Assembly (NCBI RefSeq): GCF_001544375.1
Contig: NZ_BCQJ01000003.1
Span: 186,001-250,000, forward strand
Length of the DNA: 64,000 bases
Source: Enterococcus canis NBRC 100695
Lineage (GTDB): Bacteria > Bacillota > Bacilli > Lactobacillales > Enterococcaceae
Reading direction: 5' to 3'
The notes beneath the pieces are model-generated. The model searched no databases, had not been told where the DNA came from, and worked only from the letters and a program-made list of their open reading frames with translations. Positions within the stretch are counted from its first letter, which is position 1, and each line of letters begins with the position of its first letter. The translations under genes and the position numbers were made by a program. This document shows, piece after piece, positions 1-64,000 of the stretch.

Positions 1-731
1 CCTTCCAATTGGACCCAATCATTGTCGTTAAAATCCATACTCTTAGGTGGTTGAATTAGTAAGCCAAAGACTCCGGAATCGGCGACACAGTGGATAATTC
101 CAAAGCGAAAGGCAAATAAATCCGTCCGCGCCTCTTGCTGCGCTTTATAAATAAAGCCGGTATAACGAATCTTTTTCCCCATAAATTCACTAGGATAATT
201 ATAGATTAGCTCCATCACTTCTAAATAGTTACTATCCGTGATTTCTAACGTATCCCCTTGATAGTGACTCATGGCCTCATCCATCTGTGTTTTATAGTCA
301 TCTTTGTTGAAATACATACTGGTGTCTGGTTTTAAATATTGTGTCTGCATTTCCGGGTCCCCCACTGACTCTTTACTAACTGGAAACTGAAAACCCTTCG
401 CTTCCACAATGGTGGTATCCAAACTAACCGTTGGAAACAGCAGCCCTACTAGTAAGGGTACCGCAATCACGCCGTAGCCCAATATTTTTTGCCAACCTTT
501 TTTGGGAGTGTGATGGTGATGACCCTCATGATGCGCATGCTCATGGTCATGTTCCCCGTGGTCATTACGAACCCATTGGATCAGTTGCACCAACGCCAAG
601 ACAAAAGCCAAAATCATGGACAAGATAGCCAAATAACGGTAATGAACGTTAATATATTGATCTAATTTACCTGAAGACTGCAAATACATCATCAGTTCAA
701 CATAACCAGCTAAAATAAAAAATCGTATCAT
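1..731 (-). CDS. TIGR03943/DUF1980 membrane protein (partial)
   Basis: The minus-strand frame opens with ATG at 731 and runs off the left edge without a stop, so about 243 codons are visible. Seen: hydrophobic segments at residues about 1-20, 31-54 and 82-100. A strikingly His-rich loop lies at about 58-74 (runs such as HEHAHHEGHHHH), followed by a long soluble part. This is the pattern of the YcgQ-like DUF1980/TIGR03943 family, which is encoded next to a UPF0718 permease. It begins 10 nt after that permease's stop, with an AAGGAG ribosome site in the gap, so the two form one operon. The His-rich loop suggests metal handling, which is inference; the substrate is unknown. Confidence 0.8.
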   Translation of the reverse strand, partial: MIRFFILAGYVELMMYLQSSGKLDQYINVHYRYLAILSMILAFVLALVQLIQWVRNDHGEHDHEHAHHEGHHHHTPKKGWQKILGYGVIAVPLLVGLLFPTVSLDTTIVEAKGFQFPVSKESVGDPEMQTQYLKPDTSMYFNKDDYKTQMDEAMSHYQGDTLEITDSNYLEVMELIYNYPSEFMGKKIRYTGFIYKAQQEARTDLFAFRFGIIHCVADSGVFGLLIQPPKSMDFNDNDWVQLE

Positions 732-741
732 CTTCTTCTCC

Positions 742-1638
742 TTAAATCATCACGGCGTATAGTGTAACTGCCGCAGCTGTCAATCCAACAAATTTCAACA
801 TAAAGCTACCTTTAAAGTAACGCTTCATCATCAACAGATTCTTAATATCCACCATTGGACCGAAGACTAAGAACCCCACCACTGGACCAGCACCAAACAA
901 ACTCAATAAAGAAGAGCCGATAAAAGCGTCCGCTTCTGAACAAAGGGATAACGTCACTGCTAACACAATCATTACCAAAATCGCTAAAATCTTGGTAGAG
1001 CCTAGTTGCAACATTAGGCCCGTTGGCAAATAGGTTTGCATGGCCGCCGCAGCTAAGGAACCAAAGACTAGGTAGCGACCAGTATCAAAAAATTCATCCG
1101 TGCCATGGGTCAACACTGACCACGCCCGGGCGCCAATACTTTCAGCTTGCGGTTCTTCATGAACAACTGCGCATTGTGCGGGTGGCAACTCCTTCAAAAT
1201 GCTTTCTTGACGGAAATAAGCCAACCACGTGCCAATCACTAAAGCCACCACAAAGCTACCTAATACCCGCCACAGTGCAAATTGGATATTATTACCAAAT
1301 GCGATAAAAGTAGAGAAAATCACGATTGGATTGATAATCGGTGCTGTCAACATAAAAGCAAAAGCAGTATGGGCCGGCACATCTTTTTTCATAAACTGGT
1401 TAACAATTGGTACGATCCCGCATTCGCAGGAGGGAAAGAAAAAGCCTAGACCACAGCCTACGACTACTGAAAGAAATTTATTCTGCGGTAAAATTCGCCG
1501 GACCCGCTCAGGCGTTAAAAATACTTGTAAGGCTCCCGAAATGATGCAGCCTAATAAGACAAAAGGCAAGGCTTCAATGACGATAGACAAAAAAATCGTG
1601 CCCATCTGCAAAACGGAGCTGGGTAAAAAATCAAACAT
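742..1638 (-). CDS. UPF0718/ArsP-like permease
   Basis: A 298-residue polytopic membrane protein, full length for the UPF0718 (YraQ/YcgR, ArsP-like) family, with about eight hydrophobic segments. Diagnostic pieces are the FFPSCECG motif near residue 68, FMLTAPIINP near residue 96 and LCSEADAFIGSSL near residue 232. The Cys/Glu motif in a membrane segment is typical of this family, whose characterised members export organoarsenicals or other small solutes. The substrate here cannot be read from sequence. It is first in a two-gene operon with the DUF1980 protein downstream and has its own promoter upstream. The ATG at 1638 is preceded by GGGAGG. Confidence 0.82.
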   Translation of the reverse strand: MFDFLPSSVLQMGTIFLSIVIEALPFVLLGCIISGALQVFLTPERVRRILPQNKFLSVVVGCGLGFFFPSCECGIVPIVNQFMKKDVPAHTAFAFMLTAPIINPIVIFSTFIAFGNNIQFALWRVLGSFVVALVIGTWLAYFRQESILKELPPAQCAVVHEEPQAESIGARAWSVLTHGTDEFFDTGRYLVFGSLAAAAMQTYLPTGLMLQLGSTKILAILVMIVLAVTLSLCSEADAFIGSSLLSLFGAGPVVGFLVFGPMVDIKNLLMMKRYFKGSFMLKFVGLTAAAVTLYAVMI

Positions 1639-1669
1639 TGCGGTCCTCCCATTCTTGAAAATTCAACTA

Positions 1670-1698
1670 AATATACGCCGTTTTTTGCAAATACGCAA
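1670..1698 (-). promoter_or_regulatory. Promoter of the permease operon
   Basis: On the minus strand a -35 box TTGCGT (1698-1693) and a -10 box TATATT (1675-1670) are separated by 17 nt, about 30 nt upstream of the permease start. It matches the housekeeping sigma consensus. The spacer contains a short TTGC/GCAA symmetry that could be an operator, but no regulator can be named. Confidence 0.6.
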
Positions 1699-1758
1699 GT
1701 CCGTCAAAATGAATTTAAACTATCTGTAAGAAATATCACAAAATAACGATTGTATCAT

Positions 1759-1812
1759 AAAAAAAACCGGCTTCCAAAAGTTAGCTGTTAGTCTAACCTT
1801 TGGAAAGCCGGT
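1759..1812 (-). terminator. Terminator of treB
   Basis: Long GC-rich inverted repeat (ACCGGCTTTCC-type arms, 1766-1812) followed in minus-strand sense by an eight-base T run (1766-1759). It lies 37 nt beyond the treB stop and separates treB from the permease promoter. Confidence 0.85.
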
Positions 1813-1848
1813 GCAGTAATACCATTTTTTAATTTTCAAATGCGCTTA

Positions 1849-3837
1849 TCAGAGAATTTCAGCCGTTCCAATTTCTTCTTGCGGTTTGATTATTCCCGTC
1901 TTTACTAAGGTCAAACCACTGATTTTTTCATCATTCGTAAATACTACGACTACATCCGTAGCTTTGCCAGCCGCTTTCACCGCCTTCAAATCCATTTCTG
2001 CCAATAATGTTTGCGGCGTAACTTCGTCTCCCTCACGAACTTTGATATCAAAAGGTGCGCCTTTTAATTTGACTGTATCTAAGCCCATATGGACCAGGAC
2101 TTCTGCTCCAGTTTTCGTTAAGATGCCGATTGCATGTTTTGTTTCAAAAATACTTGTAACTTTCCCAGCTACCGGTGCATAGATTTGACCTGATGTTGGT
2201 CGAACCGCAAAGCCATCCCCCATCATCTTTTTAGAAAAGACGGGATCGGCTACCTCACCAATGGCAATCACATCCCCAGCCGCTGGTGCAAAAATTCTTT
2301 CTGTTTCCGTCGCATAGACAGTGGTTGTAGCAGACCCAGCCGCCACATTTTGAATACTCGCACCTGCTGTTGCAAATTCTTCAGCGTACAGATTACCAGT
2401 AACTTCATCAACTGGATCGATTTTATTAAAGATACCCTGCCGGCGGAACACCACGGTCAAGCCGAATGGAACCACAATCGCAATTCCCATGGCGATGCCA
2501 AAAGCCAGCCAACCGCCACCTTCTGTACCATTGATGGCCAAAATACCTGGCAAGCCGCCAACGCCAATAGCATTCGCCCGCACGCCCATTAAATTATTGA
2601 ACATACCTGCCAAACCTGAACCAATCATAGCTGCGACAAATGGATAAACATATTTCAAATTAATCCCAAACATCGCTGGTTCAGTAACACCCAAGTAACA
2701 AGAAATAGTTGCTGGAATCGAAACTTGTTCTTCTTTTTCGTTGCCACGATGTAAGAAAATCACCGCTAAGACGGCCGAACCTTGCGCGATATTAGACAAG
2801 GCAATCATCGGCCACAGATTAGTTGAGCCAAAGTCTGCAATCAACTGCATATCAATAGCATTAGTCATGTGGTGCAGACCTGTAATAACCAATGGCGCAT
2901 AGAGTCCCCCAAAGATAAAACTGAACAACCAGCTGACTGATGAAGTCAAACCAGCATTTACAATGGCCGAAATGCCACTACCTAGCCACCAACCAAATGG
3001 TCCTAAAATAATATGGGCAGCTAAAATTGTTGGTAACAAGGACAGTAATGGTACAAAAATCATGGACACTGCTTCTGGAATTCGTTTGCGCAACCAGCGT
3101 TCTAAATAGGCCAGCATAAACCCAGCTAACATTGCTGGAATCACCTGAGCTTGATACCCAATTTTATCAATCTGTGCAAAACCAAAATCCCAGAACGGAA
3201 TATCAGCAGCCGCTGTACCACCCACGGCATAAGCATTCAGCAGTTGCGGTGAAACTAGCGTGATCCCTAAAATAATCCCCAGTATTTGGGTCGTCCCCAT
3301 CTTACGTGTCACACTCCAGGTGATACCCACCGGTAAGAAGTGGAAAATTGCTTCACCTGGTAGCCAGAGGAAATCATTGACCCCGTTTCAAAATACCGAA
3401 TTTGAAACAATCGTACCATTACCAAAGTCAATTCCTTCTAGTACATTGCGAAAACCTAAAATCAACCCGCCGACAATAATTGCTGGAATAATCGGTGTAA
3501 AAATTTCTGCTAAGACCCCAATAGCACGTTGGACGGGATTTTGATTTTGTTTAGCCAGTGACTTGCTCTGCTCCTTAGAAACACCTTCAACTCCTGATAT
3601 TTCTGTAAATTCATTGTAAAAAGTTGAAACGTCATTGCCAATAATAACTTGAAATTGGCCGGCATTGGTAAACATCCCCTTTACGCTAGGAATGTCCTCA
3701 ATTGCTTTTTCGTCGGCCTTCTGCGGATCGTTTAAAACAAATCTCATTCTTGTAGCACAGTGTGTAACTGCTGCGATATTTTCCTTACCACCAATATCCT
3801 TCAGCAACTGCTCGGCATCATGCTGATACTTACCCAT
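1849..3837 (-). pseudogene. treB: Trehalose PTS permease EIIBCA with in-frame stop
   Basis: Together the two open segments form one continuous reading frame of 662 sense codons interrupted by a single TGA at 3390-3388 (codon 150). Before the stop: an EIIB domain with the phosphorylatable Cys27 (THCATRMRF) and the start of EIIC (IPAIIVGGLILGFRNVLEG). After it: NGVNDFLWLPGEAIFHFLP, the remaining EIIC helices and a C-terminal glucose-type EIIA domain with active-site His (VLVHMGLD). TreB homologues have Trp-Asn at this place, so TGG to TGA is the simplest explanation; there is no frame change. Trehalose specificity is inferred from the EIIC sequence and the divergent treP-pgmB-treR genes. No well-placed start lies just after the stop. 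Readthrough or a sequencing error would restore a normal-length protein; otherwise trehalose uptake by this gene is lost. Confidence 0.88.
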
Positions 3838-3858
3838 TCTGTCCCCTCCTAATTATTA

Positions 3859-3874
3859 ACTTGTATATATAAGT
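3859..3874. promoter_or_regulatory. TreR operator in the treB leader
   Basis: The near-palindrome ACTTGTATATATAAGT lies just downstream of the treB promoter and upstream of its ribosome site. A closely similar 16-mer (13 of 16 positions) sits at 4137-4152 in front of treP. Its TTGTATATA core is like that of GntR-family TreR operators. Binding by the adjacent treR product is inference. Confidence 0.68.
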
Positions 3875-3889
3875 TGTTGAGCTACTTTT

Positions 3890-3918
3890 ATAATAACGCT
3901 TACAAAATGAATATGCAA
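3890..3918 (-). promoter_or_regulatory. treB promoter
   Basis: Minus-strand -35 TTGCAT (3918-3913) and -10 TATTAT (3895-3890) with a 17-nt spacer. A cre-like site overlaps the -10 region and the TreR-like box lies 16 nt downstream of the -10. Confidence 0.68.
3891..3904 (-). promoter_or_regulatory. cre site (CcpA) at the treB promoter
   Basis: The minus-strand sequence TGTAAGCGTTATTA matches the cre consensus at 13 of 14 positions and overlaps the treB -10 box. This position fits catabolite repression by CcpA-HPr(Ser-P). Confidence 0.65.
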
Positions 3919-4101
3919 CTTTTTTTTAATAAAATACAAAATATCTTGTCTGCTTTGACCAAACGACTAAAAATTTAATCGTTTATTTTCATTGTTATAT
4001 CAACGTTTTTATAACAATTAAAATTTTTAATCTTCCTATTACTTATGAAAAACATTAACAGGACTGCTTTTAGCCCAGCGACTGAAATAATTAAATAAAT
4101 A

Positions 4102-4130
4102 TTGAAATCACTTTCATTTCACGTTATGAT
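4102..4130 (+). promoter_or_regulatory. treP-pgmB(-treR) promoter
   Basis: -35 TTGAAA (4102-4107) and -10 TATGAT (4125-4130) with a 17-nt spacer. Expected transcription start is near 4137, inside the TreR-like box. Confidence 0.72.
4103..4116 (+). promoter_or_regulatory. cre-like site at the treP promoter
   Basis: TGAAATCACTTTCA is a symmetric 14-mer matching the cre consensus except for CA in place of the central CG. It overlaps the -35 box, mirroring the arrangement at treB. Weaker than the treB site because the central CG is normally important. Confidence 0.5.
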
Positions 4131-4136
4131 TAACTT

Positions 4137-4152
4137 ACATGTATAGACAAGT
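4137..4152. promoter_or_regulatory. TreR operator at treP
   Basis: ACATGTATAGACAAGT lies between the -10 box and the AAGGAGGGAG ribosome site of treP and overlaps the expected transcription start. Read on the minus strand it begins ACTTGTCTATACA, matching the 3859-3874 box in its half-sites. Confidence 0.66.
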
Positions 4153-4166
4153 TAAGGAGGGAGCAT

Positions 4167-6797
4167 ATGAAACACGCAACGATTCAAGTAATAGAGCAAG
4201 CCTTGCACTTTACAGGACCAGATCAAAAAGCCATTTCTTTTGACGATACCAACATTAAAGTAATTCAACAGTTATGCGACGAGCAACAGCTTATTGGGGG
4301 CACGATTGAGTCCAGCCCTATCAATGTAACCACGACTAACGGACAGCAAGATCTCGCTCATTGGCTCAGCGAACAATTGAATCTGCCTTTCGCTTACCAA
4401 GCCGAGGATCTCGCTCAGGCCCAAGCAGATTTCCCATGGATCCTTCGTTACAGTGGCTACACACCAGGTAAAGATGAGTACTCCGTTGAATCTTTGTTAA
4501 CTATTGGTAACGGCTTTCTGGGGTTACGAGGGACTACTCCTGAAATGGAAATTGCTGATGAAAATTATCCGGCGACTTATTTGGCCAGTTTATACGATCA
4601 AGCTGCTTCGAAAGTTGGCGATCGCACGATTTACAATGAGGACTTTGTCAACGCGCCCAATTTACAAAAAATTTATTTACTGATTGATAATGAAAAAATT
4701 GACATCGCTAATAATCATATACTGTCTTTTGAACGGGAATTAGATTTACGAACAGGACTCTTTCAATCAAAAGCCTTAATTGAAACACGGCAAGGTAAGC
4801 AGGTCTTGATTACCTCTAAAAAAATCGTCAGCATGGCCGCAAAACATTACTACAGTATCAGTTATCAAGTCACTCCTGTGAATTTTTCCGGAACACTCAC
4901 ATTAGTAGCAGAGGCCGATGGCGCGGTTTACAACTATAATGTTGCTCGCTATCGCAGCTTAACACAACGACATTTGACGATTGATAAATTGGCAGCAAAT
5001 GGCGCTAACGCTTTGCTGGTTGCTAAAACAAAACAGTCACAAATCACTATTAGCCAGCATTCAACCTTGCATAGTGAGCTAGATTTAACTAATTTAGTCA
5101 TTGAACAAACTGACGAAAAAATCCAGCAAAAGTTGACCTTTTCAGCTAGTGAAGGAACCGCCTATACCTTAGAAAAAACTGTGGCTGTCTACCAAGCGCG
5201 ACCTCACGAAAAGCTACCAGACGTGGGACTATCCCTTGCGAGTCTCCCTAACTTCAATGCCTTATATAGCGAATCAAAAAAAGCCTGGCGAAAGCTTTGG
5301 CGGGAAGCCGGTTTGAAAGTTGAAGGCGACCTCATGTCACAAAAATTACTGAATTTGCATACGTACCATTTGCTATGTTCGGCGTCGCCTAATGGCAACC
5401 AAGGACTAGATGCCTCGGTCACGGCCCGAGGTCTACACGGCGAGGCTTACCGCGGACATATCTTTTGGGACGAGCTCTTCATTCTGCCTTTTTATATTCT
5501 TCATTTCCCAGAAACCGCTAAACAGCTGTTACTTTATCGTTATCATCGCCTCGCGGCCGCTAAAAAAGCGGCTAGCGAAGTCGGTTATGAAGGAGCCATG
5601 TTCCCTTGGCAATCAGGCTTAGATGGTTCTGAAGAGTCACAAGAGTTACATCTAAACCCCATTAGTGGGGAGTGGAAAGAAGATCATAGTCGCCGCCAAC
5701 GCCATGTTTCCTTAGCGATAGCCTATAATGTTTGGCAATATTGGCATAACACCCGTGATCGCGAATTTATGATTGATTATGGACTGGAAATAATGTTAGA
5801 GATTGCTGCTTTTTGGCGGAGCATTGCCCAGTGGGATCCTCAAACAGAGCGCTACATCATTGAAGGCGTCATGGGACCTGACGAATTTCATGAAGGCTAT
5901 CCTCATAGCAAAACTGGTGGTTTAAAAAACAATGCTTACACGAATATGATGGTGGTGTGGTTATTTGAAGAAGTAGAAAAATTGCAGCATTATTTTCCTC
6001 AAGAATTACCACTCATTACGAATCAAATTGGTCTAACTTCCGAAAAGTTAGCCGAAATTGGCAAAATTCGGCAAAGATTACAACTAGAAATAGACCCCGC
6101 AGGCATCATTGCTCAATTTGAAGGTTATTTCCAGCTGCAAGAATTAGACTGGGATTACTACCGCGAAAAATACGGCAATGTCTACCGCATGGACCGCATT
6201 TTAAATGCAGAAGGTCGTTCAGCCGATGAGTATCAGGTAGCCAAACAAGCAGACAGTTTGATGATCTTTTACAACCTAGCTAAAAATCAAGTAGATAGAA
6301 TTCTACATGATTTGGGCTATAAGCTACCTGACAATTATGTTGAAAAAAACCTGCACTACTATCTAGCTCGTACCTCTCATGGCTCAACGCTTTCTCGAGT
6401 AGTTCATGCACAGTTAGCGGCAATGGTAAAAGAGGACGCCTTAGCTTGGCAACTATACCAAGAAGCTTTGACCTCTGATTACCAAGACATTCAAGGTGGC
6501 ACAACCGCTGAAGGAATTCACGCCGGCGTGATGGCGGCAACGCTATTTATCCCATTGACCACCTTTGCTGGGATGGATATTCGCGAACAGCAACTGCACT
6601 TCCAGCCGCGGATGCCCCAAGCTTGGCAAAGTCTCTCTTATAGAATGACTTTCCAAGGTATCCGCTACAAGGTTTCTGTAAGCCATGATGCCCTTGTAAT
6701 CAGCCCAAGTCACCCGACAACTATATTAGTAAATCAAACTGCTTACTCCTTAAATGCTGGAGAAGCAACCACGATTTTCTATAAGGAGGTACTATGA
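4167..6797 (+). CDS. treP: GH65 trehalose-6-phosphate phosphorylase
   Basis: An 876-residue glycoside hydrolase family 65 phosphorylase. The GH65 fold starts near residue 88 (LRYSGYTPGKDEYSVESLL then TIGNGFLGLRG). The barrel carries the catalytic acid motif GPDEFHE at residues 570-576, with Glu573 as general acid, and LARTSHGSTLS near residue 730. It should split trehalose 6-phosphate with inorganic phosphate into glucose 6-phosphate and beta-glucose 1-phosphate in the cytoplasm. Next-door beta-phosphoglucomutase, TreR and a trehalose PTS gene favour this substrate over maltose or kojibiose. The stop overlaps pgmB by 4 nt. The roughly 88-residue N-terminal extension is not part of the usual ~770-residue enzyme and I do not recognise it. 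Substrate is inferred from context. Confidence 0.85.
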   Translation: MKHATIQVIEQALHFTGPDQKAISFDDTNIKVIQQLCDEQQLIGGTIESSPINVTTTNGQQDLAHWLSEQLNLPFAYQAEDLAQAQADFPWILRYSGYTPGKDEYSVESLLTIGNGFLGLRGTTPEMEIADENYPATYLASLYDQAASKVGDRTIYNEDFVNAPNLQKIYLLIDNEKIDIANNHILSFERELDLRTGLFQSKALIETRQGKQVLITSKKIVSMAAKHYYSISYQVTPVNFSGTLTLVAEADGAVYNYNVARYRSLTQRHLTIDKLAANGANALLVAKTKQSQITISQHSTLHSELDLTNLVIEQTDEKIQQKLTFSASEGTAYTLEKTVAVYQARPHEKLPDVGLSLASLPNFNALYSESKKAWRKLWREAGLKVEGDLMSQKLLNLHTYHLLCSASPNGNQGLDASVTARGLHGEAYRGHIFWDELFILPFYILHFPETAKQLLLYRYHRLAAAKKAASEVGYEGAMFPWQSGLDGSEESQELHLNPISGEWKEDHSRRQRHVSLAIAYNVWQYWHNTRDREFMIDYGLEIMLEIAAFWRSIAQWDPQTERYIIEGVMGPDEFHEGYPHSKTGGLKNNAYTNMMVVWLFEEVEKLQHYFPQELPLITNQIGLTSEKLAEIGKIRQRLQLEIDPAGIIAQFEGYFQLQELDWDYYREKYGNVYRMDRILNAEGRSADEYQVAKQADSLMIFYNLAKNQVDRILHDLGYKLPDNYVEKNLHYYLARTSHGSTLSRVVHAQLAAMVKEDALAWQLYQEALTSDYQDIQGGTTAEGIHAGVMAATLFIPLTTFAGMDIREQQLHFQPRMPQAWQSLSYRMTFQGIRYKVSVSHDALVISPSHPTTILVNQTAYSLNAGEATTIFYKEVL

Positions 6798-7441
6798 AGA
6801 AAGGCTTTATTTTCGACCTAGATGGCGTGTTAACTGACACGGCAGAATTCCACTACGAAGCATGGTCTTGGCTAGCTGAAAGCGTAGGAATCACCATCGA
6901 TCGTATGTTTAACGAAGAATTAAAAGGAGTTAGTCGCGAAGAGTCTTTGGAAAAAATTCTGCACCTTGGTGGAAAGGAAGACCTCAATGAACGTGAGAAA
7001 CGTCAGCTAGCTGCCCAAAAGAATACTCGCTATGTTGCTTTATTAGAAAATTTGACACCAGATTCACTATTACCCGGTGTGGCTGACTTTTTACAAGCAG
7101 CAAGAAATCGCCAGATCCCTTGTGTATTAGCATCCGCTTCAAAGAATGCCCACTACATCTTAAATAAGCTCGCAATTGATGAATATTTTATTGGCATTGT
7201 CGATCCCAGTACCTTATCAAAAGGTAAGCCACATCCAGAAATTTTCTTAAAAGCTGTCGAGCTATTAGGGCTTGCGCCCGAAGAAACGATTGGCTTTGAA
7301 GATGCTATCGCAGGAATCGCAGGCTTAAAAGCGGCCGGAATTTATGCAGTAGGAATTATATCTAACGAAAAGCTGCCAAGAGCTGATTTATGTGTCCCTA
7401 GCTTTTCCAAACTAGATATTGACGAATTACTGAAAAAATAG
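6794..7441 (+). CDS. pgmB: Beta-phosphoglucomutase
   Basis: A 215-residue HAD-superfamily phosphomutase. Motif I is FDLDGVLTD with nucleophile Asp8 and acid/base Asp10. Motif II is LASASKN, the Lys of motif III lies in SKGKPHPEIF, and motif IV is GFEDAIAGI. The helical cap contains ELKGVSREESLEKIL. It converts beta-glucose 1-phosphate from the phosphorylase into glucose 6-phosphate for glycolysis. Start ATG overlaps the treP stop by 4 nt, with AAGGAGG just upstream, indicating translational coupling. Length and motifs are normal. Confidence 0.92.
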   Translation: MKKGFIFDLDGVLTDTAEFHYEAWSWLAESVGITIDRMFNEELKGVSREESLEKILHLGGKEDLNEREKRQLAAQKNTRYVALLENLTPDSLLPGVADFLQAARNRQIPCVLASASKNAHYILNKLAIDEYFIGIVDPSTLSKGKPHPEIFLKAVELLGLAPEETIGFEDAIAGIAGLKAAGIYAVGIISNEKLPRADLCVPSFSKLDIDELLKK

Positions 7442-7476
7442 GATGATGGAGAAAACGTTTTGACAGGAGGCGCAAG

Positions 7477-8193
7477 ATGAATAAGTTCAAAGAGATCTTT
7501 CTAGACTTAGAACAGAAGATTCTTTCAAAAGAATACCCACCTCAAACTATGCTACCTAGCGAAAATCAGCTAATCAAAATGTATGGCGTCTCCAGAGAAA
7601 CTATTCGGAAAGCCTTGAACCTGTTACGAAATGCTGGTTATATCCAAAAGCAGCAGGGTAAAGGGTCCATTGTACTAGATTTGAATCGCTTTGATTTTCC
7701 TATTTCCGGTTTAACAAGCTTTAAAGAACTACAACAAGCCCAGCATATTTCTAATGAAACTAAGGTAGTAGAAATTAGGAAAATCGCCGTTTCACCAACT
7801 CTCCATAAAATTACGGATTGGCCAGTAGCCTCAGAAGCTTGGAAGCTAGTTCGCCAACGAAAAATCAACGGTGAGGTCGTGATTTTAGACAAAGATTACC
7901 TCGATGCTAAGATTATTCCGACTTTACCTGAAAAAAAAGCCGAAGATTCAATCTATGAGTATTTTGAACAAGATTTAGGATTGGAGATTGCCTACGCTCA
8001 AAAGGAGATTACGGTCGACCCTGTTAATAAGGAGTTACGGGATCTAATGGATTTACCCGCGGATGATACCCATGTGGTCACCGTTCGCAGCCTAGTCTAT
8101 CTTGACGATACTCGCTGCTTTGAATACACTGAGTCTATTCATCGCCTGGACAAATTTCGTTTCGTTGATTTTGCGCGTCGTAGAAAAGCATAA
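7477..8193 (+). CDS. treR: GntR-family trehalose operon regulator
   Basis: 238 residues: an N-terminal winged helix of the GntR/HutC type (residues about 5-70, containing YGVSRETIRKALNLL) followed by a UTRA effector domain (about 85-235). TreR proteins bind trehalose 6-phosphate through UTRA and release the operators when it accumulates. It starts 35 nt after pgmB behind GGAGG and is the third gene of the run, ended by a terminator. The two 16-bp boxes between treB and treP are its probable targets. Assignment as TreR rests on context plus family. Confidence 0.85.
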   Translation: MNKFKEIFLDLEQKILSKEYPPQTMLPSENQLIKMYGVSRETIRKALNLLRNAGYIQKQQGKGSIVLDLNRFDFPISGLTSFKELQQAQHISNETKVVEIRKIAVSPTLHKITDWPVASEAWKLVRQRKINGEVVILDKDYLDAKIIPTLPEKKAEDSIYEYFEQDLGLEIAYAQKEITVDPVNKELRDLMDLPADDTHVVTVRSLVYLDDTRCFEYTESIHRLDKFRFVDFARRRKA

Positions 8194-8200
8194 TTTCCCT

Positions 8201-8228
8201 AACAGTCGCTAACCACGACTGTTTTTTT
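8201..8228 (+). terminator. Terminator of treP-pgmB-treR
   Basis: Inverted repeat AACAGTCG/CGACTGTT with an eight-nucleotide loop region and a seven-T tail, 8 nt after the treR stop. Confidence 0.85.
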
Positions 8229-8292
8229 AAGCAGGAAAATTGACTTACTTTTTATAAGGAAGTAAGCTTTAATTGCAAAGGAGGCGTTACAA

Positions 8293-8613
8293 TTGTTTGA
8301 ACCGATCCATTCTTTGGAACGTTTAGATGAGGTCATCGAAACAGAACCTTTCGCGCTGATCTATGTTTCATTGCCAACTTGTAGTGTTTGTCATGCACTC
8401 TTGCCGCAATTAGAAAGCGCCTTGAAGGAAACTGCCTTAAAGGCTTACCGCATTGATGCGCATGAACTACCACAAATCGCTAGCCGTTTAGAAATTATGA
8501 CGGTACCCGCGGTGCTGTTTTTCGCCCATGGTAAGGAGTACATTCGCGAGGCCCGCTTCGTCCAAGTAACAAAATTAAAAGAACAAATCAATATGCTGAT
8601 GGAAGTCGCTTAA
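8293..8613 (+). CDS. Thioredoxin-like protein
   Basis: A 106-residue single-domain thioredoxin-fold protein with active-site Cys30-Ser-Val-Cys33 (LPTCSVCHALLP) and the cis-proline segment MTVPAVLFF. The active site differs from the classical WCGPC, so it belongs to the thioredoxin-like (YtpP-type) group rather than TrxA; the redox partner is unknown. The start is TTG at 8293, supported by AAAGGAGG 8 nt upstream and the absence of a nearby ATG. It is probably cotranscribed with the following NAD(P)-binding protein 16 nt downstream. No signal peptide, so cytoplasmic. Confidence 0.78.
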   Translation: MFEPIHSLERLDEVIETEPFALIYVSLPTCSVCHALLPQLESALKETALKAYRIDAHELPQIASRLEIMTVPAVLFFAHGKEYIREARFVQVTKLKEQINMLMEVA

Positions 8614-8629
8614 CCAAGGAGGAAGAAGA

Positions 8630-9259
8630 ATGAAAATTGCTTTGATTGGAGCCAGTGGTCATGCTGGTTCAGAGATTTTGAAAGAAGCCGTTGACCGCGG
8701 CTTAGATGTAACTGCCGTAGTCCGCAATAAGGGAAAGCTAAAACTAGACGTTCTCACAATTGAAAAGGACCTATTTACTTTAACAAAAGACGATTTAGCT
8801 CCCTTTGATGTCATTGTGGACGCGTTTAATGCCCCTGCTGGCAAAGAAACACTTCATCAAGATTCTATCCAACATTTAGTTGACCTATTGCAAGGCAGTG
8901 GCAAACGGCTAATCGTCGTTGGTGGTGCTTCTTCCTTGTTCTTAGATGCCGACCGTACCAACCGTATGATTGACGGTGTCGCACCAGATGCACCTTTTTA
9001 TCCAACCGCTCATAATATGTGGTTAGGGTTGAAGGATCTTTTGGACAGTCAGGATCTTGATTGGACCTACTTAAGCCCTGCCGCTTACTTCAATCCTAAT
9101 GGAGCTAAAACAGGTGAATTCAAGCTTAGTGATGACCGCATGATCCATAATCATGCTGGTAAAAGTGAAGTTAGTATGGGCAATTACGCCATCGCTTTAG
9201 TGGATGAAATCGAAAATCCGCAACATATTCAACAACATTTCAGCGTAGTGGACGCGTAA
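8630..9259 (+). CDS. NAD(P)-binding oxidoreductase
   Basis: 209 residues with an N-terminal Rossmann motif (MKIALIGASGHAGSEIL) followed by VTAVVRNKGKL, the signature of the NAD(P)H-binding NmrA/YwnB-like short-chain group. The usual SDR Tyr-x-x-x-Lys pair is not evident, as in many of these atypical members; some sense redox state rather than catalyse. AAGGAGG precedes the ATG. It is second in a short operon with the thioredoxin-like gene and ends at a strong terminator. The physiological substrate is unknown. Confidence 0.75.
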   Translation: MKIALIGASGHAGSEILKEAVDRGLDVTAVVRNKGKLKLDVLTIEKDLFTLTKDDLAPFDVIVDAFNAPAGKETLHQDSIQHLVDLLQGSGKRLIVVGGASSLFLDADRTNRMIDGVAPDAPFYPTAHNMWLGLKDLLDSQDLDWTYLSPAAYFNPNGAKTGEFKLSDDRMIHNHAGKSEVSMGNYAIALVDEIENPQHIQQHFSVVDA

Positions 9260-9279
9260 ACAGGACTAAGATAAAAGAT

Positions 9280-9327
9280 AAAGACCTTCAGCAACTAGTT
9301 TTCGTTAGTTGCTGAAGGTCTTTTTTT
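9280..9327 (+). terminator. Terminator between convergent genes
   Basis: Near-perfect 18-bp stem (AAGACCTTCAGCAACTA and its complement) with a short loop and a T7 tail. It ends the plus-strand pair; its tail touches the stop of the convergent metallo-hydrolase gene. Confidence 0.88.
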
Positions 9328-10138
9328 AAATGGCAAAAAGCTCGGTGGCGTGATCAGGATCTGTGTCGAAAACTTCGAACGTCTCTCCCACACCCAAGTC
9401 ATGTTCCCGCAAGGTGTTCTCCATTGTCAGGTGCGCCAGCTCTTTCATATTATTTTCTTTACTCAAGTGTCCAAGATAAATGCGTTTCGTTTGATCCGTC
9501 AAAATATCGGTCATGACTAAAGCACCATCTTCATTGGACAAATGTCCTTTATCGCCTAAGATACGTTGCTTCAAGCTCCATGGATATGGCCCCATTCGTA
9601 GCATCTCCAAATCATGGTTACTTTCCACTAGGTAAGCATCTGCCCCCTTAATAACGCCACGCATCCGATCACTACAATAGCCCGTATCCGTCAACATCAC
9701 AAAGGACTTGTTATCCTTATAAAAACGATAAAATTGCGGTGCTGCCGCATCATGAGAAACGCCAAAACTTTCAATGTCCAAATCGTCAAAGGTTAACACT
9801 TTACCCATTTCGAAAATATGCTTCTGTTCAACTGCGACATTGCCAATCATCCCGTCCATCGCTTGCCAAGTTTGTTCATTCGCATAGACATCTAGTTTAT
9901 ATTTCCGTGCCATAACACCAACACCATGAATATGATCTCGATGTTCATGGGTCACCAAAACGGCATCCAAATCTTCCGGCTTACGACCGACTTCTGCCAA
10001 CAGGGACGTAATCTTTTTGCCACTTAAGCCTGCGTCCACCAGCAGCCGTTTCTTTGGTGTTTCTATGTATAATGAATTGCCAGTACTACCACTGGCTAAA
10101 ATACTCACGTGAAATGCTGGTGTTGCTGTCACATTCAT
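9326..10138 (-). CDS. YycJ/WalJ-type metallo-beta-lactamase-fold hydrolase
   Basis: 270 residues. The metal site HEHRDH follows LVTHE near residue 64. ASGSTGNSLYIE near residue 16 is the hallmark start of the YycJ/VicX/WalJ group, linked to cell-wall and DNA metabolism, often downstream of walRK. Here no walRK genes are adjacent, so it stands alone; it could be a paralogue or the only copy. The ATG at 10138 has GGGGAG only two bases away. A GTG at 10132 is spaced better and may be the true start, giving a 268-residue protein. Cytoplasmic; exact substrate unknown. Confidence 0.82.
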   Translation of the reverse strand: MNVTATPAFHVSILASGSTGNSLYIETPKKRLLVDAGLSGKKITSLLAEVGRKPEDLDAVLVTHEHRDHIHGVGVMARKYKLDVYANEQTWQAMDGMIGNVAVEQKHIFEMGKVLTFDDLDIESFGVSHDAAAPQFYRFYKDNKSFVMLTDTGYCSDRMRGVIKGADAYLVESNHDLEMLRMGPYPWSLKQRILGDKGHLSNEDGALVMTDILTDQTKRIYLGHLSKENNMKELAHLTMENTLREHDLGVGETFEVFDTDPDHATELFAI

Positions 10139-10239
10139 CGCTCCCCTTCTTCTACCTCATTCATTATACATACCTTTGTTGCATTTGGAAATGGTCAAAC
10201 TCAAGAAAGCGAGTTCATTATGAAAACTTAATGCCCTCG

Positions 10240-10953
10240 TTATTTTTCTGAAAACTGTGCCAGCCACTGCGTCATCAGCTTGGCAATTTCTTGCTGTTGT
10301 GTGGCGTTCGTAATCGTGGCCGTGCCATCTCCTGATTGTTTACCGTAGCTGCCAAAGCCCGCATGATTCCCCCCAGAAATTTCCTCATAAACCGTTGTTT
10401 TAGGTAAAAAACGTTTAGCCGCGTCATAACTTTCCCAGTTTAAAACTTGATCCTGACTAGCAGTTAACGACAAGACCGGCAAATTTTCCGGCAGTTTGCC
10501 TTTTTCATCGGGATAACTGGCTAAAAAAATCATGCCCTTGATTCGTTCTGGATGATTGTGGATAAAACGACTCGCCATGACGCCCCCCAGCGAATGACCT
10601 ACCAGTACAAAATCCTTTTCTGGAAAAGCAGCCAAAACTTTTTCCGCCTGATCTGGTGCTAAAACAGCTAAATCTAAGGGAACTTTCAGTAAATAGACCG
10701 AGTGTCCGGCCTGGGCTAGCTGCTGCGCCCAAATACTATAACTGGCGGAATCCACTAAAGCACCTGGATACACAATCAGCGGAACCTTATCGCCGCCTTC
10801 AAAGGCCAAATATCCCTTTTGATCAATTGCTGTTTGACTAACCTCTGCGGCCTTTTCCGTTGGATGATGAAAACTCGCTGCCAAAAATAGACCACTAGCT
10901 ACTAGCAGCATGGCAACTCCTAACGCTAACCACCGCCAAATCTTACGTTTCAT
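10240..10953 (-). CDS. Membrane-anchored alpha/beta hydrolase
   Basis: 237 residues from the ATG at 10953, chosen because GAAAGGAGAGG lies 10 nt upstream; a longer frame to 11001 lacks a ribosome site. An uncleaved signal anchor covers residues about 4-27, with KRK before it. The alpha/beta hydrolase triad is visible as GHSLGG (Ser nucleophile), SQDQV (Asp) and GGNHAGFG (His). The fold matches extracellular-facing esterase/lipase-like enzymes of lactic acid bacteria. Substrate unknown. The gene is monocistronic. Confidence 0.75.
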   Translation of the reverse strand: MKRKIWRWLALGVAMLLVASGLFLAASFHHPTEKAAEVSQTAIDQKGYLAFEGGDKVPLIVYPGALVDSASYSIWAQQLAQAGHSVYLLKVPLDLAVLAPDQAEKVLAAFPEKDFVLVGHSLGGVMASRFIHNHPERIKGMIFLASYPDEKGKLPENLPVLSLTASQDQVLNWESYDAAKRFLPKTTVYEEISGGNHAGFGSYGKQSGDGTATITNATQQQEIAKLMTQWLAQFSEK

Positions 10954-11127
10954 ATAGACTCGTCCTCTCCTTTCTGATAGTTCAGTTATTATACCATGCA
11001 CTCTGAAAAATTAGCCTTTTAGAGGTGTCTAACATTTAGCCTATTAACTAAGTTAATCACTTCGCCGTGCCTTATAATCAAACCATTTATTGTTGAAGAA
11101 ATTGCGATGGATACGGCATTAATTTAC

Positions 11128-11161
11128 AAAAAGTCCCCCGACAAAAATTTTGTCAAGGGAC
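11128..11161 (-). terminator. Terminator of the adhesin gene
   Basis: Minus-strand hairpin with GTCCC/GGGAC outer arms and a GACAAAA/TTTTGTC inner stem, followed by a T run, 13 nt past the adhesin stop. Confidence 0.82.
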
Positions 11162-11174
11162 CTTACAACGTTGC

Positions 11175-14100
11175 CTAATTTTTCTTTCGCTTCCAGCCGA
11201 TAAAGACTGCTAACCCAATCAACGCTATTCCTAGTACAAAATAGAGACTAGTACTTTGCTCGTTAGTCGCCGGGTATTGGCCAGGCTTTCTTGGGGTCTT
11301 ATTGTCAGTTTTTGGTTTCGCTGGTATGGCACGATTGATGATTGGTTGCAACACAACTTGCTCCGGTTCACCAGCGGCAGCTGCCGTGATTTCAAAGTTA
11401 ACCGGTTCCTTTTGTAATTGATAACCTTCAGGCGCTTTTGTTTCCTCTACTGTGTAAGCACCTGGTGCCAAATGCGCTAACGTGACTTGGCCCTTTTCAT
11501 CAGACATAACAGTTGCGATCTTTTTGCCTTGATGTGTGACTTCAAAAACGGCACCTGCTAAGACCTTGCCTGTTTCATCTGTTTTTTGCCAGATTACACT
11601 GCCTTGATAATTAATCATCTTCAGCTTAATAGTGTTAGGCTTGCCGGCGCTTTCCTTTTCGATTGTAAAGGTCACCGGGGTCGTATTCCGAATATAACCT
11701 GTTGGTGCTTGGGTTTCGATAAATTGGTAATTTCCCGGCGCTAAATCAGTGACGGATACTTGGCCATTTTCATCTGAAGTCAGCTTCGTTGCGACTGTTG
11801 TACCCGCGTCATTCACCACATCAAAAACGGCGCCCGCTAAGCGGTTACCTGTATCATCTGTTTTTTCTAGCAACGCTGAACCACGATAATTGACGAAATC
11901 ACCTAATTCAATAGGTTCTGGATTGCCTAACTGCGGTGTCACTTCAAAAGCTTGTGGAGTGGTTTCTTTAAGATAGCCCGCTGCCGCTGCCGTCTCCACT
12001 AAGACATATTTGCCTACTGAAAGACCCTTCGCATAAATTTCGCCGGCCTCATTTGAAATGATTTCCTGTACTTCATGGCCTTCGCGGTCTTGGACCGTTA
12101 GAGGATCACCTACTGCTTTACCATCTTTTGCGACGTAAATCGCAAATTTGGCGCCAGCTAGTGCCGTACCGTCCTCATTAACCTTCCGTCCCACAACTTC
12201 GGCTTGATAGTTTGTAAAATCCATTTCATCCGTTATATCGGTTGTTCCTTCAGCTTGTACGACAAAATAAATCGGTTGACTATTCAGCACATAACCTGGC
12301 GCTGCTTTCGTTTCTACCAGTTTATAACTGCCAACACCTAAATCATCCAAATCTAATTCGCCGGTTTTTGGTACAGTAATCGTGCGGACTAATTGTTCCT
12401 CCCCATTCACGATCCGTGAAAGTTCAAAGGTAGCACCTGCAACGGAACCCGCTGAACCAACTTTAGTAATGACAGCTTTTCCCTTGAAGTTTTGGAAATC
12501 GCCCATATCAAAGACTTGTGGATCCCCCGTATAATGATCTGGAATCACGACTTTGATCAACGCTGGATTAAGAATATACGGCGCACCGTCATGGTTTTGC
12601 GGTGCTTTGGTCTCTTGGAAATAATAGGTACCTGGTGCTAACTTACTGAAGGTGACCTGTCCCTGACTATCACTAGTTGCTTTTTCAATTGGTTGTTGAT
12701 TTTCATCCAATAAGGTAAATTCAGCACCTGAGAGTTCTTGTCCTTGACTATCAACCTTCCGAATCTTGAATGCCCCTTGATAGTCAGTAAAAGTCCCGGC
12801 GTCAACCACCGTTGGCTCGCCTGCAGCAGAGCCGCTGATCTCAAATGGTTGCAAGGTATCATTAAGCAAATAGCCGGTTGGTGCTTTCGTTTCCTTGAAT
12901 TGGTAATGACCCGGTGCTAGCCCGTTGACCGTTACTTCCCCTTTTTCATTGGAAACCAGCCCACTAGCAATTTCCGCGCCCTCAGATGTCAAAACCGCAA
13001 ACTCGGCATCTTTTAAAGGATTTCCGGTAGCATCTTTTTTCACTAATCGAGCCGACCCTTGATAATTTTTGAAATGTTCAGCAGCTATGACTGTATTAGG
13101 TTTGCCACCATGTTCTGAATCAATTGTAAAAGGAATAGGTGTTGTGTTCAAAATATAGCCTTGCGGTGCTTTCGTTTCAACAAATTGGTAATCACCTGGC
13201 GCTAAGCCATACGCTGTGACCAGTCCCACAGCATCTGATTGCAAGCCTAATTGTTGCGGAACATCTTGCCCTTTAGCATCAACCACCTTGAATTCTGCGC
13301 CTTCTAGACCATTTCCTTCAGCGTCTTCCTTCACCAGACTTGCGCTACCACGGTAATTGGTCATGGTGATATCCACTTCCGGTATTTGACCGTTGGATTC
13401 CTCATACACGAAAAATACATGGGGTGACTCGTTTAGAATAAACCCATCTGGTGCAAAAATTTCCACAAAACGGTAAAGTCCTGGCGCCAGATGATCCACT
13501 TCCAAAAGACCGTTGCGATCCGTTTGATCATTTTGCAAAGGGACTTCTTTCCAGAAGGAAGAACCCGTAATCTCTGTGGTCAATTGCTCTAACTTAAAGC
13601 GCGCGCCTATCAAAGTATTTTTTTGTTCATCGATTTTTTTCAAAATGACTTTGTTTGTCTCGTTAACGACAACTAAAGGCTGTGCCGCTTCGGCAGAACT
13701 ATCCGCTGAAACCGTAACGGTTTTGCCAGCCGCTAGTTCATCAGAAATCGTATAGCCTGCCGGCGCAACAGTCTCCACTAATTTATAGTCGCCATAAGGT
13801 AAACCACCAAAAATTATACGGCCTTGCTCATCAACGGTCCCTTCTCGCAAGATATGTTCCTGTGCTAAATCCCACAGTTGGAAATGTGCCCCGGTTAATG
13901 GTGTACTGCCATCTTCACTGGTTTTTTGAATCACAATCCGACCGCGTTGACCATTAGCACTGCCGCCGCTGTTGTCCACTTGAACCAAGACATCTTTCCC
14001 GTCATCGCCTTCAATAACCTTACTACCAGTCCCACTAATATGCACATTATTCGAAACCGTGTCTTGTTTTCCGGTGACGCTGGAAAGAATCAAACTTCGA

Positions 14101-17100
14101 TATTCCATATAATAGGCAGTCTCAATATGCGCCATTTTAACTGTTAAGGTCTGCTGTCCCGTTGCATTATCCGTCGCTAGTTCAACGGTATAATCTTCTC
14201 CCGCAGTCAATGGATGGTCTCGGTCTGGTGTGATATTTCCATCAGCATCAACCTTTGTTGCATAAATCGTGACTGATTTTTCATCTAGTACTTGATTGAT
14301 AGAAGGCTGGTCAGTAATCACCACATCATCTAAAGTCGACTGCGCCCCATTGATCATTAAGTGCCATAAAACGTAATTCGGATCATCCGGATCTTGTACA
14401 CCATCTTTTTGAACAGACTCACCGCCGTGTTGGATAGATACTTTCCCCGTTACTTTGCGGTCATCGCCACCATTTGTATAGTCCGCCACATTGTTGTAGC
14501 TGGCAGAACCATCAATAACTTTATCTGCTAATGACGTTTTAAAAATCACCGCATAAGTCTGCGCAACTCCTTCTGGAAAGTCCACCGTCAAGGTATGATT
14601 GTTCTCCTTTTTCGGTTCAACAATCGACGGCATATCCTCATTAACAGCTTCTCCGCTGATATGAACACTTCCATCGGGATTGGTTTGTGCCTTATAGACC
14701 TTCACACTTCCAGAGACATAAGCTTGATTATCCAGAATTGGATCAGTCAATTTTGCCCCCAATAGCTGATTCGCACTAAGATTCACAATAACCGTCCAGG
14801 TGATTTCTTTAGTCACCGCGTTATAAACGCCACCTTTTTCCGCGTTTAAGGAGAAGGGATCATGTGGTTTAAACGGTTTTCCATCCTCTGAATGTTGCTC
14901 ATTGCCATCTTTGTCTGTCCAGTCGATTCCCGCATGATTTAAAAATGAATCTGGTCCGGTTTCGCCATCAGGATCCAAATCAGAAACATCAAAATCAGTC
15001 GTGTAACGGATGATAAAATGTTCCTCTGTTTTAGCGTACTTTCCCTTTAGCTTGATGGTAAAGCCCATTTCCTGGTGATGCTCATTGGTTTGAACTTGTA
15101 ATTCATAGTCCTCCGGTGCGAAAAGCTCTGTGCCGTCCGCCGTTTCAATCGTCAATTGATAGTTCGTTTCAGTCGTGTGCGAAGGCGTTAGCCAGAGTCC
15201 CGGTACAGGTGAAAAGGTATCCGTGATTACAGCATCTTCCATATAGTACCCGTTCTTGTTGACTTCTAGCGTCCAGTCAACAGTCTTGTTGGCATAATCA
15301 GGTTTGCCTAATGATTTGACAATATTTTGCTGAACTGCCGTCCCATCACTACCGCTTTCTTGACCATCGCCACCGGTATCAACTACGACTTTATTGTCAA
15401 CATTCGTATCATCAGTTACTAACGTATCAACTTTCGTTTTGTAGTCGATTTTCACGGCATAGTCGATATTATGTTGAAATTTCAGTACAAACTTATTCTC
15501 GGCCTCATCAAATTCAACTACATAATCATCAGGCGTTTTCAACGGATCCCCTATGACTTCATTCCCATCTTTGTCAAATGCCACTTTGTGTACAACTAGC
15601 GAATCCGGCTCAAATGCAAGATTATCACTCATGGTATCCGTCAGAATAGCCTGGTCTTGGCGAATATTTTTTTCACCATAATTGTATTTGATTTCCCATG
15701 AAAATTCTTGATTTTTCGAATCATAACCGGCCTTGTCCTTTTCGATTAATTTGCCGTAATTATTAGTCACCGTAGCTTCGGCACTAATCCCATCTGTCAG
15801 CTCATCGCTGGTAAGAACTGCCTCATTTTCAAAATGAACTTTGCCGCCCTTATCTGGAATAGCACTGTTCGCGATATCTGTTTGATACACTAAACGATAT
15901 GCCTTGTTTGTCTTGCCTTTGATGGTGACATTTCCGTTAGCATCTACCGTGTAGGCATCAGCTGGCAACTTCGTCCCGACCTCCTTAACGGTGCCATCCA
16001 GATTCATCACTAACTCATATACTTCCACCGAACGATAATCAATACCATCAGGCCAATTCTCCGTTACTTTCAAATTGGTATGATCCTTCATTGCCTGATT
16101 AATGTCTACCGTCCATTCCACTTGGCTTGGATTAGGGGTGCGGTCAAATTGGCCTTGCTTATCAATCTCAGTCTCAGTGGCGGGACGAATGATGACATCA
16201 ACCGGTGGCAAGTCATCTTCTGTTGGATAATGGATTGTGATGTCTCCCGGTCCATCAATATGGTTCGTTTCAAAATGACTCTCAAAATAGAAATCACCCT
16301 TAATATCGCTAGACTCCGTCACATCTTCTGTAAAAGTAAAGCGGACAGTACCATCTTTTCCCACAAAATAAGTCGCGTAGGTATGCCCTTCACTATCCTT
16401 CAATGCCCCTGACATTTCTCGATTGGGTACCAATTCTGCCGGCAAATGAAATTCAAAATAATCGCCCGCTTTGATTTGTTTACGGACGTCCTCTGGAATC
16501 TTCCAGTCATAAGTCAAACGAACGGTGGCATCCGCTGGAATTGGTGGTGTCAGTGGTTTACCGTCCTTGTCTGTAAATAAAATATTACTGTCTGTTAAAA
16601 TTGTCCCCTCGCCGTCAGGAAAATACGTCCGAATATCTGTCCCCTCCGCCGCTTTTGTCTTAGCTGGAGCCTTTTTATCCTTTGGAGAATCCGATTTTTC
16701 AGTCGCATCCGTAGATGAAGTCGTTGAAGAACTAGTAGACTCTGTACTTGCAGACGAATCTGTGGTAGCCGTCGTTTCAGCCGGCTCTGATTCCCCAGTG
16801 GATTTGGTTGTTGCAGTTATTGCCTCTTGACTAGACTCAGTCGTTGCTTGACTCTCAGAGTTAGTCGTTGATGAGACAGCTGGCTGCCAGACAGCTTTTT
16901 GGTCATTGTATGAAATCGTGACCGTTTGATCGCCACTAGTACCATGTAAAACTAATTTATCCTCACGAGCCTTATCAGCTTTTTCAATGTGAATCTCGTT
17001 CTTATCAACATCAAGGGTCAGCTTAGGCTCAGTTTTTCCTGAAGCCCAACTAACCTCACTCACATCTAAATTCGAATAGCGAAAAACAGCTTCTTTTCCT

Positions 17101-17273
17101 TCCGGAATATTAACTGCTAGATTCAGTTGCGCATTTTTTTCTTCCAGTGCGCCCACCTGCCAATCTGGCGAGACCGTTTCAGCCACCGCAATCAAGGGCA
17201 TAAACGCTTGTATCATCAATAATAAACTCATAAAACCGTAAAGCAATCGGTGTCGCATTTTTTCCTTCTTCAT
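11175..17273 (-). CDS. Giant cell-wall adhesin with SpaA/CnaB repeats
   Basis: 2032 residues. A Sec signal peptide (residues 1-31, ending LIAVA) is followed by a short domain and a Ser/Thr-rich stretch at about 133-205. Five collagen-adhesin-like beta modules then run to about 1105, each with a W-x-V/L-x-x-N opening and a later ltDxl...gSv motif. Nine SpaA/CnaB modules follow (about 1110-1980) with repeating LxGAxF, LAPGxYxFxETKAPxGY and a Lys near the start. These are the residues that form internal Lys-Asn isopeptide bonds in the family. The C-terminus has a sorting tail: YPATN, a hydrophobic helix, then KRKKN. The sortase motif departs from LPxTG. Likely wall-anchored and used in host or matrix attachment; the ligand is unknown. 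No sortase or pilin genes adjoin it. Start ATG follows AAAAAGGAG. Confidence 0.85.
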   Translation of the reverse strand: MKKEKMRHRLLYGFMSLLLMIQAFMPLIAVAETVSPDWQVGALEEKNAQLNLAVNIPEGKEAVFRYSNLDVSEVSWASGKTEPKLTLDVDKNEIHIEKADKAREDKLVLHGTSGDQTVTISYNDQKAVWQPAVSSTTNSESQATTESSQEAITATTKSTGESEPAETTATTDSSASTESTSSSTTSSTDATEKSDSPKDKKAPAKTKAAEGTDIRTYFPDGEGTILTDSNILFTDKDGKPLTPPIPADATVRLTYDWKIPEDVRKQIKAGDYFEFHLPAELVPNREMSGALKDSEGHTYATYFVGKDGTVRFTFTEDVTESSDIKGDFYFESHFETNHIDGPGDITIHYPTEDDLPPVDVIIRPATETEIDKQGQFDRTPNPSQVEWTVDINQAMKDHTNLKVTENWPDGIDYRSVEVYELVMNLDGTVKEVGTKLPADAYTVDANGNVTIKGKTNKAYRLVYQTDIANSAIPDKGGKVHFENEAVLTSDELTDGISAEATVTNNYGKLIEKDKAGYDSKNQEFSWEIKYNYGEKNIRQDQAILTDTMSDNLAFEPDSLVVHKVAFDKDGNEVIGDPLKTPDDYVVEFDEAENKFVLKFQHNIDYAVKIDYKTKVDTLVTDDTNVDNKVVVDTGGDGQESGSDGTAVQQNIVKSLGKPDYANKTVDWTLEVNKNGYYMEDAVITDTFSPVPGLWLTPSHTTETNYQLTIETADGTELFAPEDYELQVQTNEHHQEMGFTIKLKGKYAKTEEHFIIRYTTDFDVSDLDPDGETGPDSFLNHAGIDWTDKDGNEQHSEDGKPFKPHDPFSLNAEKGGVYNAVTKEITWTVIVNLSANQLLGAKLTDPILDNQAYVSGSVKVYKAQTNPDGSVHISGEAVNEDMPSIVEPKKENNHTLTVDFPEGVAQTYAVIFKTSLADKVIDGSASYNNVADYTNGGDDRKVTGKVSIQHGGESVQKDGVQDPDDPNYVLWHLMINGAQSTLDDVVITDQPSINQVLDEKSVTIYATKVDADGNITPDRDHPLTAGEDYTVELATDNATGQQTLTVKMAHIETAYYMEYRSLILSSVTGKQDTVSNNVHISGTGSKVIEGDDGKDVLVQVDNSGGSANGQRGRIVIQKTSEDGSTPLTGAHFQLWDLAQEHILREGTVDEQGRIIFGGLPYGDYKLVETVAPAGYTISDELAAGKTVTVSADSSAEAAQPLVVVNETNKVILKKIDEQKNTLIGARFKLEQLTTEITGSSFWKEVPLQNDQTDRNGLLEVDHLAPGLYRFVEIFAPDGFILNESPHVFFVYEESNGQIPEVDITMTNYRGSASLVKEDAEGNGLEGAEFKVVDAKGQDVPQQLGLQSDAVGLVTAYGLAPGDYQFVETKAPQGYILNTTPIPFTIDSEHGGKPNTVIAAEHFKNYQGSARLVKKDATGNPLKDAEFAVLTSEGAEIASGLVSNEKGEVTVNGLAPGHYQFKETKAPTGYLLNDTLQPFEISGSAAGEPTVVDAGTFTDYQGAFKIRKVDSQGQELSGAEFTLLDENQQPIEKATSDSQGQVTFSKLAPGTYYFQETKAPQNHDGAPYILNPALIKVVIPDHYTGDPQVFDMGDFQNFKGKAVITKVGSAGSVAGATFELSRIVNGEEQLVRTITVPKTGELDLDDLGVGSYKLVETKAAPGYVLNSQPIYFVVQAEGTTDITDEMDFTNYQAEVVGRKVNEDGTALAGAKFAIYVAKDGKAVGDPLTVQDREGHEVQEIISNEAGEIYAKGLSVGKYVLVETAAAAGYLKETTPQAFEVTPQLGNPEPIELGDFVNYRGSALLEKTDDTGNRLAGAVFDVVNDAGTTVATKLTSDENGQVSVTDLAPGNYQFIETQAPTGYIRNTTPVTFTIEKESAGKPNTIKLKMINYQGSVIWQKTDETGKVLAGAVFEVTHQGKKIATVMSDEKGQVTLAHLAPGAYTVEETKAPEGYQLQKEPVNFEITAAAAGEPEQVVLQPIINRAIPAKPKTDNKTPRKPGQYPATNEQSTSLYFVLGIALIGLAVFIGWKRKKN

Positions 17274-17570
17274 TTCAACCCACTCCTTTTTGATAATAAT
17301 TCTTAAGTTACATCATCATTAATAAGGATAGGCTCTTTCGTTGAATAAACAATCGTTTTTCTCAAATTATTACTATAATCTAAAAAATTTTGACAACCGT
17401 ATTTGGACAGAGTTTTCATGTGTTTTCAATCTGTTTTGTTACGCACTTAAAAATGATCGTTAAATAAAAAATAAGATTAATTAAATGAATAGTAATTATT
17501 GGAAGAAACAGCAGATGGAATCCTATTCAACAACAACTAGTTTGTATATCCTTATAATATTTTCAACTTT

Positions 17571-17594
17571 CCATTTGTATTTATATACAAATGG
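17571..17594. repeat. Perfect inverted repeat upstream of the adhesin
   Basis: Arms CCATTTGTAT and ATACAAATGG with a TTAT centre, about 300 nt upstream of the adhesin start. There is no T tail, so an operator is more likely than a terminator. A related TTTGTATA lies 40 nt away at 17541-17548. Confidence 0.6.
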
Positions 17595-17850
17595 ATAACA
17601 TTCATATTTTTATCATTTTTATTATCGTACACTCATTAACAAAGTGTAATTGGTAGGAGCTTTTATATAAATTGAGTAAGTTTCACAATCTTACAGAAAC
17701 ATAAGTAATCCTTATCCACCAAATTATATGGTTTTATTAAAATTTGCAGTTGCCAGTTACGTTAGTTTGTGAAAACAATATCGAATTATTTGACGAATAG
17801 TATTTTTTCTAGAAATTTAAAAATGAGAAGTTTATCAGTGGATACCAAAA

Positions 17851-17873
17851 AAGAACCTCAAGAGGTTCTTTTT
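17851..17873 (+). terminator. Short hairpin terminator
   Basis: AAGAACCT/AGGTTCTT stem with a CAAG loop and a T tail on the plus strand, preceded by an A run so that it could act both ways. It lies beyond the distal end of CRISPR array 1 in that array's transcription sense and may stop the pre-crRNA. Confidence 0.55.
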
Positions 17874-18034
17874 CTGGAGGCTTAACGATAGATAGAGAAG
17901 ATGTGTTTATCATTTTGGTAACCCGAGTGAATATTACGTCATAGAATTGTAATTAGTACGCATGATTTCTATTTTAGTTCTTGGTATGAATAGCGATGAT
18001 AAAATTAAGTATATCAAGGGATTGGGCAGAAAAA

Positions 18035-20624
18035 TTTTTAATCCACGCTCTTCAAGTGAGGAGCGACTTGGAATTTGATAACTTCCTTCTTGAGTCGTTT
18101 ATTTCAATCCACGCCCCTCAAGTGAGGAGCGACATCATATGGCAATGAAAATCAACAAGCTTGAAATTATTTCAATCCACGCCCCTCAAGTGAGGAGCGA
18201 CCGATTGCTGAGTTAGACAACCTAGAATACTTTTGGATTTCAATCCACGCCCCTCAAGTGAGGAGCGACACCCTTTCTTTGGCCTACTTTTCATCTGGTT
18301 ACGAATTTCAATCCACGCCCCTCAAGTGAGGAGCGACGCTACGTTAGTTGATGGGAGTGTGGAGGAAGTATATTTCAATCCACGCCCCTCAAGTGAGGAG
18401 CGACGCTTCTTTTTTGGTGGAAGTAGGTGAATCATGAAAATTTCAATCCACGCCCCTCAAGTGAGGAGCGACGCCTTAGAAAGTGACTACTTACCTGACG
18501 AGTGGATTTCAATCCACGCCCCTCAAGTGAGGAGCGACTTATTGATAATATGCCAGCTCACAAAAGCTATCTTATTTCAATCCACGCCCCTCAAGTGAGG
18601 AGCGACTTTTTGAAAAGCGCAATCAACCCCATCTATACCATTTCAATCCACGCCCCTCAAGTGAGGAGCGACGATATCGAAAGGTGGCTTCTTATGAATG
18701 CTAAAAGAATTTCAATCCACGCCCCTCAAGTGAGGAGCGACTCAAAAGCAAATACGCTATAAGTACAATACGGATATTTCAATCCACGCCCCTCAAGTGA
18801 GGAGCGACATTACTTTTTTTGAGCGCACCACCACGAAGGATGAATTTCAATCCACGCCCCTCAAGTGAGGAGCGACATTGGCACAAGTCAGAAATTGGCA
18901 ACGGTATTTTTATTTCAATCCACGCCCCTCAAGTGAGGAGCGACAACAGAAGTTAAAAAGGAGGACGACGACAATGAAATTTCAATCCACGCCCCTCAAG
19001 TGAGGAGCGACGAGATACTTCAATCGGAGCTGATACGCAAGGGCAAATTTCAATCCACGCCCCTCAAGTGAGGAGCGACCCAAGGCGTACAGGCTTATAA
19101 CCTTTCGTATTCGATTTCAATCCACGCCCCTCAAGTGAGGAGCGACTTCTTTCTCTCCGTCGTATTTCAATTCTTTGAAATATTTCAATCCACGCCCCTC
19201 AAGTGAGGAGCGACATATCGTTGTTTTCCACGTCCCAAGCTCCTAGCCATTTCAATCCACGCCCCTCAAGTGAGGAGCGACCATACCACGGTTCATAATG
19301 GTTATGATAATGGTATTTCAATCCACGCCCCTCAAGTGAGGAGCGACTTGCAATGCACGCTATTTTTACTGACTGCAAAACATTTCAATCCACGCCCCTC
19401 AAGTGAGGAGCGACTAACCGTTAACCTCATTATGCAACGTGCCGTCAGATTTCAATCCACGCCCCTCAAGTGAGGAGCGACCAAAAATGACCTCAAAAAA
19501 ATCGTAGAAAGATGATTTCAATCCACGCCCCTCAAGTGAGGAGCGACGTGATTATACAGCGGGGTATTGGTCAATTATGGGCATTTCAATCCACGCCCCT
19601 CAAGTGAGGAGCGACTTTAATGTTCATCCCGAAAATATCGTTAGCAGTTTATTTCAATCCACGCCCCTCAAGTGAGGAGCGACTTTAAATGTTGACGTTT
19701 AACGGTTACGTTGGGTATTTCAATCCACGCCCCTCAAGTGAGGAGCGACCTAATTTTTTTATTGTAAACACCAAGGGCATAGGATTTCAATCCACGCCCC
19801 TCAAGTGAGGAGCGACGTCAGCTAAAACTTGTTTTAGACCGTTGACGTGTTATTTCAATCCACGCCCCTCAAGTGAGGAGCGACTTAAACACTTTAACCA
19901 TCTATCAAACCTCCTTTTAATTTCAATCCACGCCCCTCAAGTGAGGAGCGACACTCGCTAATAACTTAGATGATTCAAACGAAGTAATTTCAATCCACGC
20001 CCCTCAAGTGAGGAGCGACCAAAAGTGTGGGACGGTGGGGACTTGCACACAGATTTCAATCCACGCCCCTCAAGTGAGGAGCGACTTTTGACTTGCCTTG
20101 ACCCACCTCGTTTAGTAGCATTTCAATCCACGCCCCTCAAGTGAGGAGCGACCCGCCGAGGATGCTTACCAAGAGCGAGTTGAAATGATTTCAATCCACG
20201 CCCCTCAAGTGAGGAGCGACTTATCCACCCGCCGCTTATGATACGGGCGTGGGCGATTTCAATCCACGCCCCTCAAGTGAGGAGCGACAGAGTCTGATTA
20301 GTAGTGATTTGTATGCTTTACAATTTCAATCCACGCCCCTCAAGTGAGGAGCGACGTTTCTACCAGTTCCACGGATCAGGTAGGAGGAATTTCAATCCAC
20401 GCCCCTCAAGTGAGGAGCGACAATCTCCCAACGATACATCTGCATCGTTAAAAAGATTTCAATCCACGCCCCTCAAGTGAGGAGCGACAGATTCTAAATT
20501 AATTTGTCCAAACGTGGTGGAGTATTTCAATCCACGCCCCTCAAGTGAGGAGCGACCAATCCAATTTATGGAGAAAATGAAGGCAGACGTTATTTCAATC
20601 CACGCCCCTCAAGTGAGGAGCGAC
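18035..20624 (-). CRISPR. CRISPR array 1 (type I-C, 38 spacers)
   Basis: 39 repeats of 33 nt and 38 spacers of 33-36 nt. In crRNA sense (minus strand) the repeat starts GTCGCTCCTCACTTGAGGGG and ends GCGTGGATTGAAAT, the type I-C form. The stem is CGCTCCTC/GAGGGGCG with one G-T pair. All repeats are identical except the distal one (18035-18067), which has four changes. That marks the old end and places the leader at the other side, beside cas2. Two spacers recur in array 2 and a third has a diverged homologue there. Several spacers look like gene starts of foreign DNA (ribosome site plus ATG). Confidence 0.98.
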
Positions 20625-20793
20625 GCAAAAATAAAGAATTTCATCTATATTTTTGTTTCTTATTTCATATTATATTTGTTTTCGATGTTTCAGCATCCGT
20701 ATTTTCTAATAATACTCTAACTAACACATAAACTAATGGTGCGAATCTCTTAGAAATTTTATGTGTACCTTTGATTCGCACCACTTTTCTTTT
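20625..20793 (-). promoter_or_regulatory. Leader of CRISPR array 1
   Basis: AT-rich stretch between cas2 and the first repeat of array 1. It contains a perfect 11-bp inverted repeat (TGGTGCGAATC at 20737-20747 and its complement at 20773-20783) enclosing GGTACACAT on the minus strand. The same elements occur in the array 2 leader at nearly the same distance (114 versus 115 nt) from the first repeat. The last bases before the repeat (GAAATT...CTTTATTTTTGC on the minus strand) also resemble those of array 2. Probable roles are array transcription and spacer integration. Confidence 0.75.
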
Positions 20794-21081
20794 TTAAAAA
20801 ATTAACGTTTCTTCTACATTTATAGACTCTTTCGCTCCAAAATGTTCCACTTTACTCTTGTACTGTTTTCCTAGACGATAGATTCTTAATGAGTCTTCTT
20901 GATCATCCACGACAGCTAAAAGCTTGATTTTCATTTGCGTATATTCCGTCTGGTTAACGACGCATTCGAACACCGAATTTTGAACACGAATTCCATAATT
21001 TTGACAAATCTTCGCAACCTTTCTCAGTCTCCGCTTTCCTTCTTTTTCCACTGTTGAAACGTCATAAGTTACTAGTATCAT
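20794..21081 (-). CDS. cas2: CRISPR-associated endoribonuclease Cas2
   Basis: 95 residues from the ATG at 21081 (MILVTYDVSTVEKEGKRRL), the conserved Cas2 opening with the metal-binding Asp in TYDVS. The upstream extension in the same frame is rejected because GTAGGTGG sits just before this ATG and Cas2 proteins start here. It partners with Cas1 in the integrase that adds spacers. It is the last gene of the cas operon, 13 nt after cas1, and is followed directly by the array 1 leader. Confidence 0.95.
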   Translation of the reverse strand: MILVTYDVSTVEKEGKRRLRKVAKICQNYGIRVQNSVFECVVNQTEYTQMKIKLLAVVDDQEDSLRIYRLGKQYKSKVEHFGAKESINVEETLIF

Positions 21082-21094
21082 CAAAAAAAACCAC

Positions 21095-22129
21095 CTACTT
21101 CCATAAAAAAGGAGGGTATTCATCTAAATCACCGCGCAAGTATCGCGCTAATAATAATGCTTGAACATGTGGGACCAATCCCCACTGAATTTTTTCACCA
21201 AGAAATGGGTGCTGTAATTTTTCATTTTTCCTAGACTGCCAGGAATCAAAAAAAATCTTTCGTCCTTCATCGGTCAAAAGGACGGCACCACTCTCTTTTT
21301 TGAGAAAATGCTTGCCAGTAAGTATTTTTTTATTTATTAAATTGAGACAAAAACGATCTGCATATACTCCCCGAAGTTCTTCAACTAGATCTAAGGCTAA
21401 AGATAGTCTTCCTGGCCGATCTTGATGAAGAAAGCCTACATAAGGATCTAATCCTACCGCTTCTAAAGCTGCTGCACAATCGTGGGATAGCAATGTATAA
21501 GATAACGATAGTAGTGCGTTTACAGCATCCAAAGGCGGCCTTCTACTTCGACCGTTAAATCGGAACTCTTCTTTTTGTTGAAGAATCATCTGATCAAAAA
21601 CATAAAAATATCTACTAGCGAGTTGGCCTTCTACTCCCCTTAGCGCATCCAAGTCTTCTATTTGTTCTCGGATAGTCACTATTCCCTCCTTTAGCTCACA
21701 AGAAATTCTTTTAAACAATGCTTCGTCGATGCGCAGTGCATGGTCTCTCGTAAAGCGTTCTAATATCCAACGCTGATTGAATAATTTACCGATAATAAAA
21801 TTTTTTGCGATAGGTAAACTGTCTATTTCTGTTTCAGATATTAGGTACTGCTTTTTCCTTAATAGAACATTGCCAAAGGTCGGTCCTACAACACGACACC
21901 GGAATTTGCCGCTAGAGGATAAGAAAGATACCGCAATGTTTCGTTCCATACATTCCGACATCAATGCTGGACTCATTCCCACATAGTTATTAGTGACAAT
22001 TCCTTCCAAATTATGTAAGGGAATCCTTCCCACTGCAGTATCCTCATTCCATACTACTAGGTTGGCACCATCAAGGCGTAAATATAGGTGCGGTGTTGTG
22101 ATAAAAACTGTATTCAATAGCTTTTTCAT
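21095..22129 (-). CDS. cas1: CRISPR integrase Cas1 (type I-C)
   Basis: 344 residues from ATG 22129 (MKKLLNTVFITTPHLYLRLD), which overlaps the cas4 stop by 4 nt; the longer frame is not needed. Contains the Cas1 N-terminal beta domain and the C-terminal helical domain with the metal-site region LLSHDCAAALEAVGLDPYVG and FLHQDRPGRLSLALDLVEE. These carry the conserved His and Asp/Glu residues. It integrates prespacers at the leader-repeat junction with Cas2. Length is normal for I-C. Confidence 0.96.
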   Translation of the reverse strand: MKKLLNTVFITTPHLYLRLDGANLVVWNEDTAVGRIPLHNLEGIVTNNYVGMSPALMSECMERNIAVSFLSSSGKFRCRVVGPTFGNVLLRKKQYLISETEIDSLPIAKNFIIGKLFNQRWILERFTRDHALRIDEALFKRISCELKEGIVTIREQIEDLDALRGVEGQLASRYFYVFDQMILQQKEEFRFNGRSRRPPLDAVNALLSLSYTLLSHDCAAALEAVGLDPYVGFLHQDRPGRLSLALDLVEELRGVYADRFCLNLINKKILTGKHFLKKESGAVLLTDEGRKIFFDSWQSRKNEKLQHPFLGEKIQWGLVPHVQALLLARYLRGDLDEYPPFLWK

Positions 22130-22782
22130 TCCGCTAGTCTCCGTTTCATGTATGTCTCTACAGATTCTTTTTTGGATAAAACGGGTAAACACAAATCCTT
22201 TAACGAACAACGCTCACATTTTTTGGTGATTTTTACAATTGGTGTCCAACGCTTCTCCCAGTAAGTATGCATCTCCCTAGTAATATCACGTAACATTGCC
22301 ACTTTATGTGTATCAATATCGATTGATAGACGATTTCGAGTTTCAAAATAAAACAATTCGCCAACGGTAATATCGGCCGCAAGCATTTCGTTTAAGCAAA
22401 ATGCCTGCGCCGTCACTTGTAACTCGTCACTTAAATCTATTTTCTTCTTTCCTCTTTTATACTCCACTGGATTCACACGAAATTTATCTTGATATTTAGG
22501 TATGAAAACACCTTTTTCATCTCGAATAAACTCCACCACGTCACAGATGCCACTTATCCCAAGTTCGCGAGAGTGTACAGGAAGTGCTCTAACGATCAGA
22601 CGATCATTTCTTTTTTCCCGTATAAATGGCTGATCTGCCTTTTCATGAAGATGACTACCTTCAACTGTCAACATGTTTTCAGCCCATTGTTGTTCAATAT
22701 GAATCAGAGCCCACTGTCTTTTACAAAAAACAAAATGTTGAATACCTGAGATCATCAAAAAATCATCTTCTTGATACATCAT
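22126..22782 (-). CDS. cas4: CRISPR-associated exonuclease Cas4
   Basis: 218 residues. Four cysteines for a 4Fe-4S cluster are visible: one early (FVFCKRQW, near residue 20) and three late (KKCERCSLKDLCLP). GICDVVEFI and EYKRGKKK carry the RecB-like Asp and Glu-x-Lys nuclease residues. In type I-C, Cas4 works with Cas1-Cas2 to trim prespacers and select the PAM. It overlaps cas7c by 1 nt (TAATG) and cas1 by 4 nt. Confidence 0.95.
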   Translation of the reverse strand: MMYQEDDFLMISGIQHFVFCKRQWALIHIEQQWAENMLTVEGSHLHEKADQPFIREKRNDRLIVRALPVHSRELGISGICDVVEFIRDEKGVFIPKYQDKFRVNPVEYKRGKKKIDLSDELQVTAQAFCLNEMLAADITVGELFYFETRNRLSIDIDTHKVAMLRDITREMHTYWEKRWTPIVKITKKCERCSLKDLCLPVLSKKESVETYMKRRLAE

Positions 22783-23639
22783 TAAATACCTTCTAATTCC
22801 TGAACTGCTAAACCTTCTAACTCGTCTACCACGATATTGTAGTCATCAATTGAGTGTGGTACATCAATCTCCTCCTTCTTGGTTAACTGAACAGAACGAT
22901 GAACTTTTGCGGAAGGATATTTTCCTAATTTACTTGGATGTTTCCACCAAAAAACTTTTTCTACCGCCATCGAACCTTCTGGTCTAGCTGCAGAAGCATC
23001 ATTTTCGAATAATGACTGCAAGGCTTCTAAAATTTTTTCTGCATCTTCATCACTAAATCCAGTCTTTGCTGCTAACTGAGGATTGATACTGCCATTGAAA
23101 ACATATAACCCGTTTGTTACAAAGTGTTTTGTTCCCATTGTGTCTGAACCCTTGCCATCACCTGGAACCGAGTTGACACTTTTCGTTATTTGCATTGAGT
23201 TGATTTCAACTGGCTCAATACTTTCGGCTAATTGAACAGAAACTGGTCCTCTGACGCCTACTGATACCTGAGAGCCGGAAAAAGCAAAAACTTGCCCAAA
23301 AGCGCGGACGTCAAACCACTGTGCTGCCGCAATACGAGCAAAGGCGTCTACATCTGCTTTTTTCTTATCCTTCAAGATTTGTTTTAACTCTTCGACACTT
23401 TCTGCCCTGTCTTTCAGATTTGTATACCCATCATCTGAACGATCAGTTGACTGGATAAAGATAGCCTCACCCATATCTTGCAATCGATTTCTGATTTTTC
23501 TTTTGATTGCGACATCGGAGACTTCTCCATACCCCTCAAAATCCTGTCTAGGACGGTTTCCATTTAAGGGATCGCCATTAGGGTTCGCATTTTTTACAGA
23601 AAAAACCACTTTAAAATCGTATTTGTTCTCCAAACTCAT
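22782..23639 (-). CDS. cas7c: Cascade backbone protein Cas7c (Csd2)
   Basis: 285 residues from ATG 23639 (MSLENKYDFKVVFS). This start has AAGGAGG 9 nt upstream; the in-frame ATG at 23648 directly abuts that site and is rejected. NANPNGDPLNGNRPRQ is the typical Csd2 opening. It polymerises along the crRNA to form the type I-C Cascade backbone. It begins one base after the cas8c stop, so translation is coupled. Confidence 0.95.
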   Translation of the reverse strand: MSLENKYDFKVVFSVKNANPNGDPLNGNRPRQDFEGYGEVSDVAIKRKIRNRLQDMGEAIFIQSTDRSDDGYTNLKDRAESVEELKQILKDKKKADVDAFARIAAAQWFDVRAFGQVFAFSGSQVSVGVRGPVSVQLAESIEPVEINSMQITKSVNSVPGDGKGSDTMGTKHFVTNGLYVFNGSINPQLAAKTGFSDEDAEKILEALQSLFENDASAARPEGSMAVEKVFWWKHPSKLGKYPSAKVHRSVQLTKKEEIDVPHSIDDYNIVVDELEGLAVQELEGI

Positions 23640-23640
23640 C

Positions 23641-25533
23641 TTACTCATCCTCCTTGGTAGGTGATTTATGATAAATATCAAATTCTTGACTATAATATCC
23701 TAGTAGATAACGACCATCTAAGGCCTTATCTGTATAGGTCGTTTCAGTGAAAGCATCCATGATTTCGTCAAATAAACGATTGTAAAAGATTTGTTTGCCC
23801 GGTGACAATCGGTTGATGTAGGGCTGTAAGTTTTTTCTAATAATCAGCCACGTTTTTACTGGATGGGTACTATAGGCGCTCATATATCGCTCTGCATTAG
23901 TTGAACGATTTGATGAACCCTGCACGTTTAACGCATCTTTTTCAAGAATATGCGAGACAGCTAGCAATCTGCCGAAAAGATAGTTTCTCTCTTTACTTTC
24001 TTTATTTAAGCTCACGGAACATCCTCCCTTTTCTCTAAAGTAATAATTGTTCGTCATGGAACAGGCCACTGTCAGTGCTTTACGCCACTGCCAGTTTTGT
24101 TCAAAGCTTTGTGGATTTGATACACGATGAACGAGTTTTTGAACTAAATCAAAAGGTACTTTTTTCCCTTCCACTACACAGGTGAATAAAGCTGTTGTTG
24201 CATTATTTAAGATGGCATCGTTGGCCTTCTCACCAAAAGCAGCTATTGCAATATCATACAAGTTTGGTGCGCCATAATAATAATTTGGTTTCTTATTCAC
24301 AAAATAAGTATGCCGCCAAGCAGACTGCTCATGCCATTTTTCAATTCGTTGTAAATATTGCTTTTGGTCCGTTGAATTGTAATAGAGTATTCCTAAACGG
24401 CCTTTTGTTGCATTATCCAATATCATGATATTCACTTTGGCGTGAATCGCCAGTTCGTTATTCTTCCCATAAATCGTTGCTTTTACAAGTTCCGCAAATT
24501 CTTCTTGTGTTTTATCAACCGCATCAGCAAAAAGTTCAGCGAGTTCGTCTGCTTCAGCAAACTCATTCCCGCCAGCTAAGGGAGTAAGCTGTTCCGGTAA
24601 TTCTTTCCCCCATACCAAATAGACTCGCCCATCACGAATGATACCTTGCTTTGCAATCAACCATTTCAATGCACTATGAGCTTTTTGCGAAACAACATAG
24701 CCAACACCAGCTGCTTCTTCTTTTTTAGAAAAACGACCTCTATAAGTAAATCCGATATTGTCATTAGCAGATATCAGTTTTCCCATATCTCCTGCATAGC
24801 GCAATCCCGAGGTATGATTTGCTGTAATACGCATCATTTTTCCTGTAACATAGTCCAATCCTTCATTGCCTATTGAAAATTCAGCAATGGCAGAATTGAT
24901 CACCTCTTCATCTTCCCATAAAGGAACTTCTTCGTCTGTTCCCTCTGGGTCATGAATAGTGAAACGGATCATCGCTGTTGATTGATCCCCAACTAAAACG
25001 TCAAATATTTCTGGTTTAAATCCCTTTTCTTCGGTTAACTCCTTTGACCACTTTAAAATCAACTTTCCTTCTTTATCTAAAAATAAGATTCCTTGTTGGA
25101 CCAGATCATGGATCAAACTATTTTTTTGAAGGTAGATGTATATTGCGTTAATTTTGTAGTTGTTTTCTGACCACTTTTGCAACTGAGTCATGTAGAGTGC
25201 ATGAGGATCATCCTTTTTCTTCTTCATATCAACAAAATTTTTGTAGTCTCCTGCCACATATTTTAGTCCATCATGGAGTGGATGAGGTGCAGCCGTATTT
25301 GCGCGGCCGGCTGATCCTTCCGTGACTGGTATAATAGTGGGTGCCTCGTCTTTACTTAAAACTCTAGCGGAAAAGAAACGTCCATCTGGAGTTACTTGAA
25401 CTTCAATTTGAATGTTTCGATAGGCATGTCCCACTGGCAGTAAAGAAAAGCGATGTTGCCCTCGAATCAGGACTTTTCCCACCTGATCTTTATTATCCTC
25501 ATAAGTTTCATACAAATCACTAATCCACGTCAT
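23641..25533 (-). CDS. cas8c: Cascade large subunit Cas8c (Csd1)
   Basis: 630 residues, within the normal range for Csd1/Cas8c. Begins [15 protein letters not shown] and contains the family-typical segments [32 protein letters not shown] and [18 protein letters not shown]. It recognises the PAM and helps hold the R-loop; in type I-C an internal start often also yields the small subunit Cas11c from the 3' part, which I have not located. ATG overlaps the cas5c stop by 4 nt. Confidence 0.95.
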
Positions 25534-26255
25534 ATATCATCCACCTCCAGCTCTTCTATCAACTCTTCAGCTAGCTGGATATCTTTCAAAGTGATTTCTT
25601 TTGCAGCCATCTTCTTCAGTGGTCTCACTACCGCGCATTCTTCCGGTCGCGGAAAACGAACGATCCCTTTCTCCATTTTAGGCTGCCATAGACGTACCCT
25701 TAGCTCATCGATTCCTGTCTCATCAGGATAGTCTAAGCCATGTACCATTGTGCCAAAAAACTGCGGATAATTATCTTGATCATAGGCCCCCGGCTTTTCT
25801 CCATATTCACAAGGTTCGACATATCCTTGGCACTCTCTTGTTCCCAGAAATATATCTCTTCTGCCGCCTTTCGCTAGAGATCGTTTTAAAATTTGATAAT
25901 GTTTATTTTCGTTGTAGTCTTTGCGTAGATCTGGTCGATTCTTGTTAAATTCAAAGTGCGCTTTCACTTCGTAAACAGGATTTCTCAGATAGCTATAATA
26001 AGCTAGGTTACTACTGTTCAAATTAGTGAAAACCATTGGACGCATTCCTTTTGATTCCATTTGGATTGGATTTACAATGCGGACTTCATCAATGTAATAT
26101 ATCAAGGTTGGCTTCCAGTAAATCGATTCCACAATGCCTTTTAAGGCTTGATATGTCGGAATCGGATAGGTACTTTTTTCCCCCCCTAGTCGAGTCAAAG
26201 GGTCTGTAAACAGCGCATATTTCCCAAAGACACGAAAACTGATTTGATTTTTCAA
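25530..26255 (-). CDS. cas5c: crRNA-processing protein Cas5c
   Basis: 241 residues of the Cas5d/c family: [13 protein letters not shown] near the start, [20 protein letters not shown] and the ENKHYQI segment carrying a Lys-His pair. In type I-C systems, which lack Cas6, this protein cuts pre-crRNA in the repeat; no cas6 is present here, in agreement. The start is TTG at 26255 behind GGAGG at 8 nt. It follows cas3 after about 93 nt and overlaps cas8c by 4 nt. Confidence 0.94.
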
Positions 26256-26348
26256 GTATATTTCCTCCTCTCGAATTTAGTAAAATGAATTTATCTTTCT
26301 ATTTAAATACTAACAAAGACACCAACTATATAAAAGCGCTTTCTAAAT

Positions 26349-28745
26349 TTAAAAACTGTAACTTCCATGAGAATCGCCTTCAATGTTTAGGCCAAAGTCT
26401 TTATCATAGGCTTGCTGGTGTAAAACATATATCCCCGCGGGAGTTAGCGTGATTAAACCAGATTTTTCCAATTGCTCAAATTCATGTTGATATAAGGTGA
26501 TACTATTCCGTTGTGCCCTTTGATACCATCGTTTATCAAAAATAACGTCTTTTGAACCACTTAGCTCTATGATCATTTCCTCGCCTTCGTCAAATTCCAC
26601 TAGCACGCTATCACCTTGCTGTTCAATAACGTTAAAGTGTTGGGCAATTGTTTGACTGCTACTAACCATTAATGTTGGTGGAAGTTCATTCATTTTGCTT
26701 ACATAAAACTTTTTTCTATTAAGATTTTTCCCCATCAATTCGTATAAACTATTTTTCCCGCCATTAAAGAGATAATCCGACTCATTAGCTTTCTCAACTC
26801 TTGCATAATAGCGGTTAAAAAATTGTTCTATTAGCTTAGGATCCAATAAACTAGAGTCTTCATGATTAAACTCGCGATCCTGAAGTAACTCCATTGTGAT
26901 TAAACTTTTTGTTTTAATTTCTCGCATTTTATCAATATTTTCCAGTTCCTTCACAAGATTTACTAAATAAACCGGCTGCTGTACGTCTGATTCCCCATTT
27001 CTATTACAGCGCCCCGCTGCTTGCGCTATTGAATCTAAACCAGAAATGGAGCGAATAACCGTAGCAAAACTAATATCTACCCCCGCTTCAATCAAAGGTG
27101 TTGTTACACAAATAATGTCCTGGCCCTTATCTAAAGCTTCACGTATGCTTTCCAATTTGGAAGTACGATGATTGGGACTCATAGAGGTAGACAAATGGAA
27201 AACTTGCTTGCCTCGATCCCTAAGCTCTTGAAAAATCGTTCGAACGGCTTTTTTTGTATTTAAGATAATCAATAAATTTCGATTATCTTCTAGCAGTTTT
27301 TCCGAAAAATCTGCTAACTCCTGGGCAGACCAATAAGTGGGTTTCGTATAATCTATGACTTTGACCCGTTCAAAAGCCGTACTTGCTGATGCTAGGTCAG
27401 GTACAATTTCAGCGTCGCTTTCCAGCGGCAATTTCACTTTCCTATTTTCTAATGTAGGTTGTGTTGCTGTACAAAGTAACGTCGTCGTATTTCCGTACTC
27501 CTTCAAGAAAGTAATCAAACTATTGAACATAGACAAACACTTTGGAGGAATTGACTGGATTTCATCGAAAATAAGAATACTATCTAACAACTGATGAATA
27601 CGTCTGGGATTACGAGTTGATCCAGAAAAAACATTTTCAAGGAATCGAACCATTGTTGTTACAATGATAGGACTATCCCAGTTATCCTGCATCTTTGCTT
27701 GCTTTCGCTCGCTGTCTTCAGACTGATCATCTTGCTCGCTTACCAAATTGGAATGATGCTCAAGAATAAAATCTCCTTCAGAATCTTGTAAATGTTTTCG
27801 AAATACTCCAGCATTTTGCTCAATAATTGAGCTGTAAGGAATAATATAAATAATCCGTTTTTTCCTTTTTTTCGTAGCATGATTAAGCGCGAAACGCATA
27901 CTACTCAATGTTTTACCTCCACCTGTCGGAATAGAAAGACGATAGATTCCCGTTGGTCTATCTGCCGCTTGTAGACAAGCGTCCGCCATCTCTTGTCGTA
28001 ACGTATTGATTTTAGTTTCTGGCCCTTTTCTAAAGGTCTCAAAAGTAGTTTCAAGTGTGCTCGCTAGTGACTCAAACAACACAGATGAGTCAATCTGAGA
28101 AACACTATTAAACTCTTCAAATAATTGTGTATTACGACGATCTCCATCCAAAAGAGCACTATAAACCAGCTTCAAAAAATAGAATTGATCTGTCTGATAC
28201 TGATCACTTTTGGGATTCCAATCATGTTCAACAGCTATTGTTTCCAACTCTTTGCCAGCGATTCGTACCAATGATTCTAATTCAGATTGTGACGCAACTT
28301 CCTCAAAAAAGTGGGCACATACGTCGTCATATTCAGGAAGTTCTTTTTCATATCTTGTACTAAATGGGACGGAAGCATCCCCTTCACCTGAAATAAAATC
28401 TAGCAATCCTCTTGAACTATGGTGAGCAAATATAGAATTCGCAATCATTTCTATCGATAACCGTTCATATTTATTCGTTGCCTTAATAGATAAAATGATT
28501 TTCCCACCATATGTCGAATGATCTACACTTCCCCGTACCACAGCCAAACCAGCATGAGCATCAGATAAATATTGTTGAAACGCATCCGTATATTTACCAG
28601 CATCATGCAATAATCCAGCTAAGTAACAAGTTGTCGCTATACCCAAAGATGAGCCATTATCTTTTGAAATGTTGGCCGTTTCTTTTAAATGTTGTACCAG
28701 TGGCTGTTTTGCACCATCACTTGTCCTAAAATGTGCTATATACAA
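26349..28745 (-). CDS. cas3: CRISPR helicase-nuclease Cas3
   Basis: About 798 residues. N-terminal HD nuclease domain with LAGLLHDAGKYTDAF (HD pair) and FAHHSSRG. Helicase domain with Walker A IPTGGGKTLSS, the DEIQ box (LIFDEIQSIP), motif III CTATQPT and motif VI QAAGRCNRNGE. It degrades target DNA after Cascade binding. I place the start at the TTG (28745) because GAGGTGA lies 5 nt upstream; a GTG three codons earlier (28754) overlaps that site. It is the first gene of the operon. Confidence 0.94.
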   Translation of the reverse strand: MYIAHFRTSDGAKQPLVQHLKETANISKDNGSSLGIATTCYLAGLLHDAGKYTDAFQQYLSDAHAGLAVVRGSVDHSTYGGKIILSIKATNKYERLSIEMIANSIFAHHSSRGLLDFISGEGDASVPFSTRYEKELPEYDDVCAHFFEEVASQSELESLVRIAGKELETIAVEHDWNPKSDQYQTDQFYFLKLVYSALLDGDRRNTQLFEEFNSVSQIDSSVLFESLASTLETTFETFRKGPETKINTLRQEMADACLQAADRPTGIYRLSIPTGGGKTLSSMRFALNHATKKRKKRIIYIIPYSSIIEQNAGVFRKHLQDSEGDFILEHHSNLVSEQDDQSEDSERKQAKMQDNWDSPIIVTTMVRFLENVFSGSTRNPRRIHQLLDSILIFDEIQSIPPKCLSMFNSLITFLKEYGNTTTLLCTATQPTLENRKVKLPLESDAEIVPDLASASTAFERVKVIDYTKPTYWSAQELADFSEKLLEDNRNLLIILNTKKAVRTIFQELRDRGKQVFHLSTSMSPNHRTSKLESIREALDKGQDIICVTTPLIEAGVDISFATVIRSISGLDSIAQAAGRCNRNGESDVQQPVYLVNLVKELENIDKMREIKTKSLITMELLQDREFNHEDSSLLDPKLIEQFFNRYYARVEKANESDYLFNGGKNSLYELMGKNLNRKKFYVSKMNELPPTLMVSSSQTIAQHFNVIEQQGDSVLVEFDEGEEMIIELSGSKDVIFDKRWYQRAQRNSITLYQHEFEQLEKSGLITLTPAGIYVLHQQAYDKDFGLNIEGDSHGSYSF

Positions 28746-28990
28746 TTTATTCACCTCACTGTAATTTTATAAAGCTCTCAAAGAAACCGTTTTCTTTAAG
28801 TCTAATATAAAATTCACCCCTTCACAAGTACGGTAAGATTCTTACTTATAGTTATATAACCCATCTGCATCATAACCACTGACTAAATTTCCGTTTAGAA
28901 TTATGTAAATAGATTTAATCGATTCCATAATGCTATAATTGATATGTAAGGGATACCAATTATCATACTTTGAGTCTTTACTAAGCTGCT
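28746..28990. other. Region upstream of cas3
   Basis: AT-rich stretch between the cas3 start and the leader element of array 2. It must hold the cas operon promoter; candidate boxes (TTGTGA, TATTAG) have poor spacing, so I do not assign one. No coding frame of note. Confidence 0.5.
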
Positions 28991-29148
28991 AGTGCGAACC
29001 TGAGGTACACATATTATCCCTAGTGATTCGCACCATAAATTTAGAGTTTATTAGAACTATATGTTAAATACGTGCTACTAATCAAAAATTCTTATTATTT
29101 TAGTAAAGAAAAACTAAACAAAATAAGGAAATTATGCCTTATTTTGCA
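28991..29148 (+). promoter_or_regulatory. Leader of CRISPR array 2
   Basis: Contains GTGCGAA (28992-28998) and TTCGCAC (29027-29033) as inverted arms, with GGTACACAT at 29004-29012 between them. Blocks GGTACACAT and GATTCGCACCAT are identical to the array 1 leader, and the element ends 115 nt before the first repeat (114 nt in array 1). The repeat-proximal end GGAAATTATGCCTTATTTTG is also similar. Confidence 0.75.
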
Positions 29149-31551
29149 GTCGCTCCTCTTATGGGGAGCGTGGATTGAAATGACCCAATAGGGTTTATAA
29201 TAAGAATGTAGATAAGTCGCTCCTCTTATGGGGAGCGTGGATTGAAATACACATGTAGTAGGCAATGGGCAAGTGATCCAAACGGTCGCTCCTCTTATGG
29301 GGAGCGTGGATTGAAATTTTCAACGAACGAACAGCTCAAACAATTACAGCTGTCGCTCCTCTTATGGGGAGCGTGGATTGAAATATTAGTTATACCACTT
29401 AATGAAAACATATCTGTTTGTCGCTCCTCTTATGGGGAGCGTGGATTGAAATATCAACTTGAAGAGTATCGCCTTGAATATCCTAATTGTCGCTCCTCTT
29501 ATGGGGAGCGTGGATTGAAATCGCTTTGAAAGATATTCTTATCTTAACAAGTGACAGTGTCGCTCCTCTTATGGGGAGCGTGGATTGAAATAGGGTATAT
29601 TGGTTGGGGGCTTGCAAAATTACTTGTCGCTCCTCTTATGGGGAGCGTGGATTGAAATAACACGTCAACGGTCTAAAACAAGTTTTAGCTGACGTCGCTC
29701 CTCTTATGGGGAGCGTGGATTGAAATCTGAAAAGGCAAAAATCTTAGATATTAGCAACGTGTCGCTCCTCTTATGGGGAGCGTGGATTGAAATGCAATAT
29801 TGCTGACACGGTTCGTCAGTAGCTTATCGTCGCTCCTCTTATGGGGAGCGTGGATTGAAATTTGAGTGGTTCGGGTTTTGGTGCAGGCACTGGGGTGTCG
29901 CTCCTCTTATGGGGAGCGTGGATTGAAATATTTCACGCCTCTTTTCGTAGTAAATCCAAATGGCGTCGCTCCTCTTATGGGGAGCGTGGATTGAAATAAC
30001 GGCTGAGTAGCTCCCCTCGATGTTGCCGTCGGTCGCTCCTCTTATGGGGAGCGTGGATTGAAATTTGTAACATACAAGTTTAGTGGGCTGATTAATTCGT
30101 CGCTCCTCTTATGGGGAGCGTGGATTGAAATGCCATGATTATTGACGTAAATGCCTTACGCTATAAGTCGCTCCTCTTATGGGGAGCGTGGATTGAAATA
30201 ATTGTCAGCTGATGTGATTATTAGTAAGTTTGAGTCGCTCCTCTTATGGGGAGCGTGGATTGAAATCTGTGTGCAAGTCCCCACCGTCCCACACTTTTGG
30301 CGTCGCTCCTCTTATGGGGAGCGTGGATTGAAATATATGCTTTAGGTGTTTATAACAAAAAAATTAGTGGTCGCTCCTCTTATGGGGAGCGTGGATTGAA
30401 ATATCACTAGTGGCATGAGTGGATCGTCAATATAGTCGTCGCTCCTCTTATGGGGAGCGTGGATTGAAATTTTGGTTTTCCATAACGATTCCTCCTATGA
30501 ATAGGTCGCTCCTCTTATGGGGAGCGTGGATTGAAATAATCTCTGAAAAAGCATAATGCTCCAGCAGAAGCAGTCGCTCCTCTTATGGGGAGCGTGGATT
30601 GAAATCGCACAAGCCTTATCCTCACGACCGCCGCTTTCGTGTCGCTCCTCTTATGGGGAGCGTGGATTGAAATCTCCCACTCTGTTAAATCGGTCGTTAA
30701 CCGAACAACGTCGCTCCTCTTATGGGGAGCGTGGATTGAAATTGATACCCACTATGCTACGGACTCCGTCATTCGTGTCGCTCCTCTTATGGGGAGCGTG
30801 GATTGAAATATTTTTCACTTGCCATTCGGCCATCGCACCAGCAGGTCGCTCCTCTTATGGGGAGCGTGGATTGAAATGAGAATTGGCGGATGAAGGGAAT
30901 ATCACTAAAAAGTCGCTCCTCTTATGGGGAGCGTGGATTGAAATAATCGCCTGTTCGAGTTCAGCTTCACGAGTTTTGGTCGCTCCTCTTATGGGGAGCG
31001 TGGATTGAAATTACCTAAAAAATGACGGAATTTATCAGCTAGGAAGTCGCTCCTCTTATGGGGAGCGTGGATTGAAATGTTTTTAAAAGGAGATTGGAAA
31101 TTACCATGGGAGGTCGCTCCTCTTATGGGGAGCGTGGATTGAAATATTTTTCAATATTTTCAGTTTCGACTCAGTAGTCGTCGCTCCTCTTATGGGGAGC
31201 GTGGATTGAAATAGATAGGCATAGACGTACGTATCGATTAATCCAACGTCGCTCCTCTTATGGGGAGCGTGGATTGAAATAGAAAGCTACTATGGAATAT
31301 CGTCAGGAAATGGATGTCGCTCCTCTTATGGGGAGCGTGGATTGAAATTGTAGGCGGCACTCACATAATGAAATACTACAGAAGTCGCTCCTCTTATGGG
31401 GAGCGTGGATTGAAATAACATCTCCAACGCGCCACCACTCAATGATTCTAGTCGCTCCTCTTATGGGGAGCGTGGATTGAAATAAACAATAACTCTAGAA
31501 TCATTCAACCACCTGCCCATCGCTCCTCATATGAGAACGATAGAAGTTCTT
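29149..31551 (+). CRISPR. CRISPR array 2 (type I-C, 35 spacers)
   Basis: 35 identical repeats of 33 nt plus a worn distal one (31519-31551), with 35 spacers of 34-37 nt. The repeat starts GTCGCTCCTCTTATGGGG and ends GCGTGGATTGAAAT. It differs from array 1 only in its middle third, keeping an 8-bp stem (CGCTCCTC/GGGGAGCG) with the G-T pair at another position. The worn repeat keeps only its first half, as expected at the end far from the leader. The array is read on the plus strand, away from cas3. Confidence 0.98.
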
Positions 31552-31755
31552 CATCGCAGGAATACCTATCGAGCTTAGATTTCCTCGTTGTACACTCGTG
31601 CTCTTTAGAAAGATAGCAAAAATACTCTTCAGTTATAAGAAAATCTACATACTCAAAATATTCTTTTAGACCTTTCCAGTAAAATCACGAAAAGACTTCT
31701 TCTTACCATACTCATTAGTGCTAGTATTGGTGCTACTTTCATTTTGACGAATTAG

Positions 31756-31794
31756 AAAAAGCTAGGAATACCTATGTATCAGCATTCCTAGCTT
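31756..31794 (-). terminator. Terminator of the suf operon
   Basis: Stem AAGCTAGGAAT/ATTCCTAGCTT followed in minus-strand sense by a T run, 12 nt after the sufB stop. Confidence 0.85.
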
Positions 31795-31805
31795 ATTTTT
31801 CTCTA

Positions 31806-33197
31806 TTACCCCACAGACCCTTCCATTTCATAACTAATCAAACGATTTAGTTCAACGGCGTATTCCATAGGTAATTCTTTGGTAAATGGTTCCACAAAGC
31901 CCATGACGATCATTTCAGTTGCTTCTGATTCGGTCAGGCCGCGGCTCATTAGGTAGTAAAGTTGTTCTTCAGAGATCTTGGAGACTTTGGCTTCGTGTTC
32001 AAGGGACACTTGGCTATTGTGGATCTCATTGAATGGGATGGTATCGGATTTTGATAGTTCATCCATGATAATGGTATCGCACTCGATGTGGGAGATGGAG
32101 CCGGCACTATCTTTGGCAAAGGTGACTTGGCCGCGATAGTTGACTTCTCCGCCGTCTTTTGAGATTGATTTTGAGACGATTGAGCTGGAAGTGTTGGGTG
32201 CGTTATGAATCATTTTGGCACCGGTATCTTGGATTTGATTAGCACCAGCGAAGGCGATTGATAACATGGTACCGCGTGCGCCTTTGCCGTCCAAATATAC
32301 ACTTGGATATTTCATAGTCGTTTTAGCACCAAGGTTGCCGTCAATCCATTCGACTGTTGCGCCTTCATAGGCTTTGGCACGTTTGGTTACCAAATTGTAA
32401 ACATTGTCTGACCAGTTTTGAATGGTGGTATAACGGCAATAGGCATCTTTACGAGTGTAGATTTCCACGATGGCCGCGTGCAAACTATTGCTGGAATAGG
32501 TTGGTGCGGTACAGCCTTCAACATAGTGAACGCTGGCGCCTTCATCAACAATGATTAATGTCCGTTCAAACTGACCGGTATTTTCAGCGTTGATTCGGAA
32601 ATAAGTTTGTAATGGTACGTCTACTTTGACCCCTTTTGGTACATAAATAAAGGTTCCGCCTGACCAAACAGCTGAGTTTAGGGCGGCTAACTTGTTGTCT
32701 GTTGGTGGTACGAGTTTTGAGAAATATTCTTTAAAGAGTTCTGGATACTCCTTCAAGGCAGAATCGGTATCGGTAAAAACGATGCCTAATTTTTCAAACT
32801 CTTCTTTCATATTGTGGTAGACAACTTCTGATTCATATTGGGCTGAAGCGCCGGCTAAGTATGCTCGTTCGGCTTCAGGGATGCCAATTTTTTCAAAGGT
32901 TTCTTTGATTTTATCAGGTACATCATCCCAATCGCGGGCAGGACGGTCGCTTGGTTTTTGATAATACTTAATGGCATTGAAATCAATGTCTGATAGATCT
33001 GGTCCCCAAGTTTGCATTGGCATCTTGTTAAAGGTTTCCAATGATTTTAAGCGGAATTCTAACATCCATTCTGGTTCGCCTTTGACTCGTGAGATCTCAC
33101 GTACGACTTCTTCTGTCAGGCCTTCGCCGGTACTAAAGACTGGCTCTACATCATCGTGAAAGCCAAATTTATATTCTTCTAATTCTGGTACACCCAT
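31806..33197 (-). CDS. sufB: Fe-S cluster assembly scaffold SufB
   Basis: 463 residues, full length. Family segments seen: [20 protein letters not shown], the beta-helix core with [19 protein letters not shown] (scaffold Cys) and the C-terminal [20 protein letters not shown] shared with SufD. With SufC and SufD it forms the complex on which Fe-S clusters are built from SufS/SufU sulfur. It is last in sufC-sufD-sufS-sufU-sufB, the usual Firmicutes order. Start ATG follows AAGGAG. Confidence 0.96.
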
Positions 33198-33210
33198 GGT
33201 CTCACGCTCC

Positions 33211-36180
<2,970 letters not shown>

Positions 36181-36194
36181 GCACCTTGACCTCC

Positions 36195-36968
36195 TTACGC
36201 TTCTTCTTCTTTGTAGTCGATTCCTAATTCTTTACTGATACCGGCATAACCTTCTGCCTCTAAGCGTTTCGCCAAATCAGCATTGCCTGTCATAACCACC
36301 CGACCGTCCATCATGATATGCACTACATCAGGAGTGATATAGTTCAGTAAACGTTGGTAATGAGTAATGATTAGGGAACCAAATTGGTCGCCCCGCATTT
36401 CATTGACCCCTTTAGCTACAACTTTCAAAGCATCGATATCTAGCCCAGAATCAATTTCATCGAGTATCGCAAAGGTTGGTTCTAACATCAGTAATTGCAG
36501 GATTTCATTTCGTTTCTTTTCGCCACCAGAAAAGCCTTCATTTAAATAGCGTTCTGCCATTTCTTCCGGCATATTCAAAAGCGCCATTTTTTCGTCTAAT
36601 TTTTTCAAGAATTGCATCACGGAGATTTTGTCATCTTCGTCCCGCTTAGCATTGATGGCTGCCCGCATAAATTCGGCATTGGTGATACCAGGAATCTCAC
36701 TTGGGTATTGCATTGCTAGGAAAAGACCCGCACGCGCCCGTTCATCGACTTCCCATTCTAGGATGTTTTCGCCGTCCAGCAAAATTTCGCCTTCTGTTAC
36801 TTCATAATTAGGATTCCCCATAATGGCAGCCGAAAGGGTTGATTTCCCGGTTCCGTTAGGTCCCATGATGGCGTGGATCTCGCCAGTTTCCATTTTTAAG
36901 TCGACCCCTTTTAGGATCTCTTTATCTTCGATCGAAACATGTAGATTTTTGATTTCTAAAACGGACAT
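36195..36968 (-). CDS. sufC: Fe-S assembly ATPase SufC
   Basis: 257-residue ABC-type ATPase. Walker A GPNGTGKST, signature FSGGEKKRNEI, Walker B FAILDEIDSGLD and the H-loop ITHYQRLL are intact. Energises SufB/SufD in cluster assembly. First gene of the operon, with GGAGGGAA before the ATG and a good promoter upstream. Confidence 0.96.
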   Translation of the reverse strand: MSVLEIKNLHVSIEDKEILKGVDLKMETGEIHAIMGPNGTGKSTLSAAIMGNPNYEVTEGEILLDGENILEWEVDERARAGLFLAMQYPSEIPGITNAEFMRAAINAKRDEDDKISVMQFLKKLDEKMALLNMPEEMAERYLNEGFSGGEKKRNEILQLLMLEPTFAILDEIDSGLDIDALKVVAKGVNEMRGDQFGSLIITHYQRLLNYITPDVVHIMMDGRVVMTGNADLAKRLEAEGYAGISKELGIDYKEEEA

Positions 36969-37014
36969 GTATGATTCCCTCCAACTTGATTTTTGATAGA
37001 TACTTTTCCTACCT

Positions 37015-37043
37015 ATTTTAGACTAATTGAGAATGAAATTCAA
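37015..37043 (-). promoter_or_regulatory. suf operon promoter
   Basis: Minus-strand -35 TTGAAT (37043-37038) and -10 TAAAAT (37020-37015) with a 17-nt spacer, about 50 nt upstream of the sufC start. Confidence 0.62.
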
Positions 37044-37239
37044 ACGAGTCTGCCTGTTTTTTACGAAATTTAGCGCTTTTCCTTATAAAATCGTATCCGC
37101 ACTGTTTATAATCGCTATAAAATAAGATTTTCTCTTATTCTCTTATTTTTTTCGAAATAACTGACCTGTTTTTTCATATAAGCTTCCTTTTTCATACTTT
37201 TTTCCCACTTCCTTTTCTTGATTTAATCGGCTTATTAAC

Positions 37240-37273
37240 GTCAAAAGTTACCACTTTAGTGTCAACTTTTGAC
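37240..37273. repeat. Nested 34-bp palindrome
   Basis: Outer arms GTCAAAAGTT and AACTTTTGAC, inner arms CACT and AGTG, separated by 2-nt mismatches. No T tail follows, so a regulator site is more likely than a terminator. Confidence 0.6.
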
Positions 37274-37381
37274 AAAAAGCGACCCTTATCATTTCTCAAA
37301 AAACGCTTTCTGTCGTATGCTTTTAGTAGGGATAGATTATAACGTTGTTGTTGTCGTTGGATTTATCTGGTTCATTCGTCC

Positions 37382-37403
37382 TAATTAGGTATAGACCTAA
37401 TTA
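37382..37403 (+). repeat. 9-bp hairpin in the gls operon leader
   Basis: TAATTAGGT and ACCTAATTA around ATAG, ending 10 nt before AAAGGAG of the first gene. It could be an operator or an RNA stem affecting translation. Confidence 0.5.
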
Positions 37404-37427
37404 AATAAATACAAAGGAGTGTTGAAG

Positions 37428-37670
37428 ATGGGCTTTATTTGGTCATTGATCGTAGGTGGTGTCATTGGCGCAATTGCAGGTGCTATTACTAGTAAAGGTG
37501 CCTCTATGGGAATTATCGCCAACATCATTGCAGGTTTAGTTGGTTCTGCAATTGGGCAAGCGCTTTTGGGTAGCTGGGGACCATCTCTAGCAGGTATGGC
37601 TTTGGTTCCTTCAATTGCAGGTGCTGTCATTCTGGTCGCTGTTGTTTCTTTCTTCTTAGGTAAGAAATAG
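37428..37670 (+). CDS. GlsB/YeaQ/YmgE-family membrane protein
   Basis: 80 residues from the ATG at 37428, chosen for AAAGGAG 8 nt upstream. Three glycine-rich hydrophobic helices (GVIGAIAGAITSKGASMGI, IAGLVGSAIGQALLG, then a C-terminal helix ending FFLGKK) identify the transglycosylase-associated/GlsB family. Members are stress-linked membrane proteins of unknown biochemistry. It opens the operon with amaP, a DUF2273 gene and gls24. Confidence 0.85.
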   Translation: MGFIWSLIVGGVIGAIAGAITSKGASMGIIANIIAGLVGSAIGQALLGSWGPSLAGMALVPSIAGAVILVAVVSFFLGKK

Positions 37671-37697
37671 CCAACCACTCTAGGAAGGAGGGTCTTT

Positions 37698-38261
37698 ATG
37701 CGGAAAAGTACCAAGATCCTTTTGATACTAGGCTTGATTTTACTTTTCTTTCCGCTCTTTTTTACCTTGATTGAAAATCAGGCAGCAGGCTCCGCTAGCT
37801 TACACTTTATGTCATTAGGTGAATATCCGCTAGTTGGTCGCTGGATGCCGACTTTTCTCTTTTGGACTAGCGTTGGCTTTATGATTTTACTAGTGGTTGG
37901 CATCTTTATCATCCTATTTTTCCCGAAAGCGGAAAGTGAACTAGTATTGGAGAAAGAAAATGGTCGCTTAGTTATTCAACGGAAGGCATTGGAAAATTTT
38001 GTATTGCAGACAGTGAAAGAGGAACCGTTTATTGCGGATCCTAATGTAAAAGTCAAATTTAAGAAAAATCGCATCAAAGTACTGGTCAGCGGTAAAATGC
38101 GAAAGGTGTTCCAACTAACCGATCGCCAAGAAGAACTGACTGGTGCTATCCAAAAAAACATCGCCATGCTGATGGGAACCAAAGAAAATATTCTGACAGA
38201 AGTTACCTTTAAGGACTTCAATCATGAAAAACGGAATCCGCAGCAGCCACGGGTCGAATAA
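37698..38261 (+). CDS. amaP: Alkaline shock membrane anchor AmaP
   Basis: 187 residues: two N-terminal membrane helices (about 7-25 and 54-74) and a cytoplasmic domain beginning near residue 80. In staphylococci AmaP holds Asp23 at the membrane; gene order here (amaP, DUF2273, asp23/gls24) is the same. Strong GGAAGGAGGG before the ATG. Confidence 0.86.
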   Translation: MRKSTKILLILGLILLFFPLFFTLIENQAAGSASLHFMSLGEYPLVGRWMPTFLFWTSVGFMILLVVGIFIILFFPKAESELVLEKENGRLVIQRKALENFVLQTVKEEPFIADPNVKVKFKKNRIKVLVSGKMRKVFQLTDRQEELTGAIQKNIAMLMGTKENILTEVTFKDFNHEKRNPQQPRVE

Positions 38262-38274
38262 GGAGGAACAGCCA

Positions 38275-38460
38275 GTGAAGGAGCTATGGATACTCTATAA
38301 ATATCCGATCATTTTTGGTGGAATCGGCTTGCTATTGGCAATTCTTCTGATTACGGTCGGCTTTTTGAAAACGATGTTGTTAATTATCTTTACGTTGTTA
38401 GGTGCATATTTAGGCTTCTATCTGCATTCGATCGGCTTTTTTGATCAATTTCGCAGATAA
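38275..38460 (+). CDS. DUF2273 small membrane protein
   Basis: 61 residues from GTG 38275. AAGGAGG overlaps the amaP stop and sits 8 nt upstream; an earlier in-frame ATG (38224) lies inside amaP without a ribosome site. Two hydrophobic segments (YPIIFGGIGLLLAILLITVG and MLLIIFTLLGAYLGFYL) fill most of the chain. DUF2273 proteins are constant companions of AmaP and Asp23, with no known activity. Confidence 0.83.
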   Translation: MKELWILYKYPIIFGGIGLLLAILLITVGFLKTMLLIIFTLLGAYLGFYLHSIGFFDQFRR

Positions 38461-38493
38461 AAATAAAACTACTATTTTTAGGAGGAACTTGTA

Positions 38494-39099
38494 ATGGAAA
38501 ACAAAGACATGATGAAACAACCGACACCCCCAACTCCGCCAACACCAGACAAAGGTCCTAAACCACCAGTAAACAGTATCAAAGGCGATTTGACCTTCGA
38601 TGATAAAGTCATTCAAAAAATCGTAGGTATCGCCCTAGAAGAAATTGATGGTTTATTAACAGTAGACGGCGGCTTCTTCTCCAACCTAGCTGGCAAATTA
38701 GTAAATACCGATAATGTTACTTCTGGTATCGATGTAGAAGTTGGTAAAAAGCAAGTAGCAGTCGACTTGGATATCGTAGCCGAATATGGCAAAGATATTA
38801 CGAATATTTATGATCGTATTAAAGAAGTAATTGCTCGAGAAGTTAAAAAAATGACCGGCTTGGATGTCATCGAAGTCAATGTCAACGTGGTGGATGTTAA
38901 GACGAAGGAACAGCATGAAGAAGACTCAGTAACCGTACAAGACCGAGTATCTGATGCGGCTGAAGCCACTGGTGAGTTTGCATCGCGTCAAACAGATAAA
39001 GCCAAAAGCGCAATGAATAAAGCTGGAAACAAAATCAGCGATTCTGCGGATGATGTGAAACAAGACATCAACGAAGCGCGGGAACCACGCGTACAATAA
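38494..39099 (+). CDS. gls24: Asp23/Gls24 envelope stress protein
   Basis: 201 residues. The Asp23/Gls24 domain (about 25-150) contains GDLTFDDKVIQKIVGIALEE and YGKDITNIYDRIKEVI. It is followed by a charged tail of about 50 residues rich in Lys, Asp and Ala. Gls24 proteins are abundant stress-response and virulence-linked proteins of enterococci. A Pro-rich start (PTPPTPPTPDKGPKPP) precedes the domain. Strong AGGAGG; last gene of the operon with its own terminator. Confidence 0.9.
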   Translation: MENKDMMKQPTPPTPPTPDKGPKPPVNSIKGDLTFDDKVIQKIVGIALEEIDGLLTVDGGFFSNLAGKLVNTDNVTSGIDVEVGKKQVAVDLDIVAEYGKDITNIYDRIKEVIAREVKKMTGLDVIEVNVNVVDVKTKEQHEEDSVTVQDRVSDAAEATGEFASRQTDKAKSAMNKAGNKISDSADDVKQDINEAREPRVQ

Positions 39100-39104
39100 G
39101 CCGA

Positions 39105-39138
39105 AAAAGACACGAACTTTAACGAGTTCGTGTCTTTT
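39105..39138. terminator. Bidirectional terminator gls24/metQ
   Basis: AAAAGACACGAACT and its complement with a short TTAACG loop. The A run on the left and T run on the right allow it to serve both convergent operons. Confidence 0.88.
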
Positions 39139-39184
39139 CTGATTGATTGACATCAGGTCATCCTCGATGCTTATTTTTTTACGT

Positions 39185-40039
39185 TTATTCTGCGTTGGCA
39201 GCCACAGGTTTCACTGAGCCATCCCATTTATTCAAGATCCAATCTTGCACGTCTTTTTCATGTAAGACTTCAATCAATTTCTTGATGCTGTCTTTATCTT
39301 TATCCTCTGTACGTACGGCAATCACATTGGCATAAGGTGAGTTGTCTTTTTCCAACAGAACAGAATCTTTTGTTGGATTCAAGCCAGCGCCGTAAGCAAA
39401 GTTAGCATTGATGGCAATCAAATCTGCTTCATCATTGGCATAGGCAGTTGCTAAAATATTAGGATCAATATCATGTTTGAAGGTCAAGTTTTTCGGATTT
39501 TCAGCAATATCATCAAACGTCGCTGTTTCCAATTCTACCCCGTCTTTGACTTTGACAAGTCCAGCGTCTTGTAGGATAGTAATAATCCGGCCCCAGTCTG
39601 ATTCAGAGTTCGAGGTTAAGATAGTGGCGCCGTCCTTCAAGTCTTTGATATCATCAATGCGTTTTGAGTAAAGGCCCATTGGTTCGATATGAATGGCGCC
39701 AGCATTGGTGAAGTCGTAGCCATTATCTTTGATTTGTTTGTTCAAGTAAGGAATATGTTGGAAATAGTTTGCATCGATTTCGCCATCTGCCAAAGCTTTA
39801 TTAGGCAAAATGTAGTCATCAAATGGTACGACTTGTAAATCAATGCCTTCTTCTTTCAGTAATGGCTTCACGTGCTCTAAAATCTCCCCGTGGGGTGTTG
39901 GTGATGCGCCGACTTTTAAGACAGTCAAGTCACCACTCTCCGCAGCTTTACTACTATCTGTCGTGTCGCCGCTACCGCCACAGGCAGCTAAGCCAAGTGT
40001 CAACAAAGCAATTGTTGCAAATCCAAATAATTTTTTCAT
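39185..40039 (-). CDS. metQ: Methionine-binding lipoprotein MetQ
   Basis: 284 residues. Lipoprotein signal with lipobox LAAC (Cys20) after a hydrophobic stretch. NlpA-family binding protein: KVGASPTPHGEILEHVKP, DDYILPNKALADGEIDANYF and the conserved end region QDWILNKWDGSVKP. Delivers methionine to MetN/MetI. Last gene of a T-box-controlled operon. Confidence 0.93.
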   Translation of the reverse strand: MKKLFGFATIALLTLGLAACGGSGDTTDSSKAAESGDLTVLKVGASPTPHGEILEHVKPLLKEEGIDLQVVPFDDYILPNKALADGEIDANYFQHIPYLNKQIKDNGYDFTNAGAIHIEPMGLYSKRIDDIKDLKDGATILTSNSESDWGRIITILQDAGLVKVKDGVELETATFDDIAENPKNLTFKHDIDPNILATAYANDEADLIAINANFAYGAGLNPTKDSVLLEKDNSPYANVIAVRTEDKDKDSIKKLIEVLHEKDVQDWILNKWDGSVKPVAANAE

Positions 40040-40053
40040 CCTTTTTTCTCCCC

Positions 40054-40740
40054 TTATCGTTTATCTGTTTTGCGTGTCAGCGCGTCACCAACGCCCTGCA
40101 CGATGAACACAATGATTAAAATAAAGACTGTTGCGACTAACGTCGTGGTGTAGTTGCCACGTTGATAGCCTTCTTGCCAAGCAACCGCGCCTAAGCCGCC
40201 AGCTCCAATAGCTCCTGCCATGGCGGTAAAGCCAATCATGGAGATGGTGGTAACGGTAATACCCGAAATCAAGGCTGGTACGCTTTCTGGAATCAAGACC
40301 TTCAAAATAATCTCCCAGTAACTGGCTCCCATCGATTCTGCTGCCTCAATGACACCCGCATCCACTTCACGAAAAGCAATTTCTACTAGTCGAGCATAAA
40401 AGGGTGCTGCCGATAAGACTAGCGCTGGCACGGCTGCTTTGGCTCCTAAGAAGGTACCTAGTAATATTTTGGTAAACGGAATAATCAAGACCAGTAGGAT
40501 AATAAATGGTGTTGAGCGAAAAACATTGCTGATAATGGACACAATACCGTATAAAATTTTGGCATATGGTTTTTGTTTACGGCCCACGGTATAAAGAATC
40601 AGGCCTAAAATCAGACCAATCACAATTACTAGGACCATTGAAACCACCGTCATAAAAAGCGTATCCACAATCGCTTGCTTCATATTGTCCATGTTGACTT
40701 GACTAAAGTTGAAATAAGTTTCCATGATCCCTTTATCCAC
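40054..40740 (-). CDS. metI: Methionine ABC transporter permease MetI
   Basis: 228 residues with five hydrophobic segments and the permease EAA loop (EAAESMGASYWEIILKVLIP). The start is GTG 40740, overlapping the metN stop: GGAGGTGATC inside metN lies 8-9 nt upstream. A later ATG (40725) has a poorer site. Confidence 0.93.
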   Translation of the reverse strand: MDKGIMETYFNFSQVNMDNMKQAIVDTLFMTVVSMVLVIVIGLILGLILYTVGRKQKPYAKILYGIVSIISNVFRSTPFIILLVLIIPFTKILLGTFLGAKAAVPALVLSAAPFYARLVEIAFREVDAGVIEAAESMGASYWEIILKVLIPESVPALISGITVTTISMIGFTAMAGAIGAGGLGAVAWQEGYQRGNYTTTLVATVFILIIVFIVQGVGDALTRKTDKR

Positions 40741-41767
40741 GACTGATCACCTCCACGCCGACATTTTGTTGTTGGAAGAAGGTCAAGGCTTGTTGAATCT
40801 GTTCATCTGAGCCAGTCAAAAGCACGGTCAATGAACCAAATGAGCCTTCCTTAGCTTGCTGCACTTTCCCATATACTACATTAACATCCACATCAAATTG
40901 TCTGATAGCCTGTGAGATGACGGGCTCATTGGCATTATTTTCGTTAAAGGTCAAGGTCACGATTTGTCCTTCAGGATTTTCGCGAATAAAATCAGCCAAG
41001 ACTTCCGTCGGGTCTTCCTCCGGTTCCATTTCCTGTTGCACGAACCGCTTCGTCACTTCCTGTTGAGGGTGACGGAAAACGTCTAACACGGCCCCTTCTT
41101 CCACGACCGTTCCTAATTCCATCACGGCTACCTTATTGCAAATCTTGCGAATGACGTGCATTTCATGGGTAATCAAGACAATCGTTAGTTGTAGCTTGCG
41201 GTTGATTTCTAATAGGAGATCCAAGACCTCATCAGTTGTTTGGGGATCTAGTGCACTGGTTGCTTCATCACACAGTAAGATTTCGGGTTCATTGGCTAGG
41301 GCGCGGGCAATCCCCACCCGTTGCTTCTGACCACCAGAAAGTTGGGCGGGATAGGCGTCACCGCGACCTTCCAAACCAACTAACTTCAATAATTCTTCCG
41401 CTCGTTGGCGACGGCGATTTTTTTCAACGCCAGCTAATTCCAGCGGCAACATGATATTTTCTAAGATTGTGCGACTCCATAATAAATTAAAGTGCTGAAA
41501 AATCATGCCGATTTTTTTACGAAATGTTCGTAACTCTTTACCGGCTAACTGACTAACATTATGATTGTTTACCACTACTTCACCACTGGTTGGCTGTTCT
41601 AAACCATTCAATAAACGAACCAGCGTACTTTTACCAGCGCCGGAGTAGCCGACGATCCCAAAAATATCGCCTTGTTCCACCTGCAAATTCACTTGCTGAA
41701 CTGCTTGAATGGTGCCTGCTTTTCCTTGAAAAGACTTATTGACCTGATGCAATTCGATCAATGCCAT
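40733..41767 (-). CDS. metN: Methionine ABC transporter ATPase MetN
   Basis: 344 residues. ABC ATPase with Walker A GYSGAGKSTL, signature LSGGQKQRVGIA and Walker B LLCDEATSALDP, plus a C-terminal NIL regulatory domain (about 265-344) typical of MetN. The T-box leader directly upstream implies control by uncharged tRNA. Confidence 0.94.
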   Translation of the reverse strand: MALIELHQVNKSFQGKAGTIQAVQQVNLQVEQGDIFGIVGYSGAGKSTLVRLLNGLEQPTSGEVVVNNHNVSQLAGKELRTFRKKIGMIFQHFNLLWSRTILENIMLPLELAGVEKNRRRQRAEELLKLVGLEGRGDAYPAQLSGGQKQRVGIARALANEPEILLCDEATSALDPQTTDEVLDLLLEINRKLQLTIVLITHEMHVIRKICNKVAVMELGTVVEEGAVLDVFRHPQQEVTKRFVQQEMEPEEDPTEVLADFIRENPEGQIVTLTFNENNANEPVISQAIRQFDVDVNVVYGKVQQAKEGSFGSLTVLLTGSDEQIQQALTFFQQQNVGVEVISRG

Positions 41768-42092
41768 CTTGATTCACTACTTTCTAATTTCTTTTTAGGT
41801 ACTAAAAAAGCTTCCGTCCCTCTACTACTTCTAGTAAAAGGACGGAAGCATAAATTCCGTGTTACCACCTTTTTTCGTCATTTCTTCGCAAAAATGACCT
41901 CAGCCAGTACTTGAACACTTCGCATACTGTGGTGCTGTAACGGGCACTCCCGTGATAGGCTTACATATTTGTTCACCTATTCTGCTCAAAGACCATCTTC
42001 CATCTCGATTCCATTGCCCTTTCTCAGCTAAACGGGGCTCTCTTAAAATTTCTTCGACATGTACTCTTCTTTTCAAAGCTTTCTGTATTGCT
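41768..42092 (-). ncRNA. T-box leader of metNIQ
   Basis: About 320-nt leader on the minus strand. The T-box sequence AAGGTGGTAACACGG is at 41871-41857 and is followed by TTATGCTTCCGTCC. The terminator GCTTCCGTCC/GGACGGAAGC plus T6 (41849-41804) shares its first arm with the antiterminator, the classic switch. AGAGAG and GCTGAGAAAGGG near 42040 fit Stem I. A candidate specifier AUG lies at 41966-41964 (AAATATGTAAG), consistent with Met-tRNA control of the downstream transporter. The specifier assignment is inference, the T-box itself is clear. Confidence 0.9.
41804..41849 (-). terminator. Regulated terminator of the T-box
   Basis: Ten-base-pair stem (41849-41840 with 41819-41810) and a T6 tail, competing with the antiterminator formed by the T-box sequence. 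Confidence 0.88.
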
Positions 42093-42096
42093 TGAA

Positions 42097-42125
42097 ATTA
42101 TAGCAACCTATTTTGGGATTGTCAA
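42097..42125 (-). promoter_or_regulatory. Consensus promoter of metNIQ
   Basis: Minus-strand TTGACA (42125-42120) and TATAAT (42102-42097) with a 17-nt spacer, a perfect match to the housekeeping consensus. It starts only 7 nt past the stop of the upstream GcvH-like gene. Confidence 0.9.
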
Positions 42126-42131
42126 ACGTTT

Positions 42132-42470
42132 TTATAGTTTTTCAAATTCCGTTTCATCTACGCCAGTCAAAACGACTAACCAAGCTTCCTTATTATCAGG
42201 ATTATCCAAAAGGCTTGGATTTGCTTCGGCTTCCGTATTGATTTGGCTAACGGTTCCCGTCAATGGGCTGGTCAGTTCACTAACTGATTTTTCTGCTTCT
42301 AATTCTGCTAGGCTTTCATTTTTTTGAATCGTCTCACCTAATTTAGGCAAGTTCACAAAACTGATTGCGCCTAGATCATCTTGAATATCATTGGTTAGGC
42401 CGATACGATACTCGTCCCCAGTTTTCATGACCCATAGGGTATGCTCAACTGTTTTCATGTTCTTATCCAT
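42132..42470 (-). CDS. GcvH-like lipoyl-domain protein
   Basis: 112 residues of the glycine cleavage H protein fold, with the lipoylation Lys in LEAEKSVSEL and the preceding hairpin GETIQKNESL. No glycine-cleavage gene is nearby. GcvH-like proteins in Gram-positives often serve as lipoyl relay carriers instead; that role is inference. I take ATG 42470 (GAAGGAG upstream); an adjacent GTG is possible. It ends directly in front of the metNIQ promoter with no terminator between. Confidence 0.78.
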   Translation of the reverse strand: MDKNMKTVEHTLWVMKTGDEYRIGLTNDIQDDLGAISFVNLPKLGETIQKNESLAELEAEKSVSELTSPLTGTVSQINTEAEANPSLLDNPDNKEAWLVVLTGVDETEFEKL

Positions 42471-42472
42471 CA

Positions 42473-42835
42473 CTATTTGGCTCCTTCATAGTCGGTTTCT
42501 TTGAATCCAATCGCCACCAACTCGCCGTCTTTGACTAAGATTGGGCGTTTGATTAGCATCCCGTCTTTAGATAATATAGTCGCCGCTTCTTCTGGTGTCA
42601 ATTCATTGACCTTGTCTTTCCAACCCTGTTCACGGTATTTGATTCCGCTGGTGTTGAAAAAACGGCGTACCGGCAGATCACTAGCCTGCATCCACTGTAA
42701 GAGCTGACTGCTAGCTGGTGGATTTTCCACCATATCTTCGACTTGGACCGCGACATTATGTTTCTCCAACCAAGCCTTCGCTTTTTTACAGGTAGAACAT
42801 TTGGGGTACCAGTATAACGTATACACGTGCCTCAC
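42473..42835 (-). CDS. ArsC/Spx-family thioredoxin-fold protein
   Basis: 120 residues. CSTCKKAKAWLE near residue 13 is the Cys-x-x-Cys of the ArsC/Spx/YusI group, and RRFFNTSGIKYRE and RPILVKDG are the family signatures. It could be an arsenate-reductase-like oxidoreductase or an Spx-type regulator; the Spx RPxL-like RNA-polymerase contacts cannot be judged here. The start is GTG overlapping the rodA stop by 4 nt, so it is translated with rodA. Confidence 0.8.
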   Translation of the reverse strand: MRHVYTLYWYPKCSTCKKAKAWLEKHNVAVQVEDMVENPPASSQLLQWMQASDLPVRRFFNTSGIKYREQGWKDKVNELTPEEAATILSKDGMLIKRPILVKDGELVAIGFKETDYEGAK

Positions 42836-44001
42836 TCGCTTTCTGCTTCACTCTTTTGGTAACGCATTGAAAGGATCAAGCCGACACCAATCATATTCCC
42901 TAGAATCGAAGACCCCCCTTGACTGATAAAAGGCAACGGAATCCCGGTTAGCGGTAAAAGACCAATGTTAGCGCCGATATTTTCAAATACGTGGAACAGG
43001 ATCATCATAATGATGCCTGTGGCGATGTACGCATAAAATTCGTTGTTGGTATCGAAACACACCCGAATCATACGATAGATCAATATAAAGTATAACAAAA
43101 TCACGAAACTACCGCCAATAAAACCAAAATTTTCGCCGATTACGGTGAAAATCATATCGGATTCACGGACGGGCACATAAACTTCACTGACATTAAAACC
43201 TTTACCTAAAATACCGCCGGAACCAATGGCAATCAGCCCTTGCGCCGGTTGATAGGAACGCCCTGAGGTATCGTGGAAAGGGTCTAGCCAAGAATCAATA
43301 CGGGCAAATTGGTAATCTTGGAAACCAAACTTATTCAAAATATCGCGACCACCTTCAGTGGTAACTAAGAAAATCGTCAAGCCTCCCAAGACCACAAAGG
43401 TTCCAATAACCGGCAGCACAATTTTCCATGAGATTCCCGACATCAGGAAAACCCCACCAAAAATCGCCACAAATACCAGCATAGTCCCAAAGTCTTTTTG
43501 CATTAGAACTAGGCCTAGAACAGGTAAGGTTACTAAAAAGAGCTTACCAATCAACCAAAAATCGCTTTGGGTAGTCCGCACGCGATTTTTCACGTTATGC
43601 TGCGTCACCACATAGGCCATCATCAAGATATAGGCAATTTTCATCAACTCAGAAGGCTGAAAGGTCAGTGGACCAATTCGCAGCCAGTTTTTAGAGCCGG
43701 TATCGGCGGCTAATGAGCGGTCATAAAATTGTAGTAAGAAAACCATCAAGCCTAAACCTGCCGCATAGAAAACTGGGGTCAGCTTCCATAAAAGCTTCGA
43801 GCTGAAGTGCATCAAGATAATGACGGCAACGCCCCCTAATAAATACCAAAGCCCTTGCTTCAATAAAGGCATCATAATTGCTGGATGTTTTGGATCATGG
43901 CTTAGCGCAACATATAATGAGAGCATCCCAATCAATGAGAGCAGGAAAACCGGCAAGATCACGCCGTAATCAATGCGGTTATCTAAATTTTTTCTATTCA
44001 T
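42832..44001 (-). CDS. rodA: Peptidoglycan polymerase RodA (FtsW/RodA/SpoVE)
   Basis: 389 residues, about ten membrane helices. SEDS signatures: GSKNWLRIGPLTFQPSELMK, LVLMQKDFGTMLV (catalytic Asp region), GGILGKGFNVSEVYVPVRES, FTVIGENFGFIG and FISQGGSSILGNM. RodA polymerises glycan chains with a class B PBP in elongation. The pattern is closer to RodA than FtsW, but the two are hard to part by eye. Confidence 0.87.
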   Translation of the reverse strand: MNRKNLDNRIDYGVILPVFLLSLIGMLSLYVALSHDPKHPAIMMPLLKQGLWYLLGGVAVIILMHFSSKLLWKLTPVFYAAGLGLMVFLLQFYDRSLAADTGSKNWLRIGPLTFQPSELMKIAYILMMAYVVTQHNVKNRVRTTQSDFWLIGKLFLVTLPVLGLVLMQKDFGTMLVFVAIFGGVFLMSGISWKIVLPVIGTFVVLGGLTIFLVTTEGGRDILNKFGFQDYQFARIDSWLDPFHDTSGRSYQPAQGLIAIGSGGILGKGFNVSEVYVPVRESDMIFTVIGENFGFIGGSFVILLYFILIYRMIRVCFDTNNEFYAYIATGIIMMILFHVFENIGANIGLLPLTGIPLPFISQGGSSILGNMIGVGLILSMRYQKSEAESE

Positions 44002-44398
44002 GTGTCATCCCTTTTCTACCTTTCATCTGGAAAATCTCCATACTGTTCCTTATTATAGCGGTCTCGTTTTAGAAAAGAAAGTGGCACTCTTCTATTTGAC
44101 AAAAACTTTACTTTCACCCGCATATCAGCCTATCCACTGAATCATCGTTAAAAAACAGCCTTCATTTTTTCATCGCAAGAGTTTCATAATTTTGAAATAC
44201 GTGCATCACAAAAAGTTCACACCTTCTTAGTACTATAAATATGTACCCAACAAACCCAAACAAACTTTTTCATTTTCAACTCCTTAGAGCCGGCTGCGAT
44301 GCCGGCTCCCTTTTTTGTCTAAAAACATCCTGACTAGTCAAGGGACGCTTTTTGTTTTACAATAGGAAAGAAAAAACGACCAAAAAAGGAGAGACATC
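44002..44398. other. Intergenic region rodA/upp
   Basis: Divergent spacer of about 400 nt. It contains the rodA ribosome site and upstream region, a strong plus-strand terminator at 44287-44316 with no gene before it, and the upp ribosome site (AAGGAGAG). No coding frame with a ribosome site is seen. Confidence 0.55.
44287..44316 (+). terminator. Orphan terminator upstream of upp
   Basis: GAGCCGGC/GCCGGCTC with a TGCGAT loop and T6, 83 nt before the upp start. No gene reads into it on this strand, so it ends either a small RNA or an attenuated upp leader. Confidence 0.82.
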
Positions 44399-45028
44399 AT
44401 GGGTAAATTTCAAGTTATTGATCATCCACTGATTCAACACAAGTTAACGATTATCCGCGACAAAAACTGTGGCACAAAGGTATTCCGCGAAGTAGTCGAC
44501 GAAATCGCAATGTTAATGGCATACGAAGTATCACGGGATATGCCGTTAGAAGATATCGTAATTGAAACACCAATCACTTCTACCACGCAAAAAACGTTAA
44601 CCGGTAAAAAAGTTGCTATCGTTCCAATTTTACGTGCCGGCATCGGCATGGTGGACGGTATCTTGGAACTGATTCCCGCAGCCAAAGTTGGTCATATCGG
44701 GCTTTACCGCGATGAAGAAACCTTAGAACCACATGAATATTTCTTCAAAATGCCGGAAGATATCGACAGCCGTCAAATTTTTGTAGTTGACCCAATGTTA
44801 GCCACTGGTGGTTCTGCTATCATGGCTATTGACGCCTTGAAAAAACGTGGCGCTTCAAATATCAAATTTGTTTGTTTAGTTGCTGCTCCTGAAGGCGTTA
44901 AAGCCTTGCAAGAAGCTCATCTAGATATCGACATCTATACTGCCGCGCTTGATGAAAAACTTAATGAACATGGTTACATCGTGCCAGGTCTAGGAGACGC
45001 TGGTGACCGTTTATTCGGTACGAAATAG
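44399..45028 (+). CDS. upp: Uracil phosphoribosyltransferase
   Basis: 209 residues, full length. Begins [20 protein letters not shown]. The PRPP-binding loop is [12 protein letters not shown], the [10 protein letters not shown] motif is conserved, and the uracil-binding end [19 protein letters not shown] is intact. Converts uracil and PRPP to UMP. Single-gene unit. Confidence 0.97.
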
Positions 45029-45035
45029 CCAGACT

Positions 45036-45084
45036 AAAAACGCTTCGCCCTCAAGTCAGTAGACTTACGGCGAAGCGTTTTTTT
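45036..45084. terminator. Bidirectional terminator upp/AI-2E gene
   Basis: AAAAACGCTTCGCC and its complement enclosing a 19-nt loop, with A and T runs on the two sides. It overlaps the stop of the convergent gene by two bases. Confidence 0.88.
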
Positions 45085-46222
45085 AATCTTCATAAAGTGA
45101 GGATACCTTGCGATACCATTCAAAGATATGGGTAATCAGAACTTTTAAAGCGGCATAGACAGGAATCCCTAAAATGACGCCCACAACACCGAACAGTTTA
45201 CCTGAAGTCAATAAGACTAATAAAATCGTCACTGGATGAATCTCTAATTGGCTGCCCAATACAAGCGGTGATACGAAGCGGCCTTCAATCGTCTGCTCGA
45301 CAATAAAGACAACAATCACTTTCACCAACATCACTGGTCCAGCTACAATCCCTAAGAATACCGCCGGAATCATCGCTAAAAAGGAGCCTAAATAGGGAAT
45401 CAGATTTAAGAAACCAGCAGCAATCCCTAAGGTCACCGCATAGTCTAAGCCAATAACTGAGAAACCGATAATGAACATTACGGCAACTGCGAAGGCTACG
45501 GTTAACTGACCACGAATATAAGAGGAAACTTGTTGATTCATTTCCTGTAAGACGGTTAACGTTGGTTGACGCATTTTATTCGGTAAAAATTTAACGATAT
45601 ATTTTGGTAACTGCTTGCCGTCTTTCAGTAAATAAAACAAGATAAACGGCATAGTCACTACGGCTACCACGACCGTCGTAACGGCGCCTAAAATACTAGT
45701 GATTCCTTGGAAAGCATTAGAAGAAACACTTTTCAACACTTCGGTCACATTGCTGACTAAGTTGTCTCCCACTGATTCGATTTGTTGGCGGAATTGACCA
45801 AATAGCGGATCCTTTAAAACATCTTGGATTGTGGCATCGATCGTGTTGAGATAGCCCGGAAAATTATTGACAAAGCTCAAGGTTTGTTCTTGGATTTTGG
45901 GGATAATCACGACGATTCCCCAAACCAACAAGCCCACTACTAGCACAAACAACGCGACAATGGCAATGATTCGGTGGACACCCTTTTTCTCCAAATAATC
46001 CACTACTGGATTCATTAAATAATACAGAATGGCCGCCAATATGATTGGCAAGCCTACGATGGCTAAGAATTGCCAAACTGGTGCAAATAGATAAGATACC
46101 TTGGTGAAAACCAAGAGAATCAACAGAATCAGTAACACGATTACTAACGCTGTCACCACTTGATTATTTAAAAACCACTTCCAAAACCAGGAAAGGCGGC
46201 TTTCTTTTTCTTTATCTGGCAT
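45083..46222 (-). CDS. AI-2E (PerM/YtvI) family membrane protein
   Basis: 379 residues with about eight hydrophobic segments and a central periplasm-like region (about 115-200). Family motifs include PFILFYLLKDGKQLPKYIV, YIRGQLTVAFAVAVMF, LNLIPYLGSFLAMIPA and VSPLVLGSQLEIHPVTILL. Members export or transport diverse solutes (AI-2, Na+/H+), so the substrate is open. ATG follows AGGAGG; 8 nt after the PTS-like gene, so both are likely one unit. Confidence 0.85.
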   Translation of the reverse strand: MPDKEKESRLSWFWKWFLNNQVVTALVIVLLILLILLVFTKVSYLFAPVWQFLAIVGLPIILAAILYYLMNPVVDYLEKKGVHRIIAIVALFVLVVGLLVWGIVVIIPKIQEQTLSFVNNFPGYLNTIDATIQDVLKDPLFGQFRQQIESVGDNLVSNVTEVLKSVSSNAFQGITSILGAVTTVVVAVVTMPFILFYLLKDGKQLPKYIVKFLPNKMRQPTLTVLQEMNQQVSSYIRGQLTVAFAVAVMFIIGFSVIGLDYAVTLGIAAGFLNLIPYLGSFLAMIPAVFLGIVAGPVMLVKVIVVFIVEQTIEGRFVSPLVLGSQLEIHPVTILLVLLTSGKLFGVVGVILGIPVYAALKVLITHIFEWYRKVSSLYED

Positions 46223-46230
46223 AGTCCCTC

Positions 46231-46578
46231 CTATGAATAATAGATTTGACTTTCAACGTGTAGTTCTGGTAAAACATGTGGCGTCAAATACACGCCATTG
46301 GCAATGTTTTCTGCCCCTTCATCGCCAAAAATCAGCGTCACGTGGCCCAGTTCATTTAAATTTTGATTGGCCATGCGACCAACAGCTGCTACTTGGTAGG
46401 CTTGATCATCGAAACGTAGTGTCATGCCTGGTGTCAACGTGATTTCGCCGGGCTCCGCAAAATGTTGAACTACGGAGTATTCCCGCAGAGCTGGTGTTGC
46501 CGTCTCGTCAAATAAGATCAGCATGGGTTCTTTAGGATCAATGGCTTGAGATCCAATATGGGTAATCGTTGCTTTCAT
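46231..46578 (-). CDS. Glucitol/sorbitol-type PTS EIIA, orphan
   Basis: 115 residues of the PTS EIIA-Gut family (KATITHIGSQAIDP, LFDETATPALREYSVVQHF, GHVTLIF). In complete systems the phosphorylated His lies early in such chains. No EIIB, EIIC or sorbitol dehydrogenase gene is near, so a transport role here is doubtful; it may be regulatory or a relic. GAAGGAG precedes the ATG. Confidence 0.8.
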   Translation of the reverse strand: MKATITHIGSQAIDPKEPMLILFDETATPALREYSVVQHFAEPGEITLTPGMTLRFDDQAYQVAAVGRMANQNLNELGHVTLIFGDEGAENIANGVYLTPHVLPELHVESQIYYS

Positions 46579-46699
46579 TCATCTAGCTCCTTCTTTTTTG
46601 ATACTTTTTTATTATAGCATAAGTTTTTTGATAGCCTTCTCAATTTTTCGGAAAGTCTGTGCTATACTGAGGCTAGATTGATTATTGGAGGGATTTTTT

Positions 46700-47719
46700 G
46701 TGACATTACCGATTTATCTAGGCACTTACACACGCCGTGACAGCAAAGGGATCTATCAGATCGACCTAAACACGGAAACACAGCAATTGGAAAATCTAAC
46801 TTTACTGATCGACGAGGTCAGCCCAACTTATTTAGCCCAAGCTCAAAGTGGTGAACTATTCACGGTTACTACCGTTGACGGCTTAGGCGGTACCGCCGCG
46901 TACAATAAAACAGCGGAAGGCTATCAAAAAGCCAATGCCATCACAGAAGAAGGCGCACCAACTTGTTATGTCGCGGTCGATGAAAAACGGCAATTAGTCT
47001 ACGCGGCTAACTATCACAAAGGGGAAGTTTTGGTTTACAAAATCAACGCTGATGGCACTTTAACGTTGACTGATAAAGCCCAACATGAAGGTACTGGTCC
47101 TCATGAAAACCAAGAAAAAGCCCACGCTCATTATAGTGACTTAACTCCAGACGGACGTTTAGTCGTTTGCGACCTAGGGACAGACGAAGTCTTCACCTAT
47201 GACGTTAGCAATGAAGGCAAATTAACAGAGGTGGCCCGTTTTACCGCACAGCCTGGCACCGGCCCGCGTCACATCGTGTTCCATCCAAACCATACAACGG
47301 CTTATTTATTTGGCGAATTGAATAGCACCGTTAACGTGCTAACTTACGATGCTGCGACTGGTAGCTTCACCGAAGAAATGGTGGCTTCTACTTTACCTGC
47401 AGACTATGACGGCTTCAACGGTGGCGCGGCAATCCGTATTTCAAAGGATGGTCGCTTCGTTTATGCTTCTAATCGTGGGCATAATTCCATCGCCGTGTTT
47501 GCCGTTAAAGATAACAGCGTGGAACGTATCCAGCTAATCAGTACTGAGGGGGATTTCCCGCGGGACTTCAATTTAGATCCAAGTGGTGAATTCGTAGTAG
47601 CAGCCAATCAAAATTCCGATAACTTGACGCTTTACCGTCGTGACGCTGAATCTGGCCAGTTGAGCTTACTGCAAAAAGATGTTTATGCACCAGAAGCAGT
47701 TTGCGTTGTATTTGCTTAA
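46700..47719 (+). CDS. Lactonase (beta-propeller) family protein
   Basis: 339 residues from GTG 46700, chosen because GGAGGG lies 7 nt upstream; the longer frame starts inside that site. Opens LPIYLGTYTRRDSKGIYQ and repeats blades such as CYVAVDEKRQLVYAANYHKG, GTGPRHIVFHPNHTTAYLFG and FVYASNRGHNSIAVF. This is the 6-phosphogluconolactonase (YkgB/Pgl, seven-bladed) family. It may act in the pentose phosphate pathway; the exact lactone is unproven. Confidence 0.85.
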   Translation: MTLPIYLGTYTRRDSKGIYQIDLNTETQQLENLTLLIDEVSPTYLAQAQSGELFTVTTVDGLGGTAAYNKTAEGYQKANAITEEGAPTCYVAVDEKRQLVYAANYHKGEVLVYKINADGTLTLTDKAQHEGTGPHENQEKAHAHYSDLTPDGRLVVCDLGTDEVFTYDVSNEGKLTEVARFTAQPGTGPRHIVFHPNHTTAYLFGELNSTVNVLTYDAATGSFTEEMVASTLPADYDGFNGGAAIRISKDGRFVYASNRGHNSIAVFAVKDNSVERIQLISTEGDFPRDFNLDPSGEFVVAANQNSDNLTLYRRDAESGQLSLLQKDVYAPEAVCVVFA

Positions 47720-47726
47720 TTTTTAG

Positions 47727-47754
47727 GGACTGAGAATTTTCTCAGTCCTTTTTT
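47727..47754 (+). terminator. Terminator of the lactonase gene
   Basis: GGACTGAGAA/TTCTCAGTCC with a two-base loop and T6. Confidence 0.88.
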
Positions 47755-47817
47755 GCTGCCTTTCTGTTTCTCAAATAGTTGGACTTTCGGTATACTTAAA
47801 GAAAAGGAGGTCCTGAA

Positions 47818-48171
47818 ATGACAAATACACCACAAATTGAATTTCTTTTGAAATATTTATCTGAGATCCATAATAAAAGTTTGGCGCTCTACGAATTGGT
47901 GATTTCTCGCCCCAAGCCGAGCCACGAACGCGTCGTGTTGAACATCAATGAGCTTTTTACGTTGTATCATACAACAAATCTCTTTTACTTCGAGCATCCT
48001 GAGTTGAATCAAGGTGAAGTAGTGCCGTTTTTAAGCGCCTTTGATGATTTTTACTTTGAATTGAAGCAAGTTTTCCTTAATGAAGACGATGATACGGCTT
48101 TACTTTATAATCGGTTACTTACCATGAAAGAGACTTTTGAAGAATTGACGAAAGCCTACAATGTCTTATAA
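47818..48171 (+). CDS. Conserved hypothetical protein
   Basis: 117 residues, predicted mostly helical, soluble and acidic, rich in Leu, Glu and Tyr/Phe (for example LFTLYHTTNLFYFEHPEL). AAAGGAGG lies 7 nt before the ATG, so the gene is real. I recognise no domain. It is followed 23 nt later by a 53-residue gene, with which it probably forms an operon. Confidence 0.7.
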   Translation: MTNTPQIEFLLKYLSEIHNKSLALYELVISRPKPSHERVVLNINELFTLYHTTNLFYFEHPELNQGEVVPFLSAFDDFYFELKQVFLNEDDDTALLYNRLLTMKETFEELTKAYNVL

Positions 48172-48194
48172 TAGCAAGTAGGAGTGTGAAGCCA

Positions 48195-48356
48195 ATGAAC
48201 GCACAGGATGTTTTAGAACGGTTACGAGAAGAATTGGAAATGCCATTTTTCAACGGTAAGGTCGAAGAAAAAACGTATACGGAAGAAGAATATCAAGAGC
48301 TAAAGCAAAGTTTGATTCGCTACTTTGATGATTATGTCCGTAATGTAGAAAATTAA
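48195..48356 (+). CDS. Small acidic hypothetical protein
   Basis: 53 residues (starts MNAQDVLERLREELEMPFF, ends VRNVEN). AGGAG lies 11 nt upstream of the ATG and the terminator follows directly after the stop. Strongly acidic and helical in character. No family recognised; the operon position after the preceding hypothetical gene is the main support. Confidence 0.62.
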   Translation: MNAQDVLERLREELEMPFFNGKVEEKTYTEEEYQELKQSLIRYFDDYVRNVEN

Positions 48357-48360
48357 GTTA

Positions 48361-48394
48361 AGAAGAGGACTTCGACAGCTGTCGAAGTCCTCTT
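48361..48394. terminator. Bidirectional terminator
   Basis: A perfect 30-bp palindrome (arms AGAGGACTTCGACAG and complement) with a short T run, between the convergent small gene and the P-type ATPase gene. Confidence 0.82.
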
Positions 48395-48405
48395 TCTATG
48401 TGCGT

Positions 48406-51033
48406 TTAACGAAAACGATGTTGAATGAACTTCCCAAGCTCGGCAATCAGCAAGACACTGAAGGCCGCCAAGGTAGCAATGCCCCACTCCAAGCTGGTCA
48501 GACCAACTGTATGGAAAGCCTGTTGCATAAAGGGTACATAGGTCATTAAAAGCTGCAGCAGTAACATAATCCCAATAATCACAAAGGCCGGTCTGTTTGT
48601 AGTCCATTCTTTGTATGCGGGTTGCTTGGTCCGAATACTGAAAAGATAGAAAATCTTACTCAAGACCATGATATTCACCATCATGGTGCTGGCCGTCGCC
48701 ATGTCCGCTCCTTGTGCCAATAACCAATCATGAGCAAAGAGACTGACTAGCGCCATAAAAATGGAAATATAGGCCATTTGCACCACATCCACTTTTGACA
48801 TCAAGCTTTGACCTGTTTGCCGAGGTGGCCGCTCCATGATACCCGCTTCAGCTGGTTCAAAAATAAACGCAAACTGAATGGTGATGGCCGAGACCATATT
48901 GATCCACAATAGCTGAGTTGCTTGTAACGGCATCTCCTGCTGCGTCAAAATCGTAAAGGCAATAATCAAGCCTTCAGCAAAGGACGTTGGCAATAAGAAA
49001 AGGATACTTTTTTTGATGTTGTCGTAAATTCGCCGACCTTCCTTGATAGCAACCGCCATCGTGGCAAAGTGGTCATCTGTCAAAATCATATCGGCAGCGT
49101 CTTTGGCCACGTCCGTTCCGCTGATCCCCATAGCAACGCCAATATCGGCTTTTTTCAAAGCAGGCGCATCATTGACCCCGTCACCGGTCATGGCGGTTAC
49201 TTTTCCATTCGTTTGCAAGGCTTCCACGATTTGCAGTTTATTTTGAGGCGTGGTTCTGGCAAAGACCTGATTTTCAGCAACGGCTTGCGCTAATTCTGTT
49301 TCATTCATCTTATCTAATTCAGGGCCTGTCACCGCTTTGATTTCATCAGCTAATCCTAAGGCTGAACCAATCGCGCTGGCGGTCAATGGGTGGTCACCGG
49401 TAATCATCTTAACGGCGACACCTGCTTGACGCATCTCTTTTAAGGCAGTGATTACCTCAGGGCGTGGCGGGTCGATAATAGCCGCCAAGCCTAATAACTG
49501 CACATCAGCTAATAAGGCGGAGGTGATCTCTGTCACCGTTGACGCAACTTCTTTACTAGCTACTGCCACGACCCGTTTCCCAGCTTTTGAATACTTGGAA
49601 ACAGCATCAAACCAATAATCATCAGTCACACCAGCCATGGGCAATAGCTTATCAGGTGAGCCTTTTAGTAATAGTTCCTGTTTGCCAGAAGGCCAAGCCA
49701 CTAATTTGGCTACAATTCGAGTATCTGAATCAAAAGGCAAGCGGTCCACTTCGACTGCCGCTGGCTCTGTTGCAAAGGCTTTGTAATAGGCGGTCAAAAA
49801 GGCCCCATCGGTTGGTTCCCCATTTAACTGCCAGGTATCTCCCTGCTTCTGTAAAACAGAGTCATTGGCCTCAAAACCTGCTACTAAGAAATTCTTTAGG
49901 GCCGTATCCGTATCGGGGTCAAGCACAGTCTCAGCTTGGAATGTCCCTTCTGGCGTATAACCGACACCAGTGACTTCAATGGTGCGGTCGGATAAAATAA
50001 TCTCTTGCAAGGTCATTTCGTTTTTAGTCAAGGTTCCTGTTTTGTCTGTTGCAATAACATCGACTGAGCCTAAGGTTTCAGCGGCCGGCATGGTTTTAAC
50101 CACCGCTTTTTTCTTCGCCAAGTCTCTGACGCCCATCGCCAAAATTACAGAAGTCGTGGCGGGCAATCCTTCTGGCACGGAACCTACAATCATTGTCACC
50201 ACCGCCAATGCTAAAGCGGACAATGAATAAACACCGGACCATAGCCCAATCAAGAATAACACGATTGAAGCTAACATAATGGCGATGGTAATGCCTCGCC
50301 CCAGGCCGTCGATTTCTTGCATCAAAGGCGTTTTACGCCCCTTCAAGCTATTAACTTCGCGGGAAATTTTCCCAATCTCGGTTTCATCAGCAGTTGCGGT
50401 AACAATCCCTAGACCGGTCCCATTGGTCACGGCAGTGGAAGCATAGGCTAAGTTGTAACGCTCAGCTAATGGCAGCTCCTGTTTAAAGGCGTTCGTTACT
50501 TTTTCAATAGAGTCTGCTTCCCCCGTCAAGGAGGCTTCCTGAATGCGCAGATTATCTTCGTCTACGATTCGCAAATCGGCAGGGACATTATCGCCAGCCT
50601 CTAAGTACACCACATCCCCCACAACGATCTCCTCAGCAGGGATGTCTTGGCGCTGACCGTTGCGGTAAACCGTTGCAACTTTAGCTAACATCGATTTGAT
50701 TTTTTCAATCGCATCACTGGCATTGGCTTCTTGAACATAACCAATCACTGCATTGGCCACAATCACTAAAGCAATAATCAAAGCATCGGAATAGTGCCCC
50801 ATAATCATCGTTAAGAGGGCAGCAATCATTAAGATGTAGATAATCATATTGTTAAATTGTCGCAAAAACAAATTCCATTTTGGCACTGGTTTACTTTCAA
50901 TTTTATTGGGGCCAAATTTGGCCAATCGCCTCTGGGCCTCGTCATCGTCTAAGCCAACTAAGGCATCCTCAACTTGATAACGATTCTGTACCTCTTGGCT
51001 TTCTAGTTGATAATCTGGTGTTGTTTTTTCCAT
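48406..51033 (-). CDS. P-type cation-transporting ATPase (first)
   Basis: 875 residues, P2 (Ca2+-type) ATPase. Cation N-terminal domain (VGLDDDEAQRRLAKFGPNKI), TGE actuator motif (SLTGEADSIEK), PEGLP in M4, phosphorylation site DKTGTLTKNE, hinge TGDGVNDAPALKKADIG and six C-terminal helices. The transported ion (Ca2+, Mn2+ or another) cannot be fixed by eye. It has a long structured leader with its own promoter. It resembles the second ATPase nearby but is clearly diverged. Confidence 0.9.
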   Translation of the reverse strand: MEKTTPDYQLESQEVQNRYQVEDALVGLDDDEAQRRLAKFGPNKIESKPVPKWNLFLRQFNNMIIYILMIAALLTMIMGHYSDALIIALVIVANAVIGYVQEANASDAIEKIKSMLAKVATVYRNGQRQDIPAEEIVVGDVVYLEAGDNVPADLRIVDEDNLRIQEASLTGEADSIEKVTNAFKQELPLAERYNLAYASTAVTNGTGLGIVTATADETEIGKISREVNSLKGRKTPLMQEIDGLGRGITIAIMLASIVLFLIGLWSGVYSLSALALAVVTMIVGSVPEGLPATTSVILAMGVRDLAKKKAVVKTMPAAETLGSVDVIATDKTGTLTKNEMTLQEIILSDRTIEVTGVGYTPEGTFQAETVLDPDTDTALKNFLVAGFEANDSVLQKQGDTWQLNGEPTDGAFLTAYYKAFATEPAAVEVDRLPFDSDTRIVAKLVAWPSGKQELLLKGSPDKLLPMAGVTDDYWFDAVSKYSKAGKRVVAVASKEVASTVTEITSALLADVQLLGLAAIIDPPRPEVITALKEMRQAGVAVKMITGDHPLTASAIGSALGLADEIKAVTGPELDKMNETELAQAVAENQVFARTTPQNKLQIVEALQTNGKVTAMTGDGVNDAPALKKADIGVAMGISGTDVAKDAADMILTDDHFATMAVAIKEGRRIYDNIKKSILFLLPTSFAEGLIIAFTILTQQEMPLQATQLLWINMVSAITIQFAFIFEPAEAGIMERPPRQTGQSLMSKVDVVQMAYISIFMALVSLFAHDWLLAQGADMATASTMMVNIMVLSKIFYLFSIRTKQPAYKEWTTNRPAFVIIGIMLLLQLLMTYVPFMQQAFHTVGLTSLEWGIATLAAFSVLLIAELGKFIQHRFR

Positions 51034-51168
51034 TTTATATTTCGCTCCTATCTAACACAAATAAGCACCTATTTTAGTCCACACTAAAATACGCACTACT
51101 CCCGTTGATAGAATCTTCGTTTAAAAAAGTACCTCTGGTCTGGGTCCACTTGGATCTCTCACCTCACT
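51034..51168 (-). promoter_or_regulatory. Structured 5' leader of the first ATPase
   Basis: About 135 nt between the promoter and the start codon. Seen: a stem TGGGT/ACCCA in the first 35 nt, a TTTTTT stretch, CGGGAGTAGTG, and a perfect 9-bp stem TATTTTAGT/ACTAAAATA just before the ribosome site. It looks like a regulatory RNA but matches neither the yybP-ykoY pattern in full nor M-box; class unassigned. Confidence 0.45.
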
Positions 51169-51175
51169 TACCCAA

Positions 51176-51205
51176 ATCATAACATGCGTTTTTATTTTTT
51201 GTCAA
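51176..51205 (-). promoter_or_regulatory. Promoter of the first ATPase
   Basis: Minus-strand TTGACA (51205-51200) and TATGAT (51181-51176) with an 18-nt spacer. Confidence 0.75.
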
Positions 51206-51231
51206 AATTAATGAAAAATCTTTATAAAAAC

Positions 51232-51263
51232 AAAAAAACCACCAGGCTGGTTAGACCTGGTGG
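51232..51263 (-). terminator. Terminator of the 51.4-kb gene
   Basis: CCACCAGG/CCTGGTGG stem followed by a T7 run in minus-strand sense, about 155 nt after the stop of the 153-residue gene. Confidence 0.85.
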
Positions 51264-51275
51264 AAAAAGGAGTAA

Positions 51276-51293
51276 TTACTCGATATCGAGTAA
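51276..51293. repeat. Perfect 18-bp palindrome
   Basis: TTACTCGATATCGAGTAA. A half-site TTACTCGAT recurs at 51408-51416, next to the stop of the upstream gene. It has no T tail, so it is not a terminator. Confidence 0.6.
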
Positions 51294-51418
51294 AATGAAA
51301 AATAAAAAGGTTGTTGTTGGTTATGTAACTACTATAACCGCTCAATAGATATTCGTCCACTAAAAATAACGTGAGAAATAAATTAGATAACCTTTGTTCA
51401 TTTAAATTACTCGATTGT

Positions 51419-51880
51419 TTATTTTTTCAATAACATATTTGTCATACGAGAGATGGCGAAGGAGATTTCATCCGTTGCTTTGTCTTGTTTTTCTTCCGCG
51501 GCATTAAAGCCAGTAACATCTACACCATCAGTTACTGCCAAGACCATTTCGTCACAGCCAGCTACATAGCTCATGTAAGAACGTTCGAATTTTTTATGGA
51601 TACCCATAACCCGCGCTGGCGGTCGTAAACCGCTGACTTTTTCTAACATCGCATGATAAGCCTTGGTGCCGCTCTCAAATTTTTCTTGAATCTCCGCTAA
51701 ATGTTCTGTCGATAAGTCTGCCACCTTGTCATTATCAATCGCTGTCCGAATCTCTTCGTAGTAAGGGTGCAATGTTTCACCGATGGCTTCCGTATCTTTC
51801 ACAATATTATTGATTGTCTGCACATAGTAACCTAAATTGGGTTTCACTGTTTTTCCTACTTTCTTCAACTTTTTCCCCAA
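51419..51880 (-). CDS. Conserved hypothetical helical protein
   Basis: 153 residues, soluble and predicted all-helical, with a basic start (MGKKLKKVGKTVKPNL) and one Cys. Segments such as SGLRPPARVMGIHKKFERSY suggest a conserved core. There is no signal peptide and I do not recognise a family. Monocistronic, with a terminator. Its ribosome site is weak, with no clear AGGAGG. Confidence 0.6.
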   Translation of the reverse strand: MGKKLKKVGKTVKPNLGYYVQTINNIVKDTEAIGETLHPYYEEIRTAIDNDKVADLSTEHLAEIQEKFESGTKAYHAMLEKVSGLRPPARVMGIHKKFERSYMSYVAGCDEMVLAVTDGVDVTGFNAAEEKQDKATDEISFAISRMTNMLLKK

Positions 51881-51988
51881 GGGATCATGATTATTTTACC
51901 ATAAATTAGCATACTAGGAACAGTCACCCAAAAAGAAGTCTTACTGGCCTCCTCTCCCCAAAAACTGTCATTGACTGACTTTTTAGCC

Positions 51989-52022
51989 AAAAAAAGGACC
52001 ATGACAAAGGCCATGATCCTTA
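51989..52022 (-). terminator. Terminator of the second ATPase
   Basis: AAGGATCATGGCC-type arm with its partner and a T7 run in minus-strand sense, 7 nt after the stop. Confidence 0.85.
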
Positions 52023-52028
52023 AAATAC

Positions 52029-54719
52029 TTAATGTGCGCCCATTTTACGTTGGACGAATTTGACGATTTCTACGATTGGAATAATCGCAACAGAAGCCCC
52101 TAAAACGATGCCCCATTGGTAAAGGTCCAAATGCGCTACCCGGAAGATATCATTCAAACCTGGTACCACAATAATGATCCCCATCAAGACAAAGGACAGC
52201 AAGATTGCCCAGTTAAAGGACTTGTTGCGGAAAGGTCCCACTTTGAAAATCGATTGATGAACCGATTTAACGTTGAAAGCGTGGAATAGCTGCATGAAAC
52301 CAAGTGTCGCAAATGCCATAGTCAAGGCATCTGAATGAATCGCGTCGTAGGTTGTATGAACCGGCCATTGGATAGCAGACCAATAAACAAACAGCACTGT
52401 AGCACCTTCTAAAATCCCTTGGTAAATGATGGAACTCATCACGCCACCAGAGAATAGGTTCGAGCTACGGCCACGAGGCGGTTGTTTCATCAAGTCTTTT
52501 TCAGCAGGTTCCATCCCTAACGCAATCGCTGGGAAGGTATCAGTTACTAAGTTGATCCATAGTAAATGAATTGGTAACAACGTGTCCCAACCAAGTAAAG
52601 TAGCCACAAACAAGGTTAAAACTTCCCCTAAGTTGGCTGCCAACAAGTATTGAACCGTTTTTTGAATGTTAGAGAAGACTTTACGGCCTTCTTCAACGGC
52701 TACGACGATAGTGGCAAAGTTATCATCCGCCAAGACCATATCAGAGGCCCCTTTAGATACTTCCGTACCAGTAATCCCCATACCAATTCCGATATCTGCT
52801 TGTTTCAAGGCAGGCGCATCATTTACACCGTCACCAGTCATGGCAACAACTTTGCCTTCTTTTTGCCAAGCTTTTACAATCCGAACCTTATGCTCAGGTG
52901 AAACCCGGGCGTAAACGGAATATTCATGGACTTTTTGTGCAAACTCATTGTCATCCATTTCATTTAATTGAGCTCCCGTCAAGACGGCATCATCATCGCC
53001 GGCTTTAATGATGCCCAAACGAACGGCAATGGCTTCAGCTGTATCTTTGTGGTCCCCAGTGATCATAATAGGACGGACGCCAGCTTCTTTGGCAACCCGG
53101 ACAGCTTCGGCTGCTTCTTTACGTTCTGGGTCAATCATACCAACTAGACCCGCGAAAACTAAGTCCGTTTCTAAAGTATCGGTACTTAATTCGCTTGGCA
53201 CTTCGCTAACGATCTTATAGGCCATTGCTAAGACCCGCAAGGCTTGTTTCGCCATGTCTGTGTTGTTATCTAAAATTTGTTGACGTTCTTTTTCGGTCAT
53301 TGGCACTTCTGCATGGTTCAATAATACCCGGTTAGCTCGGGTCAACAATACATCTGGCGCACCTTTGACGGCCACTAGGAATTGACCATCCGCCAATTGG
53401 TGAACCGTACTCATCAACTTACGATCAGAGTCAAAAGGTAATTCAGCTACCCGTGGTTCTGCAGCAACTTTTTCGACTACATTAAAGCCGTGATCCAAAC
53501 CATATTGGACTAAAGCCGTTTCAGTTGGGTCGCCAATCAAGGTGCCATCTTGGGCAAATTTGGTATCGTTACTGTAGTTCATAATTTTCAGTGCCATGTT
53601 GTCCATGGAAACATCCGCACTTGCTGGTACTTGTTGATTATCCGTATATAATTTTTCAACGGTCATTTGGTTCAAAGTCAAAGTCCCGGTTTTATCAGAT
53701 GCGATAATATCCGTTGAACCTAATGTTTCGACTGCTGGTAATTTCCGGATCACGGAATTACGACGAGCCATTACTTGGGTACCTAATGCCAAAATAATGG
53801 TTACGATGGCTGGTAGGCCTTCTGGAATCGCGGCAACGGCTAGTGAAATCGACGTCAATAGCATGTCGATTGGTGACGTCTGGTTGACTAAAGTCCCAAC
53901 AAAGAACATGATAACCGCAATAACTAAAATTGCAGCTGTTAGGAACTTCCCTAATTGGTTCAAGTTGTTTTTCAATGGTGTTTCAGTTTCATCGGCTTGG
54001 GCTAGCATACCGGCGATTTTACCGACTTCCGTGTTCATCCCGGTATTAACGATGACCCCTTTCCCACGACCATACGTCACATTACTGTTAGAGTAGGCCA
54101 TATTCAAACGATCGCCGATACCAATATCCGTAGCTTCTAAAACTGTTAAGTCTTTTTCAACCGGCACCGATTCCCCAGTTAAAGCTGCTTCTTCAATTTT
54201 TAAAGAATTCGCTTCAATCAAACGCATATCGGCAGGGACCACATCACCGGCTTCTAAAAGCACGATATCCCCTGGCACTAGTTCGTCACTTTTTACAGAT
54301 TGAATGTGTCCATCCCGCAGGACATTGGCATTTGGTGTTGACATTTCCCGCAATGCTTCGATAGCTTGTTCCGCTTTCGATTCTTGGATGACTCCCATCA
54401 CCGCATTGATGATCACAACCAACATGATGATGATTGAATCCACTACCTCATGAGATACTACGGCTGAAATAATTGCCGCAACAATCAAGACCAGGATCAT
54501 TAAATCCTTGAATTGTTCAAAGAATTTTGCGACTAACGATTTCTTTTTCCCTTCGTCCAACTCGTTAGGGCCATATAAGGCTAAACGTTTCTGCGCCTCA
54601 TTGTTGCTTAACCCCTCGGCTGAAGCGTCTACTTTTTCCAGAACGGTCTCTACCGGTTCCGCGTAGAAAGCTTCGGATAATTGCTGTTTCTTTTCTTCTG
54701 ACATGTGCTTCCTCCTCAT
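52029..54719 (-). CDS. P-type ATPase under Mn2+ riboswitch (second)
   Basis: 896 residues, P2A (SERCA/PMR1-like) ATPase: ALTGESVPVEK, IPEGLPAIVTIILALG in M4, SDKTGTLTLNQM, TGDGVNDAPALKQADIG and six C-terminal helices with NLVTDTFPAIALG. The yybP-ykoY riboswitch in front is a Mn2+ sensor in characterised cases, and a P-type ATPase with this leader in Lactococcus is Mn2+-responsive, so Mn2+ (and/or Ca2+) efflux is the best guess. ATG at 54719 or the following in-frame MSEEKKQQ Met six codons on; the latter has AGGAGGAAGCAC just upstream and may be the true start. Confidence 0.9.
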   Translation of the reverse strand: MRRKHMSEEKKQQLSEAFYAEPVETVLEKVDASAEGLSNNEAQKRLALYGPNELDEGKKKSLVAKFFEQFKDLMILVLIVAAIISAVVSHEVVDSIIIMLVVIINAVMGVIQESKAEQAIEALREMSTPNANVLRDGHIQSVKSDELVPGDIVLLEAGDVVPADMRLIEANSLKIEEAALTGESVPVEKDLTVLEATDIGIGDRLNMAYSNSNVTYGRGKGVIVNTGMNTEVGKIAGMLAQADETETPLKNNLNQLGKFLTAAILVIAVIMFFVGTLVNQTSPIDMLLTSISLAVAAIPEGLPAIVTIILALGTQVMARRNSVIRKLPAVETLGSTDIIASDKTGTLTLNQMTVEKLYTDNQQVPASADVSMDNMALKIMNYSNDTKFAQDGTLIGDPTETALVQYGLDHGFNVVEKVAAEPRVAELPFDSDRKLMSTVHQLADGQFLVAVKGAPDVLLTRANRVLLNHAEVPMTEKERQQILDNNTDMAKQALRVLAMAYKIVSEVPSELSTDTLETDLVFAGLVGMIDPERKEAAEAVRVAKEAGVRPIMITGDHKDTAEAIAVRLGIIKAGDDDAVLTGAQLNEMDDNEFAQKVHEYSVYARVSPEHKVRIVKAWQKEGKVVAMTGDGVNDAPALKQADIGIGMGITGTEVSKGASDMVLADDNFATIVVAVEEGRKVFSNIQKTVQYLLAANLGEVLTLFVATLLGWDTLLPIHLLWINLVTDTFPAIALGMEPAEKDLMKQPPRGRSSNLFSGGVMSSIIYQGILEGATVLFVYWSAIQWPVHTTYDAIHSDALTMAFATLGFMQLFHAFNVKSVHQSIFKVGPFRNKSFNWAILLSFVLMGIIIVVPGLNDIFRVAHLDLYQWGIVLGASVAIIPIVEIVKFVQRKMGAH

Positions 54720-54761
54720 TTTTTGGCTACAGGTCCATTTTACTGATTTTCCTGAAAAAGG

Positions 54762-54808
54762 AAAAAAAAATAGACTTGTGTATGCCGAATCAGAACATAC
54801 ATAAGTCT
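54762..54808 (-). terminator. Regulated terminator of the riboswitch
   Basis: AGACTTATGTATG pairs with CATACACAAGTCT (one mismatch) and is followed by nine T in minus-strand sense. Confidence 0.82.
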
Positions 54809-54900
54809 CACCGTTTAAGACAACACCAGAAATTTCTTTCTTGTTGGTGATGTTGCCACAGCTGCCCGCTGCCAGTTACTCCCTCATGACTTGAGTCGCT
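54762..54900 (-). ncRNA. yybP-ykoY (Mn2+) riboswitch
   Basis: On the minus strand the leader has GAGGGAGTAACTGG near 54887, GGCAACATCACC, GGTGTTGTC and GGTGAGACTTATG (54812-54800). These are the ordered conserved pieces of yybP-ykoY aptamers. The last piece is also the first arm of a terminator (54808-54796 with 54784-54772) followed by T9. Ligand binding would therefore keep the terminator from forming, giving an ON switch at high Mn2+. Class assignment is by pattern recognition. Confidence 0.82.
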
Positions 54901-54920
54901 ATTACGCCTCAACGTCTCCT

Positions 54921-54949
54921 ATTATACCTTGCACCCGTTATTTGGGCAA
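54921..54949 (-). promoter_or_regulatory. Promoter of the riboswitch and second ATPase
   Basis: Minus-strand TTGCCC (54949-54944) and TATAAT (54926-54921) with a 17-nt spacer, just before the aptamer. Confidence 0.72.
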
Positions 54950-55060
54950 TATTTTTCCAAAATTTTTCATTATTTCTGAAAAAAGACTTATAGAAAGAAC
55001 GGCGTTCACGAGTTTCCGACTATTTATGGAATACAAAACGAACATTATGTAAAATATATA

Positions 55061-55088
55061 TTGCATACACCGTCAAAACTGCTAAAAT
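55061..55088 (+). promoter_or_regulatory. Promoter of the HTH/membrane-protein pair
   Basis: TTGCAT (55061-55066) and TAAAAT (55083-55088) with a 16-nt spacer, about 18 nt before the start codon, so the leader is very short. Confidence 0.55.
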
Positions 55089-55105
55089 GAACTCGAGGTG
55101 TCGTG

Positions 55106-55303
55106 ATGAAAAATTTAAAGCTAAAGGCTGCCCGCGTTGCCTGTGACTTGACCCAAGCAGAACTGGCTGAAAAGGTTCAGGTGACAAGGCAAACGATTGG
55201 CGCTATTGAGAAGGGCAATTATAATCCTACGATCCACTTATGTATCCAAATTTGTAAAGCGTTGGGAAAAACACTAGATGAGCTTTTTTGGGAGGAAACA
55301 TGA
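55106..55303 (+). CDS. Small XRE-type HTH regulator
   Basis: 65 residues that are almost only a Cro/CI helix-turn-helix (LTQAELAEKVQVTRQTIGAIEKG), of the YozG/YvaO type that often controls a neighbouring membrane protein. Starts at ATG 55106 with GAGGTG 7 nt upstream. The stop overlaps the next gene's start region, so both are cotranscribed. Confidence 0.83.
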   Translation: MKNLKLKAARVACDLTQAELAEKVQVTRQTIGAIEKGNYNPTIHLCIQICKALGKTLDELFWEET

Positions 55304-56007
55304 TGAAATTATTTGATGAACGACAGCAACAGATTCGGGCACGTGGCATTTTGCTAGCCTTTTGGCTGCTAATTGGTTTCTTAGCCGCTACCTACTTTGG
55401 AGACCTTTTATTTAACTATACTTTATTCGCCACAATGGACACTATGCTTTACAGTATTATTTTGGTCTCATTACTGCTCTTAGTAGAGTATTTACTGCTG
55501 CAAGATGCCTTTATGGAAATGCGTGCTGACGCGGTTCAAAAAAGCATGTGGGTCTTTGCTACTTCCTTTTTCGCACTTACTGCGAGTGGTGTGCTTTTTG
55601 GTCGGCTCCTAGCTAGCGACTTTCAGCCCATTCGCCATGGTCAGCTGACAGGTGACGCCGCGCTGATAGTTATCACGCTATTAAGCACGATTCTCTTTGT
55701 TACTAGCCTCTACAAATTATTGGAGAAACGGTTTGTACAAAGTCTACCCATCAGTTTTCGGCTGTATCTGCTGGCAAGCTATGCCAGCATCTTGCTAGGT
55801 ATTTTACTAAATGTGCCCCTGGGTGCGGATGCCTTCAATGTTTCGTTTTTGCTTACATCAGGCCTATTTCTAGGTATTTGCGGGTTCGTTCTCCGACCGC
55901 AAAAACGATTAGCCGCCACTTTACTCCTACTTCTGACGATACTCTGGCAAGGCTACCTGATACTTCACTTCTTGCTTGGTTTTCACAACCCTTTTTGGGG
56001 TAACTAG
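55303..56007 (+). CDS. Polytopic membrane protein with HTH partner
   Basis: 234 residues with about seven hydrophobic segments; the N-terminus KLFDERQQQIRARG is a pattern seen in DUF3796/DUF6773-like proteins that sit behind small XRE regulators. GGGAGG is 7 nt before the chosen ATG (55303); the ATG at 55300 is an alternative. Function unknown; the pair may be a self-regulated membrane stress module. Confidence 0.7.
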   Translation: MKLFDERQQQIRARGILLAFWLLIGFLAATYFGDLLFNYTLFATMDTMLYSIILVSLLLLVEYLLLQDAFMEMRADAVQKSMWVFATSFFALTASGVLFGRLLASDFQPIRHGQLTGDAALIVITLLSTILFVTSLYKLLEKRFVQSLPISFRLYLLASYASILLGILLNVPLGADAFNVSFLLTSGLFLGICGFVLRPQKRLAATLLLLLTILWQGYLILHFLLGFHNPFWGN

Positions 56008-56022
56008 TCCCTTTAGACATTT

Positions 56023-56064
56023 AAAAACGCGACGAACTTTGTTTGAGTTCATCGCGTTTTTTTT
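56023..56064. terminator. Bidirectional terminator
   Basis: AAAAACGCGACGAACT and its near-complement (one G-T) with a T8 run, between the convergent membrane-protein and TtcA-like genes. Confidence 0.85.
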
Positions 56065-56095
56065 GATTTGATTTAGTTAAAACCTTTTGACACCT

Positions 56096-56851
56096 TTAGA
56101 CGGACAAAAGCTGTGGTGAGTTCCAAAAGTCCCCCACAGTGCCTTGCTCCATACCCATAATAAATTTCTCCCGAATATCAGGATATTGTTGGGCCAGACC
56201 ACTAACGACATGTTTGATTTCTTCTCGCTTGGTCTGCTTATCTACGGGACAAGGATTGAAGATCACTGGTAATTCTTCTCGTTTAACGAACTTGATGATT
56301 TCTTTTTCCTGCAAGTAGATCATAGGTCGAATCAAGGTAATACCAGTTTTGCTTAAATAGCTTTTAGGCTCAAAACTGGCTAATTTCCCGTGAAATAGAA
56401 AATTCATAAAATACGTTTCAATGGCATCATCTAAATGGTGGCCTAGTGCCACCTTATTACAGCCAATCTCCGCAGCATAGTTATAAAGAATCCCTCGCCG
56501 CAGCTTAGCACATAGAGAACACGGCGAGCGCTCGGCCCGAATATCGAAGACTACCTGCGCAATATTCGTAGGGAGTACAGTCAATTCATACCCCAACGCC
56601 TCCACAAACTGCCGTAGCGGTGTAATATCCATGTCAAAGCCCATATCCATTGTGATGGGGACAATCTCAAAGGAGTAGCCCAACCGTTCTTGCCGCCGAA
56701 TCATATCTAGAAAATACAATAGCGCGGTGCTGTCTTTACCGCCACTCATACCGATAGCTACTTTGTCCCCCGGTGCAATCATTTCATGGTGCAGTATGCC
56801 CCGGCGGATGGGATTGTAATAATGTTGATTATCTTTTTTCTTAAAACTCAT
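56096..56851 (-). CDS. ttcA: TtcA-family tRNA 2-thiolation protein
   Basis: 251 residues. PP-loop SGGKDSTALLYFLD, cysteine pair CSLCAKLRRGILY, HHLDDAIETYFMN and a late CPVDKQTKRE. These are the TtcA/TtuA-type features for a Fe-S-dependent tRNA-cytidine(32) 2-sulfurtransferase. A related PP-loop enzyme with another tRNA target cannot be excluded. The start overlaps the LTA synthase stop by 4 nt. Confidence 0.8.
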   Translation of the reverse strand: MSFKKKDNQHYYNPIRRGILHHEMIAPGDKVAIGMSGGKDSTALLYFLDMIRRQERLGYSFEIVPITMDMGFDMDITPLRQFVEALGYELTVLPTNIAQVVFDIRAERSPCSLCAKLRRGILYNYAAEIGCNKVALGHHLDDAIETYFMNFLFHGKLASFEPKSYLSKTGITLIRPMIYLQEKEIIKFVKREELPVIFNPCPVDKQTKREEIKHVVSGLAQQYPDIREKFIMGMEQGTVGDFWNSPQLLSV

Positions 56852-58665
56852 TTGGCCTCCTCAAAAAAATGTTCCTGAATACTATATTGTTTGCCCGCAA
56901 CTAAGTCATACTGAATCATTTGATAGTCTTGATAAAGCTGGGTCAGCTTGGCGTCTTTTTGCATTTCCTTGAACCACTGGCCATCTTGATAGTAAAAATT
57001 CTTTTCAAATGCCGGCAATTGGTCATGGAGCTGTGCCACTAGCTGATAGAAGCCCGTCAGAGGCAAGCCGCTTTCTTTAAACAGCACTGGCGCAAAATAG
57101 GTAGGACTCATAACAAATTCGTGGTCCTTTTGGTCAGCTAATTTGTGCTGGTTATCATACATCAAAAACTGTGTTTCATGTAAAGTCGCTTCATCATTCA
57201 TTTGCTTGATTTCATCATTATAAATACTTGGTAAATGATCGCCCCAGAAAACCACCAACGTACGGCGCGGCAACTGATCGACTTCCTTCAAAAAGTCCTG
57301 TAGGGCCTTAGCACTATAAGAAACATCCTGCAAGTAATCCGCAATGGTGTTGGTATCACCAGGGGCTTGCACCGTCGCCTCATGCTGCGTATATTTGCTG
57401 CCATAAGGCATATGAGTCTGCATCGTCACCAGATGAACAAACTGAGGATCATTACTCTTCAACAGACTCATGATTTCTTGGTAGGCCGCCGCGTCAGAGA
57501 TATAAGGATTATTGTCGATTTTATCTGTATGTTGCATCGTATCTTCATTAAGAAACTGGTCAAAACCTAGCACATCATAAACGTCTTTTCGTTTGTACAT
57601 GGAGGTATTATAGGGATGAATGGCTGTCGTCTGATAAGCTTGACCTTTCAATAAGGAAACCAGTGAAGGCAATTCCGTTAGTTTAGGCACCAACATCGTG
57701 TAAGGTGTTGTCAACTGTGCATTTAAAGGTTCCATCGATAAACTGGTTAAAGCCTCAAATTCAATATTAGCCGTACCGCCGCCATAGTTTTGCGATAGCA
57801 TGCGTCCACTCAAGGTTTGGTCCGCCACTTGATAATAGGCTGCTAATGGATCACCAGAGACAGAAACTCCATTTAAATGGCTAGGATCAGAGAAGCTTTC
57901 GCTCATGACATAAATAATATTCGGTTTCTCACTTTGAGTCGGATCTGCTTGGTAACGAGCGGTAATTTCTTTGATTTTAGCCTCTGAATAGCCATTCGGT
58001 TTGGCCATTGGTTCAACTTTTAAGTTATATAAAAAGCCCCCAATAAAACCCGTATTATAGTAATTCATTTTTTGACTATAGGGAATCCACAGCGCGGTCC
58101 GATTATACGCTCTCCGGATTAAGTTTTGCGGATTATTGAAATCTGTGATATACGTCAATAAACCGATGGATAGTACCAAGACAGCAACTCTAGCGATCTG
58201 CTGACGTTTAGGTAAAAAGAAACTGCGATAAATTGCGATACCCACTGCAATCAGGCCCACCAGCAGGACACCCACCAAAATGATAAAAGGCACCGTGCCC
58301 ACCATTTCTCTTAACAAGCTGAATTCCGTGATCATTTTCAGGTCGTCCGGATAGATTGGTTCCGTGCGGTAAGACATCTTCAAGTAATCGGCCACCCCTA
58401 AGACGCCAATCGCGATACTGTAAAATAAGGCCCCCACGGAAACTGAGCCCGCAAGACCAATCAAAAACAGTAGCAAGACCGCTAAAACAAAGCAGCCTAA
58501 AAAGAATTTTTCGGTGTGCCAAGAAAAGGCAAATTTAAACGCTAAACTGTAAGAATGATCATTTTGGCTCCATTGCAAATAAAGATTGCTGAAAATAACC
58601 AGCAACAATAAACCCACAACAATCAAACTCCATTTTACTGCCGGTTTTTTTAAATAGTTCTTCAT
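56848..58665 (-). CDS. LTA synthase-family sulfatase-fold membrane protein
   Basis: 605 residues: five membrane helices in the first 200 residues, then an extracellular sulfatase-fold domain. The catalytic Thr lies in NYGGGTANIEFEALT, with metal/phosphate-site segments MSESFSDPSHLNG, WGDHLPSIYND and MQTHMPYGSKY. The family polymerises glycerol phosphate for lipoteichoic acid or modifies related polymers. Which LtaS paralogue this is cannot be told. Shared operon with ttcA by overlap. Confidence 0.86.
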   Translation of the reverse strand: MKNYLKKPAVKWSLIVVGLLLLVIFSNLYLQWSQNDHSYSLAFKFAFSWHTEKFFLGCFVLAVLLLFLIGLAGSVSVGALFYSIAIGVLGVADYLKMSYRTEPIYPDDLKMITEFSLLREMVGTVPFIILVGVLLVGLIAVGIAIYRSFFLPKRQQIARVAVLVLSIGLLTYITDFNNPQNLIRRAYNRTALWIPYSQKMNYYNTGFIGGFLYNLKVEPMAKPNGYSEAKIKEITARYQADPTQSEKPNIIYVMSESFSDPSHLNGVSVSGDPLAAYYQVADQTLSGRMLSQNYGGGTANIEFEALTSLSMEPLNAQLTTPYTMLVPKLTELPSLVSLLKGQAYQTTAIHPYNTSMYKRKDVYDVLGFDQFLNEDTMQHTDKIDNNPYISDAAAYQEIMSLLKSNDPQFVHLVTMQTHMPYGSKYTQHEATVQAPGDTNTIADYLQDVSYSAKALQDFLKEVDQLPRRTLVVFWGDHLPSIYNDEIKQMNDEATLHETQFLMYDNQHKLADQKDHEFVMSPTYFAPVLFKESGLPLTGFYQLVAQLHDQLPAFEKNFYYQDGQWFKEMQKDAKLTQLYQDYQMIQYDLVAGKQYSIQEHFFEEAK

Positions 58666-58724
58666 AATTATGCGACGTCCTTTCCTTGCTATTTTATGCT
58701 TTCATGAAATAGATGTAAAGGCGC

Positions 58725-58788
58725 AAAAAAACACATAGTCAGCTAGCTACTTTCTGCAAAGTAGGAAATCTGCGCTATGTGTTTTTTT
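58725..58788. terminator. Terminator after nadE
   Basis: Outer stem AAAAACACATAG/CTATGTGTTTTT with an inner CTACTTT/AAAGTAG hairpin; A/T runs both sides. It lies 10 nt past the nadE stop. Confidence 0.82.
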
Positions 58789-58797
58789 CTTTAAAGA

Positions 58798-59625
58798 CTA
58801 TTTCCAGAAATCATCAAAAATTGTGATGGGTAGATGACGTTTATGCTGCGTCTTAGCCCACCAGCCTTCAATTTTTTCGGCCGCTGCTGGTGCGACTTCC
58901 TTTCCTTCTAGGTAATCATCGATATCTTGATAGGTGACCCCTAGCGCCACTTCGTCTGCCACTAAAGGCTTGCCGTCTTCCAAATCAGCTGTCGGCACCT
59001 TTTCGTAGAGCGCTGCCGGTGCCCCTAATGCCGCTAATAATTGTTTTCCTTGGCGTTTGTTTAAACGGAATAACGGTAAAATATCGGCACCGCCATCACC
59101 AAATTTGGTAAAGAATCCCGTGATGTTCTCAGCTGCGTGATCCGTTCCAATCACCGCGCCTTGATGCTCACCAGCAATGGCATATTGCATGATCATTCGT
59201 TGCCGCGCCTTCATATTGCCTTTATTGAAATCGCTGATAACTTCTTCAGTCTCAGCTAAAGAAGCTACCGCCGCATCTACGGCTGGTTTGATGTTGACTC
59301 TTCTCGTCTGATCAGCTTGAATGAACGCCAATGCCTGTAACGCATCGGCTTCATCTGCTTGCTCACCGTAAGGAAGACGAACCGCGATAAACTGGTAACT
59401 GTCATCACCCGTTTCTTCTCGCATCTCTGTCATGGTTAGTTGCGCTAGGCGACCAGCGAGGGAAGAATCTTGGCCCCCACTAATACCTAAAACAAAGGTT
59501 TTTAAGAAAGGATGTTTACGCAAGTAGGCTTTCAAAAAGTCGATGCTTTTGCGAATTTCGGCTTGCGGATCGATTACAGCTTGAACCCCTAATTCTTGAA
59601 TAATGGCTTGTTGTATTGGTTTCAT
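58798..59625 (-). CDS. nadE: NH3-dependent NAD synthetase
   Basis: 275 residues. ATP-binding [31 protein letters not shown] and [20 protein letters not shown] are intact. Makes NAD from nicotinate adenine dinucleotide using ammonia; the short length without a glutaminase domain fits the ammonia type. Start overlaps the pncB stop by 4 nt. Confidence 0.96.
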
Positions 59626-61100
59626 GCTTCTCCCTCCAACTTGACATTTTTTTCATTGACTTGCTTACGAACAGTCTCCATTAGTTTCATCTTATGATTC
59701 CACAGATCCGTTGACAGATCCACTGGGTATTTTTGCGGATTCAAATCACGCTTGTATTCCTCCCACAAGGAATCTAGATTTTCTTTCGTATATTGTTTAA
59801 TCGCTTCTAAGCTAGGCAGTTCATAAACCAACTGACCATCACGATAGATTTCCCGCAAGACCGGACGTGCGCTAAAATTCCGGACGGTTTTATTGATAAA
59901 AGTGTGAACGGGATGGAACATAAAGATCTCGGCTTCTTCACGAGGGTCTTCGTCCCATAACGTCACGTAATCGCCTTCCGACTTGCCATCGCTGTTGCGG
60001 GTAATCCGCCATACTTGTTTTTTACCTGGTGTCGTTACTTTTTCAGCATTGCTGGAAAGTTTAATCGTGTCTTGCATCACACCTTCATCATCTTCAATGG
60101 ATACCAGCTTGAAAACTGCGCCAAGCGCCGGTTGGTCATAGGCGGTGATCAACTTAGTTCCCACACCCCAGACATCGATTTTAGCCTTTTGCATCTTTAA
60201 GTTTAGAATCGTTGTTTCGTCTAAATCATTGGAAGCGTAAATTTTTGCGGCTGTAAAGCCTGCTTCGTCCAGCTGTTCCCGTACGCGTTTTGAAATATAG
60301 GCCATATCACCACTGTCGATACGAACCCCTAAGAAATTAATTTGGTCGCCCAGCTCTTTAGCAACCCGAATAGCGTTAGGAACGCCTGATTTCAAGGTGT
60401 CATAGGTATCAACCAAAAAGACACAATCTTTATGAGTCTTAGCGTAGGCTAAAAAGGCCTCGTAATCATTGCCATAAGATTGGACTAATGAATGGGCGTG
60501 GGTCCCGCTAGCGGGAATGCCAAAAATTTTACCAGCTCGCACATTACTGGTAGCATCCGCTCCACCGATATAAGCCGCCCGCGTACCCCAGACAGCTGCA
60601 TCTAATTCCTGAGCCCGTCGCGTGCCAAATTCTAATAGTGGATCTGTTCCAATCACTGATTTGATGCGGGCTGCTTTAGTGGCAATCAACGTTTGGAAAT
60701 TCACCATATTCAACAAGGCTGTTTCCACTAGTTGACATTGTGCTAAGGGACCTTCCACCTCAATCAAAGGTTCATTGTTAAAGACGATTTCTCCTTCCAC
60801 CGCTGAACGTACCGTACAGGTGAATTTAAATGCCTTTAAATACTCTAAGAAATCTTCTGGATAACCGATTTCTCGTAAATAAGCGATATCGGTCTCACTG
60901 AAGGTCAAATTTTCTAAATAATGTACAAAACGCTCCAACCCTGCAAAAATCGCATAACCGTGGTTAAAGGGCATTTCACGAAAATAGCACTCGAAAACGG
61001 CATGCCGCTCCGCGCGCCCCAACTCCCAATACGTTTGCATCATGTTGATTTGATACAAATCAGTATGTAGTGTCAAACTATCGTCCGCAAATGTTTTCAT
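59622..61100 (-). CDS. pncB: Nicotinate phosphoribosyltransferase
   Basis: 492 residues. [20 protein letters not shown] opening, [37 protein letters not shown] (catalytic His region), [14 protein letters not shown] and DVWGVGTKL. First step of nicotinate salvage, coupled to nadE. The missing nicotinate-nucleotide adenylyltransferase lies elsewhere. Confidence 0.96.
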
Positions 61101-61143
61101 CCTGTTTACTCCTTTAGGCTTTAAACTTAAGGACTATTATAAC

Positions 61144-61180
61144 AAAAAAGAAGAAGCATTGTCTTGACAATCGCTTCTTC
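61144..61180 (-). terminator. Terminator of gtrA
   Basis: GAAGAAGC...GACAATGCTTCTTC stem followed by a T6 run; it overlaps the gtrA stop by two bases. Confidence 0.8.
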
Positions 61181-61583
61181 ATTCAATATTTTGCGGTTTT
61201 TCCTTAAAAATCAGCCACTTACTAAAGACGTAATTCAATAAAATGACCACGACTTGAACAACGGTTTTTGCCCAGAAATCAGACCAGTGCAAGACACTGA
61301 TGAACAAGATCATGCCGCCCATATCCAAGATAAAAGACAAGCCGCGGTACCAATAAAACAGCAGCAGCTCTTTCATAACGGTATTCCGGTGCATACTGTC
61401 GCTGGCAAAAACAAAAAATTTATTGGTCCAAAATGCAAACATCACTGATAAAAACCATGCCAGTGCGTTGCTAAGGCGATAATCCCACCCTAACTGTAAA
61501 CAGCCAAAGTAGACCAGGTAATTCACTACGGTTGTCAGTACACCAAATACAAGATACATCACAATTTCACGATATTTTTTCAC
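61179..61583 (-). CDS. GtrA-family membrane protein
   Basis: 134 residues with four hydrophobic segments. YLVFGVLTTVVNYLVYFG, NALAWFLSVMFAFWTNKFFVF and the C-terminal VFSKWLIFK are GtrA hallmarks. Such proteins help move lipid-linked sugars for cell-wall glycosylation. The start is GTG with AAGGAGCG 9 nt upstream. Confidence 0.87.
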   Translation of the reverse strand: MKKYREIVMYLVFGVLTTVVNYLVYFGCLQLGWDYRLSNALAWFLSVMFAFWTNKFFVFASDSMHRNTVMKELLLFYWYRGLSFILDMGGMILFISVLHWSDFWAKTVVQVVVILLNYVFSKWLIFKEKPQNIE

Positions 61584-61596
61584 AGTTTGCGCTCCT

Positions 61597-61636
61597 TAAA
61601 AAACAGCAAAGCGACCCCACGAGGTAACTTTGCTGT
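61597..61636 (-). terminator. Terminator after the first DUF1827 gene
   Basis: ACAGCAAAG/CTTTGCTGT stem followed by an A/T run in minus-strand sense. Confidence 0.78.
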
Positions 61637-61646
61637 ATTCATACAA

Positions 61647-61997
61647 TTATTCGTCGACATCTGCTTGCAGCACGACAAAATCCTTGGCTTCAAAATACAA
61701 TTCTTCCTCTGCCATCTTTTGTAACACATTATCGATTCGAAGTAAATTTTCTTTTGGCACTTCAGGTAAAAGTTCGCGGCAGATAAAATCAATCTCATCT
61801 GGTCGAATTTTCGTTCGTTTGTTGAAAATAACCAACACAATGGAGTCGAAGGTATCCACTTTTAAGATAGTGGTTCGGTCCAATGTATAGATTTCATAGC
61901 TTTTGATGCGCATGTCGCGAAACAGATAAGAGCAGATAATCGGATAGACACGACGCAATGCCACAGTTGTGTTCAGATTACTTTTGACTAGTTTCAA
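61647..61997 (-). CDS. DUF1827-family protein, copy A
   Basis: 116 residues from a TTG start (61997) behind GGAAGTGATC. Shares with the upstream neighbour a common core: IKSYEIYTLDRTTIL, DTFDSIVLVIFNKRTKI and DEIDFICRELL. DUF1827 is found in enterococci and relatives; function unknown. Soluble, no signal peptide. Confidence 0.72.
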   Translation of the reverse strand: MKLVKSNLNTTVALRRVYPIICSYLFRDMRIKSYEIYTLDRTTILKVDTFDSIVLVIFNKRTKIRPDEIDFICRELLPEVPKENLLRIDNVLQKMAEEELYFEAKDFVVLQADVDE

Positions 61998-62062
61998 GTG
62001 ATCACTTCCTTTTGGCTACATTTTACCAAATCTCGTGAATCAGGCAAAGAGACAACCCTTGG

Positions 62063-62416
62063 CTACTCTGCCAGTGGTAGTTCAATCCGGATGATATCTT
62101 TTCGTGGTGCTGAAAATTGGAACCCAGCGGCCACCATTTCATTTTTAACATTGACGTCAATGGACACATATTCCCTAGTTGTATGCAGCAAACGCTTGAT
62201 GGCGATATCAATCTCGTGCTTTGTAATTTTTTTCTTAGTGTTGACTAAAATCAACGTGACTTTATCGTACGTATCTGCATAGATGATTTGTGTCCGGTCT
62301 AAAGAATAGAATTTGAATAGCTTGATTGCCTTATCACCAAATACATACTGCGTGATGTTAGGATAAAAAGAGGCAAGATTCAAATTTGAATTCACCGGTG
62401 TCTCAATTAATTTCAT
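62063..62416 (-). CDS. DUF1827-family protein, copy B
   Basis: 117 residues from ATG 62416 (AAGGAGG 7 nt upstream). Aligned with copy A it keeps YSLDRTQIIYADTYDKV, LILVNTKKKIT and HEIDIAIKRLL; roughly a third of residues agree by eye. Tandem duplication with clear divergence. Function unknown. Confidence 0.72.
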   Translation of the reverse strand: MKLIETPVNSNLNLASFYPNITQYVFGDKAIKLFKFYSLDRTQIIYADTYDKVTLILVNTKKKITKHEIDIAIKRLLHTTREYVSIDVNVKNEMVAAGFQFSAPRKDIIRIELPLAE

Positions 62417-62428
62417 CACATAACCTCC

Positions 62429-63394
62429 TTATAAAATACCCTTTAAAACGGAAAAATCGATATTGCCGCCAGAAACCACGGCCACCGTCTTTTTCCCCTT
62501 CAGTAGATGATTGATTTGTCCGCTGAGAATTGCAGCGGTACTAAGGGCGCCCGCACCTTCCGCCACGACTTTTTCTTTCAAGGCTAAGTAAAAGATAGCC
62601 CGTTGAATATCTGCTTCTTCCACTAAGACGGTCTCGTCGATCCGCTTGTGTAGCAACTCATAGGTCAAAGCCCCTGCCAAGGCGACATCACAGCCGTCCG
62701 CCAAGGTTTTTGAGGTTCGATTTACAACTAATTGTTGTGCCCACAGTGAGCTGATCATGCCGTGGACCTGATAAGACTGCACCCCAATGATGCGCGTCTC
62801 AGGATGTAGTTCCTTGATGGCTAAAGCGATTCCGGCAATCAACCCACCCCCGCCAATGGGGACAATGACATTATCTACATCTGGTAAATCAGCTAAAATC
62901 TCTAAGCCAATCGTCCCTTGTCCTTCAATTACATCGCGGTCATCAAAAGGCGAGATAAACACTTCACCTGTTTGCTGGGCCTCTTGAATCGTCAATTCTT
63001 TGGTCTCATCAAAACTTTCGCCTACTAGCACCACCTCGGCGCCATAGCCTTTCGTTGCCTCAATTTTCGTCAAAGGTGCCGTAACCGGCATAAAAATTCG
63101 CGCCCTAATCCCTAAAAGTGAAGCAGCTAGCGCGACGCCTTGGGCATGATTTCCGGCTGAACAGGCAATTACACCCGCTTGCTTCTCTACTTCGCTTAAT
63201 TTATGCAGCTTATTATATGCCCCGCGGAATTTGAAGGCCCCGGTTCGTTGCAGATTTTCTAGTTTTAAAAAAATTTCTCCATCATATTCTTGGGAGAGGA
63301 TATTGCTAGGTGCTAACGGCGTCCGTATCGCTAAATTTTGTAATGTTTGTGCCGCGGCATTGATTCCCGCCAGCTCATTCATTTGTGTTTCCAT
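62429..63394 (-). CDS. ilvA: Threonine dehydratase (catabolic-type, no ACT domain)
   Basis: 321 residues from ATG 63394 (METQMNELAG), chosen for GAAGGTGAG upstream. The frame can be extended to 63523 only by reading through the groEL terminator. PLP Lys is in GAFKFRGAYNKL; the phosphate-binding glycine loop is VPIGGGGLIAGIA, and SAGNHAQGVALA is conserved. Converts threonine (or serine) to 2-oxobutyrate (or pyruvate). The short form lacks the regulatory ACT region of biosynthetic IlvA, so it may be the TdcB type. Confidence 0.88.
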   Translation of the reverse strand: METQMNELAGINAAAQTLQNLAIRTPLAPSNILSQEYDGEIFLKLENLQRTGAFKFRGAYNKLHKLSEVEKQAGVIACSAGNHAQGVALAASLLGIRARIFMPVTAPLTKIEATKGYGAEVVLVGESFDETKELTIQEAQQTGEVFISPFDDRDVIEGQGTIGLEILADLPDVDNVIVPIGGGGLIAGIALAIKELHPETRIIGVQSYQVHGMISSLWAQQLVVNRTSKTLADGCDVALAGALTYELLHKRIDETVLVEEADIQRAIFYLALKEKVVAEGAGALSTAAILSGQINHLLKGKKTVAVVSGGNIDFSVLKGIL

Positions 63395-63491
63395 AAGCTC
63401 ACCTTCTGTTATTTTCTCTACCCTAAAGGTAGCGTTTTCTAAAAGCAAGGTCAAGTAGGAATAACAAAGAAATTCAGGGAAATTAAAGAAG

Positions 63492-63524
63492 AAAAAAATG
63501 AGACAAAGTCGCCTTTGCCTCATT
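63492..63524 (-). terminator. Terminator of groEL
   Basis: AATGAGGCAAAG/CTTTGTCTCATT stem followed by T7 in minus-strand sense, 16 nt after the groEL stop. Confidence 0.88.
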
Positions 63525-63540
63525 CTTATTCAGTCGTGAA

Positions 63541-64000
63541 TTACATCATACCGCCCATGCCCATAGATGGATCCATAGCTGGAGCTGGTGCTGCTGGTTC
63601 TGGTTTGTCGGCTACTACAGCTTCTGTTGTCAGCAATAGTGCTGCTACAGAGGCTGCATTTTGTAGAGCTGAACGGGTTACTTTAGTTGGGTCAACAATC
63701 CCAGCTTCCAACATGTTTACCCATTCGCCAGTTGCAGCATTGAAACCAATGCCTAGTTCAACGTTTTTCAATTTATCCACGATGACTGAACCTTCGTACC
63801 CAGCATTTTCAGCGATTTGACGAATTGGTTCTTCCAACGCGCGTAAGACAATTTTCACACCAGTAGCGGCGTCACCTTCTGCTTCAACGGCACTAACTTT
63901 GTTGATGACGTTGACTAAAGCGGTTCCCCCACCGGAGACCATACCTTCTTCAACAGCTGCCCGAGTAGCGTTCAAGGCATCTTCAATACGTAGTTTCAAT
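63541..64000 (-). CDS. groL: Chaperonin GroEL (C-terminal part)
   Basis: The last 152 residues or so of GroEL; the 5' part lies beyond the right edge. [29 protein letters not shown] and the Met/Gly-rich tail [11 protein letters not shown] are unmistakable. Minus strand, own terminator. Confidence 0.97.

Follow-up and report, generated by a model that had tools for sequence, protein, structure and literature searches.

Does the treB gene of Enterococcus canis NBRC 100695, which is interrupted by a TGA codon in its own reading frame, represent a lost trehalose importer, a gene that is still expressed through the stop, or an intact gene misread in the assembly? The window used to approach this question is a stretch of 64,000 nucleotides, to which all coordinates refer unless otherwise stated. 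The features that describe the interrupted gene are the following.

1849-3837, minus strand: treB, encoding the trehalose-specific PTS EIIBCA, 662 codons with one in-frame TGA (reading frame, profile and domain matches).
3388-3390, minus strand: the in-frame TGA, codon 150, which is TGG (Trp) in all orthologs read (ortholog comparison).
3388-3837, minus strand: the open reading frame actually encoded, 149 amino acids, comprising EIIB and the first part of EIIC (list of open reading frames and Pfam).
1849-3330, minus strand: the open frame beyond the stop, which starts at the first GTG, 493 amino acids, comprising most of EIIC and EIIA (list of open reading frames).

The TGA lies at positions 3390-3388 of the minus strand, in frame as codon 150, and the frame is the same on either side of it, resulting in a continuous treB of 662 codons with a single stop. 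When read through this stop, the product scores 699 bits against the TIGR01992 profile (PTS-IIBC-Tre, cut-off 592) and contains, in this order, the Pfam domains EIIB (residues 9-42), EIIC (starting at residue 111) and a complete EIIA. The uninterrupted coding sequence expected of a TIGR01992 member is lacking, due to the TGA at codon 150. A preliminary description of this DNA had proposed the in-frame TGA with an unchanged frame on each side and, as its outcome, a 149-residue EIIB fragment or low-level readthrough; the TGA is borne out by direct reading of the sequence and the fragment, which comprises EIIB and the start of EIIC, by the open reading frames. No Shine-Dalgarno sequence was seen in the bases preceding the GTG at 3330, so efficient re-initiation at this codon is unlikely.

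Comparison with relatives indicates what was lost at codon 150. When each species was represented by one genome, 61 treB loci were obtained, in which the codon was compared where readable, and TGG, encoding Trp, occupies the corresponding column in all 42 loci checked that share at least 45% identity. The closest ortholog, treB of Enterococcus songbeiensis (86% identity), has TGG at this codon. Within the Enterococcaceae, where treB is present in 102 of 105 genomes, Trp was found at codon 150 in each of the nearest genomes checked and in all of the ten genomes that were flagged for other treB stops and examined, and an internal TGA was flagged in just one of the 102 copies, that of the E. canis window. 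The search of the genus returned this genome alone, and the species is represented by one genome. Since all the orthologs read carry Trp, treB has a premature stop that is absent from its orthologs, as is characteristic of nonsense pseudogenes. As this comparison shows, a single base change has converted a conserved Trp codon, located in the early part of the EIIC membrane domain, to TGA, and the presence of this stop where the checked relatives have Trp indicates that the importer has most likely been recently lost or nearly lost.

The age of the change was addressed by a three-way comparison of the 511 codons past the stop among the window, E. songbeiensis and a further relative (G042). Private amino acids amount to 33 of 511 in the window and to 21 and 30 in the two relatives, with no clear excess, and no further stop, frameshift or indel was seen in the approximately 511-512 codons past codon 150. 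Under neutral divergence, the chance of a stop-free downstream part would be about 0.08 at 5% divergence and about 0.007 at 10%. Synonymous sites are saturated between the treB of the window and those of its relatives, so dS is unusable for dating. Because the downstream part is free of stops and private changes are not in clear excess, the stop appears to be either recent in terms of the time scale of these species or weak in its effect. Two further claims of the preliminary description thus hold: that homologs have Trp where a single TGG-to-TGA change would explain the stop, as seen in every ortholog read, and that this change is probably recent, in agreement with the lack of other stops or indels and of a clear excess of private changes.

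The mutated base is part of a repeat:

3385-3408, no strand: perfect 8-bp inverted repeat, GTTTCAAA / TTTGAAAC, with an 8-nt spacer and the mutated base in one arm (fold and repeat analysis).

The arms span 3385-3392 (GTTTCAAA) and 3401-3408 (TTTGAAAC), and the stop base completes the pairing (8/8), while a Trp codon at the same place would leave one pair mismatched. Applied to other Trp codons, the same kind of change creates a comparable repeat at a rate of about 0.1% with spacers of up to 10 nt and of about 0.4% with spacers of up to 30 nt. Template-switch mutation at quasipalindromes is described in PMC7202029. The new base of treB matches the partner arm, as such an event would produce, in a pattern that was spotted post hoc, and the stop base may have been copied from the nearby inverted repeat by template switch. 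An ordinary G-to-A transition, which belongs to the commonest class of mutations in bacteria, explains the treB stop equally well.

Taken together, it is highly probable that treB is a recent nonsense pseudogene and that the trehalose PTS of this strain has been inactivated. Translation would end past EIIB and the start of EIIC, and treB would provide neither a working sugar channel nor EIIA; as the predicted product lacks EIIA entirely and EIIC for the most part, loss of TreB function is the most likely outcome. Trehalose import by the strain would then be poor or absent unless another PTS substitutes. No second trehalose importer, that is, an EIIBC over the TIGR01992 cut-off of 592 bits, was found in the genome (the next best match reaches 274 bits). 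Trehalose might enter through other PTSs of the glucose family that the genome encodes.

The rest of the locus was examined for its integrity, and comprises the following features.

3856-3875, no strand: putative TreR operator adjoining treB, also placed near 3860-3873, and conserved in both E. songbeiensis and G042 (comparison).
3891-3905, minus strand: cre-like site upstream of treB, with one mismatch, chance matches of this kind being common (motif match).
4137-4155, no strand: putative second TreR operator, adjoining treP, conserved with E. songbeiensis and G042 (comparison).
4167-6797, plus strand: treP, encoding a GH65 enzyme, probable trehalose-6-phosphate phosphorylase, intact (profile, Pfam and solved relatives).
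6794-7441, plus strand: pgmB, encoding beta-phosphoglucomutase, intact (TIGR01990, 249 bits, cut-off 189).
7477-8193, plus strand: treR, encoding the trehalose operon repressor, intact (TIGR02404, 317 bits, cut-off 212).

The open frames of treP, pgmB and treR, which match their families, and the conservation of the operators support the initial impression that all of them are intact, and the genes for processing and sensing trehalose-6-phosphate would thus remain beside a dead importer. Among solved structures, the best match to the GH65 protein is 9lb6, deposited as a trehalose-6-phosphate hydrolase; from the presence of treR and treB alongside, the protein is likely a trehalose-6-phosphate phosphorylase. 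A separate trehalose-6-phosphate hydrolase was discarded, as the best GH13 match (689 bits) falls under the cut-off of 799. The stop frequencies of treP across the family count terminal stops too. Polar effects of the treB stop on other genes are not expected, because a terminator-like hairpin (1806-1771) follows treB.

Some additional observations concern the same stretch. About 90 N-terminal residues of the GH65 protein (window 4167-4436) precede GH65N and are unmatched in the best solved relatives. Furthermore, treP and pgmB are 59-66% identical to the copies of E. songbeiensis and G042, yet treB and treR reach 83-87%, and this uneven identity across window 4167-7441 could reflect uneven divergence or a mosaic origin of the locus. 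Farther along the window, a T-box leader (Rfam RF00230) is found at 41835-42085 on the minus strand.

From the perspective of its decoding, the stop could also be leaky. The tRNA-Trp of this genome (G000:C1:564-637, 74 nt) has a CCA anticodon and a D-stem, GUUU/GAAC, that places A at position 24 in a U11-A24 pair, according to its sequence and predicted fold, and in E. coli it is the G24A (Hirsh) change that enables tRNA-Trp to read UGA (PMC13092985). Such a tRNA might read the UGA of treB as Trp often enough for useful TreB, in which case the codon would be tolerated as leaky, TreB would be low and possibly bet-hedged, and the gene would be attenuated rather than dead. In-frame stops of prokaryotes can indeed be maintained by selection (PMC7918605), and relaxed constraint is absent from the codons past the stop of treB, but recency accounts equally for this lack of decay. 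Moreover, the same 74-nt tRNA-Trp is found, identical, in 11 other Enterococcaceae genomes, with copies of about 97% identity in many more, so A24 characterises the family rather than being adapted to the treB stop. The absence of a stop at codon 150 in any relative gives no sign of selection for it, and TGA serves as a normal stop in the window, where it ends 8 of the 35 open reading frames of at least 200 codons, with A following in three of them, as at codon 150 of treB. Useful expression of TreB through a leaky stop is thus unlikely; low-level UGA readthrough in treB is plausible from the tRNA sequence, and a small amount of full-length TreB may arise by misreading of the UGA. As regards the tRNA itself, a 4-bp anticodon stem was considered and rejected, since our own reading of the fold gives five pairs with G27-U43 on top. 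No UCA tRNA or suppressor is present among the tRNAs recovered, a set that is probably incomplete due to contig breaks, and a weak extra tRNA match considered as a suppressor was unconfirmed by ARAGORN.

A sequencing or assembly error, masking a Trp codon in a treB that is in reality intact, would agree with the intact and conserved remainder of the locus, and involves only one altered base in a draft of 45 contigs. Nevertheless, this base sits within a 370-kb contig of a 99.98% complete assembly, and single-base errors of this kind are uncommon in assembled drafts. Of the 32 PTS_EIIC matches in the genome, 31 are open, with an internal stop in treB only, and among the 119 ABC-domain matches stops are confined to one fragmentary match, which makes an assembly-wide error problem unlikely. 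Overall, an error at this position is a quite improbable explanation.

Programmed recoding is scarcely credible: UGA doubles as the selenocysteine codon, and A-to-I editing of its A, located in a predicted hairpin of the mRNA, would restore a Trp codon, but a search of the genome for tRNA-Sec (RF01852) gave no match over the cut-off and the orthologs carry Trp, not Cys. TadA, in turn, depends for editing on a hairpin loop that resembles an anticodon loop and carries UACG or, in S. pyogenes, UAMG (PMC12255301, PMC11472039). The A of treB lies instead within UGAA (context UUUUGAAAC) and in a stem. A genetic code with UGA as Trp was rejected given the CCA anticodon of tRNA-Trp and the use of TGA as a terminator in the window, and these two features, together with the result for tRNA-Sec, indicate that TGA is an ordinary stop here.

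The treB stop is therefore best regarded, as a nonsense pseudogene, as an ordinary strain-level loss of an accessory sugar transporter and not as a new mechanism. It predicts a trehalose-poor phenotype despite a gene content that suggests a full trehalose pathway and leaves general understanding unchanged, while adding one more case of recurrent treB loss and a modest but clear instance of a nonsense mutation located at a near-palindrome.

Several known systems can be compared with this locus. In gene content and divergent layout, it resembles the route formed by a trehalose PTS EIIBCA and TrePP (treB / treP-pgmB / treR), but differs from intact systems of this type in its interrupted treB. 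In E. faecalis, treB is a trehalose PTS gene whose expression was altered in a (p)ppGpp/CodY study (PMC6656871). Within the Enterococcaceae, a single in-frame TAA is found in otherwise intact treB genes of E. villorum NBRC 100699 (codon 63, in window numbering, as for the following) and of a metagenome-assembled genome of Ca. Enterococcus avicola (codon 103); in contrast to the TGA of the window, these stops are TAA and lie at other positions, where the window has Gln. Two further genomes carry a single in-frame TAA at codon 6 (G040) and at codon 610 (G007), and loss of treB appears, from these sequences, to be recurrent in the family. Finally, laboratory Salmonella enterica carries treB as a pseudogene, whose repair was selected in LB (PMC5933015). 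Both cases share a treB defect in one strain background, which in S. enterica single mutations repair where uptake of trehalose is advantageous. Unlike in the window, however, the S. enterica gene was repaired by a 1-nt insertion at nucleotide 541, implying a frameshift, and its TreB, from a different lineage, is described as IIB/IIC (EIIBC) (PMC5933015).
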